Below are positions 1 through 64,000 of a stretch of DNA of 64,000 nucleotides, piece by piece. The DNA comes from Halorientalis sp. IM1011. GTDB taxonomy: Archaea; Halobacteriota; Halobacteria; Halobacteriales; Haloarculaceae. The stretch spans positions 1,736,001-1,800,000 of the forward strand of contig NZ_CP019067.1 of NCBI RefSeq assembly GCF_001989615.1, written 5' to 3'. The translations under genes and the position numbers were made by a program. How positions within the stretch are numbered: position 1 is the stretch's first letter; each line of letters starts with the position of its first letter. The notes below the pieces were generated by a model. The model was not told the DNA's origin, did not search any database, and worked only from the letters and a program-made list of their open reading frames with translations.

Positions 1-58
1 CGACCGCCGGGAGGAGCTCCTGCTCGTCGAAGGCTAACTCGACGTCGGCGTTGTCCAT
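1..58 (-). CDS. hisI: Probable phosphoribosyl-AMP cyclohydrolase, N-terminal fragment
   Basis: Only the first 19 codons are in the window; the gene runs off the left edge on the minus strand. It starts at the ATG at 58 and reads MDNADVELAFDEQELLPAV. The block FDEQELLPAV resembles the N-terminus of haloarchaeal HisI, which opens the phosphoribosyl-AMP ring in histidine synthesis. hisA and hisB lie within 6 kb, which supports this weakly. The fragment is too short to show any catalytic residue. Confidence 0.4.
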   Translation of the reverse strand, partial: MDNADVELAFDEQELLPAV

Positions 59-254
59 ACCACTCCTCCGACCGTCGCCCCGATATGCTTTGTGTCACCG
101 CCGCCCGCACGCGATATCAACCGTGAATCCGACGCCCGGTCGATTTCAGAACTGATTACAGCGTCGGAAATCGCCGTCTTACTTGCTCTCTGTGTTCTCA
201 GAAACTGTAATCGGGTGTGAGGATTGAAGCCGCTGTGGGGCCGAGCCTGTTTCG

Positions 255-770
255 ATGGAGCGCCGGAAGTTTCTGCAGCGTGCGGTGACCGGAGCGGCGG
301 TCGGGACCGTCGGCTGTCTCGGGAGCGGCGGCGAGGTCGTCGTGACGGTCAGTCGGGACGTGTCGGTCGAACCCGGCACGGGCTGGATCCGGGAGATCCC
401 CGACGTGTCCGACCCCGGGGGTTCGATCTCGTATATCTCCCGATCGAAGGCGCCCTTCGACGTGTACTTTTTCACGAGCAGGAAACAGATGCGGCGGTAC
501 GACGTCTACACGAGCGGTGAGGTCCCCGAGAAACTGCCGAGTGGCGACCAGGACATCGGCCGCACGGCCACCGAGACCGCAAGCGGGGACTTCAAGGCGA
601 GTTCGAAAAACGACGGGGGTCGGCAGTCGATCGACGAGAGCGGGCCCTACTACTTCGTCCTCGATCACTCCGACTACCCGGCTGCCGGCGGCGCTCGCCC
701 GTCCGAGATGCCGGACCGGCGGTCGATCTACCTCGATCTGACCGTCACGAAACAGCGGTTCGGGCTCTAG
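255..770 (+). CDS. Tat-exported lipoprotein of unknown function
   Basis: This 171-residue protein begins with a twin-arginine signal (ERRKFLQ, residues 2-8) and a lipobox ending at Cys21 (VGCLG). It is therefore probably exported folded and lipid-anchored on the outer face of the membrane, as is common in haloarchaea. The mature part is polar with no recognised domain. Its TAG stop overlaps the stop codon of the convergent prepilin peptidase gene within one CTAG at 767-770. I do not recognise a function. Confidence 0.75.
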   Translation: MERRKFLQRAVTGAAVGTVGCLGSGGEVVVTVSRDVSVEPGTGWIREIPDVSDPGGSISYISRSKAPFDVYFFTSRKQMRRYDVYTSGEVPEKLPSGDQDIGRTATETASGDFKASSKNDGGRQSIDESGPYYFVLDHSDYPAAGGARPSEMPDRRSIYLDLTVTKQRFGL

Positions 771-1807
771 AAGACGCCCAGTCCCTCGATCACCGCGTAC
801 AGCACGTCACCGTAGGTCAGCCCCAGCAGGAGACCCAGGAACATCGGGACGAGGAAGGGGATGCCGGGCGTGATCCACACCTCGTCGTCGCTCGAAAGCA
901 CCGTGAGCCCCTCCCGCAACTGCTCGGGCGTGGTCCCGTACGCGCTGCCCTCGATCTCCTCGAAGAACCGCTCCGCGCCCCAGGGGTCGGCGATCCCCTC
1001 TTCGTCAGGTGTGCCCGCCTCGTCGCTATCACGTGACTCCACCACGGACTCGTCGGTCGGCGTCCCCCCGTCGGTCACCGCGATCGCGCCGTCACCGGGC
1101 GGGTTCGTCGCCGCCGGGATGCTCGACGGGTCGCGGTACTCGTCTGGGGCGGCCCGCAGTTCGTCGAGGCTCGCACCCCGCCAGGCGAGGTACATCCGGA
1201 GGGCGTCCAGGTCGAGGCCGCGCCGGGTGAACCCGTCGGGCGTCTGGAGCAGGCGGCCGTACTCCTCGTCGAGTCGGTCGGTCTGGACCGGTCGTCCGAT
1301 GACCATCGCCTTGGCGACGTGGCCCCCCGCTGCGTTGCGCAGGGTCAGCGCCACGGGGTAGAACAGGCCGACGACGACCGTGTTCGAGAGGATCGTCATC
1401 GCGAACACGCCCAGTGTCGGGACGACGACCGGCAGGGCGAAGTCGGGAAACAGGTACGTCGGGAACGTGGGAAAGAGGACCGCGAGCGTGATCAGCGCCT
1501 TGGCGTCGGCCCCGCCGAAGCCGCCGATCCACCAGAAGCCGTAGGCGAGCGGGATCACGAACCCGAGGCTGATCGTCACCCGCAGGAAGTAGGCCCGCTG
1601 GTTCACGTAGCCCACCGTCGTCCCGGTCCAGACCTGCCAGGCCTCGACGGCGAGCGCGAGCACTGCGACCCCGAGCAGGGGGAGCCACGTCCGGTTGGGG
1701 ACGCGGCGGGTCTCGATGTCCCGCCAGGCGGCCCAGCCAAGCGCCGGCACGGCCACCAGGCGCAGCAGGTCCGGGATCGACGCCGTCACGATATCGGTCG
1801 CTACCAC
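767..1807 (-). CDS. pibD: Type IV prepilin / archaellin peptidase (A24 family, PibD-like)
   Basis: This 346-residue membrane protease should cleave class III signal peptides of archaellins and pilins at the cytoplasmic face. The two expected aspartates are visible. Asp30 lies in WRDIETRRVPN after the first membrane segment, and Asp101 lies in GFGGADAK, the archaeal version of the GxGD motif. Several hydrophobic segments follow. A hydrophilic stretch of about 100 residues (about 190-290), unusual for the core family, precedes a last membrane helix. The start is a GTG at 1807. No pilin gene is adjacent. Confidence 0.82.
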   Translation of the reverse strand: MVATDIVTASIPDLLRLVAVPALGWAAWRDIETRRVPNRTWLPLLGVAVLALAVEAWQVWTGTTVGYVNQRAYFLRVTISLGFVIPLAYGFWWIGGFGGADAKALITLAVLFPTFPTYLFPDFALPVVVPTLGVFAMTILSNTVVVGLFYPVALTLRNAAGGHVAKAMVIGRPVQTDRLDEEYGRLLQTPDGFTRRGLDLDALRMYLAWRGASLDELRAAPDEYRDPSSIPAATNPPGDGAIAVTDGGTPTDESVVESRDSDEAGTPDEEGIADPWGAERFFEEIEGSAYGTTPEQLREGLTVLSSDDEVWITPGIPFLVPMFLGLLLGLTYGDVLYAVIEGLGVF

Positions 1808-1872
1808 ACCCGGCCCCAGCGACGGCTAGGGCAAAGCGTTTGCGCACGACTCGAAACGGAGAAGGGCCGCGT

Positions 1873-2262
1873 TTAGATGACGCGGTTCTGCAGGTAGTCG
1901 AGGTGTTTCGCGTTGTAAACGATGCGGACCTCGTCGGCGTCGGGGCTGCCGATGCAGGTCAGTCGGACGTTCTTGTCTTCGACCTCCTCGTCGGAGAGGA
2001 TCTGCTGCATGTCCATGTCGATCTCGCCTTCGACGACGATGGCGGCGCAGTTGGCACACGCGCCGGCGCGACAGGAGAAGGGCCAGTCGTAGCCCTGGGC
2101 CTCGGCGGCCTCGAGGATGTACTCGCCCTCGTTGACATCGAGGGATCCGTAGTCCTCGTCGTCGAGGTCGGCCTCTGCGGCCTTGTCGAACGTCTCGTTG
2201 TCGTACATGTCCCAACCGTGATCGTCCAGTACTTCGTAATTTAGGTACTCTACCGTGGGCAT
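1873..2262 (-). CDS. fdx: Halobacterial-type [2Fe-2S] ferredoxin
   Basis: This is a 129-residue plant-type ferredoxin that carries electrons in the cytoplasm, in halophiles mainly from 2-oxoacid:ferredoxin oxidoreductases. The cluster ligands are Cys64, Cys69, Cys72 (CRAGACANC) and Cys103 (LTCIG). The acidic N-terminal insertion typical of halobacterial ferredoxins occupies about residues 12-45. The ATG at 2262 ([10 protein letters not shown]) matches known family starts; two GTG codons just upstream (2265 and 2268) are in frame but unlikely. Length matches the family closely. Confidence 0.95.
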
Positions 2263-2352
2263 CACCACGCTGGTTCGGCCCCCTGACTGTTAGATGTTGC
2301 TGTTTTCGGGTCCCCCAGTGAACAATTATGCCCGATCTTTCCGGCCAGATGG

Positions 2353-3564
2353 TCAGAACACGGGAACGAACCGGAAGAGGAGATACGACGCGACCGTCGC
2401 GATGGCCGGCACGACGTTCTGGAGCAGGATTACCCGGGCGGTCGTCGCCGGCTCGAACAGGTCCGACGCCTTCGGCAGGTCCTCGGGCTCTTCCTCGCCG
2501 ATGGCCTTCCGGTCGGTCTCCTCGGGCGTGCCGCCCTCCCCGCCGACCGTCGGCGCGTCGTCGGCGTCGGCCGCCAGCGCGCCCGGCGTGGCGGCCGCCT
2601 GATCACCCCCGCCCCGGACCGCGTCGCCGATCGTCGCCGTCCGGGTCGCCCGGCCCCAGCCGAGCCCGACGATGCTCATCGTCGCGATGATGACGAAACT
2701 GGCCGGCACGCCCAGCGCCGACAGCATCGTCACCAGCGTGGAACTGACGACGGCCACGACCAGCGCCGCCAGGATCGGCAGGTCCGTCAGGTCGTTCCCG
2801 ATAGTGTCCATCGTCCGCCGGGCGATGGTGAACGCACCCAGTCCGATGGCCGCCCCGCCCAGCAGGACGCCGTTGTAGAGCCCGAGCGATCCGCTGCCGA
2901 CCAGCGGCGCGACCGCGTTGGCGACGTTCGAGGCCCCCGCCGAGAAGGCCATGTAACAGCCGATGGCGACGACCGACACCGTCCCGAGGAACTCCCGGCG
3001 GGTCGTCTTCGGTCCCAGCGCCGGCCGCGGGAGCGTCCCGGACCGATCGAGCACGAGCAGGGCACCCTGAGACTGGGAGATGGCGAACCACTCGACCAGC
3101 CGCGGGTAGAAGTACCGGCCGATGACGGCACAGACCCAGAACGCGAGGACGGGGGCGAACAGCCACCAGGAGACGATCTCGCCCATCTCGGCCCAGTTGA
3201 GGTTCCCCTGGGCCAGCCCGAGTCCGGCGATCGCGCCGACCGCCGTCATCGACGTGGAGGCCGGCACGCCGACCACGTTCGAGAGGAACAGGGCGAACCC
3301 GATGAAAAACAGGACGGCGATCGAGGTCACCAGCGTGAACGCGCTCCCGGGAACGATCTGTCCGCCGAGGGTCTCGACGACCTCCGTCCCGACGGTGACC
3401 CCGCCCAGCAGCGCGAACACCGTCATCAGCCCCGCCGCACCGATCTTCGAGACCGTCCCCGCGCCGACCGCGGGGCCGAACGCGACGCCCGTCGAGGACC
3501 CTCCGATGTTGAACCCGACGAACACCGCCACGAGGAGTCCGATCGCGAGGAGGGCCGACACCAT
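2353..3564 (-). CDS. pit: PiT-family inorganic phosphate transporter
   Basis: This 403-residue integral membrane protein belongs to the low-affinity phosphate permeases driven by H+ or Na+. The internal duplication of the family is visible as a GFNIGGSSTGVAFGPAVGAG block near residue 17 and a related block around residue 220 (GASNVANAVAPLVGSG). About ten hydrophobic segments are present. Between them lies a hydrophilic loop near residues 310-365 rich in Asp, Glu and Gly. A second PiT gene lies at 19155-20339. No phosphate regulator is adjacent. Confidence 0.88.
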   Translation of the reverse strand: MVSALLAIGLLVAVFVGFNIGGSSTGVAFGPAVGAGTVSKIGAAGLMTVFALLGGVTVGTEVVETLGGQIVPGSAFTLVTSIAVLFFIGFALFLSNVVGVPASTSMTAVGAIAGLGLAQGNLNWAEMGEIVSWWLFAPVLAFWVCAVIGRYFYPRLVEWFAISQSQGALLVLDRSGTLPRPALGPKTTRREFLGTVSVVAIGCYMAFSAGASNVANAVAPLVGSGSLGLYNGVLLGGAAIGLGAFTIARRTMDTIGNDLTDLPILAALVVAVVSSTLVTMLSALGVPASFVIIATMSIVGLGWGRATRTATIGDAVRGGGDQAAATPGALAADADDAPTVGGEGGTPEETDRKAIGEEEPEDLPKASDLFEPATTARVILLQNVVPAIATVASYLLFRFVPVF

Positions 3565-3682
3565 ATTCCGCAGTCCGAACGCGTGCGATTAAACGATGGC
3601 GCTTTGGGTGATGCCTGCACCAGCGGTGTCGCTGCCGCCCGCGACCGACACGCTTTCCGCGCTCGCCCGCGGAGGCTCCGAC

Positions 3683-4405
3683 ATGTTCCCCGAGTTCGAG
3701 GTCGTCCCCGCCGTCGACATGCAGGACGGGCAGGTCGTCCAGCTCGTCGGCGGCGAGCGCGGCACCGGCACCGAGTACGGCGACCCCGTCGAGGCCGCCC
3801 GCCGCTGGGTCGACGCCGGTGCGTCCACGCTCCACCTCGTCGACCTCGACGGCGCGTTCGAGGGCGAACGCGAGAACGCCCCCGCCGTCGACGCCATCCT
3901 CGACGACGTGGACGTGGACGTACAGCTGGGCGGCGGGATCCGCACCGTCGCCGACGCCACCGACCTCTTGGAGCGCGGCGTCGACCGCGTCATTCTGGGT
4001 ACCGCGGCCGTCGAAAATCCCGAGATCGTCGCGGAGATCAGCGACGAGCATCCGGGGAGCGTGACGGTCAGCCTCGACGCCAAGGACGGCGAGGTCGTCG
4101 TCTCGGGCTGGACCGAGGGCACCGGACTGGACCCCGCTGAGGCCGCGACCCGCTACGAGGAGTTGGGAGCCGGCGCGATCCTCTTTACCGACGTGGACGT
4201 GGAGGGGCAACTCGAAGGCGTACGGACCGATCCGGTTCGGCGGGTCGTCGAGGCCGTCGACATCCCGGTGATCGCCAGCGGCGGCGTGGCGACCATCGAG
4301 GACGTGCAGGCGCTCGAAGCGGCCGGCGCGAGCGCCGTCGTCGTCGGCAGTGCCCTCTACGAGGGGCAGTTCACGCTGGAAGAAGCGATGGCCGCAATCG
4401 AGTAG
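3683..4405 (+). CDS. hisA: HisA, phosphoribosylformimino-5-aminoimidazole carboxamide ribotide isomerase
   Basis: This 240-residue (beta/alpha)8 barrel carries out the fourth step of histidine synthesis, an Amadori rearrangement of ProFAR. The two catalytic aspartates are Asp12 (VPAVDMQDGQ) and Asp170 (LFTDVDVEG). The phosphate-binding loops GGGIR and SGGVA are also present. I chose the ATG at 3683 because GGAGG stands at 3671-3675 and the homologous N-terminus begins there; an in-frame ATG at 3596 would add 29 unrelated residues. Its TAG stop directly abuts the stop codon of the convergent rhodanese gene. Confidence 0.95.
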   Translation: MFPEFEVVPAVDMQDGQVVQLVGGERGTGTEYGDPVEAARRWVDAGASTLHLVDLDGAFEGERENAPAVDAILDDVDVDVQLGGGIRTVADATDLLERGVDRVILGTAAVENPEIVAEISDEHPGSVTVSLDAKDGEVVVSGWTEGTGLDPAEAATRYEELGAGAILFTDVDVEGQLEGVRTDPVRRVVEAVDIPVIASGGVATIEDVQALEAAGASAVVVGSALYEGQFTLEEAMAAIE

Positions 4406-5245
4406 TCAGGCCTGCCTGCCGCCGCCGACCAGTCCTTGCGCGGTGACCCCGCCGCTCGTCAACTCGCCGAGCGACGCGGTCAGGTCGTAGGCGGGCGTCT
4501 CGACGGTGATATCTGTACTGTCGGTGACCCGCGAGAAGTGGAGGACGAGTTCGTAGGAGCCGTCCCCGCGGATCGGAGTGGCCTCCTCCTGCCGGCCGTT
4601 CGCGGTCCGGGCCCACGCGAGCGACCCGGCGTGGCTCGGATCCGTCTTCCCCTCGATCACGTAGGACTGGTAGGCCGACGGGTGGAAGTCGGGGTTCCGG
4701 CCGGCGATGGGGTACGAGCGGGCGCTCCACTCCCAGAACCCCTCGTCGATGGCGTACACCTCCTCGTAGCCGTTCGCGAGCAGGTCGCCGGCCCGGGCGG
4801 TCGAGAGGTGGTGTGGACACCCGCAGTAACAGATGATCCGGTCGCCTTCCGCCCACTCGGTCACGGGGTCGTTCCGCCGCCCGCTGGCCGGGCTCAGGAC
4901 GGCCCCCGATATGTGAGAGCGCTCGTACTGCTCGGGCCCGCGCGCGTCGACGAACCGCGCCTCGCGGCGGCGGAACCAGTCGTACGCGACGCCCACCGGA
5001 ACCAGCGGCATCTCGACGCCCTGATCGTAGCTCAGCGTCTCGAACGACGACGGATCGATCTCGGGTGCCGGCGGTGTCTCGTCGATCACCGACGGATCGG
5101 GATAGCCGTCCACCTCCGTCGGTGTCCCTGCCGGCGTCTCGGTTTCAGTGGGTTCGCCGGTCGGCGTCCCGTCGGACGATCCCCCGATACAACCTGCCAG
5201 TCCGGTGGCGGCCCCCACCACCCCCAGAAATCGACGGCGATCCAT
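4406..5245 (-). CDS. Rhodanese-domain Tat lipoprotein
   Basis: This 279-residue protein starts at the ATG at 5245 with MDRRRFLGVVGAATGLAGC, a twin-arginine signal and lipobox in one, so it should sit lipid-anchored outside the cell. After a Pro/Thr/Glu-rich linker comes a rhodanese domain (about residues 75-190) with the active-site cysteine in ICYCGCPHH. Rhodaneses transfer or bind sulfane sulfur. A C-terminal extension of about 80 residues, rich in beta-type sequence, is not part of the rhodanese fold and I do not recognise it. Substrate is unknown. Confidence 0.85.
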   Translation of the reverse strand: MDRRRFLGVVGAATGLAGCIGGSSDGTPTGEPTETETPAGTPTEVDGYPDPSVIDETPPAPEIDPSSFETLSYDQGVEMPLVPVGVAYDWFRRREARFVDARGPEQYERSHISGAVLSPASGRRNDPVTEWAEGDRIICYCGCPHHLSTARAGDLLANGYEEVYAIDEGFWEWSARSYPIAGRNPDFHPSAYQSYVIEGKTDPSHAGSLAWARTANGRQEEATPIRGDGSYELVLHFSRVTDSTDITVETPAYDLTASLGELTSGGVTAQGLVGGGRQA

Positions 5246-5298
5246 GCGAGTATCCGCGGTCCGAGACGACAAAACGATGACGACTGTCGCGACCCCGA

Positions 5299-5484
5299 TC
5301 AGGTCCGGCCACGCCGACCGCCGGACCGGTCGACGCGCCGCCCTGCCCCGGAGAAACGTGGGGCAGCGAGCAGATACGCCCCGGCCACGAACAGGGCCAC
5401 TGCGACGGGCAGCGTCGGCCCGGCACCGACGAACAGCAGTCCCGTGGCCGCCACGAGCACGCCCAGCGCGTCGCGTTTGTGCAT
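5299..5484 (-). CDS. Small hydrophobic membrane protein
   Basis: The ATG at 5484 opens a 61-residue protein ([18 protein letters not shown]...) with two hydrophobic segments (about residues 6-20 and 23-42) and a basic, Arg/Gly-rich C-terminus. In-frame ATGs further upstream (5502, 5511) would add a few residues. It lies between two well-supported genes with room for its own promoter. Function is unknown, and coding is inferred from the membrane-like composition only. Confidence 0.5.
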
Positions 5485-5577
5485 ACTCGTGTGAATGACA
5501 GTCATACACAAATAGTTCAGTCAGACGCGCGTCGTCGCCGCGGGACTTACTTAAGGCCGGCCCGCGACGGTCGGGGT

Positions 5578-6165
5578 ATGAGCGACCGGACGGCGGCGGT
5601 GACCCGCGAGACCGCCGAGACGGAGATCGAGGTGACGCTCGACCTGGACGGCGACGGCGAGTCGACGGTCGACACCGGGATCGGCTTCTTCGACCACATG
5701 CTGGAATCGCTGGCCAAGCACGGCCTGTTCGACGTCACAGTGGACTGCGACGGCGATCTGGAGATCGACGACCACCACACCGTCGAGGACGTGGCGATCA
5801 CGCTCGGCCAGGCGTTCGAGGAGGCACTCGGTGACAAGCGCGGCATCCGCCGCTACGCCGACCGGACGGTCCCACTCGACGAGGCAGTCGCCGAAGTCGT
5901 CGTCGACGTGTCGGGCCGCCCGTTCTTCCAGTTCGAGGGCGCGTTCGCCCAGGAACAGGTCGGCGAGTTCACCAGCCACATGGGCAAGCACTTCCTGCGC
6001 TCGCTGGCCACGAACGCCGGGCTGACCCTCCATGCCTCGGTCGAGGGTGAGAACGCCCACCACCAGGTCGAGGCGCTGTTCAAGGCGCTGGCCCGGGCGC
6101 TGGACGACGCGACACGCATCGACGAGCGCCGCAGCGACACGCCGAGTACGAAAGGCGAACTGTAG
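5578..6165 (+). CDS. hisB: HisB, imidazoleglycerol-phosphate dehydratase
   Basis: This 195-residue monofunctional dehydratase catalyses the sixth step of histidine synthesis. The two metal-binding histidine motifs are present: DDHHTVED (about residue 61) and [14 protein letters not shown] (about residue 158), with the opening GFFDHMLES block. The ATG at 5578 follows a TTACTTAA promoter-like stretch by about 25 bases. The last 69 bases of the gene are repeated downstream (6354-6483) beyond a 59-codon gene, an arrangement discussed in the findings. The protein is full length. Confidence 0.95.
6097..6165 (+). repeat. Direct repeat copy A: 3' end of hisB
   Basis: These 69 bases code for the last 22 residues of HisB plus the stop codon. 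Nearly the same sequence recurs at 6354-6388 and 6451-6483, split by a 62-base hairpin insert. The two copies flank a 59-codon gene. Confidence 0.85.
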
Positions 6166-6171
6166 GACGCG

Positions 6172-6351
6172 ATGGCGGACGACTTCGGGTATCTCGCCGT
6201 TGACACCACGGATATGGACTTGAGCGAGTTCTCTCCCGAGGAGGCTCGCCGCCACCGTATCCGTCAGATCGTCCGTCAGGACATGGAAGCCCACGAGGAG
6301 ATTTACGACGACCTCGCACGGGAGTACCATTCCAAACCCACCGACTTTTGA
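6172..6351 (+). CDS. Small acidic protein of unknown function, enclosed by hisB tail repeats
   Basis: This 59-residue reading frame starts 6 bases after the hisB stop codon and reads MADDFGYLAVDTTDMDLSEF, then a predicted charged helix (about residues 21-52, SPEEARRHRIRQIVRQDMEAH). It has third-position GC like its neighbours. The charged helical make-up recalls small regulatory or antitoxin proteins, but no partner toxin is present and I do not recognise it. It lies between a complete hisB and a second copy of the hisB 3' tail, so it may have arrived by insertion. Confidence 0.6.
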   Translation: MADDFGYLAVDTTDMDLSEFSPEEARRHRIRQIVRQDMEAHEEIYDDLAREYHSKPTDF

Positions 6352-6353
6352 CT

Positions 6354-6483
6354 GCGCTGGACGACGCGACCCGGATCGACGAGCGCCGGACGGGAGGCCG
6401 AGCGGTGCGAGGCCTCCAAATGCGAGCGGTGAACGAAGTGAGCCGCGAGCAGCGACACGCCGAGTACGAAAGGCGAGTTGTAG
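6354..6483 (+). repeat. Direct repeat copy B: displaced hisB 3' tail interrupted by a hairpin insert
   Basis: Bases 6354-6388 and 6451-6483 match the hisB tail at 6097-6165 with a few substitutions, including the TAG. Bases 6389-6450 are extra. They contain a perfect stem GGAGGCC (6393-6399) / GGCCTCC (6411-6417), followed by GTGAACGAAGTGAGCCGC. That second stretch resembles the minus-strand reading of the hairpin array at 57.8-58.2 kb. This copy is not a functional hisB. Confidence 0.8.
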
Positions 6484-6521
6484 CCAGCACGCCTAAGCCC
6501 GTCGGCGTGTCAGAGTTCGCC

Positions 6522-7025
6522 ATGTTCGCAGAAATTATGGAGAAATTCGAGGGGAGTCCCTCCCAGCAGCGGGTCATCAGGCTGCTCCTCGAACGCGGCT
6601 TCTCTGTCAACGACGACGGGCGGGTGGTCTCCGGGGGGATCGAGATCCCCAACACCGGGATCGCCCGGGAGATCGACGTGGACCGGCGGGTGGTCGACTC
6701 GACGACCGACGCCATCCTCGCGGACGAACAGCTCCGGCGGATCTTCCAGAACATCTCCCAGATCCCCAGTCTGATGGACCTCGCACCGGTGCTCGACCTG
6801 CACGTCCTCACGGTCGACGTCTACGACACCGAACAGCCCGGCATCGTCGCCGAGGTCGCGGGCATGATCGCCGAGGAGGACATCTCGATGCGCCAGACGG
6901 TCTCGGAGGATCCGGAGTTCGCCGTCGACCCCAGACTCTACATCGTCACCGAGGATCCGCTCCCGGGCGACCTGCTCAACGCGATCCGGGAGCTGGACTA
7001 CGTCCGGAAGATCGAGTTGCAGTGA
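6522..7025 (+). CDS. ACT-domain protein, predicted amino-acid-responsive regulator
   Basis: This 167-residue protein belongs to a haloarchaeal family of predicted regulators of amino acid metabolism. An N-terminal helical, HTH-like part (about residues 1-60, with SPSQQRVIRLLLERGF and TGIAREIDVDRRVV) is followed by a C-terminal ACT domain (about 85-165, LTVDVYDTEQPGIVAEVAGM), which usually binds an amino acid. I prefer the ATG at 6522 on family similarity; a GTG at 6507 is possible. Its promoter would fall inside the displaced hisB tail. Position after hisB suggests a link to amino acid synthesis. Confidence 0.8.
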   Translation: MFAEIMEKFEGSPSQQRVIRLLLERGFSVNDDGRVVSGGIEIPNTGIAREIDVDRRVVDSTTDAILADEQLRRIFQNISQIPSLMDLAPVLDLHVLTVDVYDTEQPGIVAEVAGMIAEEDISMRQTVSEDPEFAVDPRLYIVTEDPLPGDLLNAIRELDYVRKIELQ

Positions 7026-7094
7026 CGGGCTGAGCGCCGCTGAACCGTCGAATCGGCAACAATTACTTTGAGGGTGCCTGCGCAAAGCGAGGGT

Positions 7095-8477
7095 ATGGCG
7101 TCCGACGCCGAGGCGTTGCTCGACCTCGCGCAGGACAAGATCGTCGTCCTCGACGAGGACGGGGTGTTCGAGTACGCCAACGCGGCGGTCGACCGACTCC
7201 TCGGGTACGCGCCGGCGGAGCTGGTCGGGACCAGTGTATTCGAACACGTCCACCCCGACGACGAGGCGGGGGTCAGGGAGTGTTTCGCCCGGGTCGTCGA
7301 GGCGGACGACGATCTGGCCGAACAGTCCACCTACCGGTTCCGTCACGCCGACGGCTCGTGGGTGTGGCTCGAGAGTCGCGTCTCGAACGCCCGCTGTCCG
7401 GAGATCGACGGCTACGTCGTCACCTCACGGGACGTGACCGAGCGCAAGCGACTGGCCGACAGACGCCGCGAGTCCGAGCGCCGTCTCCGACAGCTCACCG
7501 AGAACACGAGCGACGCCCTCTGGATGTACACGAGCGACTGGGAGGAGTTACTGTTCGTCAACTCCGCTTTCGAGGACATCTGGGGGATCCCGACCGACGA
7601 CCTCCGTGCGGACCCGACGAAGTTCATGGAGGCCGTCCACCCGGCGGACCGCGAGACGATCAGACGCAACATGAAACGCCTCTCGGCCGGCGACTCGGTC
7701 GAACTGGAGTGTCGGGTCAACGACGAGCGGGACTTCCAGCGCTGGGTGTGGATCCAGGCGACGCCCGTGATCGTCGACGGCGACGTCACCCGGATCGTGG
7801 GGTTCACCCGCGATATCACCGACCGACGGCGACGGACCAAACAGATGCGGGTCCTCGACAGGCAGTTGCGCCACAACCTCCGCAACGACATGAACGTCGT
7901 CATCGGCCGCACGGAGGCCGCACGCGAGGACGACGACGTGGCGACACACCTCGACAGCATCGATCGCACGGCCAGGCAGGTCGTCGACGACGCGGAGAAA
8001 CAGCGTGCAATCATCAACGTCCTCGAACAGGGTGTCGTGTCCGAACCCGTCGACCTGGCCGCGACTGTCCGGGAGACGGTCGAGAACGTCGCCGCCGCCT
8101 ACCCGGACGCGACCGTCGAGTGCGACCTCCCCGAGTCGGTCACGGTGTCCGCGGTCCCACAGGTCGTCTGGGGCGTCCGTGAACTCGTCGAGAACGCCGT
8201 CGAGCACGCGACGGACCCGGCACCCACGGTGACCGTCTCGCTCACCGTGGCCGACGACACCGCCGAACTCACGGTGACGGACGAGGCCCCACCGATCCCC
8301 GAGCGTGAGTACGCCAGCCTCACCGAGGACTACGAGGACGACGCGCTCCTCCACAGCAGCGGCCTCGGGCTCTGGCTCGCGTACTGGATCGCCGACCTCT
8401 CGGACGGACGACTCACCTTCGAGACCCACGACGACGGCAACGTCGTGACGATGCACCTCCCGATTCACGACGACTAG
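7095..8477 (+). CDS. PAS-PAS sensor histidine kinase, cytoplasmic
   Basis: This 460-residue kinase has no membrane segment. Two PAS domains (about residues 5-120 and 130-250) precede the phosphoacceptor helix with His260 in RQLRHNLRND, the haloarchaeal HisKA form. An ATPase domain follows with the N-box NAVEHA and the G-box GLGLWLA. It should autophosphorylate in response to a cytoplasmic cue such as redox state or a ligand. No response regulator gene is next to it. The ATG at 7095 follows a short GAGGGT; an in-frame start nine codons upstream is less likely. Confidence 0.88.
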   Translation: MASDAEALLDLAQDKIVVLDEDGVFEYANAAVDRLLGYAPAELVGTSVFEHVHPDDEAGVRECFARVVEADDDLAEQSTYRFRHADGSWVWLESRVSNARCPEIDGYVVTSRDVTERKRLADRRRESERRLRQLTENTSDALWMYTSDWEELLFVNSAFEDIWGIPTDDLRADPTKFMEAVHPADRETIRRNMKRLSAGDSVELECRVNDERDFQRWVWIQATPVIVDGDVTRIVGFTRDITDRRRRTKQMRVLDRQLRHNLRNDMNVVIGRTEAAREDDDVATHLDSIDRTARQVVDDAEKQRAIINVLEQGVVSEPVDLAATVRETVENVAAAYPDATVECDLPESVTVSAVPQVVWGVRELVENAVEHATDPAPTVTVSLTVADDTAELTVTDEAPPIPEREYASLTEDYEDDALLHSSGLGLWLAYWIADLSDGRLTFETHDDGNVVTMHLPIHDD

Positions 8478-8497
8478 CGAGCGCGACCGGCGACACC

Positions 8498-9874
8498 TCA
8501 CCGCAACTGGACGTACGGCGACGATTCGAGCGGTTCGACGACGCGCGTGTGCCCCGGCGTCCCCGCCGGCGATTTCGGCACCGACAGATACTGGAGTTCG
8601 TCGCTGCCCCGCCAGGTGCGCATCACCTGGTCGGCGACGCCCGCGAAGAAGGAGGTGAGCCGGTCGCCGGCCACAGAACGGTCGGCCGTCAGGACGAGCG
8701 TGAGGTCGTACTCGCCGTGCATCACGTTGCCGTCGGCCCAGTAGTAGAGCTGCCGTGACTCGTTCTCGGTGACGAGGTGGGCCATCGCGGCGTGTTCGAT
8801 GATCGCGACGGCCTCCTCGACCCGGCCGCCGAGTTCCGCCACCAGCGTCCGGAACGCCTCCTGGATGCTGCCCTCCTCCTCCTGTAAGACCACGCTGTCT
8901 GTGTCGAGGCCGGCGACGGCCGGTTCACCCGGGCTCCGGCTGATCGGGTCGATCAGGTACAGCAGGTTCCGGTCCATCAGCTCGGTCACCGGGCCGACCG
9001 TCTCCGAGAGCAGGTCGTCCACCCGGTTGACCAGCGTCCCCGGCGCGGTCACGAGGACGACCGGCGCGTCCTGTTCGACGGCGCGGGCGGCCAATGCCGC
9101 AGTGAACGGCCAGTGGTCGGCCGTCTCGTCGTGTTCGAGGAGGGTCGTGCCGTTGCGGACGAACCCGCCGGTCAACTCGTCCAGCGTCGGGATGCCGGTC
9201 CGGAACGGGTCCTCGTGGGTCGCCCACTCCCGGGCGGCCACCGTGACGCCGTCGTCGTCGTGGTGGAGCGCGTGCCGGCGCGTGTCGTGGTCCCGACCCC
9301 GGAGTTTCTCGACCCGGCAGAACGACCGGGCGTCCCCTTCGATCTCCTCGCGCCAGCAGTCGACGACGCCGTGGCTCAGTCGGGCGACCGACGCCGGCTC
9401 GTCGTCCGTGGCGGTCAACACCGCCGTCGTCCCGTGCTCGTCGAGGCGTTCGAGCAGGTGAAAGCGGCCGTGCCGGCCCCGCTCGCGGTCTGGCGCGAGA
9501 TCGACCAGCCCGCCGGCTCCGTCGACGACCAGGCGGTCCCAGTCGTCGCCCGAGAGCCGCTCGATCAGCGACCCGAAGGGAATCGTCTCGGCTCCCTCGT
9601 CGGTGACGAAGCGGACGCCGCCGCCGCTCTCGTCCCGGTGGATCGCCGCGGCCGTGACGCCCGCTGCGGGGTCGAGCGACGACCGCGCCACCGAGAGCGG
9701 TTCGTCGGTGGTCACGTAGAGGCAGTCCTCGTCGGCGGCCCCCGCGTCGAGAAACCCGATCGCCAGCCGGCTCTTCCCCACGCCCGACGGCCCGCGCACG
9801 AGGAGCGTCCGCCCCTCGGGCACGCCCCCGTCGAGCATCTCGTCGAGCATCGCGTCCCCGGTCGACAGTGACAT
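8498..9874 (-). CDS. KaiC/RecA-like ATPase with a degenerate second domain
   Basis: This 458-residue protein is of the type often annotated HTR-like protein in haloarchaea. The first RecA-like domain (about residues 1-225) has an intact Walker A, GPSGVGKS, near residue 30 and a Walker B-like RLVVDGAGG. The second domain starts like KaiC (PFRTGIPTLDELTGGF), but its P-loop position reads EHDETADHWPF, so nucleotide binding there seems lost. It starts at the ATG at 9874. It is convergent with the PAS kinase, and such proteins are often found near signalling genes. Precise role unknown. Confidence 0.75.
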   Translation of the reverse strand: MSLSTGDAMLDEMLDGGVPEGRTLLVRGPSGVGKSRLAIGFLDAGAADEDCLYVTTDEPLSVARSSLDPAAGVTAAAIHRDESGGGVRFVTDEGAETIPFGSLIERLSGDDWDRLVVDGAGGLVDLAPDRERGRHGRFHLLERLDEHGTTAVLTATDDEPASVARLSHGVVDCWREEIEGDARSFCRVEKLRGRDHDTRRHALHHDDDGVTVAAREWATHEDPFRTGIPTLDELTGGFVRNGTTLLEHDETADHWPFTAALAARAVEQDAPVVLVTAPGTLVNRVDDLLSETVGPVTELMDRNLLYLIDPISRSPGEPAVAGLDTDSVVLQEEEGSIQEAFRTLVAELGGRVEEAVAIIEHAAMAHLVTENESRQLYYWADGNVMHGEYDLTLVLTADRSVAGDRLTSFFAGVADQVMRTWRGSDELQYLSVPKSPAGTPGHTRVVEPLESSPYVQLR

Positions 9875-9973
9875 ACTACCGACAGGGTGCCCGAGTGACA
9901 AATAAGGTCGGCACGGCTCGACACCGGGAACGACGGCGTAACGGGTTTGACCGCCCCCCTCCAATTCCGGCCA

Positions 9974-10576
9974 GTGACCGACAGCTACCGGACCCTCGCC
10001 GGGCGCGGGCAGGACGCCTTCGAGATCAGGGGTTCAGAGTTCATCGGCCACGCCGCCCCCGCCCGCGACGTCGAGGCCGCCGAAGCCTTCGTCGCGGAGA
10101 TCCGGGAGGCGTACGCCGACGCGACCCACAACGTCCCGGCCTACCGCGTCCGGACCGACCCGCTCACGGAGTGGAGTTCCGACGACGCCGAACCCTCCGG
10201 GTCGGCCGGCAAACCCGCGCTGAACGTCCTCCAGGGCGAGGAGCTAGAGAACGTCGTCGCCGTCGTCACCCGCTACTACGGCGGGACGAAACTCGGCGTC
10301 GGCGGCCTGGCGCGGGCCTACTCGCAGGGGGTCAAGATCGCCATCGAGGACGCCGGGATCGTCGAGCGCCGCCCCCACGAGTCGGTCTCGATCACCGTCG
10401 AATACGACGACTCCGGTACCGTTCGGGGGATCCTCGAATCCGAGGGCGTCGAGTTCGACGCCGACTACGAAGCCGACGTGTCCTTCGACGTGCGCGTCCC
10501 GGTCGAAGACGCCGACGGCCTCCGGGATCGCATCCGGAGTGCGACCAGCGGGCGGGCCGTCATCGAAGATAGATAA
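9974..10576 (+). CDS. YigZ/IMPACT-family protein
   Basis: This 200-residue protein has the N-terminal UPF0029 (IMPACT) domain with SEFIGHAAP, ATHNVPAYR and the family signature TRYYGGTKLGVGGLARAY near residue 100. A C-terminal ferredoxin-like domain follows. Eukaryotic IMPACT tunes translational control; the prokaryotic role is not settled. I chose the GTG at 9974 (VTDSYRTLAG), since a TTG nine codons upstream adds only unrelated residues. The gene is divergent from the KaiC-like ATPase with about 100 bases between starts. Confidence 0.85.
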   Translation: MTDSYRTLAGRGQDAFEIRGSEFIGHAAPARDVEAAEAFVAEIREAYADATHNVPAYRVRTDPLTEWSSDDAEPSGSAGKPALNVLQGEELENVVAVVTRYYGGTKLGVGGLARAYSQGVKIAIEDAGIVERRPHESVSITVEYDDSGTVRGILESEGVEFDADYEADVSFDVRVPVEDADGLRDRIRSATSGRAVIEDR

Positions 10577-10684
10577 CCCTTCGAATCGGTGTTCGGGTGC
10601 AGATCACAAGTCGGTGCAGTCCGGTGGTTCTCCAGGTGAAGCGAGGGGGTTTCGATATGGGGACGAATCACACGGCCTGACCTG

Positions 10685-11359
10685 TCAGGTCGTCCGGAAC
10701 GCGCGGTCGCCGGCGTCGCCGAGGCCGGGGACGATGAAGCCGTCGTCGTCGAGGTGGTCGTCGATGCTGACCGTCAGGAGGTCGACTTCGGGGAACGCCT
10801 CGGTGACGCGGGTGACGCCGGCGGGGGCGCTGACCGCCGAGAGGACGAACAGGTTCTCGGGGTCGCCCGCGGCCGTGACCCGTTCCAGCACGGCGGTCAT
10901 GGTCGACCCGGTCGCCAGCATCGGGTCCGCGACGATGACCGTGTCGTCCTCGGTGATCTCGGGCATCTTCTCGTAGTCCACGTCGATAGGGAACTGCCCG
11001 TCATCGTCCATGCCGGCGCTCTCGTCGCGGCCGGCGCTGATGACCCCCTGTTTCGCGTGCGGGAAGGCCTTCAGGAGCCCCTCGACGAACGGCGTCGCCG
11101 CGCGGAGGACGTTGATGATCACCACGTCGTCGAGACCGGTGACGCGCTCGCCCATCGTGTCGGTCAGCGGCGTCTCGATCTCGACGTACTCGGTGTCCAT
11201 CGCGCCGTCGATGATATCGTAGCCACAGATCCGGCCGAGTTTCACCAGTCCCTTGCGGAAGGCGACCTGTTCGGTCTCGACGCTACGCAGGTCCGAGAGC
11301 GTGTGCTTCGCCAGCGCGTGCGTGACGAGATACGCGTCGCCGCGTTGCTCGATAGCCAT
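10685..11359 (-). CDS. upp: Uracil phosphoribosyltransferase
   Basis: This 224-residue pyrimidine salvage enzyme makes UMP from uracil and PRPP. The PRPP loop [11 protein letters not shown] lies near residue 147. The uracil-binding region near the C-terminus ([18 protein letters not shown]) is also present. An acidic insert after [14 protein letters not shown] is typical of halophilic versions. The gene starts at the ATG at 11359. pyrE, the de novo counterpart, is at 40158-40694. The 108 bases between its end and the convergent yigZ gene show nothing notable. Confidence 0.95.
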
Positions 11360-11438
11360 ACCAGCCTGTCACCGTCGGTCGCATAAAATCGGACGGATCG
11401 TGACCGCCGACCCGTCGGCGGCCCTGGACGACCCGTCG

Positions 11439-12125
11439 TCAGTGGTCGATTCCCAGCTCGTCCAGTAGCGTCACCGCGGCCGCGTGCGAGGAGGGCGGCC
11501 CCCGCGCGGTCACGAGGTCGCCGTCGACGGTGACCGACGTGTCCTCGCCGAGGTCGGCGTCCCAGTTCCCGCCGGCCGCGCGCACCTCGTCCTCGACCCA
11601 GTAGGGGAGCTTTCGCCCGTCGGGCATGTTGTCGTTCTCGTCGACGATGTCCTCTTCCCAGGCGTTGGGGAAGCCGGTCACGTCGCGGCCCTCGACGAGG
11701 AATCCGCCGTCGGAATCGCGGGTGAAGGCCATGATGCCGGCGGCGTGACAGACGACCAGCGCCTTGCTGTCGCCGTCCTCGACGGCCGTCCGGAGCGCCG
11801 CGCGGGCGTGGCGGTCCTGGTTCACGTCCCAGGCGGTGCCGTGGCCACCGGGGAACACGACCGCGTCGTACGCGCTCGCGTCGACCTGCGCGAGCGGCGT
11901 CGGGTCGGCCAGTCGCTCGTCGGTCTCGTGGACCTCGCGGACGCGCTCTGCGGTCTCCTCGCCGACCTCTTCGGGGTCGACCGAGCGCTCGTCGATCACC
12001 GGTTGGCTCCCGCTCGGCGTGGCGACCTCGATGTCGACGCCGGCGTCGGTGAGCATCGTGAGCGGTTCGATACATTCCTCGCCCCAGTAGCCCTCTTCGC
12101 TGACGACGAACAGTGCGGATGTCAT
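11439..12125 (-). CDS. DJ-1/PfpI-family protein (type 1 glutamine amidotransferase-like)
   Basis: This 228-residue protein has the DJ-1/PfpI fold. The nucleophile elbow is VVCHAAG with Cys126, and FPGGHGTAWD precedes it. Many members are glyoxalase III, protein deglycase or chaperone-like (Hsp31), and the exact activity cannot be told from sequence. The protein is cytoplasmic with no signal peptide. It is divergent from the DUF5828 gene with about 100 bases between starts. Confidence 0.85.
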   Translation of the reverse strand: MTSALFVVSEEGYWGEECIEPLTMLTDAGVDIEVATPSGSQPVIDERSVDPEEVGEETAERVREVHETDERLADPTPLAQVDASAYDAVVFPGGHGTAWDVNQDRHARAALRTAVEDGDSKALVVCHAAGIMAFTRDSDGGFLVEGRDVTGFPNAWEEDIVDENDNMPDGRKLPYWVEDEVRAAGGNWDADLGEDTSVTVDGDLVTARGPPSSHAAAVTLLDELGIDH

Positions 12126-12194
12126 AGCGAGAGCCCTATGGGATCCAGTCGGAAAAACCCGCCACAGTACGCCGGGTCTGCCGGGGGGAAAAGG

Positions 12195-12200
12195 TATATT
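12195..12200 (+). promoter_or_regulatory. TATA box of the DUF5828 gene
   Basis: TATATT lies 28-33 bases before the ATG at 12228, preceded by purine-rich GGGGAAAAGG that could act as the BRE. The spacing predicts a leaderless or nearly leaderless transcript. Confidence 0.5.
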
Positions 12201-12227
12201 GCGTCACCCCATACGTGCGGGGAACCG

Positions 12228-12953
12228 ATGGAAGAGAGTGTTTCGGGGTTCAAGCAACGCGGCCGCTGGGTCGACGTGGTGGAACACGGTGAACGCATTA
12301 CGCGCGCGCTCACGGACCTCGCAGAAGACCCCGACGTCGACGCCGTCGACGAGGACGCACTGGCCGACTTCGACGACTGGCGGCCCAAAACCGACGAACG
12401 CCTCGACGACCACGTCAACGAGAAGACCGCCGAACAGGCCAGCGTCGACGAGGGCGAGGGCGAGAAGGCCGGCCAGGATCCCGACGAGGACCTCCAGAAG
12501 GCCGGCGAGAAGCTCAGCGAGTCCTACGAGAAACTCGACGACGACCCCGACGAGGCCGTCGACAAGTGGGGCGAGTCGATCGACTACGTGGCCCGCGCGG
12601 CCGACTCGGCCGGCCGGAAGGCCCTCCGGGCCGTCGAGGGAGCCGTCTACAAGAAGGTGATGACCCAGATCGCCCCCTACTACTTCGACAACGAACTCGT
12701 CTCGGCGAACCTCCAGCGGGTCGGCCGTGGCGAGGCCCCCGAGTACGTCTTCGAGGTCAACGTCAACGACGACGACCTCAAAATTCGGGTGTCGAACAAA
12801 CTCGCCGACTACGAGTCCTCCGTCGACCGCTGGCACGTCGACACGCCCAAAGACACAGACACTGTCGAAGCCGTCGAGGGCGTCGAACCCCCCGAACCGG
12901 GCGACGATCTGGTCGCCGAGTCCAACGAACCCGCGCCCGACGACGAGGGGTGA
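12228..12953 (+). CDS. DUF5828-type haloarchaeal conserved protein
   Basis: This 241-residue, very acidic, soluble protein resembles the DUF5828 family conserved in haloarchaea. The first 130 residues are predicted charged helices (Asp/Glu/Lys-rich, probably coiled-coil). A more compact domain follows (about 140-210) with YYFDNELVSANLQRV and YVFEVNVNDDDLKIRVSNKL. The C-terminus is disordered and Pro/Glu/Asp-rich. No enzyme motif is visible and function is unknown. The family name is from memory of the sequence pattern. Confidence 0.7.
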   Translation: MEESVSGFKQRGRWVDVVEHGERITRALTDLAEDPDVDAVDEDALADFDDWRPKTDERLDDHVNEKTAEQASVDEGEGEKAGQDPDEDLQKAGEKLSESYEKLDDDPDEAVDKWGESIDYVARAADSAGRKALRAVEGAVYKKVMTQIAPYYFDNELVSANLQRVGRGEAPEYVFEVNVNDDDLKIRVSNKLADYESSVDRWHVDTPKDTDTVEAVEGVEPPEPGDDLVAESNEPAPDDEG

Positions 12954-12994
12954 CGACCTCCGCTGGGGACGCGGTTCTTTGCTTCCGAACAAAC

Positions 12995-13015
12995 CCTTTT
13001 CGCAAACGAGAAAGG
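12995..13015. promoter_or_regulatory. Imperfect inverted repeat in the katG promoter region
   Basis: CCTTTTCG (12995-13002) faces CGAGAAAGG (13007-13015) across four bases. It lies 68-88 bases before the katG start in an unusually A/T-rich stretch. It could be an operator for an oxidative-stress regulator; this is inference from position and symmetry only. Confidence 0.25.
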
Positions 13016-13073
13016 AAGAACACGGTTCGCAACCAATAGCTTTGTATTCGCAGAACACCACTGTCCGTTGTAG

Positions 13074-15251
<2,178 letters not shown>

Positions 15252-15348
15252 TCACCACGGATCTGGTCCCACCGGACTCCCCGACGCCGGCCGGTGGCCC
15301 GGGCGACCCCGTACTCACTGCGCCCCTCTCACGAGGCCGTCGCCGGGA

Positions 15349-16350
15349 TCAGTCGCTCTCGATCGACTTCTCTGGTGGGATGAACGTCCCGATCGACACC
15401 GTGTACAGCGACACCGTGGCCACCCGCAACAGGGACGCGACGAGCACGGCGAGGGGAGCGAGGATGATCCCGGTCGCGAGCACCATCACGACGGGGAACA
15501 AGGACGGATCGATCGGCGGCGGCTGATTCGGTGAGGTGGTGTAGACGGCCGAGAGGAAGTACGTCACCACCACGGCGGGGACGCCGGTGTAAATCAGGTG
15601 GCGCGACAGCATGGCCAGTTCCTGCTGGAGCGTGACCGTCTTGAAGAACTGCCGAATCGTCGCGACGGCTTTCAGAAGCGTCTGTACGTCGTCGAGCGCT
15701 TCGGTCGCCTCGTCGGAGAGCGTCTCGCTGTACTTGTTCTCGAAAGCACGGGTCGTGTCCATGTGATCGGCGTAGTCGGTCCCGAGGGTGAGCAACAGGA
15801 CCTCGAAGGTATCCCCGAGGTCGTCCGCCGCGGCCAGTCGGTCGGCGTAGGTGGAGACGGCGTCGGCGTAGTCGTCGACGTCCTCCGCATCCGCCAGTGA
15901 GACTGCGGTCTCCGTCGCCTCACGTCGGATATCTTCGACGCGGCGACCCAGCGTGTCCCCGAGGAGGCCGAGGAACGCGCTGGGATCGTTCGGGCTCGCG
16001 GGCACACCGGATACGGCCTCGACGGTGCGCCGGTATTCGAGCGTCCCCGACAACTGGTCCGAGAGCGACCCCGCGGATCCGAACAGCCGCGAGAGGATGA
16101 GCTGGTTGATCGACAGCGCGACCGTCAGTAAGGTCAACAGGCCGGACAACATGCCGCTCGAGAGCGCCGACGCGAAGTTGCTTCCGGGGCCGACGTAGAC
16201 GAGGCCGAACCCGACCAGAAGCGCTGCGAGGGCGACGAACAGCAGCGAGAAGACACTCGCGACGACCAGACGATCGCCGGTGATGTAGAGCCATCGGGTC
16301 AGCGGATTCCCGACGTCACTGGTGACCGTCTCCCCTCGTGATTCGGGCAC
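15349..16350 (-). CDS. Four-helix membrane protein of unknown function
   Basis: This 333-residue protein has two hydrophobic segments near the N-terminus (about residues 28-55 and 62-88). A long polar, mostly helical middle part follows (about 95-235), then two more membrane segments near 245-265 and 280-315. The middle part is probably cytoplasmic. I do not recognise the family; similar topologies occur in several uncharacterised haloarchaeal proteins. It starts at a GTG at 16350; inner starts at VTSDVGN are possible. Confidence 0.65.
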   Translation of the reverse strand: MPESRGETVTSDVGNPLTRWLYITGDRLVVASVFSLLFVALAALLVGFGLVYVGPGSNFASALSSGMLSGLLTLLTVALSINQLILSRLFGSAGSLSDQLSGTLEYRRTVEAVSGVPASPNDPSAFLGLLGDTLGRRVEDIRREATETAVSLADAEDVDDYADAVSTYADRLAAADDLGDTFEVLLLTLGTDYADHMDTTRAFENKYSETLSDEATEALDDVQTLLKAVATIRQFFKTVTLQQELAMLSRHLIYTGVPAVVVTYFLSAVYTTSPNQPPPIDPSLFPVVMVLATGIILAPLAVLVASLLRVATVSLYTVSIGTFIPPEKSIESD

Positions 16351-16508
16351 GGTCCAGACCTTTACCCGCGAGCCGAATAAACGCCCTCCTAAGGCAGCTT
16401 ACCCGTCAGGAAGATGACCTGACTGCGGAGTGAGCTACCGCCGGCGCGGCACGGTGGCGGTCGAGCGGTGGGTACAGTCGCTGGCTCTCGTTTCGACTCG
16501 CGCCCGTC

Positions 16509-17264
16509 TCATCCACCGTGCCGGAGCAGTCTGACACCGAACATTAGCCCGATGCCGGCGAGAAAGATCGAGAAGTGCAGGATCGAGCGGTGGACGTCTC
16601 GCTCGTCTTTGATCTCCGGAATCAGATCGGAGCTGGCGATATAGACGAAGTTGCCCGCCGCGAACGAGAGGAGCACGGCCGGGACGCCGCCGCCGAGTCC
16701 GGCCAGCAGGTAGCCGACGACACCGCCGAGGACGACCGTGCTCTGTGTGAGGTAGTTGTACGCGAGCGCCCGGCGGCGGCCGAACCCGCCGTAGACGAGA
16801 ACGCCGAAGTCGCCGATCTCCTGTGGAATCTCGTGGAGCGCGATGGCCAGGGTCGTCGTCACACCGAGATGAGTGCTCACCAGGAACCCGCCGGCGACGA
16901 CGAGACCGTCGATGAAGTTGTGGAGCGCGTCCGCGATCAAAACGAGGTAGGTGACCGGTTCGTGTTCGTGGGTCGCGCCGTGGTGGTGGTGCCAGTGGAC
17001 GAACTGCTCCAGCACGTAGAAGAGACAGAACCCGCCGAGGAGCGCGAGGAAGAGCTCGAAGGTGTCCTCGGCGGCCGTGACGGCGATGGCCTGGGGGAGG
17101 AGATGCAGGAACGCACCCCCGAGGAGCGCGCCGGCCGCCAGTGCGACGAGGACGAGCAAGAGCCGGTCGAGCAGGTCGTCGCTGCAAAACAGTGTGAGGA
17201 CACCGATCCAGGCGGTGAGGCTGACGGCGACCGTGGCCGTGACGATCTGCCAGATCGTCTCCAT
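16509..17264 (-). CDS. ZIP-family divalent metal transporter
   Basis: This 251-residue protein has about eight hydrophobic segments. The signature metal-binding helices are ADALHNFIDGLVVAG and LHEIPQEIGDFGVLV, which supply the paired His/Asn/Asp and His/Glu ligands. A His-rich cytoplasmic loop, HWHHHHGATHEHE, lies near residue 88. It probably takes up Zn or Fe. Start and upstream stop overlap as TGATG at 17262-17266, so translation is likely coupled to the membrane protein gene before it. Confidence 0.9.
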   Translation of the reverse strand: METIWQIVTATVAVSLTAWIGVLTLFCSDDLLDRLLLVLVALAAGALLGGAFLHLLPQAIAVTAAEDTFELFLALLGGFCLFYVLEQFVHWHHHHGATHEHEPVTYLVLIADALHNFIDGLVVAGGFLVSTHLGVTTTLAIALHEIPQEIGDFGVLVYGGFGRRRALAYNYLTQSTVVLGGVVGYLLAGLGGGVPAVLLSFAAGNFVYIASSDLIPEIKDERDVHRSILHFSIFLAGIGLMFGVRLLRHGG

Positions 17265-17749
17265 CAGTCCGTTTCGGGACTCAGGAACGTCCGGTGGCCG
17301 GCGAGGCGGTCGTAGACGCTCCCGAGAACGACGCCATACACCAGGTACGCCAGGAACGTCAGTCCGAGCAGTTCCAGTTTGAGCAGGTCGAGTCGGCCGC
17401 CGGGAGCGACCCCGAACAGGATCGTCGCGGTGTACCCGATCCACAGGATCAGCCCGAAGAGCCCGCCGTGAACCGCGCCCGACTCGCCGGGAAGCCCCCA
17501 CGTGAACCCGCCGAACAACAGCGGCCACGCCAGTCCGAACAGCGCGAACAGCAGCAGGAACGTCACTGCCAGCGCGCCCGGACTCTCGACCGCACAGAAC
17601 GGCGGCCCGCCGACGGCACACGGCAACGCGAACGTCGCGAACAGATGGAGTTCGGTGCCGCCAAGCAGCGTGTCAGCACCGAGCAGAAAGAGGAGCAACG
17701 CCGCCGTGGCCACGACGCCGCCGCCGAGACTGCTTTTGACTGGCTCCAT
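17264..17749 (-). CDS. Membrane protein of unknown function, coupled to the ZIP transporter
   Basis: This 161-residue protein has about four hydrophobic segments and a small extracytoplasmic part containing two cysteines (LPCAVGGPPFCAVESPG). It starts at the ATG at 17749. Its TGA overlaps the ZIP gene ATG by one base, so the two are one transcription unit. Coupling to a metal transporter suggests a role in the same transport or in metal sensing, but the sequence itself does not show it. Confidence 0.7.
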   Translation of the reverse strand: MEPVKSSLGGGVVATAALLLFLLGADTLLGGTELHLFATFALPCAVGGPPFCAVESPGALAVTFLLLFALFGLAWPLLFGGFTWGLPGESGAVHGGLFGLILWIGYTATILFGVAPGGRLDLLKLELLGLTFLAYLVYGVVLGSVYDRLAGHRTFLSPETD

Positions 17750-17838
17750 GCCTCCCCGTTCCACGTTTCCGGAAATAAAACGGAGCGGCGGATTCGCCGA
17801 CAGAACAGCGCCGGAACAGATCACACGTCGAACCGATC

Positions 17839-18801
17839 TCAGGACCCGTCGCCGGCCGCGAACAGCCCGGTCGAGAGGTACCGCTCGCCCGTGTCCGGCA
17901 GGATCACGACGGTCACCTCGTCGGGGTAGTCCCGGGCCACCTCGAAGCCCGCAGCGGCGGCCGCGCCGCTGGAGATTCCGACCAGCAGTCCCGCCTCCCG
18001 GGCCAGTCGGCGGGCGGTCGCTTTCGCGTCGCCCTCGTGAATCGTCCGCACCTCGTCGATCACGTCCGGATCGAGGGTGTCGGGGACGAAACTCGGACCG
18101 ATGCCCTGGATGCCGTGTGACCCGCCTTCGCCTTTCGAGAGGATGGGTGACCCGGCCGGTTCGACCGCGACCGAGCGCAGCGACGCCCCGCGGTCGCCCT
18201 CGATGTGTTTCGAGACGCCCGTGATGGTGCCGCCGGTACCGACGCCGGCGACGACGGCGTCGACCGCGCCGTCGGTGGCCGCCCAGATCTCCGGGCCCGT
18301 CGTCTCGCGGTGGGCGCGGGGGTTGGCGTCGTTCTCGAACTGCCGGGGGACGAAGGCGTCGTCGGCCTCGGCCTGCAGTTCCTCGGCGCGATCGATCGCG
18401 CCACCCATGCCACCGTCGGCGGGCGTGAGTTCCAGCGTCGCGCCCAGCGCCGAGAGCAACTGGCGGCGCTCCTCGCTCATCGACTCGGGCATGGTCAGCG
18501 TCAGGTCGTACCCCTTCGCGGCACAGACGAAAGCGAGACCGATCCCGGTGTTGCCACTCGTGGCCTCGATCACGTGGGTGCCGTCGTCGACCAGCTCCTC
18601 GCGCTCGGCCTGCTCGACCATCTCGCGAGCGATCCGGTCTTTGACCGAGAAGGGGTTGGCCGCCTCGACTTTGGCGTAACAGTTCGGCGCGAACGAAGAG
18701 AGATCTACCAGGGGCGTCTCGCCAACCAGCTCGGTCGCCGAATCGGCGGCGTCGATCCCGGCTGTGCTCCGCTCGTCGTCGTCCAGTGTCGTCTCACTCA
18801 T
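17839..18801 (-). CDS. cysK: Cysteine synthase / O-acetylserine sulfhydrylase-type PLP enzyme
   Basis: This 320-residue fold-type II PLP enzyme forms cysteine from an activated serine and sulfide. The PLP lysine is Lys54 in NPFSVKDR, the substrate loop is TSGNTGIGLA, and the phosphate cup is GTGGTITG. SSGAAAAAG near the end is also typical. An alternative assignment is cystathionine beta-synthase-type activity, but the C-terminal CBS domains are absent. It starts at the ATG at 18801. Confidence 0.9.
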   Translation of the reverse strand: MSETTLDDDERSTAGIDAADSATELVGETPLVDLSSFAPNCYAKVEAANPFSVKDRIAREMVEQAEREELVDDGTHVIEATSGNTGIGLAFVCAAKGYDLTLTMPESMSEERRQLLSALGATLELTPADGGMGGAIDRAEELQAEADDAFVPRQFENDANPRAHRETTGPEIWAATDGAVDAVVAGVGTGGTITGVSKHIEGDRGASLRSVAVEPAGSPILSKGEGGSHGIQGIGPSFVPDTLDPDVIDEVRTIHEGDAKATARRLAREAGLLVGISSGAAAAAGFEVARDYPDEVTVVILPDTGERYLSTGLFAAGDGS

Positions 18802-18881
18802 GGTCTTCGGACGGGTCTCCCGAGAGGTACGCCGCGTGCGTGCCTCAATCGCGGGCCAACATAGTGCGGGGAACGACCCCC

Positions 18882-19016
18882 TCACCACTCCCGCTCGATG
18901 GAGAACCCGCCACAGTCCGCACAGACCTGTCGCTGGGCCTCGTACCGCTGCCCGCAGCGCTGACACTCGTACTCCCCGTGCTCTCGGGTGAACCGCCGGA
19001 GTCGATCCAGTACCAC
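18882..19016 (-). CDS. Small zinc-ribbon protein (44 residues)
   Basis: The minus-strand frame reads VVLDRLRRFTREHGEYECQR, then CGQRYEAQRQVCADCGGF and a short tail to TGA. Two CxxC pairs (CQRC and CADC), spaced 13 residues apart, form a classic single zinc ribbon. The start is a GTG at 19016, or an in-frame GTG at 19025 directly after a stop codon. It lies just upstream of cysK in the same direction. Haloarchaea contain many such tiny zinc proteins, mostly of unknown function. Confidence 0.7.
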   Translation of the reverse strand: MVLDRLRRFTREHGEYECQRCGQRYEAQRQVCADCGGFSIEREW

Positions 19017-19154
19017 TGTCCCCACCTACGACCCACTGTCCACGCCATCGAGTATAATAATTTGGCAACTACTGTGAAACAAACCGACACTAATCCGCAC
19101 TGACAGCGGGATGGCGGCAGGTTATTAGGTGTGCCGGCTGTAGCCGTCGACCGA

Positions 19155-20339
19155 ATGGTCGCTGGAGGGACGCTCGCGACGTTTCTGGTCGCCGGAGCGG
19201 CGAGTCTGTTCATGGCCTGGGCCATCGGCGCGGGCTCGTCGGGCTCTACGCCCTTCGCCCCGGCGGTCGGAGCGAACGCCATCTCGGTCATGCGCGCCGG
19301 CTTCTTCGTCGGCCTGCTCGGACTGGCCGGAGCCGTCCTCCAGGGTGCGAACGTCACGGAAGCGGTCGGCCGGGAGCTCATCCTGAACGTCACGCTCTCG
19401 CCGACCGCCGCCGTCGTCGCGCTCATCACCGCCGCGGTGCTGGTCGCGATCGGCGTGTTCGCCGGCTACCCCATCGCCACGGCCTTCACCGTCACCGGGG
19501 CGGTCGTCGGCGTCGGGCTGGCGCTGGGCGGCGACCCCGCCTGGGCCAAATACCAGGAGATCGTCGCGCTGTGGGTCGCCACCCCCTTCCTCGGCGGCGG
19601 CATCGCCTACGGGACCGCCCGGACGCTCCGGAACGAGCGGGTCCCCGAGTCGGTCGCCGTCCCCCTCCTGGCCGGCGTCGTCGGCGCGATCCTCGCGAAC
19701 GTCCGCTTCGTCGTCCTCGGGCCGCCCGGCGAGGCCGCGTCGCTCACCGGCGTCGCCGCCACTGCCCTCCCCGAGTACCCGTCGCTCCTCGTCGCCGTCG
19801 GCGTGACGCTCGCGGCCGCGGCACTGGTCGCCGTCGTCCTCTGGTGGGACCTCCGCGAAGACCCCGAGGCCGGCCAGCGCCACTTCCTGCTCGCGCTGGG
19901 CGGCCTCGTCGCGTTCTCGGCCGGCGGGAGTCAGGTCGGCCTGGCGCTGGGCCCCCTGCTCCCGCTGCTCGACCCCTTCGAGATCCCGCTCGTCGCGGTT
20001 TTGCTGGGCGGCGGTCTCGGGCTCCTGATCGGGTCCTGGACCGGCGCGCCCCGGATGATCAAGGCGCTCAGCCAGGACTACTCGGCGCTGGGGCCGCGCC
20101 GCTCCATCGCCGCGCTCATCCCTTCCTTCGCCATCGCCCAGACCGCCGTCTTCTTCGGCATCCCCGTCTCGTTCAACGAGATCATCGTCAGCGCCATCAT
20201 CGGCAGCGGGTTCGCCGCCGGTGGGAGCGGCGTAAGTGGCTCGAAGATGGGCTACACCGTCCTCGCGTGGATCGGCTCGCTCGTCCTCGCCTTCGCGGCG
20301 GGCTACGGCGTGTTCGCCGCCGTCTCGGCGGTCGTGTGA
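19155..20339 (+). CDS. pit: PiT-family inorganic phosphate transporter (second copy)
   Basis: This 394-residue membrane protein is a distant paralogue of the transporter at 2353-3564. The N-terminal signature GAGSSGSTPFAPAVGANAIS, and a related repeat near residue 340 (IIGSGFAAGGSGVSG), mark the internal duplication of PiT permeases. About eleven hydrophobic segments are present. I chose the ATG at 19155; a GTG at 19131 would add eight residues. The two copies are too different to be a recent duplication. Confidence 0.85.
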   Translation: MVAGGTLATFLVAGAASLFMAWAIGAGSSGSTPFAPAVGANAISVMRAGFFVGLLGLAGAVLQGANVTEAVGRELILNVTLSPTAAVVALITAAVLVAIGVFAGYPIATAFTVTGAVVGVGLALGGDPAWAKYQEIVALWVATPFLGGGIAYGTARTLRNERVPESVAVPLLAGVVGAILANVRFVVLGPPGEAASLTGVAATALPEYPSLLVAVGVTLAAAALVAVVLWWDLREDPEAGQRHFLLALGGLVAFSAGGSQVGLALGPLLPLLDPFEIPLVAVLLGGGLGLLIGSWTGAPRMIKALSQDYSALGPRRSIAALIPSFAIAQTAVFFGIPVSFNEIIVSAIIGSGFAAGGSGVSGSKMGYTVLAWIGSLVLAFAAGYGVFAAVSAVV

Positions 20340-20363
20340 CGATCGCGACTTCTCGGTGCCCCG

Positions 20364-22091
20364 TCAGTGGGCCATCTCACGGGGGTCCGTCACGTCCTCG
20401 CCCCGGACGGTCGCAGCCTGCACGGTGACCGTGGCGGTCGTCCCGCGGTCGGTCACCGCGAAATCGAGGTCGCCGTCGGATTTCGTCACGATCCAGTTGA
20501 CCAGCCAGAGGCCCGCCCCGTTGCTGTGTTCGAGGGCGGTCTCCGTGAGCCGGTCGAGGACGGTAATCTCGTTGTCGGGGATGCCCGGCCCGTCGTCGGC
20601 GACGGTGATCTCGACCGTCTCATCGGCTTGCGCCACCGTGATCTCGACGTTCGGCGTCCCCTCGTTGTGAACGACGGCGTTCTCGACGAGGTTTCGCACG
20701 GCGACCTCGAGATCCTCGTGGGCGCTGACCCAGGCTTCGGCCGGGCCGCTCGTCTCGATCGACGCCGACGGGTACTGCTCGCGCATCTCCGCCGCGATGC
20801 TGTCGACGAGCGTCCGGGCCTCGACCGTCAGCAGGTAGCTATCGGCCTCGATGATGCGCATGATGCGGCGCGCCTTCTCGCTCGTCTCGATGAGTTCGTC
20901 GCTCCGGTCGCGGATCGTCTCGGCGAACTCGGTCATCCGGCCGTCGCTCCGCCGGGCGATCTCCTGGGCGTTTCCCCTGATAACCGTGAGTTCGTTCCTG
21001 AGGTTGTGTCGCACGATGCGGTTGTAGACCTGCCTGTGGCGGTCGAGTTCCTGCTCGCGGCGCTTCAGCGCGCTCACGTCTCGTAGCACGATCACCGTCC
21101 CGGTTCGGTGCCCGCGCTCGACGATGGGCGTCGTCGTCGCCGAGAAGTGCCTGACGGTTCCGTCGTCGAGGATCTGCACGTCCGTCGTCCGCTCCTCGCA
21201 ATCGCGGTAGTGTTCGAGGAGCCCGGGATAGTCGGCGAACACGACCGAGACGGGCTTCCGGATAGGGTCCGAGGCGAGCAGGGACCGTGCGGCGGGGTTC
21301 GCGTCGACGATCCGTCCCTCGACGTCGGCCGTCAGCACCGCATCCGGCATCGTTTCGACGGCCGTCTGCCGGCCGACGGGCACCAGCTCGAACAGGTCGT
21401 GACGGAACAGCGCCAGCCCCCAGACGGCGCTCCCGACCAGGAATCCCACCGGCGTGACGTCGACGTACGGCGGAAACGGCCACGGGCCGAAGTACTTGAG
21501 GAAGAAATCGAACGTGCCGAGCGTGCCGACCAGCCACCCGAGAAACAGCAGCGTCACTTGCCGCCGGTGAAACCCGCTCGAACCAGGCAGTTCACGGAAC
21601 AACACCACCGCGGCACCGATACTCAGCGTCAGGACGTAGACGACGTGGATCGGATACCACGGCCCGAGTCCGAACTGGCGGAATCCCGACGCCGTCACGA
21701 CCGTCCCGCTCGTGTACACCAGGTGGTGCCAGGGACTGGTCACGGCGAGTGCGACCGTACAGGTGGGGATCACGAGCGCCGCCGCGACCGGCTTCGACCA
21801 CAGTCCGATCCGGCGTCGGCGGTCGAACTCCGCGACCAGCAACGCCCAGCCGAGGATCGTCACGTTCGCGGCCGTGAGTTGCCCGACCGCCGACCCGAAC
21901 TGGAGCCACGGGTCGCCGACCAGCGCGCGAAGGCCGGTCGCCAGCGACCAGCAGCCGATGCCGACGACCGCCACGACGAACCCCCGCACCCCCGGCTTGC
22001 CCCTGTACCTGCTCGCGACGGCGATCAGTCCGAACGCCGGAATCGCGACGCTCGCGAGCCCCACGCCGACCACGTCCGCAGCCCCAGCCAT
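20364..22091 (-). CDS. Membrane sensor histidine kinase with 7TM and PAS domains
   Basis: This 575-residue kinase begins with about seven hydrophobic segments (residues 5-225) of the N-terminal 7TM type common in haloarchaeal kinases. A PAS domain (about 235-345) follows, then the phosphoacceptor helix with His362 in RIVRHNLRNE, and an ATPase domain with NAVVHN, DDGPGIPD and GAGLWLV. It should sense a membrane or extracellular cue. The start at the ATG at 22091 leaves 64 bases after the upstream CBS-protein gene, so co-transcription is possible. No response regulator is adjacent. Confidence 0.88.
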   Translation of the reverse strand: MAGAADVVGVGLASVAIPAFGLIAVASRYRGKPGVRGFVVAVVGIGCWSLATGLRALVGDPWLQFGSAVGQLTAANVTILGWALLVAEFDRRRRIGLWSKPVAAALVIPTCTVALAVTSPWHHLVYTSGTVVTASGFRQFGLGPWYPIHVVYVLTLSIGAAVVLFRELPGSSGFHRRQVTLLFLGWLVGTLGTFDFFLKYFGPWPFPPYVDVTPVGFLVGSAVWGLALFRHDLFELVPVGRQTAVETMPDAVLTADVEGRIVDANPAARSLLASDPIRKPVSVVFADYPGLLEHYRDCEERTTDVQILDDGTVRHFSATTTPIVERGHRTGTVIVLRDVSALKRREQELDRHRQVYNRIVRHNLRNELTVIRGNAQEIARRSDGRMTEFAETIRDRSDELIETSEKARRIMRIIEADSYLLTVEARTLVDSIAAEMREQYPSASIETSGPAEAWVSAHEDLEVAVRNLVENAVVHNEGTPNVEITVAQADETVEITVADDGPGIPDNEITVLDRLTETALEHSNGAGLWLVNWIVTKSDGDLDFAVTDRGTTATVTVQAATVRGEDVTDPREMAH

Positions 22092-22155
22092 CGTGTCTCG
22101 ATAGGTGTCTCTCCATTGATGAGTGGTGGGTGGATATCGAGCGCAGAAACGGCGG

Positions 22156-23559
22156 TCACTCGGGCTGTGTCTCGGGCTGGGTTTCGCCGTCGGCCTCGTC
22201 GAACTCGGGTTCGTCCGGTTCGTGCTTGCGGGTGACACGGGCTTTCATGATCCGGGTGTTCTCGACCTGCTCGACCCGGATCTCGACGCCGTCGTACTCG
22301 ATCTGTTCGCCCTCCTCGACGAGGCGGCCGGCGAGGTTGAAGATGAAGCCCGCGATGGTCTCGAACTCCTCGCCCTCCGGGATGTCGATGTCGAGGGCCT
22401 CGTTGACCTCCTCGATGTTGACCTCCCCTTTGACGATAGCGGTGTCGTCGCCGACGAACTCGATGGGTTCCTCCTCCTCGCCTTCGAGGATCTCGCCGAC
22501 GATCTCCTCGGTGAGGTCCTCCATCGTCACGAGACCCTCGGTGGTCCCGAACTCGTCGATGACCACGACCATGTGCAGGCGGTTCTCGCGCATCTCGGCC
22601 AGCAACTCGTCGACGTTTTTCGACTCGGGGACGTGCAGGGTCGGCTCGATCAGGTCCTCGAGTTCGAGGTCCTCGTCGTCGGCCCCGCCGTAGTTCGTGT
22701 CCCGGACCAGATCGCGGATGTGGACGACGCCGATGACGTTGTCGAGGCTCCCCTCGTAGACCGGGAGGCGGGCGTGTCCCGACTGGACACACTGCTCCAT
22801 CGCTTCCTCGACGGTCGCGTCCTTCGAGATACCGTCGACGTCCAGCCGCGGCGTCATCACCTCCTTGGCGATGGTGTTGTTGAACCGGAGGGTGCGCTGG
22901 AGCATCTCCCGCTCTTCCTCGTCCAGCACGCCCTCGCGCTCGCCGGTCTCGATGATGTCGCGGATCTCCTCGCGGGTGACGTAGGAGGTCTCGATTGCGG
23001 TCTGGCCGCCGGTGATGCGGTTGACCTGCTGAGTCAGGAAGTCGAAGACGACGATCAGCGGCCACAGCACCCGTTCGGCGGCCTTCAGCGGGCGGGAAAT
23101 TCGCAGCGCCCACGATTCGGTGTTCTCGACGGCGTAGCTCTTGGGGGCGCTCTCCCCGAACAGCAGGACCAGCGCGGTGATCCCGAACGTCGAGATGGCG
23201 ACGGCGACGCCCTGATCGAAGTAGATCGCCAGCAACCCGGTCGTGATCGAGGTCATCGCGATGTTGACCAGGTTGTTCCCGACGAGGATCGTCACGAGCA
23301 GGCGGTGCGGGTCCGCCTTGAGGTTCTTGAGCGTCTTCGCGCCGGGGACGCCGTCCTCGACCAGCGCGTCGACGCGGTGGGCCGCCAGTGAGAACATGGC
23401 GATCTCCGAGGAGGAGAAAAACGCCGACAGCACGAGCAGGATGAAGACGACGGCGACACCGACGCCGGTGATGAGACTGTCGGTCATCTGTACACCCAGT
23501 ACCTGCGTCGCGACGGGTACAGGTGCGACCAGCGGCGCGACAGCCGAGGCTGCGCCCAT
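22156..23559 (-). CDS. CNNM/CorC-type membrane protein with CBS pair
   Basis: This 467-residue protein has an N-terminal DUF21 domain of about four membrane segments (residues 25-190, with FFSSSEIAMFSLAAHRVD). A CBS pair (about 205-345, TPRLDVDGISKDAT...HMVVVIDEFGTTEGLVTMEDL) and a C-terminal CorC/HlyC domain (about 360-440, IAGFIFNLAGRL) follow. Family members are Mg2+ exporters or Mg2+-sensing regulators of ion flux; many are misnamed hemolysins. The acidic tail is typical for halophiles. It starts at the ATG at 23559. Confidence 0.88.
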   Translation of the reverse strand: MGAASAVAPLVAPVPVATQVLGVQMTDSLITGVGVAVVFILLVLSAFFSSSEIAMFSLAAHRVDALVEDGVPGAKTLKNLKADPHRLLVTILVGNNLVNIAMTSITTGLLAIYFDQGVAVAISTFGITALVLLFGESAPKSYAVENTESWALRISRPLKAAERVLWPLIVVFDFLTQQVNRITGGQTAIETSYVTREEIRDIIETGEREGVLDEEEREMLQRTLRFNNTIAKEVMTPRLDVDGISKDATVEEAMEQCVQSGHARLPVYEGSLDNVIGVVHIRDLVRDTNYGGADDEDLELEDLIEPTLHVPESKNVDELLAEMRENRLHMVVVIDEFGTTEGLVTMEDLTEEIVGEILEGEEEEPIEFVGDDTAIVKGEVNIEEVNEALDIDIPEGEEFETIAGFIFNLAGRLVEEGEQIEYDGVEIRVEQVENTRIMKARVTRKHEPDEPEFDEADGETQPETQPE

Positions 23560-23725
23560 TACCGCCTGACTTTGCCGTGGGCGGGATTAAGACTTGTCAT
23601 CGCCGTAATGCGCGTCCCGTGGCGGCTTCGACCCCTGTCACCTCCGGTTTCGGCCGACTCCGCTCGTGTGCTCCCCGCGCGGACGCCCGAAGGGCTTACC
23701 CGGTCCTCGCCCCAATACGCCCTCG

Positions 23726-24007
23726 ATGAGCGACCCACAGATCACACTCTATCGGCTGCAGGCGTGTCCCTTCTGTGAACGCGTCGTCCGCAAACTCGAC
23801 GAGTACGACCTCGACTACCGGTCGCGGTTCGTCGAGCCGATGCACTCGGACCGTGACGTGGTCAAACGCATCTCGGGCAAGCGAACCGTGCCGGCCATCG
23901 TCGACGACGAAACCGGCATCACGATGTCGGAGAGCGCCAACATCGTCGACTACCTCGACCGTACCTACGGCAACGCCGACGCCGACCGAGCCCGAGGTGA
24001 GGCCTGA
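23726..24007 (+). CDS. Glutaredoxin-like / GST-N thioredoxin-fold protein
   Basis: This 93-residue protein has the redox motif CPFC (about residues 13-16) and the cis-proline TVPAIVDDE, both typical of glutaredoxins. Haloarchaea use gamma-glutamylcysteine rather than glutathione, so that thiol is a plausible partner. A close paralogue with CPYC lies at 34448-34696. Its TGA overlaps the next ATG (TGATG at 24005-24009), so it is translationally coupled to a peroxiredoxin-like protein. Confidence 0.85.
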   Translation: MSDPQITLYRLQACPFCERVVRKLDEYDLDYRSRFVEPMHSDRDVVKRISGKRTVPAIVDDETGITMSESANIVDYLDRTYGNADADRARGEA

Positions 24008-24546
24008 TGGTCATGGGACTGGACTTCGAGGTCGTCGACCTCCCGCCCGCCGACCACCCCGAGGAAGGCGAGCAGGCCCCCGACTTCGAACGCCCGCTGG
24101 TCAACGCCGAATACTGGGAGGATGCGGCTCTCTCCGACCTGACCGAGGACGGACCCGTCCTCCTGCTCTTTCACACCATGGACGGCGCGTTCCCGACGAC
24201 CTACCTGTGGAACGAGGTTCGGGATCGGGGCTGGGGCGAGCGCGACGAAGACGGCAACCTCCAGGTGGTCGGCCTGTCGATCTCCTCGCCATACGAACAC
24301 AAGACGACCATCGACGACCGCGACATCGAGGACACCGACTACCGCCTGTTCTCGGACCCGCAGAACGGCGTGGCCGAGCGGTACGACATCGCCCACGACC
24401 TTGACGGGATGGCCGGCGTCAGCGAACCCAGGCCCGCGGTCTTCCTGCTCGACGCCGAGCGCGTGATCCAGTACGCTTGGGTCGCCGAGGAGTGGCCCCA
24501 GTTCCCCGACTACGACGAGATCGAAGCCGCGATCGACGACCTCTGA
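24007..24546 (+). CDS. Peroxiredoxin-like protein without cysteines
   Basis: This 179-residue protein has the overall pattern of the AhpC/TSA thioredoxin fold (GEQAPDFERPLV, GPVLLLFHTMDGAFPTTY, VVGLSISSPYEHK, PRPAVFLLDAERVIQYAW). It contains no cysteine at all. The place where the peroxidatic Cys should be reads FPTTYLWNEV, so it cannot act as a standard peroxidase. It is coupled to the glutaredoxin-like gene by a TGATG overlap. It may be a binding partner or a redox-inactive regulator. A second ATG three codons in is also possible. Confidence 0.75.
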   Translation: MVMGLDFEVVDLPPADHPEEGEQAPDFERPLVNAEYWEDAALSDLTEDGPVLLLFHTMDGAFPTTYLWNEVRDRGWGERDEDGNLQVVGLSISSPYEHKTTIDDRDIEDTDYRLFSDPQNGVAERYDIAHDLDGMAGVSEPRPAVFLLDAERVIQYAWVAEEWPQFPDYDEIEAAIDDL

Positions 24547-24639
24547 CTCGGCCTGGGTTGAAAACGTTCAGATTCTCCTCCTTTCATCGACCGATTGTCG
24601 ACCGAACGGTTATACTGGTAGAGATGGACGAGATTTACC

Positions 24640-24795
24640 ATGCCAACGCCGACGGATCCGGCCCCCTGCGGGGACGGCGAGGATCTCTACGAGTGTCGGG
24701 ACTGCGGGGCACGCCGCTGGACCGAAGACCGGCTCACCTCGTGTCCGGACTGCGACGGTCGCGTGGAGAACCTCACGAAACCCCGGCCCGAGTGA
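24640..24795 (+). CDS. Small rubrerythrin-like zinc-ribbon protein (51 residues)
   Basis: The frame from the ATG at 24640 reads MPTPTDPAPCGDGEDLYECR, then DCGARRW and SCPDCDGRVENLTK to TGA. Two CxxC knuckles (CRDC and CPDC) give a single zinc ribbon like the rubredoxin-like part of rubrerythrin. A TTATAC TATA-like box at 24610-24615 stands about 27 bases before the start. The tiny protein type is widespread in haloarchaea; function is unknown. Confidence 0.75.
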   Translation: MPTPTDPAPCGDGEDLYECRDCGARRWTEDRLTSCPDCDGRVENLTKPRPE

Positions 24796-24840
24796 GCGTC
24801 GAACGCGGCGTTTTTCCCCGCCGCCACCGGAGGGGCCAGT

Positions 24841-25413
24841 ATGACCGATCTCGACGATGCGGCCGCGGCGCTTGCCGCCGGCGACCTCGTGGTCTACCCC
24901 ACCGAGACCGTCTACGGCCTCGGCGCTGACGCCACCGACGCCGACGCCGTCGAGCGCGTCTTCGAGGCCAAGGGCCGGGACCGCGACAAGCCGGTCTCAC
25001 TGGCCGTCCCCGACGTGGAGACCGCCCTCGACTACACTAACCCCACCGCCGACGAACGCGCGTTCATGCACGAGTTCCTCCCCGGCCCCGTCACGGTGCT
25101 GGTCGAGCGCAAAGACATCGTCCCGGACGTGCTGACCGCCGGCGGCGAGACGGTCGGCGTCCGCGTCCCCGACCACGACCTCGCCCTGGAACTGCTGGAC
25201 GCCTTCCACCCGATTACCTCGACCAGTGCCAACGTCAGCGGCACCGGGAGCGTCCGCGAACTGGACGCGCTCGGCGAACCGATCCGCGAAGCCGTCGCCG
25301 TCCTGCTAGACGGCGGTCGGACTCCGGGTGGCGGTAGCACCGTCGTCGACGTCGAGGCCGGCGAAATCCACAGGCGCGGGCCGCTGGCCGACGAGATCGA
25401 GACGTGGCTCTAA
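24841..25413 (+). CDS. tsaC: L-threonylcarbamoyladenylate synthase (Sua5/YrdC family)
   Basis: This 190-residue enzyme makes threonylcarbamoyl-AMP from Thr, bicarbonate and ATP, the first step of t6A37 formation in tRNAs reading ANN codons. The YrdC fold is seen in YPTETVYGLGADA, KGRDRDKPVSLAV and TSTSANVSG. The extra Sua5 C-terminal domain is absent. It starts at the ATG at 24841, 45 bases after the small zinc-ribbon gene, so the two may be co-transcribed. Confidence 0.93.
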   Translation: MTDLDDAAAALAAGDLVVYPTETVYGLGADATDADAVERVFEAKGRDRDKPVSLAVPDVETALDYTNPTADERAFMHEFLPGPVTVLVERKDIVPDVLTAGGETVGVRVPDHDLALELLDAFHPITSTSANVSGTGSVRELDALGEPIREAVAVLLDGGRTPGGGSTVVDVEAGEIHRRGPLADEIETWL

Positions 25414-25495
25414 GGCAGTCGTTGTTCTCCCACTCGGCCGCGAGGGAACCGCTCCAGAAAAACCTGCTCGGCGAGCGACGGGTGCGATCGCTCGT

Positions 25496-26632
25496 CTATC
25501 TTTCCTCGACCGGCACGAAATCCTCGTCCTCGGAGCCGATGTAGCGGCCGCGCGGGCGGATCAGCCGGTTGTCGTCGTACTGTTCGAGGACGTGAGCGAT
25601 CCAGCCGCCGACCCGAGACATGGCGAAAATGGGCGTGTAGATGTCGACCGGGATACCCATCTGGTAGTACGTCGACGCCGAGTAGAAGTCGACGTTCGGG
25701 GCTAGACCCTTCTCCTCGTTCATCCAGTCCTCGATCGAGGTGGAGTACTCGAACCACTTCAGCGAGCCGGCGGCCTCGCCGAGGGCCTTGGACTTATCGG
25801 AGAGGATGCGGGCGCGGGGGTCCTTGACGTTGTAGACACGGTGGCCGAAGCCGGGGACGCGCTCGCCGGCTTCCAGCTTGTCCTTGGCCCACTCGACCGG
25901 CTCTTTGCCGGACTCGTCGAGTTCGAGCAGGGCCTCCATCACGTCCTGGTTCGCACCGCCGTGCAGCGAGCCCGAGAGCGCGCCGATCCCGCCCGGGATG
26001 GCCGAGTGCAGGTCCGCGAGCGTCGAGGAGATCACCATCGAGGAGAAGGTGGAGGCGTTCAGTCCGTGGTCGGCGTGCAGGACCAGCGCCATGTCGAAGG
26101 TCTCGGCGAGCACGTCGTCGGGCTCCTCGCCGTTGAGCATGTACAGGAAGTTCTCGGCGTGGTCGAGGTCCTCGCGGGGCGCGACCGGCTCTTCGCCGTC
26201 GCGGATCCGCGTGAACGCCGCGATGATCGTCGGAATCTTGGCGGTGATGCGACGTCCCTTCCGGAGGTTGGCCTCCCGATCCTGCGGGTCGGCGTCGGCG
26301 TCGGGGTCGTGGGCCGACAGGCTGGAGACGGCCGTCCGCAGCGCGGCCATCGGGTTCTCGTCGGCTTCCGCGAGCGAGCGCACGAGCGAGCTGACGTCGT
26401 CGTGGAGCTCGCGCTCGGCGCTCATGGACTCGGTGAACTCGGCCAGTTCCTCGCTGTTCGGGAGGTAGCCGTGCCACAGCAGGTACAGCACTTCCTCGTA
26501 GCTCGCCTCACGCGCCAGATCGTCGATGGAGTAGCCCCGGTAGATGAGTTCGCCGGCGTCACCGTCGATGTAACTCAGCTCCGACTCGGCGACCAGGACT
26601 CCCTCAAGCCCTTTCTTGAGCTCGTCGGACAT
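25496..26632 (-). CDS. citZ: Citrate synthase
   Basis: This 378-residue enzyme condenses acetyl-CoA with oxaloacetate in the TCA cycle. The active-site histidines lie in LHADHGLNASTF, GSLHGGANQDVM and VPGFGHRVYN. The N-terminus (MSDELKKGLEGVLVAES) matches archaeal and Gram-positive type citrate synthases of about 375 residues. Methylcitrate synthase activity cannot be excluded. It starts at the ATG at 26632; a TATA-like AAAGATAATG lies on the minus strand about 25-35 bases upstream. Confidence 0.95.
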   Translation of the reverse strand: MSDELKKGLEGVLVAESELSYIDGDAGELIYRGYSIDDLAREASYEEVLYLLWHGYLPNSEELAEFTESMSAERELHDDVSSLVRSLAEADENPMAALRTAVSSLSAHDPDADADPQDREANLRKGRRITAKIPTIIAAFTRIRDGEEPVAPREDLDHAENFLYMLNGEEPDDVLAETFDMALVLHADHGLNASTFSSMVISSTLADLHSAIPGGIGALSGSLHGGANQDVMEALLELDESGKEPVEWAKDKLEAGERVPGFGHRVYNVKDPRARILSDKSKALGEAAGSLKWFEYSTSIEDWMNEEKGLAPNVDFYSASTYYQMGIPVDIYTPIFAMSRVGGWIAHVLEQYDDNRLIRPRGRYIGSEDEDFVPVEER

Positions 26633-26909
26633 ACGTCGGCCTTCTCTACCTGCCGGGAAAAGCATTATCTTTTGTCCGGCACAGGTCGGCCGCCCGCCGC
26701 CCGCTCGGTGGACGAGCGGATAAAATCCGCGCTGAAATGTTAAAACTATCCACCACCACGGCCTGACGCTGGGTGATTGGACTGCGCCCCGAACTGGCCG
26801 CCCCGACGTGTCGCGCCCGCGTACCGCCGAAATGGTTGGCGTCGTGACACTGCCGGCGGTCGGCTGTCGCCGGGCAACGCTTTTCCCTCGGCGACGAGGA
26901 GCCTCGGGT

Positions 26910-28142
26910 ATGGCAGTCGACGACGTCGAGTACGAGCCGGTCAGCGTCAAGGAACTGCTGGCCGAGATGAAAGACACCGCGGAACTGCTGATCGACCTCT
27001 CGTACTCGGCGGTCCTGCTCGGCTCCGACGAGGTGGCCGAGGAGGTGCTGGAACTGGAGGCCACGATGGACGTACTCCAGTTACGCGCGCGGATGGGGTT
27101 ACTCATGGCCGCCCGTAACCCCGAAGACGCCGAAGCGCTCGCGCCGGTGCTGGGCGTCGTCGGTGCCGCCGAGAAAGTCTCCGACGCCGCCGGCGACATC
27201 GCCAAGGTCGTCCTCGAAGACATCGGCCTCCCCGACGCGATGCGGGCCGCCCTCCCCGAGGCCGTCGAGACCGTCGTGCGGGCCGTGATCGTCCCAGATT
27301 CGCCCTTCGCCGACCGGACGCTCGTGGACATCAACCTCGAAACCGAGACGGGCGTGCGCGCGATCGCCATCCGCCGGGAGGGTGAGTGGCTGTTCAATCC
27401 CGGCCCCGAGACCACGCTCCGGCCCGACGATGTGGTCCTCTTCCGGGGCTCCGAGGAGGGCATCGCCGAGGTCTACGAGGACGCCAGCGGTCGGGCGTAC
27501 GTCCCGCCCGAACCCCCGGAACCCGGGATCGACGACCTCGAACGCGCCGTGGACTCCATCGTCCACATGAAGAACATGAGCGAACTCGCCGTCGACCTGG
27601 CCTACGGCGCGGTCCTCTTCGACTCCGACGAGGTGGCCGAGGAGGTGCTCGAACTCGAAGCCGAGGTCGACGCCCTCCAGTCACGCTTCGAGGCCTGGAC
27701 GCTCCAGGCCGCCAGCCGGGTCGACGACCCCGTCGACCTCCGGGGACTCGTCCAGCTCGCCAGTGCGACCGAGGTCATCAGCGACGCCGCCCTGGAGATC
27801 AGCGAGGGCGTGTTGCGGGGGCTGGGCACCCACCCCGTCGTCGCCGAAGCAGTCAGAGAATCCGACGAGGTGATCGTCCGGCTGACCGTCGGCCCCGACA
27901 GCGCCCTCGCGGGCACCACGTTGGGCGAGCAGATGGTCAAGACCGAGACCGGGATGCGCGTCATCGCGGTCCGGCGCGCCGGTGCCGAGAGCGAGCGCAC
28001 CGGCCGCGAGGGCGGGAGCTGGGTCATCTCGCCCGGCCCGGAGACCGAACTCCGTCCCGGGGACGTGTTGATCGCCAAGGGGACCCGTTCGGGCAGTGAT
28101 CGGTTGGCGGATCTCACCGGCGACGAGCCTGCGGACGGCTAG
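26910..28142 (+). CDS. Tandem PhoU-like / TrkA-C protein, potassium or ion channel regulator
   Basis: This 410-residue protein contains two copies of one unit. A PhoU-like helical part with the repeated block GSDEVAEEVLELEA (residue about 34) and DSDEVAEEVLELEA (about 236) is followed by an RCK-C (TrkA-C) domain with SPFADRTLVDIN and SALAGTTLGEQM. TrkA-C domains bind nucleotides or ligands and gate cation transport. No channel is encoded nearby, so it may work in trans. Its TAG stop overlaps the stop codon of the convergent membrane protein gene in CTAG at 28139-28142. Confidence 0.82.
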   Translation: MAVDDVEYEPVSVKELLAEMKDTAELLIDLSYSAVLLGSDEVAEEVLELEATMDVLQLRARMGLLMAARNPEDAEALAPVLGVVGAAEKVSDAAGDIAKVVLEDIGLPDAMRAALPEAVETVVRAVIVPDSPFADRTLVDINLETETGVRAIAIRREGEWLFNPGPETTLRPDDVVLFRGSEEGIAEVYEDASGRAYVPPEPPEPGIDDLERAVDSIVHMKNMSELAVDLAYGAVLFDSDEVAEEVLELEAEVDALQSRFEAWTLQAASRVDDPVDLRGLVQLASATEVISDAALEISEGVLRGLGTHPVVAEAVRESDEVIVRLTVGPDSALAGTTLGEQMVKTETGMRVIAVRRAGAESERTGREGGSWVISPGPETELRPGDVLIAKGTRSGSDRLADLTGDEPADG

Positions 28143-29017
28143 AGCGTCGCGAGGTCCGACTCGCTCGTGGCGGGAACGTCTTCCTCACGAACGCCTCGGA
28201 ACCACACACCGATCAGGAGCCACGGCAGCCCGAACCCGACCGCGAGCGCGACGTGGCCCGTCGTCGCCGGGAGCGTCAGCGCCGCGACGCCGAGCCCCGC
28301 AGCAGAGCCGCCACCCAGCAGTACCGGCACCTGCCACCGTGCGTCGGCGAGTACCGCCGTGACCGCCTGCAGTCCCTGCGCCACGACCAGCAGCGACGCC
28401 GGGAGCAAGACCAGTGGCCCCGTCCCGATGTCGGGTGCCAGTACGGTTACCGCGAGCCCGAGCGCCCCCGGGATCGCGAGCCACGCGCCCGCCGTGGCCA
28501 GCGGTCGAACCCGCGTCGCCCGCTTGTACCGCGTGTGGACCGCCCAGACGCCGAACAGCGCGATCAGCGGCGCGGTCGACAGGAGGACGCCCGTCAGGCC
28601 GGTCGGCGAGCCACCGAGCGCGAGGTCGGCCGCCGCCAGCAACCAGAGCACGCCCGCGAGGACGCCACCGCGGGCGCTCCACCGGACGATCCCCGCCGGT
28701 GTCGCGGTCAGGTGGAGTGCCCGCCGCCCGACCAGCGTCGCGACCGCCAGCATCCACGTGGTCAGAAACAGGACGAACGCCAGTGCCGCGTAGTACAGCG
28801 GCGACCGGTCGACGCCGGGGATCACGACGAAAAAGCCGAAGATCGCGACGGTGACGACCAGTCCGATCACGAGCCCACGTCGGGCCTTCGCTCGGACGTG
28901 CAGCGCCTCGACCAGCGCCGCTTTCCCGCCCGGGCGCTCGGGGCGGTCGTCGCTCCCGGCGCTCGCGCCGACCTCGACACCGCCGCCCGGACTCGCGCCC
29001 GCCTCGTCGTCTGTCAC
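28139..29017 (-). CDS. Seven-helix membrane protein of unknown function
   Basis: This protein has 292 residues if the GTG at 29017 (VTDDEAGASPGGG) is the start; longer in-frame openings would run into the hairpin repeat upstream and are unlikely. About 50 hydrophilic residues precede seven or eight hydrophobic segments with a basic cytoplasmic end, AKARRGL, before the first. No family motif is recognised. Upstream lies copy 1 of the multi-hairpin repeat. Confidence 0.65.
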   Translation of the reverse strand: MTDDEAGASPGGGVEVGASAGSDDRPERPGGKAALVEALHVRAKARRGLVIGLVVTVAIFGFFVVIPGVDRSPLYYAALAFVLFLTTWMLAVATLVGRRALHLTATPAGIVRWSARGGVLAGVLWLLAAADLALGGSPTGLTGVLLSTAPLIALFGVWAVHTRYKRATRVRPLATAGAWLAIPGALGLAVTVLAPDIGTGPLVLLPASLLVVAQGLQAVTAVLADARWQVPVLLGGGSAAGLGVAALTLPATTGHVALAVGFGLPWLLIGVWFRGVREEDVPATSESDLATL

Positions 29018-29056
29018 ACCCGGGCTAGGGGGCCGTCGCCCAAAATCGCGTCGGTC

Positions 29057-29241
29057 CACCTTTTTCGCGTCGGGTTGCGCGCCGCTGGCGCGCAACCACT
29101 CCTTGAAAAACGTCTCCAGAAATCAGAAATTTCTGGCGGGCTCGCGAGAGCCTTGCTCTCGCGAACGTGGGCGAAAAAAGCGGAATTCGCGCAGTCGGCG
29201 CGAATTCCGTGACCCGGCGGCCAGCGGGCCGCCGGATGCTT
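29057..29241. repeat. Modular multi-hairpin intergenic element, copy 1
   Basis: Five hairpins lie in 185 bases. H1 is at 29073-29083/29087-29097, H2 near 29116-29136, H3 at 29142-29151/29155-29164, H4 at 29182-29192/29198-29208, and H5 at 29214-29222/29227-29235. Conserved unpaired links include CACCTTTTT at the left, GAAAAACGTCTCCAGA between H1 and H2, and GAACGTGGGCGAAAAA between H3 and H4. It shares this order with copy 2 at 41271-41419, and two stems differ by compensatory pairs. It fills most of the 348-base gene-free stretch between divergent genes. Confidence 0.8.
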
Positions 29242-29365
29242 GCTGATGGCCCGTAGCGCACTTGAGTGTCTCTTTCGCTTCAGAGAGCTTCGGTCCCGCC
29301 CCGGTTCCGGCAGGGGATGGGACATATCGAACCGCCTAAGACCGTGCGACCGCGCTGTGGTGATA

Positions 29366-30322
29366 ATGACCAGCCTCGGCACGGCGACTGCGGCCCCCGG
29401 TGAGATCGACACCGGGCGGCTGTTCGTCGGTGAGACTCGTGACGGCACCGAGGTCGGACTGCCGGTCGCGGTCGTCAACGGTGCCGACAGCGGGAAGACG
29501 CTCTACGTGCAGGCAGCGAGTGACGGCGACGAACTCAACGGCGTCGGCGTGATTCAGCGCCTCGTCCCCCGGCTCGACCCCGAGGCGATCGCCGGCACAA
29601 TTCTGATCGTCGGCATCGTCAACTACCACGCCTTCCAGGTCGCCGAGCACCGCAACCCCATCGACGACACGAAGATGAACCGGACCTACCCCGGCGACGA
29701 CCGGGGGACCTCGAGCGAGCGCATCGCCGCCGCCACCTTCGACGCCGCGACCCGTGCCGACCTCATCCTCGATCTTCACCAGGGCTCTACCTCCCGGATG
29801 ATCGACGAGTGCCGCGTCCGGTGTGGCCCGCGCCACCGCCTCCACGAGGAGTGTCTCGAACTCGCCAAAGTCTTCGGGTGTGGCTACATCCTCGACCAGA
29901 AAGGCCCCGACGGCCAGCTCGCCCGCGCCGGCCCCGACAACGGCATCCCCACCATCGACCCCGAGCTGGGGGGCTGTGTGGGCTGGGACGAGAGCTCCAT
30001 CCAGACCGGTGTGCAGGGCGTCGAGAACGTCCTCGCCTACTACGGCTTCACCGACGACACCCACGTCCCCGACCCCCAGACCCGCGCTACCGGCTTCGAG
30101 CAGTACGGCGCACCCAGTGGCGGCCTCGTCACCTTCCACAAAGAACTGGGCGAGCGAGTCGCCCGCAACGACCTCCTGTTCGAGGTGACCGACGTGTTCG
30201 GTGCGGTCAAAGCCGAAATCACCGCCGACTCACAGGGCGTGTTCTGGCGCACCCGCCGCCTCCCGCAGGTCGCCACCGGCGAATACGTCTGTTCGGTCGG
30301 GACGGACGTCAACTCTTACTAG
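29366..30322 (+). CDS. Succinylglutamate desuccinylase / aspartoacylase family zinc hydrolase
   Basis: This 318-residue metallo-carboxypeptidase-like enzyme should cleave an N-acyl amino acid or a related amide. Visible features are HRNPIDDTKMNRTYPGD (about residues 95-111), the zinc-ligand stretch LILDLHQGS (about 134-142), and a C-terminal biotinyl-like beta domain (HKELGERVARNDLLFEV). The substrate is not predictable; ectoine-type deacylation is one known role in the superfamily. I chose the ATG at 29366 because upstream in-frame sequence falls into the hairpin element. Confidence 0.8.
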   Translation: MTSLGTATAAPGEIDTGRLFVGETRDGTEVGLPVAVVNGADSGKTLYVQAASDGDELNGVGVIQRLVPRLDPEAIAGTILIVGIVNYHAFQVAEHRNPIDDTKMNRTYPGDDRGTSSERIAAATFDAATRADLILDLHQGSTSRMIDECRVRCGPRHRLHEECLELAKVFGCGYILDQKGPDGQLARAGPDNGIPTIDPELGGCVGWDESSIQTGVQGVENVLAYYGFTDDTHVPDPQTRATGFEQYGAPSGGLVTFHKELGERVARNDLLFEVTDVFGAVKAEITADSQGVFWRTRRLPQVATGEYVCSVGTDVNSY

Positions 30323-30325
30323 CCC

Positions 30326-30418
30326 ACTTTTTACAGCGAGGGGGTGCGCTCTGCGCACCCCCTCCTGCAAAAACTTGGGGAAAAACTGCCGGACGCGAGC
30401 CAGCGGCTCGCGTCCGGT
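30326..30418. repeat. Multi-hairpin intergenic element, short copy 3
   Basis: This relative of the elements at 29057 and 41271 keeps the left link CCACTTTTT and a central CTGCAAAAACTT. The first hairpin is perfect with 12 pairs, at 30338-30349/30353-30364. The last is perfect with 12 pairs, at 30389-30400/30406-30417. The middle hairpins H2 and H3 are missing. It follows the hydrolase stop codon directly and may end that transcript. Confidence 0.65.
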
Positions 30419-30482
30419 ACGATGCGGTATGGTGACCGCCACCGCAACCGAACCGCAACCGCTTCAGCCGCGCACCGCGCAG

Positions 30483-30510
30483 AAAGTACTTACCGCTGAC
30501 AGCTACAGCA
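30483..30510 (+). promoter_or_regulatory. Duplicated promoter element, copy 1
   Basis: The segment begins AAAGTACTTACCG, continues TGACAGCTACAGCA, and starts exactly 33 bases before the ATG at 30516. The same 28 bases, with one change, start 33 bases before the ATG of the paralogous gene at 31087. AAAGTACTTA is probably the BRE/TATA region; the downstream part is also conserved and may bind a regulator. Confidence 0.6.
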
Positions 30511-30515
30511 GCCGT

Positions 30516-30977
30516 ATGGACTGGGGCCGCGGGACGTGGATGGTCGCCGTCGGTGCTATCCTGATCGTCGGCGTCGTAATCGGCGGGTTCGCCGTCTTCG
30601 ATTCCGACTACGTCCACGAACTCGAAAACGACTCCGCGGCATTCAATGCCTCAAAGGAGGGACACCTCCGCTACGCGAACCTCTCGGAACGCGGGCAGAC
30701 GGCCGTCGAGCGAACCATCCAACACGGCGAGTACGTCGTCGATAGCGAGAGCGAGACTGCACCCGAGTTCGAGTACACGACCGACGGTGCGACACTCGGC
30801 CGGGGCTGGTACGTCGTCCAGCGCGAGGGCCGGGCCTACGAGATCACGACGAGCAGGGACGGTCCCGGAATGGGACTCGGCCCACTCGTGATTTCGGCGG
30901 TCGTTCTCCTCCCACTGGCGATGATCGGGAGCGCGCTGCTCGCGTTCGGTGCGTGGCGGCAACGGAACGGCGACTAA
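30516..30977 (+). CDS. Bitopic membrane protein with conserved ectodomain, paralogue 1
   Basis: This 153-residue protein has one N-terminal membrane segment (about residues 8-30), an outer domain of about 85 residues, and a C-terminal segment (about 118-142). The outer domain shares YANLSERGQT, EYVV, SETA, EF-YTT and GWYV-QR-GRAY with the next gene product. The start at the ATG at 30516 fits the spacing of the shared promoter element. Function is unknown; the paired genes suggest a stress-related or environment-responsive surface protein, which is inference only. Confidence 0.7.
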   Translation: MDWGRGTWMVAVGAILIVGVVIGGFAVFDSDYVHELENDSAAFNASKEGHLRYANLSERGQTAVERTIQHGEYVVDSESETAPEFEYTTDGATLGRGWYVVQREGRAYEITTSRDGPGMGLGPLVISAVVLLPLAMIGSALLAFGAWRQRNGD

Positions 30978-31053
30978 CGCACTCTATCGCTCCGGATGCG
31001 TCGTCGAACTCCCCTCTCACCAGCGACACCGCGACTGCGTCCGTACTGCACGG

Positions 31054-31081
31054 AAAGTACTTACCGTTGACAGCTACAGCA
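31054..31081 (+). promoter_or_regulatory. Duplicated promoter element, copy 2
   Basis: This copy is identical to the element at 30483-30510 at 27 of 28 bases (C to T in the middle, TACCGTTGACAG) and has the same 33-base distance to the start codon. The flanking sequence is not conserved to this degree, so the element is probably kept by function. Confidence 0.6.
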
Positions 31082-31086
31082 CGAAC

Positions 31087-31542
31087 ATGGATCGGGGGAC
31101 GCTCGTGCTGATTGTCGGTGTTGCCGTGCTCGGCGGGGTTGCGGCCGGGAGTCTGGTCGTTTCCGACACCGATTACGTCCACTCTCTCGACGCGACGGAC
31201 GCGACGTTCAACGCGTCCGAAGACGGGAATCTTTACTACGCGAATCTCTCCGAACGCGGGCAGACAGTCGTCGACCGAACCATCGAACGCCGAGAGTACG
31301 TCGTCGAGGACGAGTCCGAGACTGCTGCTGAATTCACGTACACGACTGACCACACCAATCTCGGGACCGGATGGTACGTGATCCAGCGCGACGGACGAGC
31401 CTACGCGATCACGACGCATCGCGACACGCCGGGGATGCTCGGCGGACTGTTGACGTTGTACGTATTTACGCCGCTGACGCTACTCGGTATGGCACTTTGC
31501 GTGTCCGGAGTCCTGCTGCGACTCCGGGTCATCGGCGACTAA
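31087..31542 (+). CDS. Bitopic membrane protein with conserved ectodomain, paralogue 2
   Basis: This 151-residue protein is built like its neighbour at 30516-30977. An N-terminal membrane helix, an outer domain with DTDYVHSLDATDATFNAS and YANLSERGQTVVDRTIE, and a C-terminal helix are present. The two outer domains agree at roughly half or more of their positions, while the membrane helices differ more. Duplication included the promoter. The function is unknown. Confidence 0.7.
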   Translation: MDRGTLVLIVGVAVLGGVAAGSLVVSDTDYVHSLDATDATFNASEDGNLYYANLSERGQTVVDRTIERREYVVEDESETAAEFTYTTDHTNLGTGWYVIQRDGRAYAITTHRDTPGMLGGLLTLYVFTPLTLLGMALCVSGVLLRLRVIGD

Positions 31543-31557
31543 GCGCGGTCGCCCCGG

Positions 31558-32868
31558 TTACCGCTCCGGATGCGTCGCCGCGTCGAACCCACCCCGGACC
31601 AGCGGTTTCGAGATGTGCCGTCGCGCACACGGCGGCACCTCGTACCACCCGAGTTCGAGGTCGCGCGCTATCGGCTGCTTGACCTTCCCCTCGGCGCTGG
31701 TCCCGCAGTCCCGACAGCGATAGCCCGCGTTCGCGCCCGCGCTCTCCATCGACCGCCCGCAGTCGGGACAGTCCGGGGTGGCGAGTTCCGTGGTATCGAG
31801 GTCTCGAACTGCGAACTTCTCCAGTTTGCAGGTTCCATCCGAGACCTCTCCGCAGACGGTCAGGCGGTCGCCGACCCGCAGCGCGCGCACGCGGTCACGG
31901 AACCGCTTGGTCGGCTCGAAGGCCGCACACGCGAGCGGGTCGGCCGCCGCGTCCGGGAACCCCAGCGAGAAGAAGACGTGACCGCCCTCGCGGGTTTCGG
32001 GGGCCTCGACGACCTCGCCGGTGACCCGGACCGCCCGGTCCTCGGCGATTTCGTCCGGCTCGACAGTCTGAAGGTGCATATCGGTCCCCTGGTTCGTGAC
32101 GAAGGTCTCCCGGCGGGCGACTGGCTCGCTCTCGATGGCTGCGGCTGCTTCCTCGACGCTCTCGCGGTCGTCGCCCCGGATGCCGTAGAGGACGGGGCCC
32201 GGCGTGTTCGGGACGCAGACCGCTTCGCCCTCGCCGCGGTCGACCGTGTCCCAGATGTCCGGGTAGAACTCGTCGGCCACCGAGAAGACCGACTCCGGAC
32301 TCACGTCGCGCTCGCTCCCCCAGCGGTCGCGTTCGCGGTAGGTCAGACACTCGTAGGTCCAGTCCGCGGGCTGGGCCACGGGGTCTTCGCCCAGTCCCGC
32401 CCACGCGCCGGCGGCCGCGCTCGCACCCACGAGACCCCGACCCGACCCCCAGCCGCTGTAGTGATATCCCCCGTCTGCGAGCGGTTCGATCACGTCCTTT
32501 TCGGGATCGAGGACCTCCCGGATCGCTCGGTGCGGGAGCTTCCGGAGCCAGTCCGACCGACTCCCGAGGCCGTCGGTGGTCGCCACCACACCCGGGTTCG
32601 TTCGCTCGTCGGCAACTTCGGCGGTTTCGTCGACCAGGTCCGTCGCGAGCTCGAAGGCCTCGTCGACGGGGAGGTCGCAGTGGACGGCCAGCGCGGCGTT
32701 GCCCCGCGTCTTGTACTCGACTGCGGGGTTGAGCCGCACCAGGAGCAGACGCTCCACGTTGCCGCCCGCGCGGCGCACACGCTCGGCCAGCACCGCGGCG
32801 GCGTAGGTCGTACACATCCCCCGCGTCCGGGAGTCGGTGTCGTCCAGTCCGACGATGGTCACGCCCAC
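31558..32868 (-). CDS. tiaS: tRNA(Ile2) 2-agmatinylcytidine synthetase TiaS
   Basis: This 436-residue archaeal enzyme attaches agmatine to C34 of tRNA-Ile2 so that it reads AUA instead of AUG. The N-terminal TCKD kinase-like domain begins VTIVGLDDTDSRTRGMCTTY. The ferredoxin-like and OB-fold domains follow, and a C-terminal zinc ribbon (CPDC...CRDC, about residues 375-395) binds tRNA. Full length for the family. The start is a GTG at 32868, preceded by GGAAGGGG; an inner GTG two codons later is possible. Confidence 0.93.
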   Translation of the reverse strand: MGVTIVGLDDTDSRTRGMCTTYAAAVLAERVRRAGGNVERLLLVRLNPAVEYKTRGNAALAVHCDLPVDEAFELATDLVDETAEVADERTNPGVVATTDGLGSRSDWLRKLPHRAIREVLDPEKDVIEPLADGGYHYSGWGSGRGLVGASAAAGAWAGLGEDPVAQPADWTYECLTYRERDRWGSERDVSPESVFSVADEFYPDIWDTVDRGEGEAVCVPNTPGPVLYGIRGDDRESVEEAAAAIESEPVARRETFVTNQGTDMHLQTVEPDEIAEDRAVRVTGEVVEAPETREGGHVFFSLGFPDAAADPLACAAFEPTKRFRDRVRALRVGDRLTVCGEVSDGTCKLEKFAVRDLDTTELATPDCPDCGRSMESAGANAGYRCRDCGTSAEGKVKQPIARDLELGWYEVPPCARRHISKPLVRGGFDAATHPER

Positions 32869-32976
32869 CCCTTCCGGCCCGCCGGAGTAACGCGTTTCGC
32901 CGAATTCTAGTATATGAATCTATCGCCGAAGAAATCCGAAAACCACGGGACGCGGCGTGTCCCGGCGTCACAAACG

Positions 32977-32984
32977 TTTTATGC
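32977..32984 (+). promoter_or_regulatory. TATA box of the HTH regulator gene
   Basis: TTTTATGC lies 24-31 bases before the ATG at 33008, preceded by CAAACG. This spacing predicts a leaderless mRNA. Confidence 0.5.
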
Positions 32985-33007
32985 GAGGCCTTACTAATAA
33001 TGCCCTG

Positions 33008-33970
33008 ATGTCACGATCCGCACTGGTCGGCAACGTAACCGCGATGTTGCGGGACGCGGGCTTTCTCGTGAGCGACCGGTGTGCGATCCGGCCAAAGAGC
33101 TTCGACGTCGCGGCCCGCCGCGGTGAGGACACGGTACTGGTGAAGATTCTCGGCAACATCGACGCCTTCGACGCCAAGACCGGCGCGGAGATGCGCCGCC
33201 TCGGCGAGTACCTGCGCGCGACGCCCGTGGTGATCGGACTCCGGACGCGCGACGAGGACCTCAAGCCCGGCGTCGTCTACTTCCGGCACGGCGTGCCGGT
33301 CCTCTCGCCCGACACCGCCATGGACCTGTTCGTCGAGGAAGTGCCGCCGCTGATCTACGCCGCGCCCGGCGGCCTCTACGTCAACATCGACAGCGAGGTG
33401 CTGGCAGACGCTCGCGAGGACCGCGACTGGTCGCTCGGTCGTCTCGCTCAGGAACTCGGCGTCTCCCGCCGCACGGTCTCGAAGTACGAGGACGGCATGG
33501 ACGCCTCCGTCGACGTGGCGACCCAGCTCGAAGAGCTGTTCGAGGCGCCCCTGACCTCGCCGGTCGACGTGATCGACGGCGCTGACGAGGTCCGCGAAGG
33601 CGAGCCGATGCCGGACGACCCCGCGGTCGATCCCGACGACGAACCCGTCGTCGCGGTCCTCACCCGCGTCGGCTTCGACGTGCACCCGACCGACCGCGCC
33701 CCGTTCAAGACGATCAGCGAGGAGAAAGACCGGGAACAGCGCATGCTCACCGGCCACTCGGAGTTCACCGAGACCGCCGAGAAGCGCGCCCGGATCATGT
33801 CCTCTGTCGGTCGGGTCACCCGGACCACATCGATCTACGTCGTCGACCGCGCCCGCCAGGAGTCCGTCGACGGCACCGCGCTCATCGAACGCGACGAAAT
33901 CGAGAACATCCGGGACGTCGAGGACCTGAAGGACCTCATCAAGGAACGGGCCGACGAGACGCCGGCCTGA
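33008..33970 (+). CDS. Conserved archaeal HTH-type transcriptional regulator
   Basis: This 320-residue protein belongs to the archaeal family annotated as putative HTH-type transcriptional regulatory protein. The N-terminal part (about 1-125) has an endonuclease-like alpha/beta pattern ([21 protein letters not shown]). An XRE-type HTH (about 140-165, [21 protein letters not shown]) follows, then a C-terminal domain (about 210-320). Targets are unknown. It is divergent from tiaS with about 140 bases between starts. Confidence 0.85.
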
Positions 33971-34014
33971 CCCCGGGACGCGACGCTTTTGTGATAGCGA
34001 ACTGAACGGTCGCT

Positions 34015-34272
34015 ATGGGACTGTTCGACGCCGACGAATCCGGGTCCGACTACGACCCCGAGGAGTTCGAGGTCACCGACGAGTCGCCCTTCGAAGGCGA
34101 TCCCGACGACGGAGGGCCGGATCTCGCACTCGCCCGTATCCACGACGAGAATCTGGACGGCACGCTCAAACGCGTCATCGACCACAAGGCCGGCGTGATC
34201 GTCTACGCCTACGACACTGGCCTTGCGGCCGTCCCCATCAGCCAGACGGATCTGCAGATCGAACGGAAGTAA
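34015..34272 (+). CDS. Small conserved haloarchaeal protein of unknown function
   Basis: This 85-residue acidic protein has a disordered N-terminal half and a small beta-type C-terminal part (LKRVIDHKAGVIVYAYDTGLAAVPISQ). No motif for metal or nucleotide binding is visible. It starts 45 bases after the HTH regulator in the same direction, so co-transcription is likely. I do not recognise the family with certainty. Confidence 0.65.
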   Translation: MGLFDADESGSDYDPEEFEVTDESPFEGDPDDGGPDLALARIHDENLDGTLKRVIDHKAGVIVYAYDTGLAAVPISQTDLQIERK

Positions 34273-34320
34273 GGATGTCGCGGTGCGGCAGCGGTGCGGT
34301 GGCGGTCACGACTAGCATCC

Positions 34321-34401
34321 GGCGCGCAGCGCGCGCCGGTTCACCGTCAGAGCGAGGCTCTGACGAGCCCCCGCTCGTTCCCTGCGGTCACTCGCGGGAA
34401 C
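34321..34401. terminator. Stack of hairpins between convergent genes, probable bidirectional terminator
   Basis: Three perfect stems follow one another: GGCGCGC/GCGCGCC (34321-34337), GTCAGAGC/GCTCTGAC (34346-34364) and GTTCCC/GGGAAC (34377-34401). A run of five T at about 34434-34438 lies just before the end of the glutaredoxin gene. On the minus strand the sequence CCGGATGCT next to the first stem also occurs beside hairpin H5 of the element at 29057-29241. Confidence 0.45.
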
Positions 34402-34447
34402 ACTCAACGCGAGTGAAACGAGCGTCGAGGTAGTTTTTGAACTAAAT

Positions 34448-34696
34448 TTAGTTGCCGTACGTGTTCTCGAGGTACTCCACGATGTCGTCGGACTCGGGCA
34501 TCCCCTCGACGCCGTTGTCGGGGTCGACGAGGACGGGGACGCCGGTCTGGCCGCTGACTTCCTCGACTTCGGTGCGCTCGCTGTGACTGCGCGGGACCAT
34601 GTGAGACTCGTAGTCCAGATCCAGTTCGTCCAGTTTCTTCGTGACCTTCGCGCAGTACGGACAGCCGTCCAGTTCGTAGAGTTCCAGGTTTGCCAT
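34448..34696 (-). CDS. Glutaredoxin-family protein (CPYC)
   Basis: This 82-residue protein has the dithiol motif CPYC at residues 12-15 (ELDGCPYCAKVTKKL) and the cis-Pro GVPVLVDPDNG. It resembles the product at 23726-24007 along its whole length (DLDYES..., DIVEYLENTYGN). A disulfide reductase or thiol carrier role in the cytoplasm is expected, probably using gamma-glutamylcysteine or a thioredoxin-like system. It starts at the ATG at 34696. Confidence 0.88.
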   Translation of the reverse strand: MANLELYELDGCPYCAKVTKKLDELDLDYESHMVPRSHSERTEVEEVSGQTGVPVLVDPDNGVEGMPESDDIVEYLENTYGN

Positions 34697-34788
34697 CGGC
34701 CGTTCTATGAGGCACGCCCTCAAAGGCCCAACGGTGATGTGCGGGGCACGCACAGGCCTGTAGACAGCGACCTGGAGTCCGCAAACGG

Positions 34789-34794
34789 TTTATG
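34789..34794 (+). promoter_or_regulatory. TATA box of the halocyanin-like gene
   Basis: TTTATG lies 23-28 bases before the ATG at 34817, preceded by CAAACG as at the HTH regulator gene. The transcript is likely leaderless. Confidence 0.45.
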
Positions 34795-34816
34795 ACGGTC
34801 CGTGGATGCAGTTGGT

Positions 34817-35839
34817 ATGGTGACACGACGGTCCCTGCTCTCCAGTGGCGGCCGGGTCACGGCGGCCGGTGCCCTCCTCGGCGTCGCGGGTTGTGTCGAC
34901 CGCACTGCGTCCGGGCGGGGTGGCGACCCGGACCCTGAGACAGAGACGGACGAACCGGCGACGACAGAGGCGCCCGGTCGGTCGAGCGACGAACGACCTG
35001 AACGGCCCGACTTCGGGGGCTGGCTGGACGACGCGAACGGGTTCGACGGCACGGTTCGGGACGTGACCGGCGAGGAGACGGTGACGGTGAAAGTCGGTGC
35101 GGGCGAGCGAGCGTACGCGTTCTCTCCGCCGGCGGTACACGTCGACAATGGGACGACCGTCCGGTTCGAGTGGGTCGGCGAGGGCGGTGCCCACAACGTC
35201 GTCTCGGCCGACGACGGACCCCTCGATTCAGGGTCCGTGGTCGGTAGCGAAGGTGTCCACTACGAGTTCACCTTCACGGAGGATGGCATCTTCAACTACA
35301 CCTGTCTACCCCACCAGAGCGTCGGGATGCACGGGTCGGTCGTCGTCGGCACGGACTACCCGGCGACGACCGAACCCTACGGTACCGACGACGAGTTCGA
35401 CCACGGCGACGACGACAGCGACGACATCGCCGAGGATCAGGGTCATTACCTCGACGACGCCAACGACATCGACGACGGGAAACCCGCCGACAGGACCGGG
35501 CAGGACGAGGTGACGATCCGCGTCGGGGCAGGCGATAAGGGCTACGCGTTCGATCCTGCGCTCGTCGTCGTCGACGTAGGGACGACGGTCCGATGGGAGT
35601 GGACTGGCGAGGGCGGTGCCCACAACGTCGTCGCCCGGAACGACACGTTCGACTCCGGATCGCCCGAGGCCGGAGACGGCGCGTCCTTCGAGTACACCTT
35701 CACCGAGTCCGGGAGCCACATGTACGGCTGTATCCCTCACGAGGGACTCGGGATGAAAGGCGCCATCTCGGTCGCACCGGAGCGAGAGACAAGCGACACG
35801 GCGACGCCAGTCTCCCCGAAAACGGATCGGGGTGTCTAG
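34817..35839 (+). CDS. Two-domain halocyanin, Tat lipoprotein
   Basis: This 340-residue blue copper protein is anchored outside the membrane. The Tat signal (VTRRSLLSSGG) and lipobox (GVAGC, Cys26) are followed by an acidic linker and two plastocyanin-like domains. Domain 1 has ligands in GAHNVV and TCLPHQSVGMHG; domain 2 has GAHNVV and GCIPHEGLGMKG. All four type 1 ligands (His, Cys, His, Met) are present in both. It probably carries electrons from the bc-type complex encoded at 37573-39656 to a terminal oxidase. Its TAG overlaps the convergent gene's stop in CTAG at 35836-35839. Confidence 0.9.
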   Translation: MVTRRSLLSSGGRVTAAGALLGVAGCVDRTASGRGGDPDPETETDEPATTEAPGRSSDERPERPDFGGWLDDANGFDGTVRDVTGEETVTVKVGAGERAYAFSPPAVHVDNGTTVRFEWVGEGGAHNVVSADDGPLDSGSVVGSEGVHYEFTFTEDGIFNYTCLPHQSVGMHGSVVVGTDYPATTEPYGTDDEFDHGDDDSDDIAEDQGHYLDDANDIDDGKPADRTGQDEVTIRVGAGDKGYAFDPALVVVDVGTTVRWEWTGEGGAHNVVARNDTFDSGSPEAGDGASFEYTFTESGSHMYGCIPHEGLGMKGAISVAPERETSDTATPVSPKTDRGV

Positions 35840-36591
35840 ACCTGATTGTCGGCGTTCTCGACGCTGTAGCGACCGGACTCGCGGTCGTACCTCGAGAGCA
35901 GGTATGCGAACACCGACCCGAACACGCCCGCCCCGGCCCAGAACTGCCAGGGGAGCGGTTCCAGGCCGCCGGGGACGAACGGGTAGGAGATACTCTCCTC
36001 CTCGACGATTTTCTCGCTGTCGGGCATGACGCCGCTGCCCGGAGCGTCCGGAATCGAGCCCTCGGTCGCGGGCCCGCCCGGTTCGCCACAGACGATGCGA
36101 CCGACCATGCCCAGCGTCTTGTGCGGTGAACAGTAGTAGTCGTAGGTGCCTTCGGTGGCGAAGGTGTAGCTGTAGGTCGCGCCCTGTTCTTCGAGGACGC
36201 CGCTGTCGAAGCTCCGGGCACCCTCGGGGATACGGCGGGTCTCGGCGCGGTCGTTGTCCGTCGAGTAGGTGGTCGCGCTGTGGGACCCGCTCGCGTTGAC
36301 GAACCGGACGGTGTCACCGGGCTGGACGTGGAGTCCGACCGGGTCGAAGTAGTAGCTCCCGCTCTCGGTGACCATCTCGACCTCGTAGGTCTCGCCGTCG
36401 GCGGGGACCGTCGGTCGGTCGCCGGAGTCGGTCCCGTTCCCGGTCTCGGTGCCGTTGGCGGTTCCGTTGGCCGCAGTCCCGTTCCCGGTGCTGGTCTCGT
36501 TCTCCTGGGTCGTGGCGGCCGCCGGAGCCGTGAGGGCGGTCGTCGCGAGACCGCTGGCCCCGAGCCGTCGGAGGTAGGTGCGTCGGTTCAT
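35836..36591 (-). CDS. Membrane-anchored plastocyanin/halocyanin-like copper protein
   Basis: This 251-residue protein has a twin-arginine signal (NRRTYLRRLGASG) and an Asn/Gly/Thr-rich linker with many possible N-glycosylation sites (NGT repeats). One cupredoxin domain follows with ligands in ASGSHSATTY and YYCSPHKTLGMVGRI. A C-terminal membrane helix comes near residues 212-232 (WQFWAGAGVFGSVFAYLL), then a short basic tail. It is likely to exchange electrons at the outer surface with the adjacent bc complex. It starts at the ATG at 36591. Confidence 0.88.
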   Translation of the reverse strand: MNRRTYLRRLGASGLATTALTAPAAATTQENETSTGNGTAANGTANGTETGNGTDSGDRPTVPADGETYEVEMVTESGSYYFDPVGLHVQPGDTVRFVNASGSHSATTYSTDNDRAETRRIPEGARSFDSGVLEEQGATYSYTFATEGTYDYYCSPHKTLGMVGRIVCGEPGGPATEGSIPDAPGSGVMPDSEKIVEEESISYPFVPGGLEPLPWQFWAGAGVFGSVFAYLLSRYDRESGRYSVENADNQV

Positions 36592-36908
36592 GGGTCGGGC
36601 CGAACCTTCGTCGGAATCTCCCGGTGTCTCGGTAGTATGTCTGTCGGAATCGGCCGGCGAAAACCCCGAACAACGGAGAACAACTCGCGACAACTGGTCG
36701 GACGCGAACGGAAGAGGCATAAGCCAGACTCGAACATCTTCGAATTGGTAATGTTCTGGCCCGCACCGACGGCGGCGACGGTTCCGGGCGGTTCTTCGCC
36801 GCCACCGTGTGTGGGTGGATGGCACGGCAATCTCCCGCTACCTATGAGTCACACAGTACACACTGGCACGTTTCGGACCGTCCGTCGGCTCGCCGCCGGT
36901 GATCGTGG
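36592..36908. other. 317-base divergent intergenic region
   Basis: It separates the plastocyanin gene from the bc-complex operon and should hold both promoters. A 22-codon frame (36844-36912, MSHTVHTGTFRTVRRLAAGD...) ends in TGA overlapping the ATG at 36909. It could be a leader peptide, but nothing beyond position supports it. Apart from A/T-rich GAATTGGTAATG near 36740, I see no further structure. Confidence 0.4.
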
Positions 36909-37571
36909 ATGAGACGCGAGACGGTACTCATCGTCGTGTTGATCGCCTCGGTACTGCTCCCGATGTGGTACGTCGCGCTCACCAGCGGCACCGAGGGCGG
37001 CGGTATCGGCCTCGGGAAAGGGGAGGAACCCGTCCCGGTCAACCAGTCGGCGGACATCGATCCGACCGGGAAGTTCCTGCCCACGCCCGTCGAAGTCGGG
37101 CCCAACCAGTCCGGCGTCGTCACCTGGGTCGCGTTGCTGGTGACCGTCGCCGGGATGGCCGGTGCGGCCCGGTTCGTCGACCGCCTCGGGCACACACGCG
37201 AGTCGGTGGCCACGAGCGACGCGGAAACCGACGGCGGCCTCGCGAGCGGGGCGAGCGAGGCCACAGACCGGGGCTCCGAGGCCGAGCGGCCGGTCGTGAA
37301 GGTACCGCCGTACCTCCAGACCGACACCCGCTGGATCGTCGACTACTGGCCCGCGCCAGCCAACCGGACGGGCCTGGTCGCGCTCGCCGGGCTCTCCTGG
37401 AGTACCATCGTCTTCGCGGCGCTGCTTGGCCTCGAGGGGCTCGGCCAGGCGCGCAACCAGTTCATCGGGGTCTACGCCGGCATGCTGTTCCTCTCGCTGG
37501 CGGCCACGGTGCTGGTCTATATGGTCTTTTTCACCCCCTCGATCACCGTCGCCGAACGGAGGGATCACTGA
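36909..37571 (+). CDS. Membrane protein of the bc-complex operon, unknown function
   Basis: This 220-residue protein has an N-terminal membrane helix (residues 5-24), an outer loop, a second helix (about 72-92), a hydrophilic acidic loop, and two C-terminal helices (about 158-178 and 187-210). It is the first gene of the operon with the Rieske protein and cytochrome b, and ends one base before the ATG of the Rieske gene. It lacks heme or cofactor motifs. A structural or assembly subunit of the complex is the natural guess. Confidence 0.75.
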   Translation: MRRETVLIVVLIASVLLPMWYVALTSGTEGGGIGLGKGEEPVPVNQSADIDPTGKFLPTPVEVGPNQSGVVTWVALLVTVAGMAGAARFVDRLGHTRESVATSDAETDGGLASGASEATDRGSEAERPVVKVPPYLQTDTRWIVDYWPAPANRTGLVALAGLSWSTIVFAALLGLEGLGQARNQFIGVYAGMLFLSLAATVLVYMVFFTPSITVAERRDH

Positions 37572-37572
37572 T

Positions 37573-38193
37573 ATGCCAACGGACATACCGCCGGAGGACC
37601 CACACGAGGAGATCGAGATCGAACGTCGACAGGTCGCGAAGGTACTGGCGGCGGTCAGTGGTGCCGGTGCCGTCAGCGCGTTCAGCGTCTCCGCGCTCGC
37701 CGGCCTCGGCGAGTCGGGGAAGATCGAACCGCCCGAACCGCTGTTCGTCGAGGGCGTCCGACTGGTCGACGCCGAGGGCGAACCCCTCACGACCACCGAC
37801 GCCATCCCGCAAAACGAGACACTGGAGCCGACGACCGTCTACCCCGAGAAGGAAGGCGGCGGCGCGATCACCGAGGACCGCGCCGCGGTCCTGCTCGTCC
37901 GGTTCCCCGAGGACAGCTATCAGGATCCGACGAACCTCGACGGGACCGTCGAGGGGTACGCGGCCTACTCGAAGGTGTGTACCCACCTGGGCTGTGCCGT
38001 CAACGGAACGGAGGGCGACCAGTTCTACTGTCAGTGTCACGGGTCGCAGTTCGACCCGCTACAGGGCGCGAAGGTGACCGGCGGCCCGGCACCGAGCCCG
38101 CTGCCACAGCTCCCGATCGGTGTCTCCGAGGGTGAGGACGGACAACTGCTCATGGCGACCGGCCCCTTCGAGGGCCCGGTCGGTCCCCAGTAA
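37573..38193 (+). CDS. petA: Rieske [2Fe-2S] protein of the cytochrome bc complex
   Basis: This 206-residue protein has an N-terminal membrane anchor (about residues 25-48) and a C-terminal Rieske domain. The cluster ligands are Cys136, His138 (CTHLGC) and Cys153, His156 (CQCHGS), and Cys141 and the Cys between the ligands form the usual disulfide. It takes electrons from quinol and hands them to the outer-surface acceptor. The RR pair usual in Rieske Tat signals appears as ERRQVAKVLAAVSG. Its stop is two bases before the cytochrome b gene. Confidence 0.95.
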   Translation: MPTDIPPEDPHEEIEIERRQVAKVLAAVSGAGAVSAFSVSALAGLGESGKIEPPEPLFVEGVRLVDAEGEPLTTTDAIPQNETLEPTTVYPEKEGGGAITEDRAAVLLVRFPEDSYQDPTNLDGTVEGYAAYSKVCTHLGCAVNGTEGDQFYCQCHGSQFDPLQGAKVTGGPAPSPLPQLPIGVSEGEDGQLLMATGPFEGPVGPQ

Positions 38194-38195
38194 CG

Positions 38196-39656
38196 ATGAC
38201 ACGCGACAACGCAGCCGACGGACCCGACGACGCGCCGGCCGACGAGACCGCAACGGACGGACGCGGCCACACGGGCGGCTACGACGGCACCACTGGCGGC
38301 GAACCCGTCCACGGCCGTGAGATCGAGACCCGCCAGAAGTACCCGAACAACCGCCTCTTTACGTGGCTCGACGACCGTCTCGAACTCAACCACGAGATCC
38401 TCGGGAAGGCCTTCCCCGAGGACAAGTACGGTTCGTTCCTGCTCGGCGAGATCGCCCTCTTCTCCTTTATCTTCCTGGCCGTGACCGGTTCCTTCCTCGG
38501 GCTGATGTACGAACCCGTCGCCGAGACAGTCACCTACGAGGGCAACGCCGCGGAGTGGGCGGGTCAGGAGGTCCCGGGCGCGTTCGCGAGCGTCCTCTCG
38601 ATCACGTACGACACGCCCTTCGGCATGTTCCTGCGGATGGCCCACCACTGGGCGGCGTACATCTTCATCGCCGCCATCGCCCTGCACATGTTCCGAGTGT
38701 TCTTCAGCGGTGCCTACCGCAACCCCCACGAGCCCAACTGGTTCGTCGGGAGCGTCCTGCTCTTGCTCGCTCTGGGTGAGGGCTTTTTCGGCTACGCGCT
38801 CCCGCTGGACGGGTTCAGCAAGGCGGCGACCACCATCGGGTTCAACATGACCGGCGCGGTGCCGTTCGTCGGTGAGTGGTTACAGGCGCTCGCCTTTGGC
38901 GGATCCTTCCCGGGGCAGGCCGAGCAGGTGATCCCGCACATGTTCTTCCTGCACGTCTTCCTGCTGCCCGCGCTGCTGGTGGGGATCATCGGCCTCCACA
39001 TGATGATCCTGATGCGCCAGAAACACACCGAGCACGCGCCCAGTTCCCGGAGCGGCGACCGCACCCCGGAGGCCGACGACGATTCGTTCGTCGTCGGGTC
39101 GCCCCTCTTCCCCCAGCAGTTCCTGCTCTCGACGGTCGTGCTCCTGCTGACGGCCGCCACCATCTCCTTTTTGGCGGCCTTCTTCCCCGTCCAGCGGATC
39201 GCCGCCATCGGTCTCGACTCCCCGAGCAGTCCGAGCCCCGACTGGTTTTTCATGTGGGTGTTCGGCTCGCTGAAGATGATCCCGGCGGAGCTATCGATCG
39301 CCGGGAGTACGATCGTTCTCGGTGGGTGGGCCGAGTTCATCGGCGGTATCCTGATCCCGATGGTGATCATCGGCGTGATGATCGTCTGGCCGCTGATCGA
39401 CAACACCGACGAGCCCAAACACTTCACCGTCGATCCGCTCGACCGTCCCGCCCAGACCGCCCTCGGCGTTGGGGCGATCATGCTCACCATCGTCCTCTCG
39501 ATCGACGGGATGCGCGGGACCGTCGCGGAGGTCCTCGGGATGTCGAGCGACGCGCTCTACCCCTATCTGGTCGCGATGACGTTCGCGGTCCCGATCCTGT
39601 ACACGCTGATCGTCTACGCCGTGCTCAAGCGCCGACAGCGCCGGCTCGCCGGGTAG
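38196..39656 (+). CDS. petB: Cytochrome b of the bc-type complex
   Basis: This 486-residue protein combines the b-heme half and the C-terminal half in one chain. Heme ligands lie in MAHHWAAYIFIAAIALHMF and HVFLLPALLVGIIGLHMM, each pair 14 residues apart. The quinol-site motif normally written PEWY reads PDWFF here (SPSPDWFFMW). The first 65 residues are a polar extension. It oxidises menaquinol and pumps protons with the Rieske protein. No cytochrome c gene is nearby, so copper proteins are the likely acceptors. Confidence 0.93.
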   Translation: MTRDNAADGPDDAPADETATDGRGHTGGYDGTTGGEPVHGREIETRQKYPNNRLFTWLDDRLELNHEILGKAFPEDKYGSFLLGEIALFSFIFLAVTGSFLGLMYEPVAETVTYEGNAAEWAGQEVPGAFASVLSITYDTPFGMFLRMAHHWAAYIFIAAIALHMFRVFFSGAYRNPHEPNWFVGSVLLLLALGEGFFGYALPLDGFSKAATTIGFNMTGAVPFVGEWLQALAFGGSFPGQAEQVIPHMFFLHVFLLPALLVGIIGLHMMILMRQKHTEHAPSSRSGDRTPEADDDSFVVGSPLFPQQFLLSTVVLLLTAATISFLAAFFPVQRIAAIGLDSPSSPSPDWFFMWVFGSLKMIPAELSIAGSTIVLGGWAEFIGGILIPMVIIGVMIVWPLIDNTDEPKHFTVDPLDRPAQTALGVGAIMLTIVLSIDGMRGTVAEVLGMSSDALYPYLVAMTFAVPILYTLIVYAVLKRRQRRLAG

Positions 39657-39833
39657 ATGGAGGTCCCGCTCTCCCCGCGCGGTCTCCGCTGGCTCGACCG
39701 GGTCTGCAAACTGGTCGGCCTCGTCTTGCTCGCGGCCGCGCTGGAGGGCTCGCTCGGCGAGTGGTCGCTGGTCGCCGGCCTCGCCGGCTTCCTGATCGGC
39801 GGCGGGACGATCTTTCTGGACCCCGCCGAGTGA
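39657..39833 (+). CDS. Small membrane protein following cytochrome b (58 residues)
   Basis: The ATG follows the cytochrome b stop codon without a gap. The frame reads MEVPLSPRGLRWLDRVCKLV, then two hydrophobic stretches (about residues 18-30 and 36-53) and the end FLDPAE. Being the last gene of the operon, it may be a small accessory subunit of the bc complex. Identity is unknown. Confidence 0.7.
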   Translation: MEVPLSPRGLRWLDRVCKLVGLVLLAAALEGSLGEWSLVAGLAGFLIGGGTIFLDPAE

Positions 39834-39865
39834 GAGCGGGACCCCGATCGACGGGCTCCCGCCAG

Positions 39866-40150
39866 TCACCGCCCCGCTCGCAGTTCTCGCCGGACGAAGA
39901 AGCCGGCGAGGACGAGCGTACAGACGCCGAGGACGATAATTCCGAGGGTTCCGATCACGCCCGAGTAGAGAAAGAGCCACGCCTCGTACTGGTCGCCCGG
40001 GATGCGGTTGCCCGCCAGTCCGGCCGCCGCCAGCAGGAAGGCGACGAGCCAGCACCCGACACCCAGCGTCGCCGTTCGGGCCAGCCACGGGTGGACGAAT
40101 CGGTCGAAGAAGCCGTCCGCCCCCTCGGGGCCGGGGGGTTCCTCGCGCAT
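39866..40150 (-). CDS. Small two-helix membrane protein
   Basis: This 94-residue protein has two hydrophobic segments (about residues 28-47 and 58-86) and a basic C-terminus (FFVRRELRAGR). It lies 7 bases after pyrE in the same direction and is convergent with the bc operon. It may belong functionally to either neighbour. No family recognised. Confidence 0.6.
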   Translation of the reverse strand: MREEPPGPEGADGFFDRFVHPWLARTATLGVGCWLVAFLLAAAGLAGNRIPGDQYEAWLFLYSGVIGTLGIIVLGVCTLVLAGFFVRRELRAGR

Positions 40151-40157
40151 TCGTCCC

Positions 40158-40694
40158 TCAGTCGTCGATCTCGTCGGCGTCCGCCAGCAGGTCGTCGGCG
40201 GTCAGCAGCGACTCCAGTTCGATGTCGTGGTCGGCCAGGTTCTCGGTCGCCCCGTCCTGCCGGTCGACGACGACGAGCACGCGGTCGACGACAGCGCCCG
40301 CCTCGCGCAGCGCCTCGACGGCGTCGACGGCGCTCTGGCCCGTCGTCGCGATGTCTTCGAGGACGACGACTTCCTCGCCCTCGGCGAGTTCGCCCTCGAT
40401 TCGGTTGCCGGTGCCGTACTCCTTGGCCTGCTTGCGAGCGATGACGTAGGGCTGGCCCGTCTCGACGCTGGTGACCGCCACCAGCGGGACCGCGCCCAGT
40501 GCGACGCCGGCGAGTTTCGAGTCATCAACCCGATCTGCGAAGGCCTCGGCGATCAGTTCCAGACACCGCGGGTCGGTCTCGAAGACGTACTTGTCGACGT
40601 AGTAGTTCGAGGTGCCGCCGTGGGACAGCTCGAACTCGCCGAACTTCACGGCGTCGGCGTCCCTGAGCGCGTCGATGAGCTGCTGGTTGGCCAT
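40158..40694 (-). CDS. pyrE: Orotate phosphoribosyltransferase
   Basis: This 178-residue enzyme forms OMP from orotate and PRPP in de novo pyrimidine synthesis. The PRPP-binding motif [18 protein letters not shown] lies near residue 105, and the substrate loop [20 protein letters not shown] precedes it. The N-terminal [19 protein letters not shown] block is typical of archaeal PyrE. It starts at the ATG at 40694. Confidence 0.96.
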
Positions 40695-40859
40695 GTCCCG
40701 AGTGGGGGCCCGGCGGGACTAATACCCGCCGGATCGCTGTCGGCACGGACCGCCGGCGCTCCGGGCCAGCCGTCGGTCACGACGGTCGGCTCGAACCGGG
40801 CCGCGAACAGGTCGTACTGGCCGCTCGTGGTCGGCGGCGCTCGGAAAGAAAAACCCGGG

Positions 40860-41225
40860 TTAGAAGGGTGCTTCGGGGCCTTCGTCGTCCTCGTCGCCGC
40901 CGCTGGACTCGTGGCCCGGGAACGAGGGGCTGGTCGAGCCGCCCGCCATGCCCTCGTTGCCGCCCATGCCGGTGTTGGCGTGGACCTCGTCGATCTCGGG
41001 GATCTCCTTGGTCATCCGGGTCTTGATCGCCTGGATCGTCATGGGGGAGATGCCACAGCCCGAACACGCGCCGCCGAGCTGGATGGACACCTCGCCGGTC
41101 TCCCGGTCGATGTCCTGGATCGCCGCGCTCCCGCCGTGCATCTGGATCTGGGGGAAGTTCCGGCGCAGGAAGTTCGTCACCCGCTCGCGGAGTTCGTCGT
41201 CGCCGCCCTCGGTTTCGGTGCTCAT
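40860..41225 (-). CDS. NifU C-terminal domain Fe-S scaffold protein
   Basis: This 121-residue protein consists of a NifU-like domain (about residues 10-85) with the cluster-binding motif CSGCGISPMT. A Gly/Ser/Asp-rich disordered tail includes GMGGNEGMAGG. Such proteins carry or transfer Fe-S clusters; a role in loading the Rieske protein or ferredoxin is possible. The ATG at 41225 lies about 45 bases from copy 2 of the multi-hairpin repeat. Confidence 0.88.
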   Translation of the reverse strand: MSTETEGGDDELRERVTNFLRRNFPQIQMHGGSAAIQDIDRETGEVSIQLGGACSGCGISPMTIQAIKTRMTKEIPEIDEVHANTGMGGNEGMAGGSTSPSFPGHESSGGDEDDEGPEAPF

Positions 41226-41270
41226 GGTACCTCTCCTTTGGTCGTCACCGTGCTTAGGCTTTTGGTCTCC

Positions 41271-41419
41271 CACCTTTTTCCAGCGGGGGTACGCTCTCTC
41301 CGTTCGCGCACCCCCGAGCAAAAACGTCTCCAGAGATCGGAGATATCTGCCGGGCTCGCGGGAGCATCGCTCCCGCGAACGTGGGCGAAAAAGCGGAACT
41401 CGCGCGGCGCGCGAGTTCC
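41271..41419. repeat. Modular multi-hairpin intergenic element, copy 2
   Basis: The same plan as copy 1 is seen: CACCTTTTT at 41271-41279, H1 (GGGGGT at 41285-41290 against ACCCCC at 41310-41315, extended by CGC/GCG), and the link AAAAACGTCTCCAGA. H3 follows at 41356-41365/41369-41378, then the link GAACGTGGGCGAAAAA, and H4 at 41395-41405/41409-41419. Against copy 1, H3 has an A-T pair replaced by G-C, and H4 has T-A replaced by C-G. H5 is absent. Confidence 0.8.
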
Positions 41420-41467
41420 GTTGCTGTGCTGGTGTCGTCCAATCGTCGAGGTAGCGTAGCGGCCGGA

Positions 41468-42919
41468 TCAGGCCACCGACGTGAGCACGCCGCTGGTCCG
41501 CACCGCGAAGTAGGCCACGAAGGCGATCGCCAGCAGCCACTGGCCGACGTGCACGTCGCGCCAATTGCCCTGTGCGGTCTTGACGATCGGATAGCTGATG
41601 ATCCCTGCGGCGATCCCGTAGGCGATGGAGTAGGTCAGCGGCATCACCATGATCGTCAGCCCGGCCGGCACGGAGTGGGCGAAGTCGTCCCACTGGATGT
41701 CTGTGACGTTGCGCATCAACAGGACGGCGACGACCACCAGCGCGATGTGGGAGGCGTACTGCGGAATCGCGGCCGCCAGCGGCACCACGACGAGCGAGGC
41801 CAGAAAGAGCAGGCCCACCACGAGCGCGGTCATCCCGGTCCGCCCACCCTCCTCGACACCCGTCGCGGACTCGACGAACGTCGTCACCGTCGAGGTGCCT
41901 AGCATCCCGCCCACGGTCGTCCCGACGGCGTCGGCCATCAGCGGTTTGTCGATGTCCGGGAAGTCACCGTTCTCGTCGAGGAAGCCACCGGCCTGTCCGA
42001 CGCCGACGAGCGTCCCCGCGGTGTCGAAGAAGTCCACGAAGAAGAAGGTGAACACGACCAGCGAGAACACGAACGGTTCGACGTTGGTGAATCCCTCGAC
42101 GAACGCGCCCGCGAGCGGCGTGATGTCGTACTGTGGCGACGGGATCGAAGCGGGTGTGAGGACGCCCTGCGGGAAGACGCCGGCTATGGTCAGTCCCCAG
42201 CCGATTAGCGTCGTTCCGAGGATGCCGACGATAATCGCACCCCGCAGGCCCGCCGCGTACAGCGCGAACGTGATGAAGAGACCGACAACCGAGAGGAGTG
42301 CGACCGGGTCGCTGGCCACGTTTCCGAGGCCGACGAGCGTCGCGGGGTCGTCGACGACGATCCCCATCGCCTGGAAGCCGATGATCGCCAGAAACAGCCC
42401 GATACCGGTCCCGACGCCGAACTTCACCGGTTGAGGGAATAGGTTGATGACGTACTCGCGTGCGCCGATCGCGGTCAGGATAATGAAGATGACACCCTCG
42501 GTCACGATGGCCGCGAGCGCCGTCTCCCAGGGAACGCCCATCACGCCGACGACCGTAATCGCGAAGAAGGCGTTCAGTCCGAGTCCGGGAGCCAGCGCGA
42601 ACGGCCGGTTCGCGTAGAAGGCCATTACGAAGATGGCGACCGCCGACGCGAGGATGGTGACGACCGCGAGCATCTGGTACACCTCGCCCGGGGTGTACCC
42701 CGGGAGTGCGATCCCGCCGGGCGTCCCGTCGTCAGGGTACGCCGTCAGGATCACCGGGTTCACGACCACGATGTAACTGATCGTCAGGAAAGTCGTGATC
42801 CCCGCGAGAATTTCCGTCCGCAGGTCCGTGCCGTGCTCGGCGAACCCGAAGTAGTTCGCGAACCAGGACCCCTGGCCCCCGTCCGTCACTGCGTCGTCAG
42901 CCGCCGGTCCATCGGACAT
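41468..42919 (-). CDS. NCS2-family purine permease (AzgA type)
   Basis: This 483-residue transporter has about 12-14 membrane segments. The N-terminal signature FGFAEHGTDLRTEILAGITT and the central GTSTVTTFVESATGVEEGGRTGMTAL block are typical of the AzgA branch, which brings in hypoxanthine, guanine or adenine with protons. It starts at the ATG at 42919 behind an A/T-rich stretch (TAATACATAA on the minus strand) that could be its promoter. Substrate among the purines cannot be told. Confidence 0.88.
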   Translation of the reverse strand: MSDGPAADDAVTDGGQGSWFANYFGFAEHGTDLRTEILAGITTFLTISYIVVVNPVILTAYPDDGTPGGIALPGYTPGEVYQMLAVVTILASAVAIFVMAFYANRPFALAPGLGLNAFFAITVVGVMGVPWETALAAIVTEGVIFIILTAIGAREYVINLFPQPVKFGVGTGIGLFLAIIGFQAMGIVVDDPATLVGLGNVASDPVALLSVVGLFITFALYAAGLRGAIIVGILGTTLIGWGLTIAGVFPQGVLTPASIPSPQYDITPLAGAFVEGFTNVEPFVFSLVVFTFFFVDFFDTAGTLVGVGQAGGFLDENGDFPDIDKPLMADAVGTTVGGMLGTSTVTTFVESATGVEEGGRTGMTALVVGLLFLASLVVVPLAAAIPQYASHIALVVVAVLLMRNVTDIQWDDFAHSVPAGLTIMVMPLTYSIAYGIAAGIISYPIVKTAQGNWRDVHVGQWLLAIAFVAYFAVRTSGVLTSVA

Positions 42920-43007
42920 GCTGTGTTGTCGCCAACCTATCTCTCCATGGTGTTATGTATTACTTCTGAGGTAGTGTCTCGGCAGTAACATCTCTCGACG
43001 GCCACTC

Positions 43008-43400
43008 TCAGGTCGGACCGATCACGGCTTCGGCCTCGATCTCGACGCAGAGGTCGGGGTCGATCAGGCCGTCGACCTGCACCATCGTCGCCGCGGGACG
43101 GGCCTCGCCGAACGCTTCCCTGTGGGCACGCCCAACCGCCGGCCAGTCGTCGGCGTCGGTGACGTACATGCGGGTTCGGATCACGTCGTCGAGACTCGCG
43201 CCGGCCTCGGCGAGTGCCGAGTCGACGATCCCCAGCGCGTGTTTCGCCTGTCCGTACGGGTCGCCCACGGCGACCGGATCGCCCGAGTCGTCCGTGGCGG
43301 TCGTTCCCGAGACGACGACCCGGTCGCCCGTGCGGACGGCCCGCGCGTAACCCACCTGTTCCTCCCACTCGGTCCCCGAAGAGACGTGCTGTCGGCTCAT
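43008..43400 (-). CDS. RidA/YjgF-family enamine/imine deaminase
   Basis: This 130-residue protein has the RidA pattern: VGYARAVRTGDRVVVSGTTA, ALAEAGASLDDVIRTRMYVTD and PAATMVQVDGLIDPDLCVEIEAEA. RidA proteins hydrolyse reactive 2-aminoacrylate-type imines made by PLP enzymes. The catalytic arginine usual before MYV is present (RTRMYV). It starts at the ATG at 43400, 43 bases after the next minus-strand gene. Confidence 0.88.
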   Translation of the reverse strand: MSRQHVSSGTEWEEQVGYARAVRTGDRVVVSGTTATDDSGDPVAVGDPYGQAKHALGIVDSALAEAGASLDDVIRTRMYVTDADDWPAVGRAHREAFGEARPAATMVQVDGLIDPDLCVEIEAEAVIGPT

Positions 43401-43442
43401 ACGGCCCCGTCGCACGCCAGCGGAAAATAGCTACCCGGCCGC

Positions 43443-43769
43443 CTACTCGCTCGTGTCGAACCCGAAGACGCGCTGGAGTTCCGTCTCGATCTCGTCGAGA
43501 TATCGGTCCATGATCTCCTCGAACTTCTCCTCGCCGACGACGACGCCCTGCAGGCGGTCGTAGGGCTCCTCGGGGAGTTCGATCCGGAACCGGCCGTCGC
43601 CCTCGTAGAAGGGTTCGCTCTCCGAGAGGACGAACTGGTCGATGCCGTGGATCAACTCCGAATCGAACCGGTCGTTCATCGTCTCGAAGGCGTTCTTGTA
43701 GGCCCGCTGGAGCTCCGTGAAGTAGTTGGCGTACTTGTCCTCGAACTTCTCGGGGTCGAACTCGGCCAT
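43443..43769 (-). CDS. DUF5783-type conserved haloarchaeal protein
   Basis: This 108-residue protein is mostly helical and acidic (FDPEKFEDKYANYFTELQRA, FEEIMDRYLDEIETELQRV) with no cysteine or metal-binding motif. It resembles the haloarchaeal DUF5783 family; this name is from memory. It starts at the ATG at 43769 and lies in a run of short minus-strand genes with RidA and a small membrane protein. Function unknown. Confidence 0.65.
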   Translation of the reverse strand: MAEFDPEKFEDKYANYFTELQRAYKNAFETMNDRFDSELIHGIDQFVLSESEPFYEGDGRFRIELPEEPYDRLQGVVVGEEKFEEIMDRYLDEIETELQRVFGFDTSE

Positions 43770-43804
43770 ACCCGTCACTCGGCGAGCCATGCCTAAAACG
43801 TCCC

Positions 43805-44095
43805 TCACTCGCCGTCGGTGTCACCGGACAGCGCGACGTCGGCGAGCCCGAACCCGTGTTCGGGCAGCGCGAACACGTACAGCGCGACACCGGCCACCAC
43901 CGCGAGACCGATGGCGGCGAGGATCGGAAGCACCACAGCCGACGTGAGCAGGTCCGGCAGCGCGACCGGTCGCGGGACGACCGCCGCGACCACGACCGCC
44001 AGAATCGACATGGTGAACGTGACGCCGAAGGCAAAGCCCGCGCCGAAGATGAGCCGCTCCCGCTCGGCCCGCTCGTCGATGTCCGGGTCGATCAT
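43805..44095 (-). CDS. Small two-helix membrane protein
   Basis: This 96-residue protein has a charged N-terminus (IDPDIDERAERERL) and two or three hydrophobic segments (about residues 17-40, 48-62 and 62-80). It starts at the ATG at 44095. The 287 bases before it, up to the DHH phosphoesterase gene, contain no other coding sequence. A short A/T-rich stretch around 44336-44372 is all I see there. Function unknown. Confidence 0.6.
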   Translation of the reverse strand: MIDPDIDERAERERLIFGAGFAFGVTFTMSILAVVVAAVVPRPVALPDLLTSAVVLPILAAIGLAVVAGVALYVFALPEHGFGLADVALSGDTDGE

Positions 44096-44382
44096 GCGAA
44101 CTAGCTGGCAGGTCGACCGGCTTAGGTCTGGTGGCCGGTACCACACCACGCGGCCGGCAGGGTCAGCCGTTCGCGTCGCGGGTGACGCCGTCGTTCCCCC
44201 GAAATGGTCGCGGACACGAGTCGCTGCTCGATCCGCCTCCGGTCACCGACACCGATATCCACTCTCACGGACGAATACGACCGTTTCAGGCGTATTTTCG
44301 AGCTTCGTCTCTCTTCTGGGTGATGGCGCTGGGTGATTGCAGTAAATCTCACTTCGCTATATCAAACTTGTTTGCTGGTGGC

Positions 44383-45795
44383 CTACCCGAGCTGTTCCCC
44401 GACGATCTCGTCGGCCAACTCGACGAACTCCTGCTCTCGACCCGCGGGGACGGTCGCGCCGGCGGCCACGTCGTGCCCGCCGCCGCCGCCGCCGACGGCC
44501 GCGCTGGCCTCGCCCATCACCGCCGAGAGGTCCAGCCCTTTCGCCACGAGGCGGCCGGTGCCCCGCGCCGACACCTTCGTCTCCTCCTCGTTCTTCCGGG
44601 CGAAGGCGACGATGGGGCGGTTCCGGTCGACGCCGTCGACCCCGACGGCCATCCCGGCGACGATGCCGACGATGGTCTCGCGGATCTCCTCGCCCGCGTC
44701 GAACCACTGGAGGTGCTCCTCCTGGGTGACGCCCGTCTCTTTGACCCACTGGAGCCCCTCCGAGAGGTTCCGGCGGTGGTTCCGGAGGAGTTTGCGCGCC
44801 CGCTCTAACCCGTCGGCGCGGTCGCCGAGACAGACCGCAAGCCCCACGTCGGCCCGCTCGTAGCGTGCGGTCGCGTTCAGCAGGGTCGAGAACTCGCTCG
44901 CGTCCCGCAGCTCCGTCCCCTCGGGTTCGGTCAGCAAGGTGTAGGTCGTCCCGACGAGACCGTCGACCTTGTCGGCCGAGACGCCCTTCTCTATGGCGTG
45001 CTGGACGAGCGAACTTGCCACAGTCTGGCGTTCCTCGTGGCTCAGATCCACCCAGCGCCGCCACTCGCCGTCGCGTTTCAGGTCCAGCCCGAGCCCGTCG
45101 AGAAACCGGATCGCACCGTTCTGATCGTTGGAGATGCCCGGGATCCGGACTTCACTGGCGTATTCGAGGAGCTTGGGGAGCGGGCGGGTCTGTTTCCCGT
45201 AGAACGCGATGTCGGTCCCTTCTTCGAGGACGCCAGCGTCGACGCCCTCGGCGACGATTTCGCGATTGGCCCCGACGAGCTCGCCGCCGACCGCCTGCAT
45301 GTCGCCGACCGCGCCGACGACCGCGAGCCGGGCCAGATCGCGGTTGTCGACGTCGTCGGGTTCGAGCGCTCGCGCCAGCACGTAGCTCGCGCCCGCACCG
45401 GAGAGTTCCGAGGCCCCGTCGAGCCCCTCCAGCAGGGGGTTGCAGTGGAACTCGGTCTCGCTCTCGGCGGGCTGGTGGTGGTCGGCGATGACGGGCGTGA
45501 AGTCGCCGGCGGCCTCGTGCTCGGCGATCGCGTCCAGCTGGCCGCTCCCGAAGTCCGTAAAGAGGACGGTCTCCTCCTCGCGGGCCGCGATGGTGGCGAT
45601 CTCGGCGTCGTCGAGCTGTTTTTTGAACACGACCTCGAACTCGATGCCGGCCCGTTCGAGGGCCGTCGCGGCGATCCCCGCGCTCGTCAGCCCGTCCGCG
45701 TCGATGTGTGAGGCGAGCAACACGCGATCGGACGATTCCAGGCGGTTCGCACACGCCACGGCGCGATCCTCGAGTGCTGTCACTGGGCCGGCCAT
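44383..45795 (-). CDS. DHH/RecJ-family phosphoesterase
   Basis: This 470-residue protein has the DHH domain (ASHIDADGLTSAGIA near residue 28; DFGSG near 80; IADHHQPAE near 105) and a DHHA1 domain ending in GGGGGGHDVAAGATVP (about 435-450). Archaeal members are RecJ-like 5' nucleases (GAN-like, part of the replisome) or nanoRNases. The metal-binding aspartates and histidines appear intact. It starts at the ATG at 45795, divergent from the HEAT protein gene. Confidence 0.87.
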   Translation of the reverse strand: MAGPVTALEDRAVACANRLESSDRVLLASHIDADGLTSAGIAATALERAGIEFEVVFKKQLDDAEIATIAAREEETVLFTDFGSGQLDAIAEHEAAGDFTPVIADHHQPAESETEFHCNPLLEGLDGASELSGAGASYVLARALEPDDVDNRDLARLAVVGAVGDMQAVGGELVGANREIVAEGVDAGVLEEGTDIAFYGKQTRPLPKLLEYASEVRIPGISNDQNGAIRFLDGLGLDLKRDGEWRRWVDLSHEERQTVASSLVQHAIEKGVSADKVDGLVGTTYTLLTEPEGTELRDASEFSTLLNATARYERADVGLAVCLGDRADGLERARKLLRNHRRNLSEGLQWVKETGVTQEEHLQWFDAGEEIRETIVGIVAGMAVGVDGVDRNRPIVAFARKNEEETKVSARGTGRLVAKGLDLSAVMGEASAAVGGGGGGHDVAAGATVPAGREQEFVELADEIVGEQLG

Positions 45796-45935
45796 TGGGA
45801 GTTTCTTATCGCGGTCTCCGGTTTAAACCTCCGGTCCGCTCATCACGACCCGGCCCGCGAGTCCGACTCCAGTAGTGCGGTTTTGGCCCGTCGCCGGAAG
45901 ACTTAGGCACGTATAGCGGTATCACGTACCACGCC

Positions 45936-47294
45936 ATGACGACCGACCTCCCGCTGCAGGCACTGGGCGAGGGCAGCGATACCGATCGGCGGCTCGCGGC
46001 CCGGACGATCCGGGAGGCGGCCGCCGGGCAGCCGGTACGGTTGCACGGATCACTCGCCCGGATCGTCGACGCGCTCGGCGACGGCCAGGAACCGGTGCGC
46101 CGGGACGTGGCCAACGCCCTGTTCGAGGTCGGTGTCGACGAACCGGCCGTGATCGCCCCCGTGGCCGACCCGCTGGTCGAGGCACTCGACGACGCGGTGA
46201 CCGCCGTGCGGGCCTGCGTCGCGCGTCCACTGGCCGAACTGGCCGCCGAACGCCCGCGGCGGCTCCGTTTCGCCGTCCCGGCGCTGATCCCGCCGCTCCG
46301 TGACGTCAAGAGCGTCCGGAGCAACGCCGCGTGGGCGCTGTCGTCGCTGGCACCGCTGTATCCCGAACTGCTCGAACCACACGCCGACGAACTCACCCGG
46401 GCGTTGCTCGACGATCACTATCCCGTTCAGGTGTCGATCCTCCGGACGCTGATACCGCTCGAACGCGCCTATCCCGGCCTGTGCGACGTGGTTTCGGACC
46501 GCCTCCACGAACTCGTGACCGCCGACGTGGCCAGCGTCCGCCAGGCCGCATGCCGGGCCGCTGCCGCCACCGACCAGCCCTGGGTGGACGAGGCGCTCCG
46601 GGAACGAACTCGGACCGACAGCCACCTGCTCGTCCGGGAACGGGCCCGGGCCATCCGGGCTGCCGCGACGACCGCCGACGACCCCGCCGTCCCCGAATCC
46701 GTCTTCGAGGGCGCGACGCTCGGGACGTGGGCCGCCGTCAGGGTCGACCGCGACGGACCGCCGTTTCTGGTCGGTCGGACCACGGGCGTCGTCCGGAACC
46801 GGAGCGCGACCGACGAGGCGGCGATGGCCTCCTACGGCGTCCGCCGCGAGGACTTCGAGACACGAACGGAGTGGTTCGCCGCCCCGTGGATCCCACCCTC
46901 TGGCGACCGTACGTCCGTCCACCTCCACAACCCCGCCGCCGACTACGGCGTCACACTCCGCCGGTCGGCCGGCGGCATCAACGCCAGCCGCGTCGACGGC
47001 GACGGGTGCCAGGACTACCGCGTCGCGGACGCGTTCGCGCTCGAACCGGACCGCGCACGCCTGCTCGCCGCCACACCCGGTGACCGCCTCGCCTTCGAAC
47101 TGGAAGGCGCGACCCACGAGATGCGAATCATCACGGCCGGCCTTCGGAACGACCGCTACCGCGTCACCGGCGAGAACCGGGATCAGGGGTACCGGATCAC
47201 GTTCCGGCCGTTCGAGACCGATCCCATGATGGCCGTCTTCGAGGAAGGCCGCGCCTTCTTGGCGCGAAACGTCTCGCTGACGGCCGAGGAATAA
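45936..47294 (+). CDS. HEAT-repeat protein with an unrecognised C-terminal domain
   Basis: This 452-residue soluble protein has HEAT-type helical repeats from about residue 5 to 240 (ARTIREAA, VRRDVANALFEVG, VRSNAAWALSSLAP, VQVSILRTLIPL). A C-terminal half (about 255-450) is beta-rich and without a known motif. The repeats give a scaffold for binding proteins. The C-terminal part contains several Asp/Arg-rich stretches (YRVADAFALEPDRARLLAA). Function unknown; a chemotaxis or transducer-linked role is seen for some HEAT proteins, but nothing here supports it directly. Confidence 0.7.
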   Translation: MTTDLPLQALGEGSDTDRRLAARTIREAAAGQPVRLHGSLARIVDALGDGQEPVRRDVANALFEVGVDEPAVIAPVADPLVEALDDAVTAVRACVARPLAELAAERPRRLRFAVPALIPPLRDVKSVRSNAAWALSSLAPLYPELLEPHADELTRALLDDHYPVQVSILRTLIPLERAYPGLCDVVSDRLHELVTADVASVRQAACRAAAATDQPWVDEALRERTRTDSHLLVRERARAIRAAATTADDPAVPESVFEGATLGTWAAVRVDRDGPPFLVGRTTGVVRNRSATDEAAMASYGVRREDFETRTEWFAAPWIPPSGDRTSVHLHNPAADYGVTLRRSAGGINASRVDGDGCQDYRVADAFALEPDRARLLAATPGDRLAFELEGATHEMRIITAGLRNDRYRVTGENRDQGYRITFRPFETDPMMAVFEEGRAFLARNVSLTAEE

Positions 47295-47306
47295 TTCCTT
47301 CGGAGG

Positions 47307-48047
47307 CTACCGTTCGCTACCGGTCGCCGCGACGGCCTCGCGAGCCAGCGTCTCGAAGTCCGCCTCGCTGGCCACCACGTCGACGGGGAGTCCGTGTTCT
47401 CGGGCCGTCTCCGCCGTGGGTGGGCCGATGACTGCGACGACGGCGTCGTCGAGGCCCGAGACTGCCGCGTCCCGGAGGCCCCGTTCTGCGGCCGCTTCGA
47501 GGAAGTGCTCGACAGTGAGCGAGGAGGTGAACAGCGCGGCATCGAGGTCGCCTGCCGCCGCTACCTCGGCCGATTCGCCGGCCGCATCGGGACGGGTGAG
47601 CCGGTACAGCACCGTCTCGTGGACGTACGCGCCCGCGTCGTTCAGGCCGTCGAGCAACACCGCGCTCCCGTGGTCGCTCCGGGCGACCTCGACCCGTTCG
47701 CCTTCGACGGTTCCTTCGAGGGTATCGACGAGTCCCGCGGAGGTGAACTCCTCGGGGATCAGGTCGACGGCGTAGCCCTCGGCGTCGAGGGCGTCGGCGG
47801 TGGGGTCGCCAATGGCACAGACGGTACTCTCGCCGGCGGTCCAGCCCGCCTCGGCGATCAGTTCCGCGCCGGTCTTGCTGGTGAAGACGGTGTAGTCGGC
47901 GTCGGTGCGTGGGCTCGCCCCGGTGGCCTCGACTTCCAGCATCGGGTCCGGGACGGCCTCCGTACCCAGGTCGTCGAGCAGGTCGACCGCCTCGGTGATG
48001 CGCTCGTCGTCGGGGCGAAAGACGGCGACTCGAGGTCGGTCGGTCAC
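47307..48047 (-). CDS. hemD: Uroporphyrinogen-III synthase HemD
   Basis: This 246-residue enzyme closes hydroxymethylbilane with inversion of ring D to uroporphyrinogen III. The family is weakly conserved, but YTVFTSKTGAELIAEAG, VCAIGDPTADAL and FTSSLTVEHFLEAAAERG mark it, and the position at the end of hemC-SUMT supports it. Its GTG start at 48047 overlaps the SUMT stop codon by four bases (GTGA), so translation is coupled. Confidence 0.88.
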   Translation of the reverse strand: MTDRPRVAVFRPDDERITEAVDLLDDLGTEAVPDPMLEVEATGASPRTDADYTVFTSKTGAELIAEAGWTAGESTVCAIGDPTADALDAEGYAVDLIPEEFTSAGLVDTLEGTVEGERVEVARSDHGSAVLLDGLNDAGAYVHETVLYRLTRPDAAGESAEVAAAGDLDAALFTSSLTVEHFLEAAAERGLRDAAVSGLDDAVVAVIGPPTAETAREHGLPVDVVASEADFETLAREAVAATGSER

Positions 48048-48826
48048 GACTGATCCGCTCCGTTCTCGAGGAACTTGACGACGCGCTGGCGCTCGCGTGC
48101 CACGTCGCCGATGACGGTGACTGCGGGCGGTTCGATCCCCGCGTCGTCGCGGGCCTGCACGATGGTTTCGAGCGTCCCGGTCGCGACCTGCTGGTCGGGC
48201 CAGGTCCCGCGCTCGACCAGCGCGACGGGCGTGTCCGGGGCCATCCCCGCTTCCCGGAGTTCGCGCGTGTACTCGGGCAACTTGCCGACGCCCATCAGGA
48301 CGACGATGGTGCCGCCGGTGTCGGCCAGCGCCGCCCAGTCGACCGCTGAGTCCTCCTTGGTGGGGTCCTCGTGGCCGGTGACGAAGGAGACGGAGGAGGC
48401 GTAATCGCGGTGGGTGACCGGAATCCCCGCGACCCCCGGGCCGGCGATGGCGGCGGTCACGCCGGGGACGACCTCGAAGGGAACGGCGTGTTTGGCGAGG
48501 TAGACCATCTCCTCGCCCCCGCGGCCGAAGACGAAGGAGTCGCCGCCTTTCAGCCGGACGACTGTCTTGCCCTCGTGGGCGAGTTCGGCCATGCGTTCGT
48601 TGGTGTACTGCTGGGAGGTGCGTTCGCCGCGGGCGCGTTTGCCCACGTCCTCGCGAATCTCCTCGGGGATCATCCCGATGATGTCGGGACCGGGGAGTTT
48701 GTCGTGGAGGACCACGTCGGCCTCCTCCAGCAGGCGTTTGGCCTTGACCGTCAGGAGGTCGGGGTCGCCGGGGCCGCTCCCGACGAGGTAGACCGTCCCC
48801 GGTGCGATGTCGGCGTCGCTCGTCAT
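48044..48826 (-). CDS. cobA: Uroporphyrinogen-III C-methyltransferase (SUMT)
   Basis: This 260-residue enzyme methylates C2 and C7 of uroporphyrinogen III with SAM to give precorrin-2, the branch to siroheme and cobalamin. VYLVGSGPGDPDLLTVKAKR, VRLKGGDSFVFGRGGEE and GVTAAIAGPGVAGIPVTHRD are the family signatures. It is a stand-alone SUMT without the CysG extension. It starts at the ATG at 48826, 26 bases after hemC. Confidence 0.95.
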   Translation of the reverse strand: MTSDADIAPGTVYLVGSGPGDPDLLTVKAKRLLEEADVVLHDKLPGPDIIGMIPEEIREDVGKRARGERTSQQYTNERMAELAHEGKTVVRLKGGDSFVFGRGGEEMVYLAKHAVPFEVVPGVTAAIAGPGVAGIPVTHRDYASSVSFVTGHEDPTKEDSAVDWAALADTGGTIVVLMGVGKLPEYTRELREAGMAPDTPVALVERGTWPDQQVATGTLETIVQARDDAGIEPPAVTVIGDVARERQRVVKFLENGADQS

Positions 48827-48851
48827 GATGACCGGCCTTTCGAGCCCCCCA

Positions 48852-49988
48852 TTAAGAGTCCTCCCGTTTCCGTTCGTCGGGTTCCTCGCGTTTGGCCCGC
48901 TCGATCAACTCCGCGGCCCCCTGCTCGCGGAGCTCGTCCGCCAGGTCCGCGGCGGCCCGCGCGTGGTGTTCGACGGGCAGATCCCGACTGGCGTTTAGCT
49001 CCTCCGTGCCGTCGCGGCTGAGCACCCGCACGACGGTGTGCACGACCGTCCCCTGCACCGTCGCGTGGATGCCGATGGGCGCGACACACCCGCCGCCGAG
49101 TTCGTCCAGTACGATCCGCTCCACGGTGGTCGCCACCCGGGTCGGCGGGTGATCGAGCGTCTCGTGGATGGCGGCCCCGGTCTCGTCGTCGAGGGCGGTC
49201 ACCGCCAGCGCTCCCTGCCCCGGTGCGGGGACGAACCGGTCGGTCGGCAGCCGCTCGTACTCGACGGCGTGGAGCAGGCCCGTCCGGGCGAGCCCCGCTT
49301 CCGCCAGCACGATGGCGTCGTACTCGGTCTCGACCTCGCGCTCGGTCGCGCGGCGCTCGATCTCGTGGAGGCCGTCGAACCACTCCTCGATCTCGGCCAT
49401 CGTGGCCGCCGAGAGGTTCTCGGGGTCGAGGTCGTCGGCGTCCGCGTCGTCGTTGCTATCTCCCTGTGCTCTCTCCAGTCGCCGCTCGTGTTCCCGCTGG
49501 ATCGAGGGCGCGAGCAGCTTCTCGACGCGCGTGTCGACGTTCCCCCGGAGGGGTTCGATCTCCAGATCCGGTCGCTCGGCCCGGAGTTCGGCTCCGCGTC
49601 GGAGGCTGGCGGTGCCGACGGTCGCGCCCTCGGGGAGGTCTTCCAGTGGGGTGCCGTCCGGCGTCAGGAGCACGTCGCCGGCCGGGCCGCGTTCGGGCAC
49701 GCCCGCGACGACGAGATCGGGCGGGCTCTCGGTGGGCACGTCCTTCATGGAGTGAACGGCGGCGTCGACCTCGCCGTCGAGTACCTGCTGGTCGAGGCTG
49801 CGAACGAAGGCCCCGGTCTTGCCGAGGCGGTGGATCAGTTCGTCCTGTATCTGGTCGCCGGTGGTCTCGACCTCGAGCAGTTCGACCGACTGCCGACGGC
49901 TCGACAGCGCCTCCTGTACCGTGGCGGCCTGCCGCATGGCGAGGTCGGACCCCCGGGTCGCCAGCCGGAGCGTCCTGTCTGTGGTCAT
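48852..49988 (-). CDS. hemC: Hydroxymethylbilane synthase HemC
   Basis: This 378-residue enzyme joins four porphobilinogens. The dipyrromethane cofactor is attached to Cys301 in ELGGGCVAPIG, and the active-site blocks RLATRGSDLAMRQA, AVHSMKDVPTE and GTASLRRGAELRA are present. A polar insert of about 55 residues (about 180-235, RAQGDSNDDADADDLDPEN and on) makes it longer than bacterial HemC (about 310). It starts at the ATG at 49988. The mobile element begins within about 80 bases of that start and may have displaced promoter sequence. Confidence 0.94.
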   Translation of the reverse strand: MTTDRTLRLATRGSDLAMRQAATVQEALSSRRQSVELLEVETTGDQIQDELIHRLGKTGAFVRSLDQQVLDGEVDAAVHSMKDVPTESPPDLVVAGVPERGPAGDVLLTPDGTPLEDLPEGATVGTASLRRGAELRAERPDLEIEPLRGNVDTRVEKLLAPSIQREHERRLERAQGDSNDDADADDLDPENLSAATMAEIEEWFDGLHEIERRATEREVETEYDAIVLAEAGLARTGLLHAVEYERLPTDRFVPAPGQGALAVTALDDETGAAIHETLDHPPTRVATTVERIVLDELGGGCVAPIGIHATVQGTVVHTVVRVLSRDGTEELNASRDLPVEHHARAAADLADELREQGAAELIERAKREEPDERKREDS

Positions 49989-50223
49989 ACCCGCCCCTCG
50001 GCGGTCCGGCGTGAAAAGCACACCAGTTCCGGATCACTGCGGAGGCGGCCTCACCCAATTCGAGGCGGAGGCCCCACCCTCAAGGGGTGCCGGGCTTCCG
50101 GCCCCGGCGGAAGCACAAGCGAGTAGGGTGGGGAGGAAGCCGACCCGGTATCAACCAGCCGCCAGACTGTTTCCTGCTAACTCCCAATCATTAAGTAACT
50201 ACAAACAGATATATGAAAATATC

Positions 50224-51435
50224 GTGGAGTACCGTCGAACCGCCGTTATCAAGCTCGACACGCCTGAAGGCGCGGATACACACTTTCGGGAGACTGTCGA
50301 GCAATTCAAATACTGTTCCAACACCGCGAGCGAGTGGTGCTGGCACGGCGACGACGGCTACCACGTCACATCCAAGGCGAAGGCCGAAGATGCGCTGTAC
50401 GACCAGCTACGCGAGGACACAGAGTTGACCGCGAATCTCGTCCAGAAGGGGATTCATCAGGCCGTCGAAGCCATCAAAAGCGGCGTCGAACGACTCAAAA
50501 ACGACCAAAGTACGTCTCGTCCGACGTTCACGGCTGATACCGCTATCTACGACAAGCGAAGTGCCACGTTCCACCGTGACCACGTTTCGCTATCAACACC
50601 GGACGGACGAATCGAGTGCGATTATATTCTCCCTGAGAATCCCGACACACCGCCGACAAAGTACGTCACAGACGAGGACTACGAGTTTCGGCGGGCAACA
50701 CTGCATCGACGTGACGGCGACTGGTATCTTCATGCGTCGATGCTCAAAGTCGAGGACGACGACACCGAACCTACCACCGGGCACAGAACAGTCCTCGGTG
50801 TGGACCTCGGTGTGAACCAACTCGCGGTCGCTTCGACCGGGCGGTTCTGGTCAGCAGACGAGTTCAACCACTGGAAGCGAGAGTACGAGAACCGGCGTGG
50901 CGACCTCCAGCAGTGTGGAACGCGGGCGGCTCACGAGGCGATAGCAGGCGTCGAGCGCAAAGAGGACGGACGCTTCGAGATATTCCTGCATCGTGTCGCC
51001 AACGAGATCGTAGCCGAAGCCGTCGAACACGACTGTTCGCATATCGTGTTCGAGGACCTGACCGACATTCGTGAGAACGTGCCAGAAGCGTCGTGGCACC
51101 ATCTGTGGGCGTTCCGTCGCCTCTACGAGTACGTCGCCTACAAAGCCAGAGAGCAGGGCGTCGAAGCCGTCCAAGTGGACCCACGGAACACGTCAAAGCG
51201 GTGTTCGACCTGTGGATTTACCCACGACGACAACCGCCACGGCGAGGACTTCGAGTGTCTGGATTGCGGCTACCAGAACCACGCCGACTACAACGCTTCC
51301 AAGAATATTGGCCTTCAGTATCTCCGGCGTCGGCAAAACGCAGACGACGGAGGCGCACCCGTAGACGTGCGCTTGAATCGCGGGACGTTGAACGTGAGTG
51401 GAGAGTATAACCTTCCCGCCTCATCCGAGGCGTAG
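50224..51435 (+). CDS. tnpB: RNA-guided endonuclease TnpB
   Basis: This 403-residue protein is the ancestor type of Cas12. The RuvC residues Asp194 (LGVDLGVNQLAVAS), Glu277 (IVFEDLTDIRE) and Asp355 (HADYNASKNIG) are intact. A zinc ribbon (CSTC...CLDC, about residues 326-345) sits between the last two. The start is a GTG at 50224 (VEYRRTAVIKLD); the open frame extends upstream, but that part is the hairpin of the left end. Codon use and A/T content differ from neighbours, which fits transfer. It appears complete and possibly active. Confidence 0.92.
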   Translation: MEYRRTAVIKLDTPEGADTHFRETVEQFKYCSNTASEWCWHGDDGYHVTSKAKAEDALYDQLREDTELTANLVQKGIHQAVEAIKSGVERLKNDQSTSRPTFTADTAIYDKRSATFHRDHVSLSTPDGRIECDYILPENPDTPPTKYVTDEDYEFRRATLHRRDGDWYLHASMLKVEDDDTEPTTGHRTVLGVDLGVNQLAVASTGRFWSADEFNHWKREYENRRGDLQQCGTRAAHEAIAGVERKEDGRFEIFLHRVANEIVAEAVEHDCSHIVFEDLTDIRENVPEASWHHLWAFRRLYEYVAYKAREQGVEAVQVDPRNTSKRCSTCGFTHDDNRHGEDFECLDCGYQNHADYNASKNIGLQYLRRRQNADDGGAPVDVRLNRGTLNVSGEYNLPASSEA

Positions 51436-51512
51436 AACGGGAGTCCACGCGAAAGCCCTACCCTCAACGAGCGAGTGGGGCCATTGCCCCCGAGCGAAGT
51501 AGGGTAGGGTAG
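51390..51512 (+). ncRNA. Probable omegaRNA (reRNA) scaffold at the right end
   Basis: TnpB uses an RNA made from the 3' end of its gene through the right end of the element. Here this stretch holds the terminal hairpin (CCCTACCCT at 51456-51464 with AGGGTAGGG at 51501-51509, and an inner GGGG/CCCC). The guide would be the bases right after the end, about 51513-51530, which lie antisense to the end of carS. Boundaries are inferred. Confidence 0.45.
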
Positions 51513-51513
51513 T

Positions 51514-52056
51514 TTACCACGGCTCGCTCTTCAGCGAGAGCTTGTAGGCCACGAGGTTCGTCCCGACGTGGAGGACGGGCGTGATGACCAGCACCACGGC
51601 CAGGATCGGGAGCGTGAACGTCCCGGCGAACCACTCCGGAGCGAACAGGACTGTGAGCCCGAGCGCTCCGACCACGAAATCGAGCTGGTCGATGCCGGGG
51701 AACGCCGCCCCGCGCTCCCGCCCCGTCCGGCGCTTGAGGAACGAGGCCGCGATGTCACCCAGCAACGCGCCGGTCGGCAGCGTGATCGCGGCGACGAGCG
51801 AAAAGCGCGGGAGCCCCGCGACCGCACCCGAGACCGCCGGGTGGACGGCGTTCAAAAGCAGGGCCAGCACCGCGCCGGCCGCGATCCCGCTCGCGGTCCC
51901 GAGCCAGGTCTTCCCGTCGCCGAGTATCCGTTTGCCGTTCCAGGTCCGCCCACCGTCGATCGGTGGCCCCCCACCGAGCAGTACCGCGGCGTTGTTGGGC
52001 ACGTACGCGGGCAACATCGCCCAGAACGCCACCGCGAGTACACCGACGATGTCCAT
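51514..52056 (-). CDS. carS: CDP-archaeol synthase CarS
   Basis: This 180-residue membrane enzyme activates unsaturated archaetidic acid with CTP in archaeal phospholipid synthesis. The signature PPIDGGRTWNGKRILGDGKT lies near residue 31, and about five hydrophobic segments follow. It starts at the ATG at 52056. The C-terminus LKSEPW ends at TAA in positions 51514-51516, exactly where the TnpB element ends, but the reading frame seems undamaged. Confidence 0.93.
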   Translation of the reverse strand: MDIVGVLAVAFWAMLPAYVPNNAAVLLGGGPPIDGGRTWNGKRILGDGKTWLGTASGIAAGAVLALLLNAVHPAVSGAVAGLPRFSLVAAITLPTGALLGDIAASFLKRRTGRERGAAFPGIDQLDFVVGALGLTVLFAPEWFAGTFTLPILAVVLVITPVLHVGTNLVAYKLSLKSEPW

Positions 52057-52127
52057 CGTGCCGGAGTCTGGGTCAGCGCGTCCCTTAACCTCCCGGGTTC
52101 GGCCGCCGACAGACTCAGGACCGTGGG

Positions 52128-52140
52128 GGCAAAAATTGCC
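52128..52140. promoter_or_regulatory. Perfect inverted repeat just before the proline dehydrogenase start
   Basis: GGCAA-AAA-TTGCC ends four bases before the ATG at 52144, within the 87-base space shared with carS. It could be an operator or part of a core promoter. Inference from symmetry and position. Confidence 0.25.
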
Positions 52141-52143
52141 AGT

Positions 52144-52974
52144 ATGATCCCGCCGATAGCGAGTCGCTTCGTCGCGGGGGAGTCCGAGGCCGCGGCGCTG
52201 GAGCGGGCGCGGCGGCTGAACGACCGCGGTATCGGGGCGATTCTCAACCACCTGGGCGAACACTACGACGAGCGCGGCCCGGCCGACGCGGACACCGAGG
52301 CGTACTGCACGCTGCTCTCGGACCTCGAGGGAACGGATCTGCGGGCCTGCATCTCGATCAAACCCTCACAGATCGGGCTGGACGTGGACGAGTCGGTCTT
52401 CCGGGAGAACCTCGCCCGCATCGTCGACCGGGCGAGCGAGCCGGGCGTGTTCGTCTGGCTCGACATGGAGGATCACACGACGACCGACGCGACCCTCGAC
52501 GCGTTCGAGGAGCAGGTCACCGATCACGACGGCGGGGTCGGCGTCTGTCTCCAGGCCAACCTCCGGCGCACCCCCGAGGACCTCTCGCGGCTGGCCGACC
52601 TGCCGGGGAAGGTGCGGCTGGTGAAGGGGGCCTACGACCCGCCCGATGACGTGGCGCTGCCGCGTGCCGAGGTCGACGACGCATACAGAGAACTGCTGGC
52701 GCAGGCGTTCGCCGAGCGGGCGGGCGGGATCGCGGTCGGCAGTCACGATCCGGCGATGATCGGAGCCGCCGAGGCCCTCCACGACGAGTACGGGACGCCC
52801 TACGAGATCCAGATGCTGATGGGCGTGCGCGAACCCGCCCAGGAGCGACTGGCCGCCGACCGCGAGGTCTGGTAGTACGTCCCCTACGGGGGGCAGTGGC
52901 TCTCCTATTTCTACCGGCGCGTCGCCGAGCGCCGGGGGAATCTGACCTTCGCGCTCCGAGCAATCGTCAACTAG
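52144..52974 (+). pseudogene. putA: Proline dehydrogenase interrupted by an in-frame TAG
   Basis: The frame from the ATG at 52144 encodes a FAD-dependent proline dehydrogenase (ISIKPSQIGLDVDESVF, WLDMEDHTTTDATL, QANLRRTPEDL, RLVKGAYDPP, GSHDP, EIQMLMGVRE). It stops at TAG 52873-52875 after 243 residues. The next 32 codons in the same frame encode the expected C-terminus (YVPYGGQWLSYFYRRVAERR and on) and end at TAG 52972-52974. The family usually has Gln at the interrupted position, so one C-to-T change explains it. The lost part includes the Arg-Arg pair of YFYRRV that holds the proline carboxylate. It is either a fresh pseudogene or read through. Confidence 0.85.
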
Positions 52975-53009
52975 TAAAGGGAGGGACAAGAACCACACCG
53001 TACCGCAAT

Positions 53010-53684
53010 ATGGCCTCCTGGAAGCGGGACATCGCGAGTGGACTCATCGTCTTGCTGCCCGTCATCGTCACCCTGTACGTCATCGCGTATCTCTACGGGG
53101 TCATCGCCAGTTCGACGGCCATCTTCAATATCGACTTTCAGGTGTTGACGAGTCTGGGCGTGCCACAGCAGGCGCTGGGACTGATTCGCGTGCTCACGAC
53201 GCTCGTGGTCTTTTTCCTGCTGGTGCTGTCGGTCGGCTATCTCAGCCGGACGGCGTTCGGCGACATCTTCGAGGACCTGCTGGACAACCTGATGAACCGG
53301 CTACCGGGGCTCCGGGTCGTCTACAACGCCTCGAAGATGGCCGTCGAGACCGCCGTCTCGGGCACCGACGAACTCCAGAAACCGGTCAAACTCGAGACGT
53401 GGAACGGGATGCGGATGACCGCCTTCAAGACCGGTAAACAGACCCCCGACGGCCGCGACGTGCTCTTTCTCCCGACCGCACCCAACATCACTACCGGATT
53501 CGTCGTCGAGGTCGAACCCGACGAGTACGAGGAACTGGACGAACGCGTCGAGGACGCCCTCACGCGCATCCTCAGTGCCGGGTTCGGCGAATCCCGTGAC
53601 AGCAGCGTCGCGATCAGCGTCACCGAGGAACTGTCGGGCGACGCGAATCGAGACGGCGACCGCGACGGCGACGCCGACGACTAA
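53010..53684 (+). CDS. DUF502 family membrane protein
   Basis: This 224-residue protein has two N-terminal membrane segments (about residues 9-33 and 60-85). A cytoplasmic or outer beta-type domain follows with RLPGLRVVYNASKMAVETAV and VLFLPTAPNITTGFVVEVE, the signature of DUF502. An acidic tail is present. The start at the ATG at 53010 is 35 bases after the original end of the proline dehydrogenase frame. Family function is unknown. Confidence 0.85.
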   Translation: MASWKRDIASGLIVLLPVIVTLYVIAYLYGVIASSTAIFNIDFQVLTSLGVPQQALGLIRVLTTLVVFFLLVLSVGYLSRTAFGDIFEDLLDNLMNRLPGLRVVYNASKMAVETAVSGTDELQKPVKLETWNGMRMTAFKTGKQTPDGRDVLFLPTAPNITTGFVVEVEPDEYEELDERVEDALTRILSAGFGESRDSSVAISVTEELSGDANRDGDRDGDADD

Positions 53685-53798
53685 GCCGACCTTACTCGCC
53701 AGGACAGCGGGCTTACTGTGACCGGTGGGCGGCTTACTCTCGACGGGCGATCCAACGCGGTGGGTAACTAAACCCGTCCTCGCCAAACCACCGGGGGC

Positions 53799-54080
53799 AT
53801 GGCAACGAGCACTAGCGAGAAACAGGAAGCCGCCGAGATGGCGGAAAAGACCGGCACAGACCCGTGGATACTCGCCGCCGGAGCGTCCGTGATCCTCTCG
53901 TGGTACGAGTTCTTCCTCCGTGACAACAAGGAGATGGGCCTGTTCGTCGGACTCTGGCCGCCGACCTTCCTGGCGTTCGCGAGCTACTTCGAGCAGCGGC
54001 GGACGGGCCGCCTCCTCGATCGGTTGACCGGTCGCAGCGGCGTCGTGGAGTCCGTCGAGCGGATGATCCAGAACCGCTAG
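53799..54080 (+). CDS. Small membrane protein
   Basis: This 93-residue protein has a polar acidic N-terminus, hydrophobic segments at about residues 24-40 and 47-63 (GLFVGLWPPTFLAFASYFEQ), and a basic tail (RRTGRLLDRLTGRSG). It starts at the ATG at 53799. Its TAG overlaps the stop codon of convergent ilvE in CTAG at 54077-54080. I do not recognise the family. Confidence 0.7.
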   Translation: MATSTSEKQEAAEMAEKTGTDPWILAAGASVILSWYEFFLRDNKEMGLFVGLWPPTFLAFASYFEQRRTGRLLDRLTGRSGVVESVERMIQNR

Positions 54081-55006
54081 AGGTAGTCGAACCACTCGGC
54101 GTACTCGTCGGTCCGGCGCTCGACGACCTCGAAGAAGCGCGACTGCAACTCGTCGGTGACCGGCCCCTTCGTGCCGGCACCGATCTCGTTGTCGTCGACG
54201 CTCCGGATCGGCGTGACCTCCGCGGCCGTCCCCGTGAAGAACAGCTCGTCGGCGGTGTACAGTTCTCCCCGGGAGATCGTCGCGTCGTCGTGGACCGTAT
54301 AGCCCAGATCCTCCGCGATCGTGATGAGCGAGCGGCGCGTGATGCCGTCGAGGATCGACTCCGCGAGTCCGGTGGTGTAGATCTCGCCGTCCCGGACGAG
54401 GAAGATGTTCTCCCCCGGCCCCTCGGCGACGTTGCCCTCGCCGTTGAGGACGATTGCCTCGGTGTAGCCGTTGCCCGTCGCCTCCAGGTTCGCGAGGACG
54501 CTGTTGACGTACGGTCCCGTGGTCTTGGCGTTCGTCGGGATCTGGTCGGAGCCGTACTTGCGCCAGGAGGAGATCGACACGTCGACGCCCTCTTCGAGCG
54601 CTTCCTCACCGAGATACGCGCCCCACGGCCAGACGGCGATGGCGACCTCGACCGGACAGTTCGAGGGGTTCAGGCCGAGCTCCTCGTAGCCGTAGAAGGC
54701 GACCGGCCGGATGTAACAGGACTGCAGATCCTGCCGGCGGATCAGCTCCTCGGTGGCCTCGGTCAGCTCCTCGCGGCTGTACGGAATGTCCATGTCGTAG
54801 GGCTTGCCCGACTGGTAGAACCGGTCGAGGTGCTCCTCCCAGCGGAAGATCGCCGGGCCGTTCTCCGTGTCGTAACATCGGACGCCCTCGAAGATCCCGG
54901 TGCCGTAGTGCAGTCCGTGCGTGAGGACGTGGACCTGTGCGTCCTCCCAGTCGACGAACTCACCGTCCTGCCAGATCGTATCGACGTCCATCTCGTCAAA
55001 TCCCAT
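54077..55006 (-). CDS. ilvE: Branched-chain amino acid aminotransferase
   Basis: This 309-residue class IV PLP aminotransferase makes Leu, Ile and Val from their keto acids. The PLP lysine is Lys161 in NAKTTGPYVNSV. HGLHYGTGIFEGVRCY near residue 30, EGPGENIFLVRDG and TGLAESILDGITR are family blocks. Length is normal. It starts at the ATG at 55006. A seven-base inverted repeat lies directly upstream. Confidence 0.95.
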   Translation of the reverse strand: MGFDEMDVDTIWQDGEFVDWEDAQVHVLTHGLHYGTGIFEGVRCYDTENGPAIFRWEEHLDRFYQSGKPYDMDIPYSREELTEATEELIRRQDLQSCYIRPVAFYGYEELGLNPSNCPVEVAIAVWPWGAYLGEEALEEGVDVSISSWRKYGSDQIPTNAKTTGPYVNSVLANLEATGNGYTEAIVLNGEGNVAEGPGENIFLVRDGEIYTTGLAESILDGITRRSLITIAEDLGYTVHDDATISRGELYTADELFFTGTAAEVTPIRSVDDNEIGAGTKGPVTDELQSRFFEVVERRTDEYAEWFDYL

Positions 55007-55009
55007 TAG

Positions 55010-55028
55010 GGATTGGTTGGCCCAATCC
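55010..55028. promoter_or_regulatory. Inverted repeat upstream of ilvE
   Basis: GGATTGG (55010-55016) and CCAATCC (55022-55028) form a perfect 7-base dyad within 25 bases of the ilvE start codon on the minus strand. It is suited to bind a dimeric regulator of the Lrp type or to form a 5' hairpin. Confidence 0.35.
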
Positions 55029-55229
55029 GCTCTTAACAGTTTTCGTGCCGTGCCGGGATTCTCACCACGCCATCCTCGATGGGCCGTCCCAGCCGATTTC
55101 CGCTCCGAATGGCCCGCTCGACGCTCGAATCCGAACGTCCGCAGTTCGATACCACGTTCGAGCCATATCTTCCATAAACCACAATCCGCGATACGAAATA
55201 CGCTGGGTCGGTGGTGCACGCCTGACGGG

Positions 55230-55246
55230 TGCCAAACCATTTGGCA
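55230..55246. promoter_or_regulatory. Palindrome TGCCAAACCATTTGGCA before uspA
   Basis: Arms of seven bases, TGCCAAA and TTTGGCA, are separated by three and lie 22-38 bases before the ATG at 55268, where TATA and transcription start are expected. A bound protein would block or direct transcription there. Confidence 0.45.
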
Positions 55247-55267
55247 CTGATCCCCGTATCCTCGGGT

Positions 55268-56137
55268 ATGTACGACGACATTCTGCTCCCGTACGACGGC
55301 AGCGACGGAGCTGCGGTGGGACTGCACCACGCTGTGGAGATCGCCGGCTGGGCCGACGCCACGATCACGGTTCTGTTCGTCGCAGATACGACACGCGACA
55401 GCGTCACCGTCGTCGAGAACCGGGTCGTCGACGCACTCGTCCGGGAGGGTGAGAACATCGTCTCGGACGCCGAAGAGACGCTGCAGGGGCTCGGAGCGGA
55501 CTACGATTCCGACGTCGTCCAGGGGAATCCGGCCCCGACGATCGCCGAGTACGCCGAGCGGTACGACCACGATCTGATCGTGATGCCGACCCACGGCCGG
55601 GAGGGGACGTCACGATACCTCGCCGGGAGTGTCACCGAGAAGGTCGTCCGGCTGTCTTCCGTTCCCGTCCTCACGGTCCGGATGCAGCCCGACGAGCGAC
55701 TGGGCTTTCCCTACGAGGACGTCCTCGTCCCGACCGACGGGAGCACCGGTGCCACGCGCGCGGCCGACCACGGCATAGAACTCGCAGCGGCACTCGATGC
55801 GACCGTCCACGCGCTCTCGGCCGTGGACGATTCCTCGCTCGGGGCGGCCGTTCGCTCGACGATATCGGGGTCCCAGCGGGAACGAGACGCGACCGCCGCC
55901 GTCGACGACATCGTGTCCGAGGCTACCGCCCGCGGCGTCACGGATACTGTCCGGCACGTCGAACACGGATCGCCGGTCGAGTGTATCCTCGACGTGATCG
56001 AATCCCACGACATCGACGCCGTCGTGATGGGAGCGACGGGTCGACGCGGAACGGACCGCATCCTGCTCGGCAGCGTCGCGGAGACGACCGTCCGCGCCGC
56101 CCCAGTGCCAGTCCTCACGGTCGGATCCGGCGAGTAA
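55268..56137 (+). CDS. Universal stress protein, two UspA domains
   Basis: This 289-residue protein consists of two UspA domains. Each begins with a similar strand (YDDILLPYDGSDGA, residue 2; YEDVLVPTDGSTGA, about 150). Domain 1 ends in THGREGTSRYLAGSVTEKVV and domain 2 in ATGRRGTDRILLGSVAETTV, the G-2x-G-9x-G(S/T) ATP-binding type. It probably binds ATP and aids survival under stress. The nearby palindrome suggests tight control. Confidence 0.9.
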   Translation: MYDDILLPYDGSDGAAVGLHHAVEIAGWADATITVLFVADTTRDSVTVVENRVVDALVREGENIVSDAEETLQGLGADYDSDVVQGNPAPTIAEYAERYDHDLIVMPTHGREGTSRYLAGSVTEKVVRLSSVPVLTVRMQPDERLGFPYEDVLVPTDGSTGATRAADHGIELAAALDATVHALSAVDDSSLGAAVRSTISGSQRERDATAAVDDIVSEATARGVTDTVRHVEHGSPVECILDVIESHDIDAVVMGATGRRGTDRILLGSVAETTVRAAPVPVLTVGSGE

Positions 56138-56297
56138 CTGTTTTTCCCAGCCCCCCAATCTGCGCTTCCCCCATCGCAAACGGCCCTGGTGACACCGATC
56201 CTCCGAATTCTATATCGCGGTTATTGATTTATGCTCGATGCGGGTACTGGAACGTATCGGGCCAGGTTCGAACGCAAAAGACTCGCGAAAACGGCCG

Positions 56298-56957
56298 TCA
56301 GCGGAGTCGTTCCGCGATTTCGCTCCCCTCGACGTAGGGGATGTCGTTGCGCTCGCCGTAGGTGCGGGCGGCCGCGGGCGGGAGTGCCTCGCCGGTTTCG
56401 TCGTCGAGCATCTCGCAGACGACGACCGCGGGCGACTGGTCGGTCGCGGCGGCCAGCGCGATGCCCAGTTCGGTGTGGCCGAGCCGATCGTCCAGCAGGT
56501 CCGGTGCGGCGCGCAACAGGTGGACGTGGCCGGGTGCGCGGAACTCGTCGGCGAAATCGGCCGCCTCGGGGTCGCTGGCGGCATCGGCGAGCTCGGTGAT
56601 GGTCAGGGCGCGATCCTCGTCGGTGATCCCGGTGAACGTGTCGCGGTGGTTCACCGTCAGCGAGAACGAGGAGCGCTCGTCGTAGTCGAGATCGTGGTCG
56701 GCCGCGACCGGGTGGTCGATCACGTCCTGCAGGAAGGGGAGGTCGAAGGCGTCGGCCACGCCGTCGCTCACCGCCGTGCAGATCAGGCCGCCGGCGTCGT
56801 TGCGCATCCGGGCGACGGCGTCGGGCGTGACGGCGCTCGCGGGGTAGACCAGATCGGTCTCGCCCTCGCGGTCGGCGGCGTCGTGGATCAGGACCGGCTC
56901 GCCGGCGCGAAACGCCGTCAGCGCCGCCTCGACGCCGTGTTTCGACTCGGGATGCAT
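56298..56957 (-). CDS. ribB: 3,4-Dihydroxy-2-butanone 4-phosphate synthase
   Basis: This 219-residue enzyme converts ribulose 5-phosphate to the four-carbon precursor of riboflavin. HDAADREGETDLVYPA near residue 25 contains the acidic metal-binding residues, and RAPGHVHLLRA and LGHTELGIALA follow. No GTP cyclohydrolase II fusion. The ATG at 56957 lies two bases from the ribK stop codon; an ATG at 56975 would overlap ribK by 17 bases. It forms an operon with ribK. Confidence 0.92.
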   Translation of the reverse strand: MHPESKHGVEAALTAFRAGEPVLIHDAADREGETDLVYPASAVTPDAVARMRNDAGGLICTAVSDGVADAFDLPFLQDVIDHPVAADHDLDYDERSSFSLTVNHRDTFTGITDEDRALTITELADAASDPEAADFADEFRAPGHVHLLRAAPDLLDDRLGHTELGIALAAATDQSPAVVVCEMLDDETGEALPPAAARTYGERNDIPYVEGSEIAERLR

Positions 56958-56958
56958 C

Positions 56959-57660
56959 TTATCGCTCCGTGACATTGATCGTGACCTCGTCGTCGTCTGC
57001 GAGTCCGAGCGCTTCGCGGAGTTTCTCCGGGGCGATCACTTCGAGCTGGTCCTCGTCGTGGTGGGTTCGCTCCGGCGCGATGACGTGGGCTGGCTCGTAG
57101 ATGGAGTCGCCCACCTCGACGCTGGCGGGATAGCAGAACGCCGGGCCGTAGGTGCGCTCGTCGTCCTCCCAGCCCTCGATGGTGACCGGCTCCAGCGAGG
57201 CCATGCCGGCCCGGGCGCGGACGCTCTCGTCGGTGAGATCGACGTTCAGCGTACCCGCGAACGGCTCGTAGCCCAGTCTCTCGATGAACTGCTCCATGTA
57301 CCCCGGCAGCGAGATGTAGTGGCGACCCTCGCCCATCCCGCTGGTCACGAACCCCTGGAGCTCGATGGCGGCGTCGCGCTCGAAGATCCGCCGGTAGTCG
57401 GCGTACTCGCGGCGCAGCGCCGACTCGCCCTCGCCGGTAATCTCGACCCACTGTCCGTCGGTGACCATCTCCCGCTCGACGTAGCCGGCGTCGTCGAGCC
57501 GCTGGAGCCGCCGGGAGGCGGTCTGGTTCGACGCGTCGAGGTCCTCGGCCAGCGCCGAACACGACACCTTCTCCTGGCCCTCCAGTGCGCCCTCGATCGC
57601 CAGCAGCTTCAGCGTCGCTAACTCGTCGTACCCGACCGTCCCCTCGCTCGCCTGTGCCAT
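56959..57660 (-). CDS. ribK: CTP-dependent riboflavin kinase with N-terminal HTH
   Basis: This 233-residue archaeal kinase makes FMN using CTP. An N-terminal winged-helix domain (about 1-95, [20 protein letters not shown]) precedes the DUF120 kinase domain (about 100-230, [45 protein letters not shown]). The fused HTH suggests that the protein also regulates flavin genes in response to FMN or riboflavin. It starts at the ATG at 57660. Confidence 0.94.
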
Positions 57661-57834
57661 ACCCTCACTTGCGCAGTCTCGGGGATAAGCGTAACGAATA
57701 TGGAACGCGTAACGGTTTTGGAACGCTAAAGAACGGAAACAGCGTTTCCTGTCTCAGTGTTTGCGGGTTACACTGTAAAGGCGTTGCTTCGAACGAGTTC
57801 GGGGTGGGCGGGGCACACGACCCTCGCTCAGTCG

Positions 57835-58161
57835 CCCGTTCGTGATTCGAGACGCTCCTTCCAGTCGCGTTTCGCGGCTCACGGGTCACTACGTTCCCCG
57901 CTCGCCAGTCCGAGGCCTTCCTCCGGTCGGCCTCGCTACTCGCGGGTCGTGCCTCCCCGCTCGTTCATTCCGAGACGCTCCTTCCAGTCGCGTCTCGCGG
58001 CTCACGGGTCGCTGACTCTCACGGACTTCGTCCGTTCGGCCGAGGTCGAAGACCTCACGCTCCCCGTTCCCCAGTCCGAGGCCTCCCTTCAATCGGCCTC
58101 GCTACTCGCGGGTCGTGCCTCCCCGTTCGTGATTCGAGACGCTCCTTCCAGTCGCGTCTCG
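57835..58161. repeat. Array of alternating hairpins (types A, B and C) after taw1
   Basis: Type A hairpins (CGAGACGC, then a CTTCCA loop, then GCGTCTCG) lie at 57848-57874, 57971-57997 and 58135-58161. Type B (CGAGGCC/GGCCTCG) lies at 57911-57935 and 58077-58101, each followed by CTACTCGCGGGTCGTGCCTC. Between the second A and second B lie two perfect short stems (58021-58035 and 58042-58056). The order is A-B-A-C-B-A. The last unit abuts the taw1 stop codon. The array covers most of the 501 bases without a gene from 57661 to 58161; the rest shows only the ribK promoter area. Confidence 0.8.
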
Positions 58162-59127
58162 CTACTCCCAGAACTCGCTATCTTTCTGCAGTTTCGGCAC
58201 CAGCGTATTGCGGTCCTCGGCGAGTAATGCGACCCGCGAGGCCGGCACCTGTTTGAGCACGTTGTGGGGCATGTGCTCCATCACGTCCTCGGCGAACTCG
58301 ACGACGCGCTCGTGGTCGGGCATCGAGTCCCGGTCGAGTCGACCCCGGGAGTGGCCGACGTGCATGTAGGCTTTGAGTTCGACGAAGTCCGGATCGGCCC
58401 GCTGGAACATCGAGGCGTACCACTCGGGGTTGTGCATGTTCAGCCCCTCGATGCAGGTCGTCCGGAGGACGGTCCGGGTCTCCGATTTCCCGGCCAGCAC
58501 GTCCAGCGTGTCGATCAGTCGCTCCCAGGCGTCGTCTTCGACGGCCTTGACGGTCTTATCGAACGTCGCCCGGTCGGCGGCGTCGACGCTGACGTAGAGC
58601 TGGGTCGGGTCACACTCGGCGAGGACTTCGGGCCGGGTCCCGTTCGAGACGAGGAAGGTGGTGATGTCCCGGTCGTGGAACGCCTCGATCAGTTCCGGCA
58701 GGTAGGGGTAGAGGGTGGGTTCGCCGTCGAGGGAAATTGCAACGTGGCGGGGCTCCATCGCCTCCTCGAACACCTCGCGGGGGACCTCGTCGTTGCCGCC
58801 GAAACCGCTGAGGAGTTTGGTCTGGAGTTCGATGCTGGCGTCGACGACGGCCTCGGGGTCGTCCCACTCCACCTCGTCCATCTCGTAGGCGTGGCCCTGG
58901 TGGTCCCGCCAGCAGAAGACACAGCGCTCGTTGCACTTGACCACGGGCGTCATCTGGATACAGCGGTGGGATTCGATCCCGTAGAAGATCTTCTTGTAAC
59001 ACTTCCCCTCGCCGCGGAGTGCGTTCTTGGTCCACCCGCAGGTCTGGGCGGCCGTGTGGTTCTCGCTGTGGTAGTCGGGGTTCGAGACCTGCTTGGGGCC
59101 CCCGCTCCCGGACTCGGAGTCGCTCAT
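58162..59127 (-). CDS. taw1: 4-Demethylwyosine synthase (radical SAM, Taw1/TYW1)
   Basis: This 321-residue enzyme builds the tricyclic base of wyosine at position 37 of tRNA-Phe from m1G and pyruvate. The radical-SAM cluster cysteines are Cys65, Cys69 and Cys72 (CNERCVFCW), and Cys30, Cys43 and Cys56 bind the second cluster. RHVAISLDGEPTLYPYLPEL is also typical. The flavodoxin domain of the eukaryotic enzyme is absent, as in archaea. It starts at the ATG at 59127. Confidence 0.93.
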   Translation of the reverse strand: MSDSESGSGGPKQVSNPDYHSENHTAAQTCGWTKNALRGEGKCYKKIFYGIESHRCIQMTPVVKCNERCVFCWRDHQGHAYEMDEVEWDDPEAVVDASIELQTKLLSGFGGNDEVPREVFEEAMEPRHVAISLDGEPTLYPYLPELIEAFHDRDITTFLVSNGTRPEVLAECDPTQLYVSVDAADRATFDKTVKAVEDDAWERLIDTLDVLAGKSETRTVLRTTCIEGLNMHNPEWYASMFQRADPDFVELKAYMHVGHSRGRLDRDSMPDHERVVEFAEDVMEHMPHNVLKQVPASRVALLAEDRNTLVPKLQKDSEFWE

Positions 59128-59313
59128 GTTGCCCCCACGTTTCGGATGCGCGGGCAAAAGCGCCCGGGTGTCGCCTCATCCGGCCTCGCCGAACCCGTCT
59201 CTGTACCTGTCTCTCAAAACGCCGTCTGATGAAACGATCGTAGTGCATTCTTGCGTAAAATACTACGACTGTGTTGGGTAAAGACTATTAGTGTTATTTC
59301 CGAAAGTCTGTGT

Positions 59314-59832
59314 ATGGCTACCGACGTGGTGAACGAACGCGGTGAGGCGGACCACAGCACCGACACGGACGCGGCGGCCGACTGTACGGTGACGCTCCAC
59401 TTGCGGTCCTCGGCACCGGCGGCGGCGACGCGGCGGCAACGGAACATCCTGGAGCGGTTGCGGTCGCTCGCGTCAGACGGCGTCGTCCCCGACCTCCGGG
59501 TCGAGCGCTGGAGTTCGCGGGTGACCGTCTCCGCCGACGGGGACGACGGCGACCGTGGCCCGGTGGCGCTGTACGAGGAGTTCGAGACCGCTGTCGAGCG
59601 CGCGGACGCACGTCTCGAACCGTTCTTCGAGACCCGGGAGGCCGTCGGTGGCCTGCTCTCGGCGGGTCCGCCGACGGATCGGGTCATCGTCTTCCCGGTC
59701 GTCGCCCTGACCGTTCGCCGGGACGGCGAGGTGACCGGGCTGTTCCCCTGCTGGAACGACGGGACTCACCACAGCGTCGAGGACGCCCTCGACGCGCTCG
59801 CGACCGACGCTGCCGACCCGGAGAACCTCTGA
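59314..59832 (+). CDS. Haloarchaeal HTH-like conserved protein, paralogue 1
   Basis: This 172-residue soluble protein shares its pattern with the next gene product. The shared elements are VTLHLRS near residue 28, a basic helix (RRQRNILERLRSL), WSSRV, ALYEEFE, FFETRE, then VFPVVALTVRRDGEVTGLFP and CWNDGTHHSVEDAL. Such proteins are common in haloarchaea and some are annotated HTH domain proteins. A regulatory role is plausible but not shown. An A/T-rich promoter stretch (GACTATTAGTGTTATTTC) ends about 14 bases before the ATG at 59314. Confidence 0.7.
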   Translation: MATDVVNERGEADHSTDTDAAADCTVTLHLRSSAPAAATRRQRNILERLRSLASDGVVPDLRVERWSSRVTVSADGDDGDRGPVALYEEFETAVERADARLEPFFETREAVGGLLSAGPPTDRVIVFPVVALTVRRDGEVTGLFPCWNDGTHHSVEDALDALATDAADPENL

Positions 59833-59873
59833 ATGGCCGCGTCACCGGTGACTGTGACGGAGCGCTGGTTTCC

Positions 59874-60437
59874 GTGACGACACACAAATCCGATATCGCG
59901 TCGAGCATTCCAGACGAACCGATGACGGTGACGGTGCGCCTCCGCTCGGGACCGTCGGCGGTCGCCGAGCGCCGGCAGCGACGCATCGTCGAGCGACTGG
60001 AAACGGTCGCCGACGAGGCCGACGAGGGCGACGTGGCGGCGCTTCGAACCGGCCGCTGGAGCGACCGCGTGCGGGTACCCGTCGCCGAAGGGAGTGCGGA
60101 CGTCGAAGCCGTCACCCTCTACGAGGAGTTACACGCCGCCGTCGACGAGGCCGGGGGTCGCCTCCACCCGTTCTTCCAGGAGCGCGAGACGCTCGACCGA
60201 TCCCTCGACGCGGCCGATCTGACCGAGAGGGCCGCCGCCGACGGCGAGCGCGACATCGTGTTCCCCGTGATCTGTCTCACGATCAGGCGGAGCGGTCGGC
60301 TCACGGGCGTCTACCCCTGCTGGATCGACGGCGAACACCACAGCGTCGAGGACGGCCTCGCCCGCCTCGAAGCCGCGGCGGGCGTGGCGGACCCTCCCCC
60401 GGCGTCGACATCGGGGGCGGCTGAGAATCTCTGGTGA
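59874..60437 (+). CDS. Haloarchaeal HTH-like conserved protein, paralogue 2
   Basis: This 187-residue paralogue of the upstream gene product has VTVRLRSG, RRQRRIVERLETV, WSDRV, TLYEEL, FFQERE and VFPVICLTIRRSGRLTGVYP followed by CWIDGEHHSVEDGL. Its C-terminal tail is longer. The start is taken as the GTG at 59874, 41 bases after the first gene; an ATG at 59922 would begin directly at the conserved part. Both genes are probably co-transcribed. Confidence 0.68.
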   Translation: MTTHKSDIASSIPDEPMTVTVRLRSGPSAVAERRQRRIVERLETVADEADEGDVAALRTGRWSDRVRVPVAEGSADVEAVTLYEELHAAVDEAGGRLHPFFQERETLDRSLDAADLTERAAADGERDIVFPVICLTIRRSGRLTGVYPCWIDGEHHSVEDGLARLEAAAGVADPPPASTSGAAENLW

Positions 60438-60491
60438 ACACCCGGCAGACAGTTCGTCATCCCTTTATTCGGCGACCGAGGAGAGGCGGGT

Positions 60492-62255
60492 ATGTTCCTT
60501 GCCGCGCGCCGGGAGGTCGAAGCCGCCGTCGAGCATGCCCTCGACGCGCTCGACCTCCCCACCGACGACCTCGGGATCGAGGAGCCGCCGGAAGACGTCG
60601 ACGCCGTCCTCGCTTCGAGCGTCGCCTTCCGACTGGCCGGCGAGGTCGGCGCTGCCCCGCCCGAGGTGGCCGCCGACATCGCCGCGGAGATCGACCCCGC
60701 CGACTACGAGTACGTCGGCGACGTGACCACGCAGGGCCCCTATCTCAATTTCCTGCCCAGCGACGCCTACTTCGCGGCCACCCTCGAGGCCGCCCAGGAC
60801 GACGAGTACGGCCGGCTCGACCCGAAGGACACGTCGGTCGCCGTCGAACACACCAGCGCCAACCCCACTGGACCTGTTCACGTCGGCCGGGCGCGAAACC
60901 CGATCATCGGCGACGCGCTGGCGAACGTGCTCGATTTCGCCGGCTACGACGTGGATCGCCACTACTACGTCAACGACGCCGGCCGCCAGATGGCCGTGTT
61001 CACCTGGGCCTACGAGAAATTCGACGAGAGCGACCTCCCCGAACCGGAACGCGACCGCGCCGAGTACGACATGGTCCGGTACTACCGTAAGGGCAACACC
61101 TTCCTCGATGAGGCCCCCGAGGACGAAGTCGAAGCCGCCGAAGCCGAGATCCAGTCGATCATGCAGGGCCTCGAAGACGGCGACGAGGAGACCTACGAGC
61201 GCGTCAGCGAGGTCGTCGACACCGTTCTCGGGGGCATGCAGGAGTGTCTCGCCCGCCTGCCCGCCGAGTTCGACGAGTTCGTCAAGGAGACCCGGTTCAT
61301 GCGCGACGGCTCGACCGACGACCTGGTCGACCGCCTGCAGGAACTGGACGAGGCGGTCTACGAGGAGGACGCCTGGCAGTTAGAACTCGACGACCACGGG
61401 ATCGACAAGAACCTCGTCTTCCTCCGGTCGGACGGCACCAGCCTCTACGCCACGCGGGACCTGGCCCACCACGAGTGGAAGTTCGAGAACTACGACCGCG
61501 CCGTCACAGTACTGGGCGAGGACCACAAACTCCAGGCCCAGCAGGTCCGGACCACCCTCGAACTGCTCGGTCACGACACCGAGCCGCTCGATCAGGTGCT
61601 GTACTCCTACGTCAACCTCCCCGAGGGCAAGATGAGCACCCGCGAAGGGACCGGGATCGATCTGGACGACCTGCTCGACGAGGCTATCGACCGCGCCCGC
61701 GAGGAAGTCGAGGATCGACTGGAGGACCGCCTCCGGAACGACGACTTAGACGACGAGGACGTCGAGCGCATCGCCCACCAGGTCGGGATCGGTGCGGTGC
61801 GCTACGACATCGTCTCGAAACAGCCCGCCAAGGCCATCACCTTCGAGTGGGACCGGGCGCTGGACTTCGAGGCCCAGTCGGCCCCCTACGTCCAGTACGT
61901 CCACGCGCGCGCATGTGGAATTCAGGAGGAGGCTCGCGAGGCCGGCCACGAGGTGCCCGATCCGGCCGAGGTAGACGCCGACGCGCTCGACACACCGGAA
62001 GCCCGCCACCTGCTCGCGACTATCGCCCGCTTCCCGGCGGTGATCGAGGAGGCCGCCGAAGACCACCACCCACACGTCGTGGCCACCTACACCCGGGAGT
62101 TCGCGGAGGCGTTCAACGGCTTCTACCGGGCGTGTCCGGTACTCGACGCAGACGAGGAAGTGCGTGACGCGCGGCTGGCGCTGGTCGCCGCTGCACGTCA
62201 CACCGTGGGCAACGCCCTCGGTGTGCTCGGTGTCGCTGCGCCCGAGTCGATGTGA
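60492..62255 (+). CDS. argS: Arginyl-tRNA synthetase
   Basis: This 587-residue class I synthetase charges tRNA-Arg. The HIGH motif is HVGRARN at about residue 130 within [11 protein letters not shown], and the KMSKS motif appears as GKMSTREG near residue 378. The N-terminal Add-1 domain (1-110) that binds the tRNA D-loop and the C-terminal DALR anticodon domain (about 465-587) are complete. It starts at the ATG at 60492. Confidence 0.97.
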
Positions 62256-62381
62256 CTACACCGGGACGAAGAGGGTCGGAAGCACCGATCCCCCGGCGAA
62301 CTGTACGGCCGCGAGACCGAGCCCGAGCGTCAACAGCAGGAAGATCAGCACCCAGCTCAGTCGGATGGAGTCGTCTGCCAT
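62256..62381 (-). CDS. Small single-helix membrane protein (41 residues)
   Basis: The minus-strand ATG at 62381 opens MADDSIRLSWVLIFLLLTLG, then LGLAAVQFAGGSVLPTLFVPV and TAG at 62256-62258, directly next to the argS TGA. The charged start and one 22-residue hydrophobic helix are typical of small membrane proteins. It lies between argS and the MinD-like gene. Function unknown. Confidence 0.55.
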   Translation of the reverse strand: MADDSIRLSWVLIFLLLTLGLGLAAVQFAGGSVLPTLFVPV

Positions 62382-62465
62382 ACCGAGACGTGGCAGGAGG
62401 GACGGTTTAGATGTACCGCTTCGAAAGAAGGGCAGGTCGGTCCTGACGGGAGACCGGTCGAACGA

Positions 62466-63308
62466 TCAGTTGAACAGGCCGAACACGCCTTCCTCGTCGT
62501 CCTCGTCCTCGTCGTCGGTGTCGGCCGCCTCGTCGTCGCTGTCCCCGTCGTCGTCGGTGTCGGGCGTCGCGCTCGGCTCGAACTCCTGTTCGGGTTCGAC
62601 GCCGCCCTCGGTGTTTGCCTCGTAAATCTCTTCGAGGGTGGACGCCAGCCGCCGGTAGGCTTCGGCGGCGTAGCTGTCGGGATCGTTGATGAGCAGCGGT
62701 TCGTTCCGGGTGGCGTCCTGGTCCTCGGGGACGACGGCCAGCATCTCCATGTCGAGTTTGTCGGCGACTTCGGAGACGTTGGTGTCGTCGTCGGCCCGGG
62801 TCAGCACCGCACCGACCACGTCGCCGTCGATCCGTTCGGCCAGCTGGGCTGTCTTGACGGTGTCGCCGATGGCGACCTCGTCGGCGGTGGTGACGAGCAA
62901 GACGCCGTCGGCCAGTCCGAGGGGGACGGTCGTCTCGTGGCTCAACCCGGCCCCGGTGTCGATGAGGACGATCTCGTAGGCCGTCGAGAGCGCCTTGACG
63001 ACCTTCCGGAGCTTCGCGGGGTCGGCGTCGGCGAAGGCCTCCAGGTTGCGCTCGCCGGGGACTACCGTGATCCCGCCGGGGCCCTCGATGATCGCGTCGC
63101 TGACGGCCGCCTTGCCGGCGAGCACCTGGTGGAGACTCGGTTCGTGATCTACGTCGAGCATCGCTCCCAGGTTGGCCATCCCCAGATCGGCGTCGACCAC
63201 GACCACGTCGTGGCCGGCGTCCTGGAGCGACACGGCGACGTTGATCGCCGTCGTGGTCTTCCCGACGCCGCCCTTCCCGCCTGCGATTGTGTAGACGTAT
63301 CCCGTCAT
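62466..63308 (-). CDS. minD: MinD/ParA-family ATPase with acidic tail
   Basis: This 280-residue deviant Walker ATPase has KGGVGKT at residues 12-18, VVVDADLGMANL (switch) and VLIDTGAG (Walker B). It should dimerise on ATP and position or activate another component. After residue 230 comes a long Asp/Glu-rich linker that ends in a hydrophobic tip, EEGVFGLFN. Haloarchaea contain several MinD homologues, some acting in placing motility machinery rather than FtsZ. No MinC or MinE is adjacent. It starts at the ATG at 63308 behind a clear TATA box. Confidence 0.87.
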   Translation of the reverse strand: MTGYVYTIAGGKGGVGKTTTAINVAVSLQDAGHDVVVVDADLGMANLGAMLDVDHEPSLHQVLAGKAAVSDAIIEGPGGITVVPGERNLEAFADADPAKLRKVVKALSTAYEIVLIDTGAGLSHETTVPLGLADGVLLVTTADEVAIGDTVKTAQLAERIDGDVVGAVLTRADDDTNVSEVADKLDMEMLAVVPEDQDATRNEPLLINDPDSYAAEAYRRLASTLEEIYEANTEGGVEPEQEFEPSATPDTDDDGDSDDEAADTDDEDEDDEEGVFGLFN

Positions 63309-63340
63309 ACTTCCTGTTACCTTGCTACAGACAAGGGAAA

Positions 63341-63348
63341 CATATAAA
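63341..63348 (-). promoter_or_regulatory. TATA box of the MinD-like gene
   Basis: TTTATATG on the minus strand lies 33-40 bases before the ATG at 63308 and is the best TATA match in the window. A transcript start about 10 bases before the ATG is expected. Confidence 0.6.
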
Positions 63349-63575
63349 CCCGTGCGTCTGCCGGGTTTTCTCCCCTCGTCCACGCCATCCCTGCCCGGGG
63401 CGACGGACCCGCCGCCACCGACACCCGGACGTCTGCTAGGTGAACACACGCCCGAATGGTTGAAAAGCGCCACGGTCTATTTCAATACGTGATTACGTGA
63501 AGTGATATACGGCGTTCCGTGGTCGGCCCGGCCCGGTCAACAGTTACTTACCTCGCATTCGGCTATACAGGAGTA

Positions 63576-64000
63576 ATGAGTAGCTCCGAGCAGGACCAGA
63601 CGGACAAACAAAAATACGAGTTCCAGAAGGTCATCGAGGACCTCAAAGAGTACGAGGGGTCGGGGACGCAACTCGTCACCATCTACATCCCCGAGGATCG
63701 CCAGATCAGCTCCGTCGTCGAACACGTCACCCAGGAGCACAGCGAGGCCTCCAACATCAAGTCCAAGCAGACCCGCACCGCCGTGCAGGACGCGCTGACC
63801 TCCATCAAGGACCGCCTGCGCTACTACGACGTCTACCCGCCCGACAACGGCATGGTCATCTTCTCGGGTGCCATCGACTCCGGCGGCGGCCGCACCGAGA
63901 TGGTCACCAAGGTGCTCGAATCGCCGCCCCAGTCCATCGAGTCGTTCCGCTACCACTGCGATTCGGACTTCCTCACCGAACCGCTCGAAGAGATGCTCGG
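63576..64000 (+). CDS. prf1: Peptide chain release factor aRF1, N-terminal part
   Basis: The first 141 codons lie in the window and the gene runs off the right edge. The product recognises all three stop codons and releases the peptide. The stop-reading loop NIKS is at residues 60-63 (EASNIKSKQTRTAV), and the YxCxxxF-type region (FRYHCDSDFLTE) is near residue 125. The GGQ domain lies beyond the window. It starts at the ATG at 63576 after a GGAG. It is divergent from the MinD-like gene. Confidence 0.95.
   Translation, partial: MSSSEQDQTDKQKYEFQKVIEDLKEYEGSGTQLVTIYIPEDRQISSVVEHVTQEHSEASNIKSKQTRTAVQDALTSIKDRLRYYDVYPPDNGMVIFSGAIDSGGGRTEMVTKVLESPPQSIESFRYHCDSDFLTEPLEEML

Follow-up and report, generated by a model that had tools for sequence, protein, structure and literature searches.

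PATEs of Haloquadratum walsbyi are non-coding haloarchaeal elements of high copy number that are present in some strains and absent from others, and they have palindromes near their termini and no terminal inverted repeats (PMC3119063). SMR-A short mobile repeats, also of Haloquadratum, are short hairpin elements that insert in the palindromes of other mobile elements (PMC3119063). Bacterial REPs are interspersed palindromes with a tetranucleotide (GTAG/CGTC) at one end; mismatches in their hairpins are needed for cleavage, their termini abut or often provide stop codons, and their arrays have been proposed to arise through circular intermediates (PMC3733652). MITEs, finally, are short, non-autonomous and interspersed.

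The element described here was found in a window of 64,000 nucleotides of the Halorientalis sp. IM1011 genome (NZ_CP019067.1, positions 1,736,001 to 1,800,000). It shares with PATEs the features given for them above but differs from them (PMC3119063) in that its ends are unlike those of the resident IS605 elements, its location at gene 3' ends is exact, and it has gene-end direct repeats, tandem arrays and variable stems joined by fixed links. It resembles REPs in its palindrome with a tetranucleotide at one end, its interspersed copies and arrays, its hairpin mismatches and its frequent abutment to, or provision of, stop codons (PMC3733652). Unlike in REPs, however, the tetranucleotide is GTGG (ATGG in other genera) and is paired, the stems lack sequence conservation, and a stand-alone RAYT was not seen in this genome. 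The size, dispersal and apparent non-autonomy of MITEs are also found in the element, whereas their terminal inverted repeats and short, fixed-length target duplications are not. Only its inserted double-hairpin modules, of the H2-H3 type, seem similar to SMR-A as described; the element as a whole is not. A search against Rfam 15 at gathering and permissive thresholds gave no family above gathering for the element. The best sub-threshold match, to the whole model of sot2652 (RF02657; omega/sot RNAs of TnpB elements; 19.7 bits, E 0.016), was judged to be due to chance: the gathering score is 61, many positions are unpaired and no tnpB is attached.

The element is both PATE-like and REP-like, yet a defining feature of each is missing: for the former, no homology to IS605 ends was found in this genome; for the latter, there is no GTAG/CGTC tag and no RAYT was seen. 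It is not a MITE, having no terminal inverted repeats, and it is absent from Rfam. The best reading is a REP/PATE-like element of a new kind.

Element copies in the window

A preliminary description had placed two copies at 29057-29241 and 41271-41419. Both exist with the sequences first given, as checked in the sequence, although the left edge of each lies one base earlier, where CCACC starts at 29056 and 41270 (Table 1). Copies 1 and 2 both match the links AAAAACGTCTCCAGA and GAACGTGGGCGAAAAA letter for letter. The description had also held that the stems change between the copies by paired changes. This holds for H3, where an A-T pair has become G-C, and for H4, where T-A has become C-G, both changes being real and at the stem positions reported for them. 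It does not hold for H1, since the two copies carry different hairpins there that are not related by point changes. H2 of copy 2 is an imperfect stem, and copy 2 is without H5 and carries another module at its distal end. The distal end that H5 forms in copy 1 has the family consensus GTGAACCG-hairpin-CGGATGCT. The third, decayed copy has kept H4/H5-like hairpins and the CGGATGCT end and has lost the core link.

Table 1. Positions of the hairpin element copies and their parts, numbered from the first base of the window.
Feature	Position	Strand	Remarks	Basis
Copy 1, five hairpins	29056..29240	minus	structured strand is the minus strand; its 3' terminus GGTGG at 29060-29056	
Copy 1 terminal link CCACCTTTTT	29056..29065	plus	complement AAAAAGGTGG is the constant terminus	sequence
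Copy 1 H1	29066..29105	minus	arms 29073-29083 / 29087-29097	stem positions and covariation
Copy 1 link AAAAACGT	29106..29113	minus	A5, partner of the terminal T5	
Copy 1 inserted double-hairpin module	29114..29164	minus	H2 29116-29136 and H3 29142-29164	
Copy 1 core link GAACGTGGGCGAAAAA	29163..29178	minus		
Copy 1 H4	29181..29209	minus	followed by a T run on the minus strand; intrinsic-terminator-like	
Copy 1 H5, distal end	29212..29240	minus	GTGACCCGG..CCGGATGCT	
Copy 2, H1-H2-H3-H4 and other distal end	41270..41422	minus	insertion edge ...GGTCTC/CCACC	
Copy 2 terminal link CCACCTTTTT	41270..41279	plus		sequence
Copy 2 H1	41284..41316	minus	sequence unlike copy 1 H1	
Copy 2 H3	41356..41378	minus	TCGCGGGAGC/GCTCCCGCGA	sequence
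Copy 2 core link	41377..41392	minus		
Copy 2 H4	41394..41420	minus		
Third copy, decayed	about 34240..34450	minus	3' of a gene's stop codon	

In copy 1, GTGG at 29167-29170 is a possible pairing partner of CCAC in the terminal link, as is A5 of T5. Copy 1 lies between divergent genes, for a DUF7536 protein and an AstE/AspA-type protein, and copy 2 between genes for a xanthine/uracil-type permease and a NifU-like protein. The three folding z-scores computed were -8.2, -8.1 and -6.7. Elsewhere in the window, the minus strand at 3697-3746 matched the Rfam Guanidine-II riboswitch above gathering (35.8 bits); lying antisense within a HisA-like ORF (3596-4405, plus strand), this match is most likely a false positive. 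A TnpB (Cas12f1-like_TNB) gene of an IS605-type element is located at about 51112-51309 on the plus strand.

Architecture of the element

Read on the minus strand of the window (the R form), the minimal element is H4 - TTTTTCGC - CCACG TTTTT - H1 - AAAAA GGTGG. Its terminal hairpin closes exactly at the element terminus, with CCAC pairing to GTGG across a G-G mismatch. Fuller copies carry GCATCCG-hairpin-CGGTTCAC before H4 as well as double-hairpin modules in linkers or loops. The H2-H3 part of the window copies is such an inserted module; simple two-hairpin copies are without it, and genome G212 carries this simple form at the site of copy 2. One edge, CCACC/GGTGG, is constant. Terminal inverted repeats are absent, the ends being CCACC.. 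and ..CGGATGCT or other modules, and palindromes lie near both termini, H1 at one end and H5 or H4 at the other. We are inclined to regard it as a non-autonomous element of the Haloarculaceae that is defined by its structure and not by the sequence of its stems.

An IS605 element of this genome has, in its left end, a double hairpin related to H2-H3. One IS605 is present in two copies (L336/L142 and L335/L141), of which one alone has another double hairpin inserted into the loop of its right-end palindrome, which resembles an SMR-A insertion in near-terminal palindromes (PMC3119063). A degenerate repeat, GCGGTCGCGGTGCGG, was also noted beside the distal end of many copies of the hairpin element (L037, L043, L046, L054, L058, L035).

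A dispersed and mobile family

The element is a dispersed family that is spread through the Haloarculaceae. In the Halorientalis sp. IM1011 genome, the 14-base core was found at 23 sites exactly and at 29 with 0-1 mismatch, and controls gave 15 matches in total at up to 2 mismatches. About 27 of these copies are real: L031 and L053 are the same copy at a redundant contig end, and L059 is apparently a chance match inside a gene. The ends of this contig share about 20 kb, and the core matches at 11161 and 3372891 are one locus, so counts there are doubled. Each same-genus genome holds 10-32 matches to an 18-base form (up to one mismatch). The exact core occurs in 65 of 293 genomes of the order, mostly Haloarculaceae, against one control match. 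By pattern, i.e. by their links, 190 distinct copies were collected, and the AAAAAGGTGG terminus lies within 330 bases of the core in 177 of them. Viral contigs gave one exact core match, the copy 1 sequence was not matched in a plasmid collection, and a search of the open-access literature found no account of this hairpin element family.

The element is also mobile. Both window sites are vacant in some sister species. At the site of copy 1, G212, G250 and G162 have no element and G294 and G295 have a decayed one; at that of copy 2, the element is missing from G131, G250, G162 and G293 and present in G212, G294 and G295 (decayed in the last). Likewise, the sites at an sdhA-like gene and at etfA are empty in most of 57 family genomes; where the sdhA-like gene is followed by the element, it begins within a few bases 3' of the stop codon. 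Of the two identities first suggested, a structured non-coding RNA or a MITE/REP-like mobile element, the mobile half is upheld by the dispersed copies, the empty sites and the constant terminus, and the RNA half is not, no Rfam family having matched at gathering.

In other genera, related hairpin elements with the links CGCACTTTTTT, CCCACTTTTTT and CCCTTTTT lie at exactly the same stop codon of the sdhA-like gene (L273, L276, L287, L296), i.e. several subfamilies occupy this one site.

Gene ends, direct repeats and tandem arrays

Copies lie at gene 3' ends, often 0-3 nt from the stop codon. Among 114 copies without flanking repeats, a convergent long ORF ends within 40 nt of GGTGG in 66 (0-3 nt in 41), and the control rate for the 40-nt criterion is 79 of 528. 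Both neighbors were called for 95 copies, of which 34 lie between convergent genes, 56 between tandem genes and only 5 between divergent ones. Inspection showed that roughly a dozen copies stand directly beside tRNA 3' ends (L031, L112, L128, L150, L155, L170, L197, L209 and others), and L031 has tRNA-like tails on both sides, as in att arrays.

About a third of the copies are marked by a directly repeated gene 3' end and by tandem arrays. A direct repeat between the left and right flanks passed the 99th percentile of the mismatched controls for 60 of 175 copies, and no target duplication was detected in the other 115. What is repeated after GGTGG is the upstream gene's 3' end, and the right-hand repeat begins 0-9 nt after GGTGG in all repeat-flanked copies. 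A classical short target duplication was rejected: the repeats are about 20 to 150 bp in length and not fixed. Units of [gene end + element] stand in tandem at etfA, argF, hisH and further genes, and the last gene end can encode another C-terminus (L162, L068). Differences between paired gene ends fall in the third codon position in 76 of 120 cases (p = 6e-11); therefore, much of the divergence arose while both ends were coding. For L130 and L098, the gene end of another species is a closer match to the fragment than the locus's own gene, and some second gene ends resemble alleles of other lineages. Where a copy is flanked by repeats, the second end departs from the gene through C-to-T changes or single-base insertions at positions 1-5 after GGTGG, and only there.

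It is possible, if rather doubtful, that [gene end + element] units pass between species and enter the same gene by homology, whereby the recipient would gain a foreign end and a new terminator, its old end would become a relic, and the resident hairpins would be exchangeable cassettes held by the fixed links. No microhomology of GGTGG with the gene was seen at the start of the second end.

Pairing, kept mismatches and hairpin turnover

Covariation was tested in ungapped groups of copies of equal length, in which the pairs with the highest mutual information lay mostly on one antidiagonal and comprised up to five pair types. As a control, copies were thinned to under 80% identity and arms were exchanged between copies in 2000 trials. 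The observed pairing was reached by none of the 2000 arm swaps in the groups of 62, 66, 68 and 69 bases, and only rarely in smaller groups. Covariation is thus in excess, whereas its absence would have spoken against the preliminary description. Nor do the links vary as freely as loops, the other outcome that would have done so: they are far more conserved than the stems (about 2 bits per position versus 0.1-0.8 in most stem positions), partly by construction because the copies were gathered by their links. For H4, a perfect arm of at least 6 bp ends no more than 3 nt from T5 in 73% of copies versus 11% of shuffles.

The pairing excess is thus real, but the statement that paired changes indicate selection was too strong, since hairpins are replaced as blocks at orthologous sites. 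Across 45 pairs of copies at orthologous sites, H1 identity was 0.66 versus 0.63 for random pairs, with flanks at about 0.90, a contrast that is somewhat inflated by the mostly coding nature of the compared flanks and the faster evolution of intergenic DNA. H1 and H4 change independently (H4 0.94 and H1 0.56 in L070/L107; H1 1.00 and H4 0.72 in L069/L080), and even where right flanks are 96-97% identical, the hairpins differ in length and sequence and still pair. Because hairpins at about 90% flank identity are as unlike as those of random copies, stems must be replaced as blocks, which can occur via template switching, exchange or re-insertion. Intragenomic gene conversion of H1 gave no clear excess, the best same-genome identity being 0.803 versus 0.782 (sd 0.011) with permuted labels.

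The paired changes could accordingly have arisen with no selection on the fold, if template switching during replication or exchange between copies rewrites whole palindromes at once. We rate this explanation as a serious possibility that falls short of even. The turnover of H1 at orthologous sites and its independence from H4 favor it, as does the documentation of template switching as a source of multi-base compensatory changes (PMC8794818), and paired changes alone are no proof of selection because a block can be rewritten in one step. It explains the covariation but not the mobility and is compatible with a mobile element. Template switching, however, makes palindromes perfect, whereas 143 of 151 distinct copies retain the G-G mismatch and 94 of 151 the tandem G-A mismatches of the loop. 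Furthermore, the outer stem stays paired when the links change from one genus to another, with CCAC/GTGG altered on both sides to CCAT/ATGG, or to GCA/TGC, whose bases again appear to pair. The kept mismatches and these paired outer-stem changes are better evidence of selection on the fold than is covariation within the stems. G-G and G-A are structured mismatches. Because they are carried on the R form, R is probably the functional strand, and their retention points to a selected fold on the minus strand of the window.

Proposed mechanism and alternatives

Taking the above results together, we lean towards a non-autonomous REP/PATE-like element whose folded strand is mobilized in trans, whose gene-end units re-enter by homology and which serves as a bidirectional terminator. 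The folded single strand would be recognized in trans by an HUH-type (IS200/IS605-like) transposase and cut at the GTGG foot, by analogy to the cutting by RAYTs at GTAG in bacterial REPs. We favor mobilization in trans by such an enzyme because the foot tetranucleotide, mismatches, adjacency to stop codons and arrays resemble REP/RAYT biology (PMC3733652). Should the far end be missed, the gene 3' end would be carried off together with the element. Homologous recombination may then bring this unit into a matching gene end of the same species or of a different one, yielding gene, element and second gene end, and repeated events would yield the tandem arrays. In a resident element, H4-T5 would act on one strand and CCACC-T5 on the opposite one, the two together forming a bidirectional terminator, a role suggested by the position of the element and by terminator-like minus-strand scans, and this role would make gene ends the tolerated site. 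Against this model, no transposase could be tied to the element; the five Y1 loci in the genome are all accompanied by TnpB genes, and their ends differ from those of the element. Copies without direct repeats call for no gene-end capture, and the 3-5 bases after GGTGG often match poorly between gene ends, which the model does not account for.

A different explanation is that the hairpins are a host-selected, cis-acting RNA structure of the 3' UTR or terminator, inherited vertically and immobile, so that presence and absence reflect loss. The coding-strand position at gene 3' ends with a terminator-like H4-T5, the mismatches kept on the R strand, the strong folding and the occupation of the same gene ends in several genera all agree with this explanation. 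We nevertheless consider it unlikely, as the site is empty in most family members, the gene-end duplications begin precisely at the GGTGG edge, some copies are away from gene ends (e.g. copy 1, between divergent genes) and Rfam has no match above gathering.

Quite unlikely, too, is an ordinary PATE, i.e. an IS200/IS605 element of the same genome that has lost its interior. Although the element is non-coding, has palindromes near both ends and no terminal inverted repeat, and has its double-hairpin module in common with the left end of an IS605 of that genome, this inner module is all that matches: the resident IS605 elements have ends other than CCACC.. and ..CGGATGCT, and gene-end duplications are no feature of PATEs as described (PMC3119063). 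An integration footprint of a tyrosine recombinase at gene or tRNA 3' ends, with the second ends as attL/attR and the element as minimal cargo, would account for the gene-end direct repeats, the copies that abut tRNA 3' ends and second ends that may be another allele, but it is very improbable given many unrelated target genes with no common crossover core, units of only 150-190 bp, the two thirds of copies that are repeat-less and a constant edge that belongs to the element and not to the target.

Implications

Covariation in these hairpins does not by itself amount to RNA function, which is relevant for annotators and for builders of RNA families. With orthologous sites, flanks of about 90% identity and unrelated perfect stems, the element offers a clean test case of selection versus one-step rewriting. 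If the trans-mobilized, gene-end model is right, a very common unannotated element shapes the 3' ends of Haloarculaceae genes, i.e. their terminators, C-termini and gene-end arrays, and it would provide a natural route for short, homology-bearing DNA units between species.

Follow-up and report, generated by a model that had tools for sequence, protein, structure and literature searches.

What does the single in-frame TAG in the proline dehydrogenase (ProDH) gene of Halorientalis sp. IM1011 (G000) signify: a gene lost by point mutation, a stop codon that is read through, or a wrong base in the assembly? We favor the first answer, at a probability of roughly 0.82, namely that the gene is an ordinary recent nonsense pseudogene produced by a C-to-T change at codon 244.

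The interrupted frame and what lies past the stop

The window, meaning the whole stretch of 64,000 nt that was analyzed, is part of the main contig in a 3.78 Mb assembly (3 contigs, 99.99% completeness). The ProDH frame in it, 52144-52974, starts with ATG at 52144 and contains a single internal stop, the TAG at 52873-52875 that occupies codon 244; a second TAG at 52972-52974 closes the frame and is followed immediately by TAA. The features of the locus are these:

51514..52056, minus strand: left neighbor, a 180-aa membrane protein that we take to be CarS-like; syntenic in eight genus genomes
52144..52974, plus strand: PF01619 ProDH frame, interrupted by one TAG; either a nonsense pseudogene or a 276-aa readthrough ORF
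52144..52875, plus strand: translatable ORF of 243 aa; barrel strands beta1-beta7 and the first residues of beta8
52873..52875, plus strand: premature TAG where every aligned haloarchaeal relative has the Gln codon CAG
52876..52971, plus strand: the lost C-terminal 32 codons beyond the premature TAG; end of beta8 and helix alpha8
52972..52977, plus strand: original gene end, TAG TAA in tandem, as also in G002, G004 and G005
53010..53684, plus strand: right neighbor, a membrane protein, presumably DUF502-like; syntenic in eight genus genomes

The Pfam Pro_dh model (PF01619) matches straight across the stop, from residue 18 to 269 (E 5.7e-25, 88.9 bits, cut-off 27), and the read-through frame aligns with an intact relative over residues 1-276 at 85% identity. 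The nearest ProDH relatives are those of Halorientalis persicus (85% identity) and H. pallida (83%), and the nearest solved structures are the ProDHs of Deinococcus radiodurans and Thermus thermophilus. Translation, Pfam match and alignment thus confirm what an earlier note had described from the letters of this DNA, a complete ProDH frame that is split by one TAG, needs no frameshift and goes on past the stop to a C-terminus typical of the family.

Of the aligned haloarchaeal entries, 91/91 have CAG (Gln) as codon 244, a count in which some genes were fetched twice, and residue 244 is Ile, Leu or Met only in distant Micrarchaeota copies in the same alignment. The earlier note had named Gln as the usual residue at the interrupted place, which for haloarchaea is what the alignment gives. 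Gln 244 was part of one of the locus-fetching patterns but of none of five others, and it had no part in the genome searches. Because all 91 haloarchaeal entries carry CAG at this codon, the interruption is, to judge from the alignment, not a chance stop in a non-gene. Among the aligned sequences we found no relative with a stop at residue 244 or a protein ending there.

Eight alignment columns past the stop are invariant even against Micrarchaeota (Y245, P247, G249, W252, Y255, R258, R259 and E262). R258 and R259, in the motif YFYRR, align with the proline-binding Arg288 and Arg289 of T. thermophilus ProDH, so that the TAG does precede the substrate-binding YxRR arginines, as had been claimed; the motif sits after the stop and is absent from the translated 243-aa ORF. 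When the read-through frame is modeled with AlphaFold (mean pLDDT 90.9), the stop falls within beta8 (242-248), which is followed by alpha8 (252-275), so that in the model the last strand of the TIM barrel is interrupted and the rest of beta8 and alpha8 are removed. Since these elements and both proline-binding arginines are missing, the structural model argues that no activity is to be expected of the 243-residue product. In T. thermophilus, a ProDH variant without the tail that starts at Arg288 had hardly any activity (PMC6017737), but this variant also lacked the N-terminal arm and its low activity is therefore not due to the C-terminal loss alone. The read-through frame shares sequence, a predicted beta/alpha barrel and the YxRR motif with monofunctional ProDHs (PF01619; T. 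thermophilus 2EKG/2G37, D. radiodurans 4H6Q), whereas the ORF translated in G000 stops before YxRR.

Loss of proline dehydrogenase in Halorientalis

The earlier note had proposed looking for a second putA, and a search of the genome found no other ProDH, making the interrupted gene the only one in G000. The genus was surveyed in eight Halorientalis genomes, G000 and seven others, in all of which the ProDH site is flanked by the same two neighbors. ProDH is intact in four of the seven others (G003, G004, G005 and G006). The G002 locus carries a 10-nt deletion, the G007 locus is missing about 110 codons, is shifted in frame and has no start left, and in G001 the gene is gone, with just 157 bp between the flanking genes. 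An intact copy at this locus is consequently absent from half of the genus (4/8 genomes, G000 included). Because the lesions differ between genomes, the losses would most simply be independent. At least four different lesions account for the loss of ProDH in this small genus: nonsense mutation, small deletion, large deletion and complete removal. This loss by multiple lesions is the sole addition of wider use made here, a clean, small example of the recurrent independent loss of one catabolic gene at one conserved locus in a genus, and it means that a ProDH-like sequence in Halorientalis is no proof of proline catabolism.

In an order-wide search ProDH was found in 349/392 genomes, and none of the other ProDHs among the matches listed has an internal stop. 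An earlier survey reported ProDH in 7/10 haloarchaeal genomes and P5C dehydrogenase in only one (PMC3102087). We searched the genus genomes for loss of this partner alongside ProDH, and P5C dehydrogenase (TIGR01237) scored above cut-off in none of them, so that the comparison offers no contrast between genomes with and without ProDH.

G005 has a second ProDH (G005:C1:1984149-1987270), 63% identical to the one in the window and adjoining an aldehyde dehydrogenase gene; the two possibly form a proline-utilization pair distinct from the CarS/DUF502 locus. The ORF at 49819-51435, which closely precedes the ProDH region in the window, has, by eye, the appearance of an IS200/IS605-type TnpB transposase-associated protein.

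Age of the lesion and the case for a base error

The favored reading, a recent nonsense pseudogene, supposes one C-to-T transition, by which codon 244 of the sole ProDH gene in the genome changed from the conserved Gln to TAG. Translation would then end at 243 aa inside beta8, giving an inactive product without both proline-binding arginines, and the rest of the gene would be undamaged because the mutation is young. The loss would be tolerated, since the distribution of ProDH among haloarchaea is patchy and Halorientalis has broken or lost it repeatedly. What the data show directly is the stop, a Gln that never varies in haloarchaeal relatives, one ProDH copy, different lesions elsewhere in the genus and constraint along the G000 branch; we infer that the base in the DNA is genuine, that the truncated product has no activity and that losing it costs little. 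The nonsense reading, already put forward in the earlier note, is supported by the CAG in all haloarchaeal relatives, by the lack of a second ProDH, by the loss of the arginines and by the presence of other lesions in three Halorientalis genomes. Disrupted genes of the same kind, in which a sense codon has become an in-frame stop in a gene that is otherwise intact and aligns over its full length with homologs, have been catalogued in Haloquadratum walsbyi (PMC3119063) and in the haloarchaeal curation set (PMC4500146). Nothing essential sets the present gene apart from these; it would be one more case, in a gene lost by several routes.

Against a pseudogene stands that a single base is all that keeps the gene from looking functional, with no other decay seen. 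In a codon model on ten sequences, comparing the G000 branch with the rest, omega was 0.094 on that branch and 0.077 elsewhere; omega = 1 was rejected (2dL 25.4), and the branch did not differ from the rest (2dL 0.3). When the branch was split into a constrained part and a final neutral part, the maximum-likelihood neutral share was 0, with a 95% upper limit of about 8%. G000 ProDH keeps every site that is conserved at 95% or more, the stop excepted. The disrupted G002 copy differs at five of these sites, more than any other sequence in the set, as might be expected if its loss is older. Neither omega nor the conserved sites thus gave any sign of relaxed selection or further decay in G000 ProDH. 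Missing decay is expected for a very recent lesion and hence is compatible with a nonsense pseudogene; purifying selection appears to have acted on the gene until very recently, which fits a young lesion, an aspect that the earlier note had not taken up. The same constraint fits three cases alike. From the constrained branch and the unchanged conserved sites it therefore follows that the lesion is recent, or that the sequence is still under selection, or that the base is in error.

The last of these is the chief rival of the nonsense pseudogene. The TAG might be a sequencing or assembly error, or a mutation confined to the cultured clone while the wild population keeps an intact gene, and either would also result in normal constraint and no decay besides the stop. 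We nevertheless regard this explanation as unlikely, in view of an assembly of so few contigs and such high completeness and because no other conserved gene in the window was interrupted among those compared with G004. In addition, half of the genus is without an intact copy, which makes a real loss plausible.

Decoding of UAG

A far less probable alternative is readthrough at UAG 244, due either to near-cognate decoding or to an unrecognized suppressor and yielding full-length ProDH at a low or regulated level. In its favor are the 32 intact codons downstream and the strong purifying selection on the whole gene, although recency accounts equally well for the constraint. The case resembles pyrrolysine or suppressor UAG readthrough in archaea in that conserved coding sequence follows an in-frame UAG. 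It differs in that G000 is without PylS, without a CUA tRNA and uses TAG as an ordinary stop. The search for pyl genes proposed in the earlier note gave, for PylS in G000, two weak matches, the best at 25.7 bits against a cut-off of 178.15; in the control search the cut-off was reached in 1/14 genomes, and most controls gave similar weak matches. The proposed search for a suppressor tRNA found no CUA anticodon among 70 tRNA hits (RF00005), for nearly all of which the anticodon was read; two weak hits, the weakest (C1:630513) and C1:2980456, received no ARAGORN call. The genome has one ordinary aRF1. The suggestion of readthrough or suppression was accordingly left unsupported. A stimulatory RNA structure after the TAG was also considered and rejected, as the fold there (z -1.05) stays within expectation and is not unusual beside those of relatives without the stop (-0.14 and -1.31). 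A stop at residue 244 occurs in no relative, and a 2021 review lists Sec and Pyl as the only demonstrated cases of stop readthrough in archaea (PMC8211752). If readthrough were true, it would be a notable instance of haloarchaeal stop-codon recoding without known machinery, and the intact downstream frame alone points there. The specific version, a haloarchaeal mechanism that makes low-level full-length ProDH with neither PylS nor a CUA tRNA, is slightly more improbable again, though it would explain why the sequence past the stop is undamaged.

The stop usage of the window bears on decoding more generally. The gene ends compared are those of the 64,000-nt window, set against G004. The 56 window ORFs that have a G004 match end in TAG 21 times, TGA 20 times and TAA 15 times, TAG being the commonest. 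Of the 21 TAG ends, 16 coincide with the end of the G004 gene, and six of these are TGA or TAA in G004; the other five are ProDH, one gene that lies directly before the next, and three apparent shadow or poorly aligned frames. General reassignment of UAG, judged unlikely in the earlier note, is thus excluded for practical purposes, as far as these gene ends show.

Least probable of all is that the 243-residue protein is itself functional in a shorter or altered role: the frame upstream of the stop is intact, but the protein would end in the middle of beta8 without eight residues invariant even in Micrarchaeota, and no relative's protein ends there.

A candidate for a second in-frame TAG was the gene ending at 39656, a cytochrome b-like gene (38136-39656) whose TAG stands directly before the next ATG and whose G004 copy is about 106 codons longer in frame. 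It was rejected, since the next gene follows directly and nothing homologous to the G004 extension was found. The aRF1 gene starts in the window at 63609-64000 and runs past its end (G000:C1:1799609-1800817). Outside the window, at G000:C1:2239040-2244716, 31 predicted tRNA genes lie densely clustered; they cover most amino acids and come on top of an ordinary dispersed set. Arrays of this kind could include a suppressor tRNA, but that was rejected here, as no CUA, UUA or UCA anticodon occurs in the cluster; the cluster is possibly a viral or mobile tRNA array.
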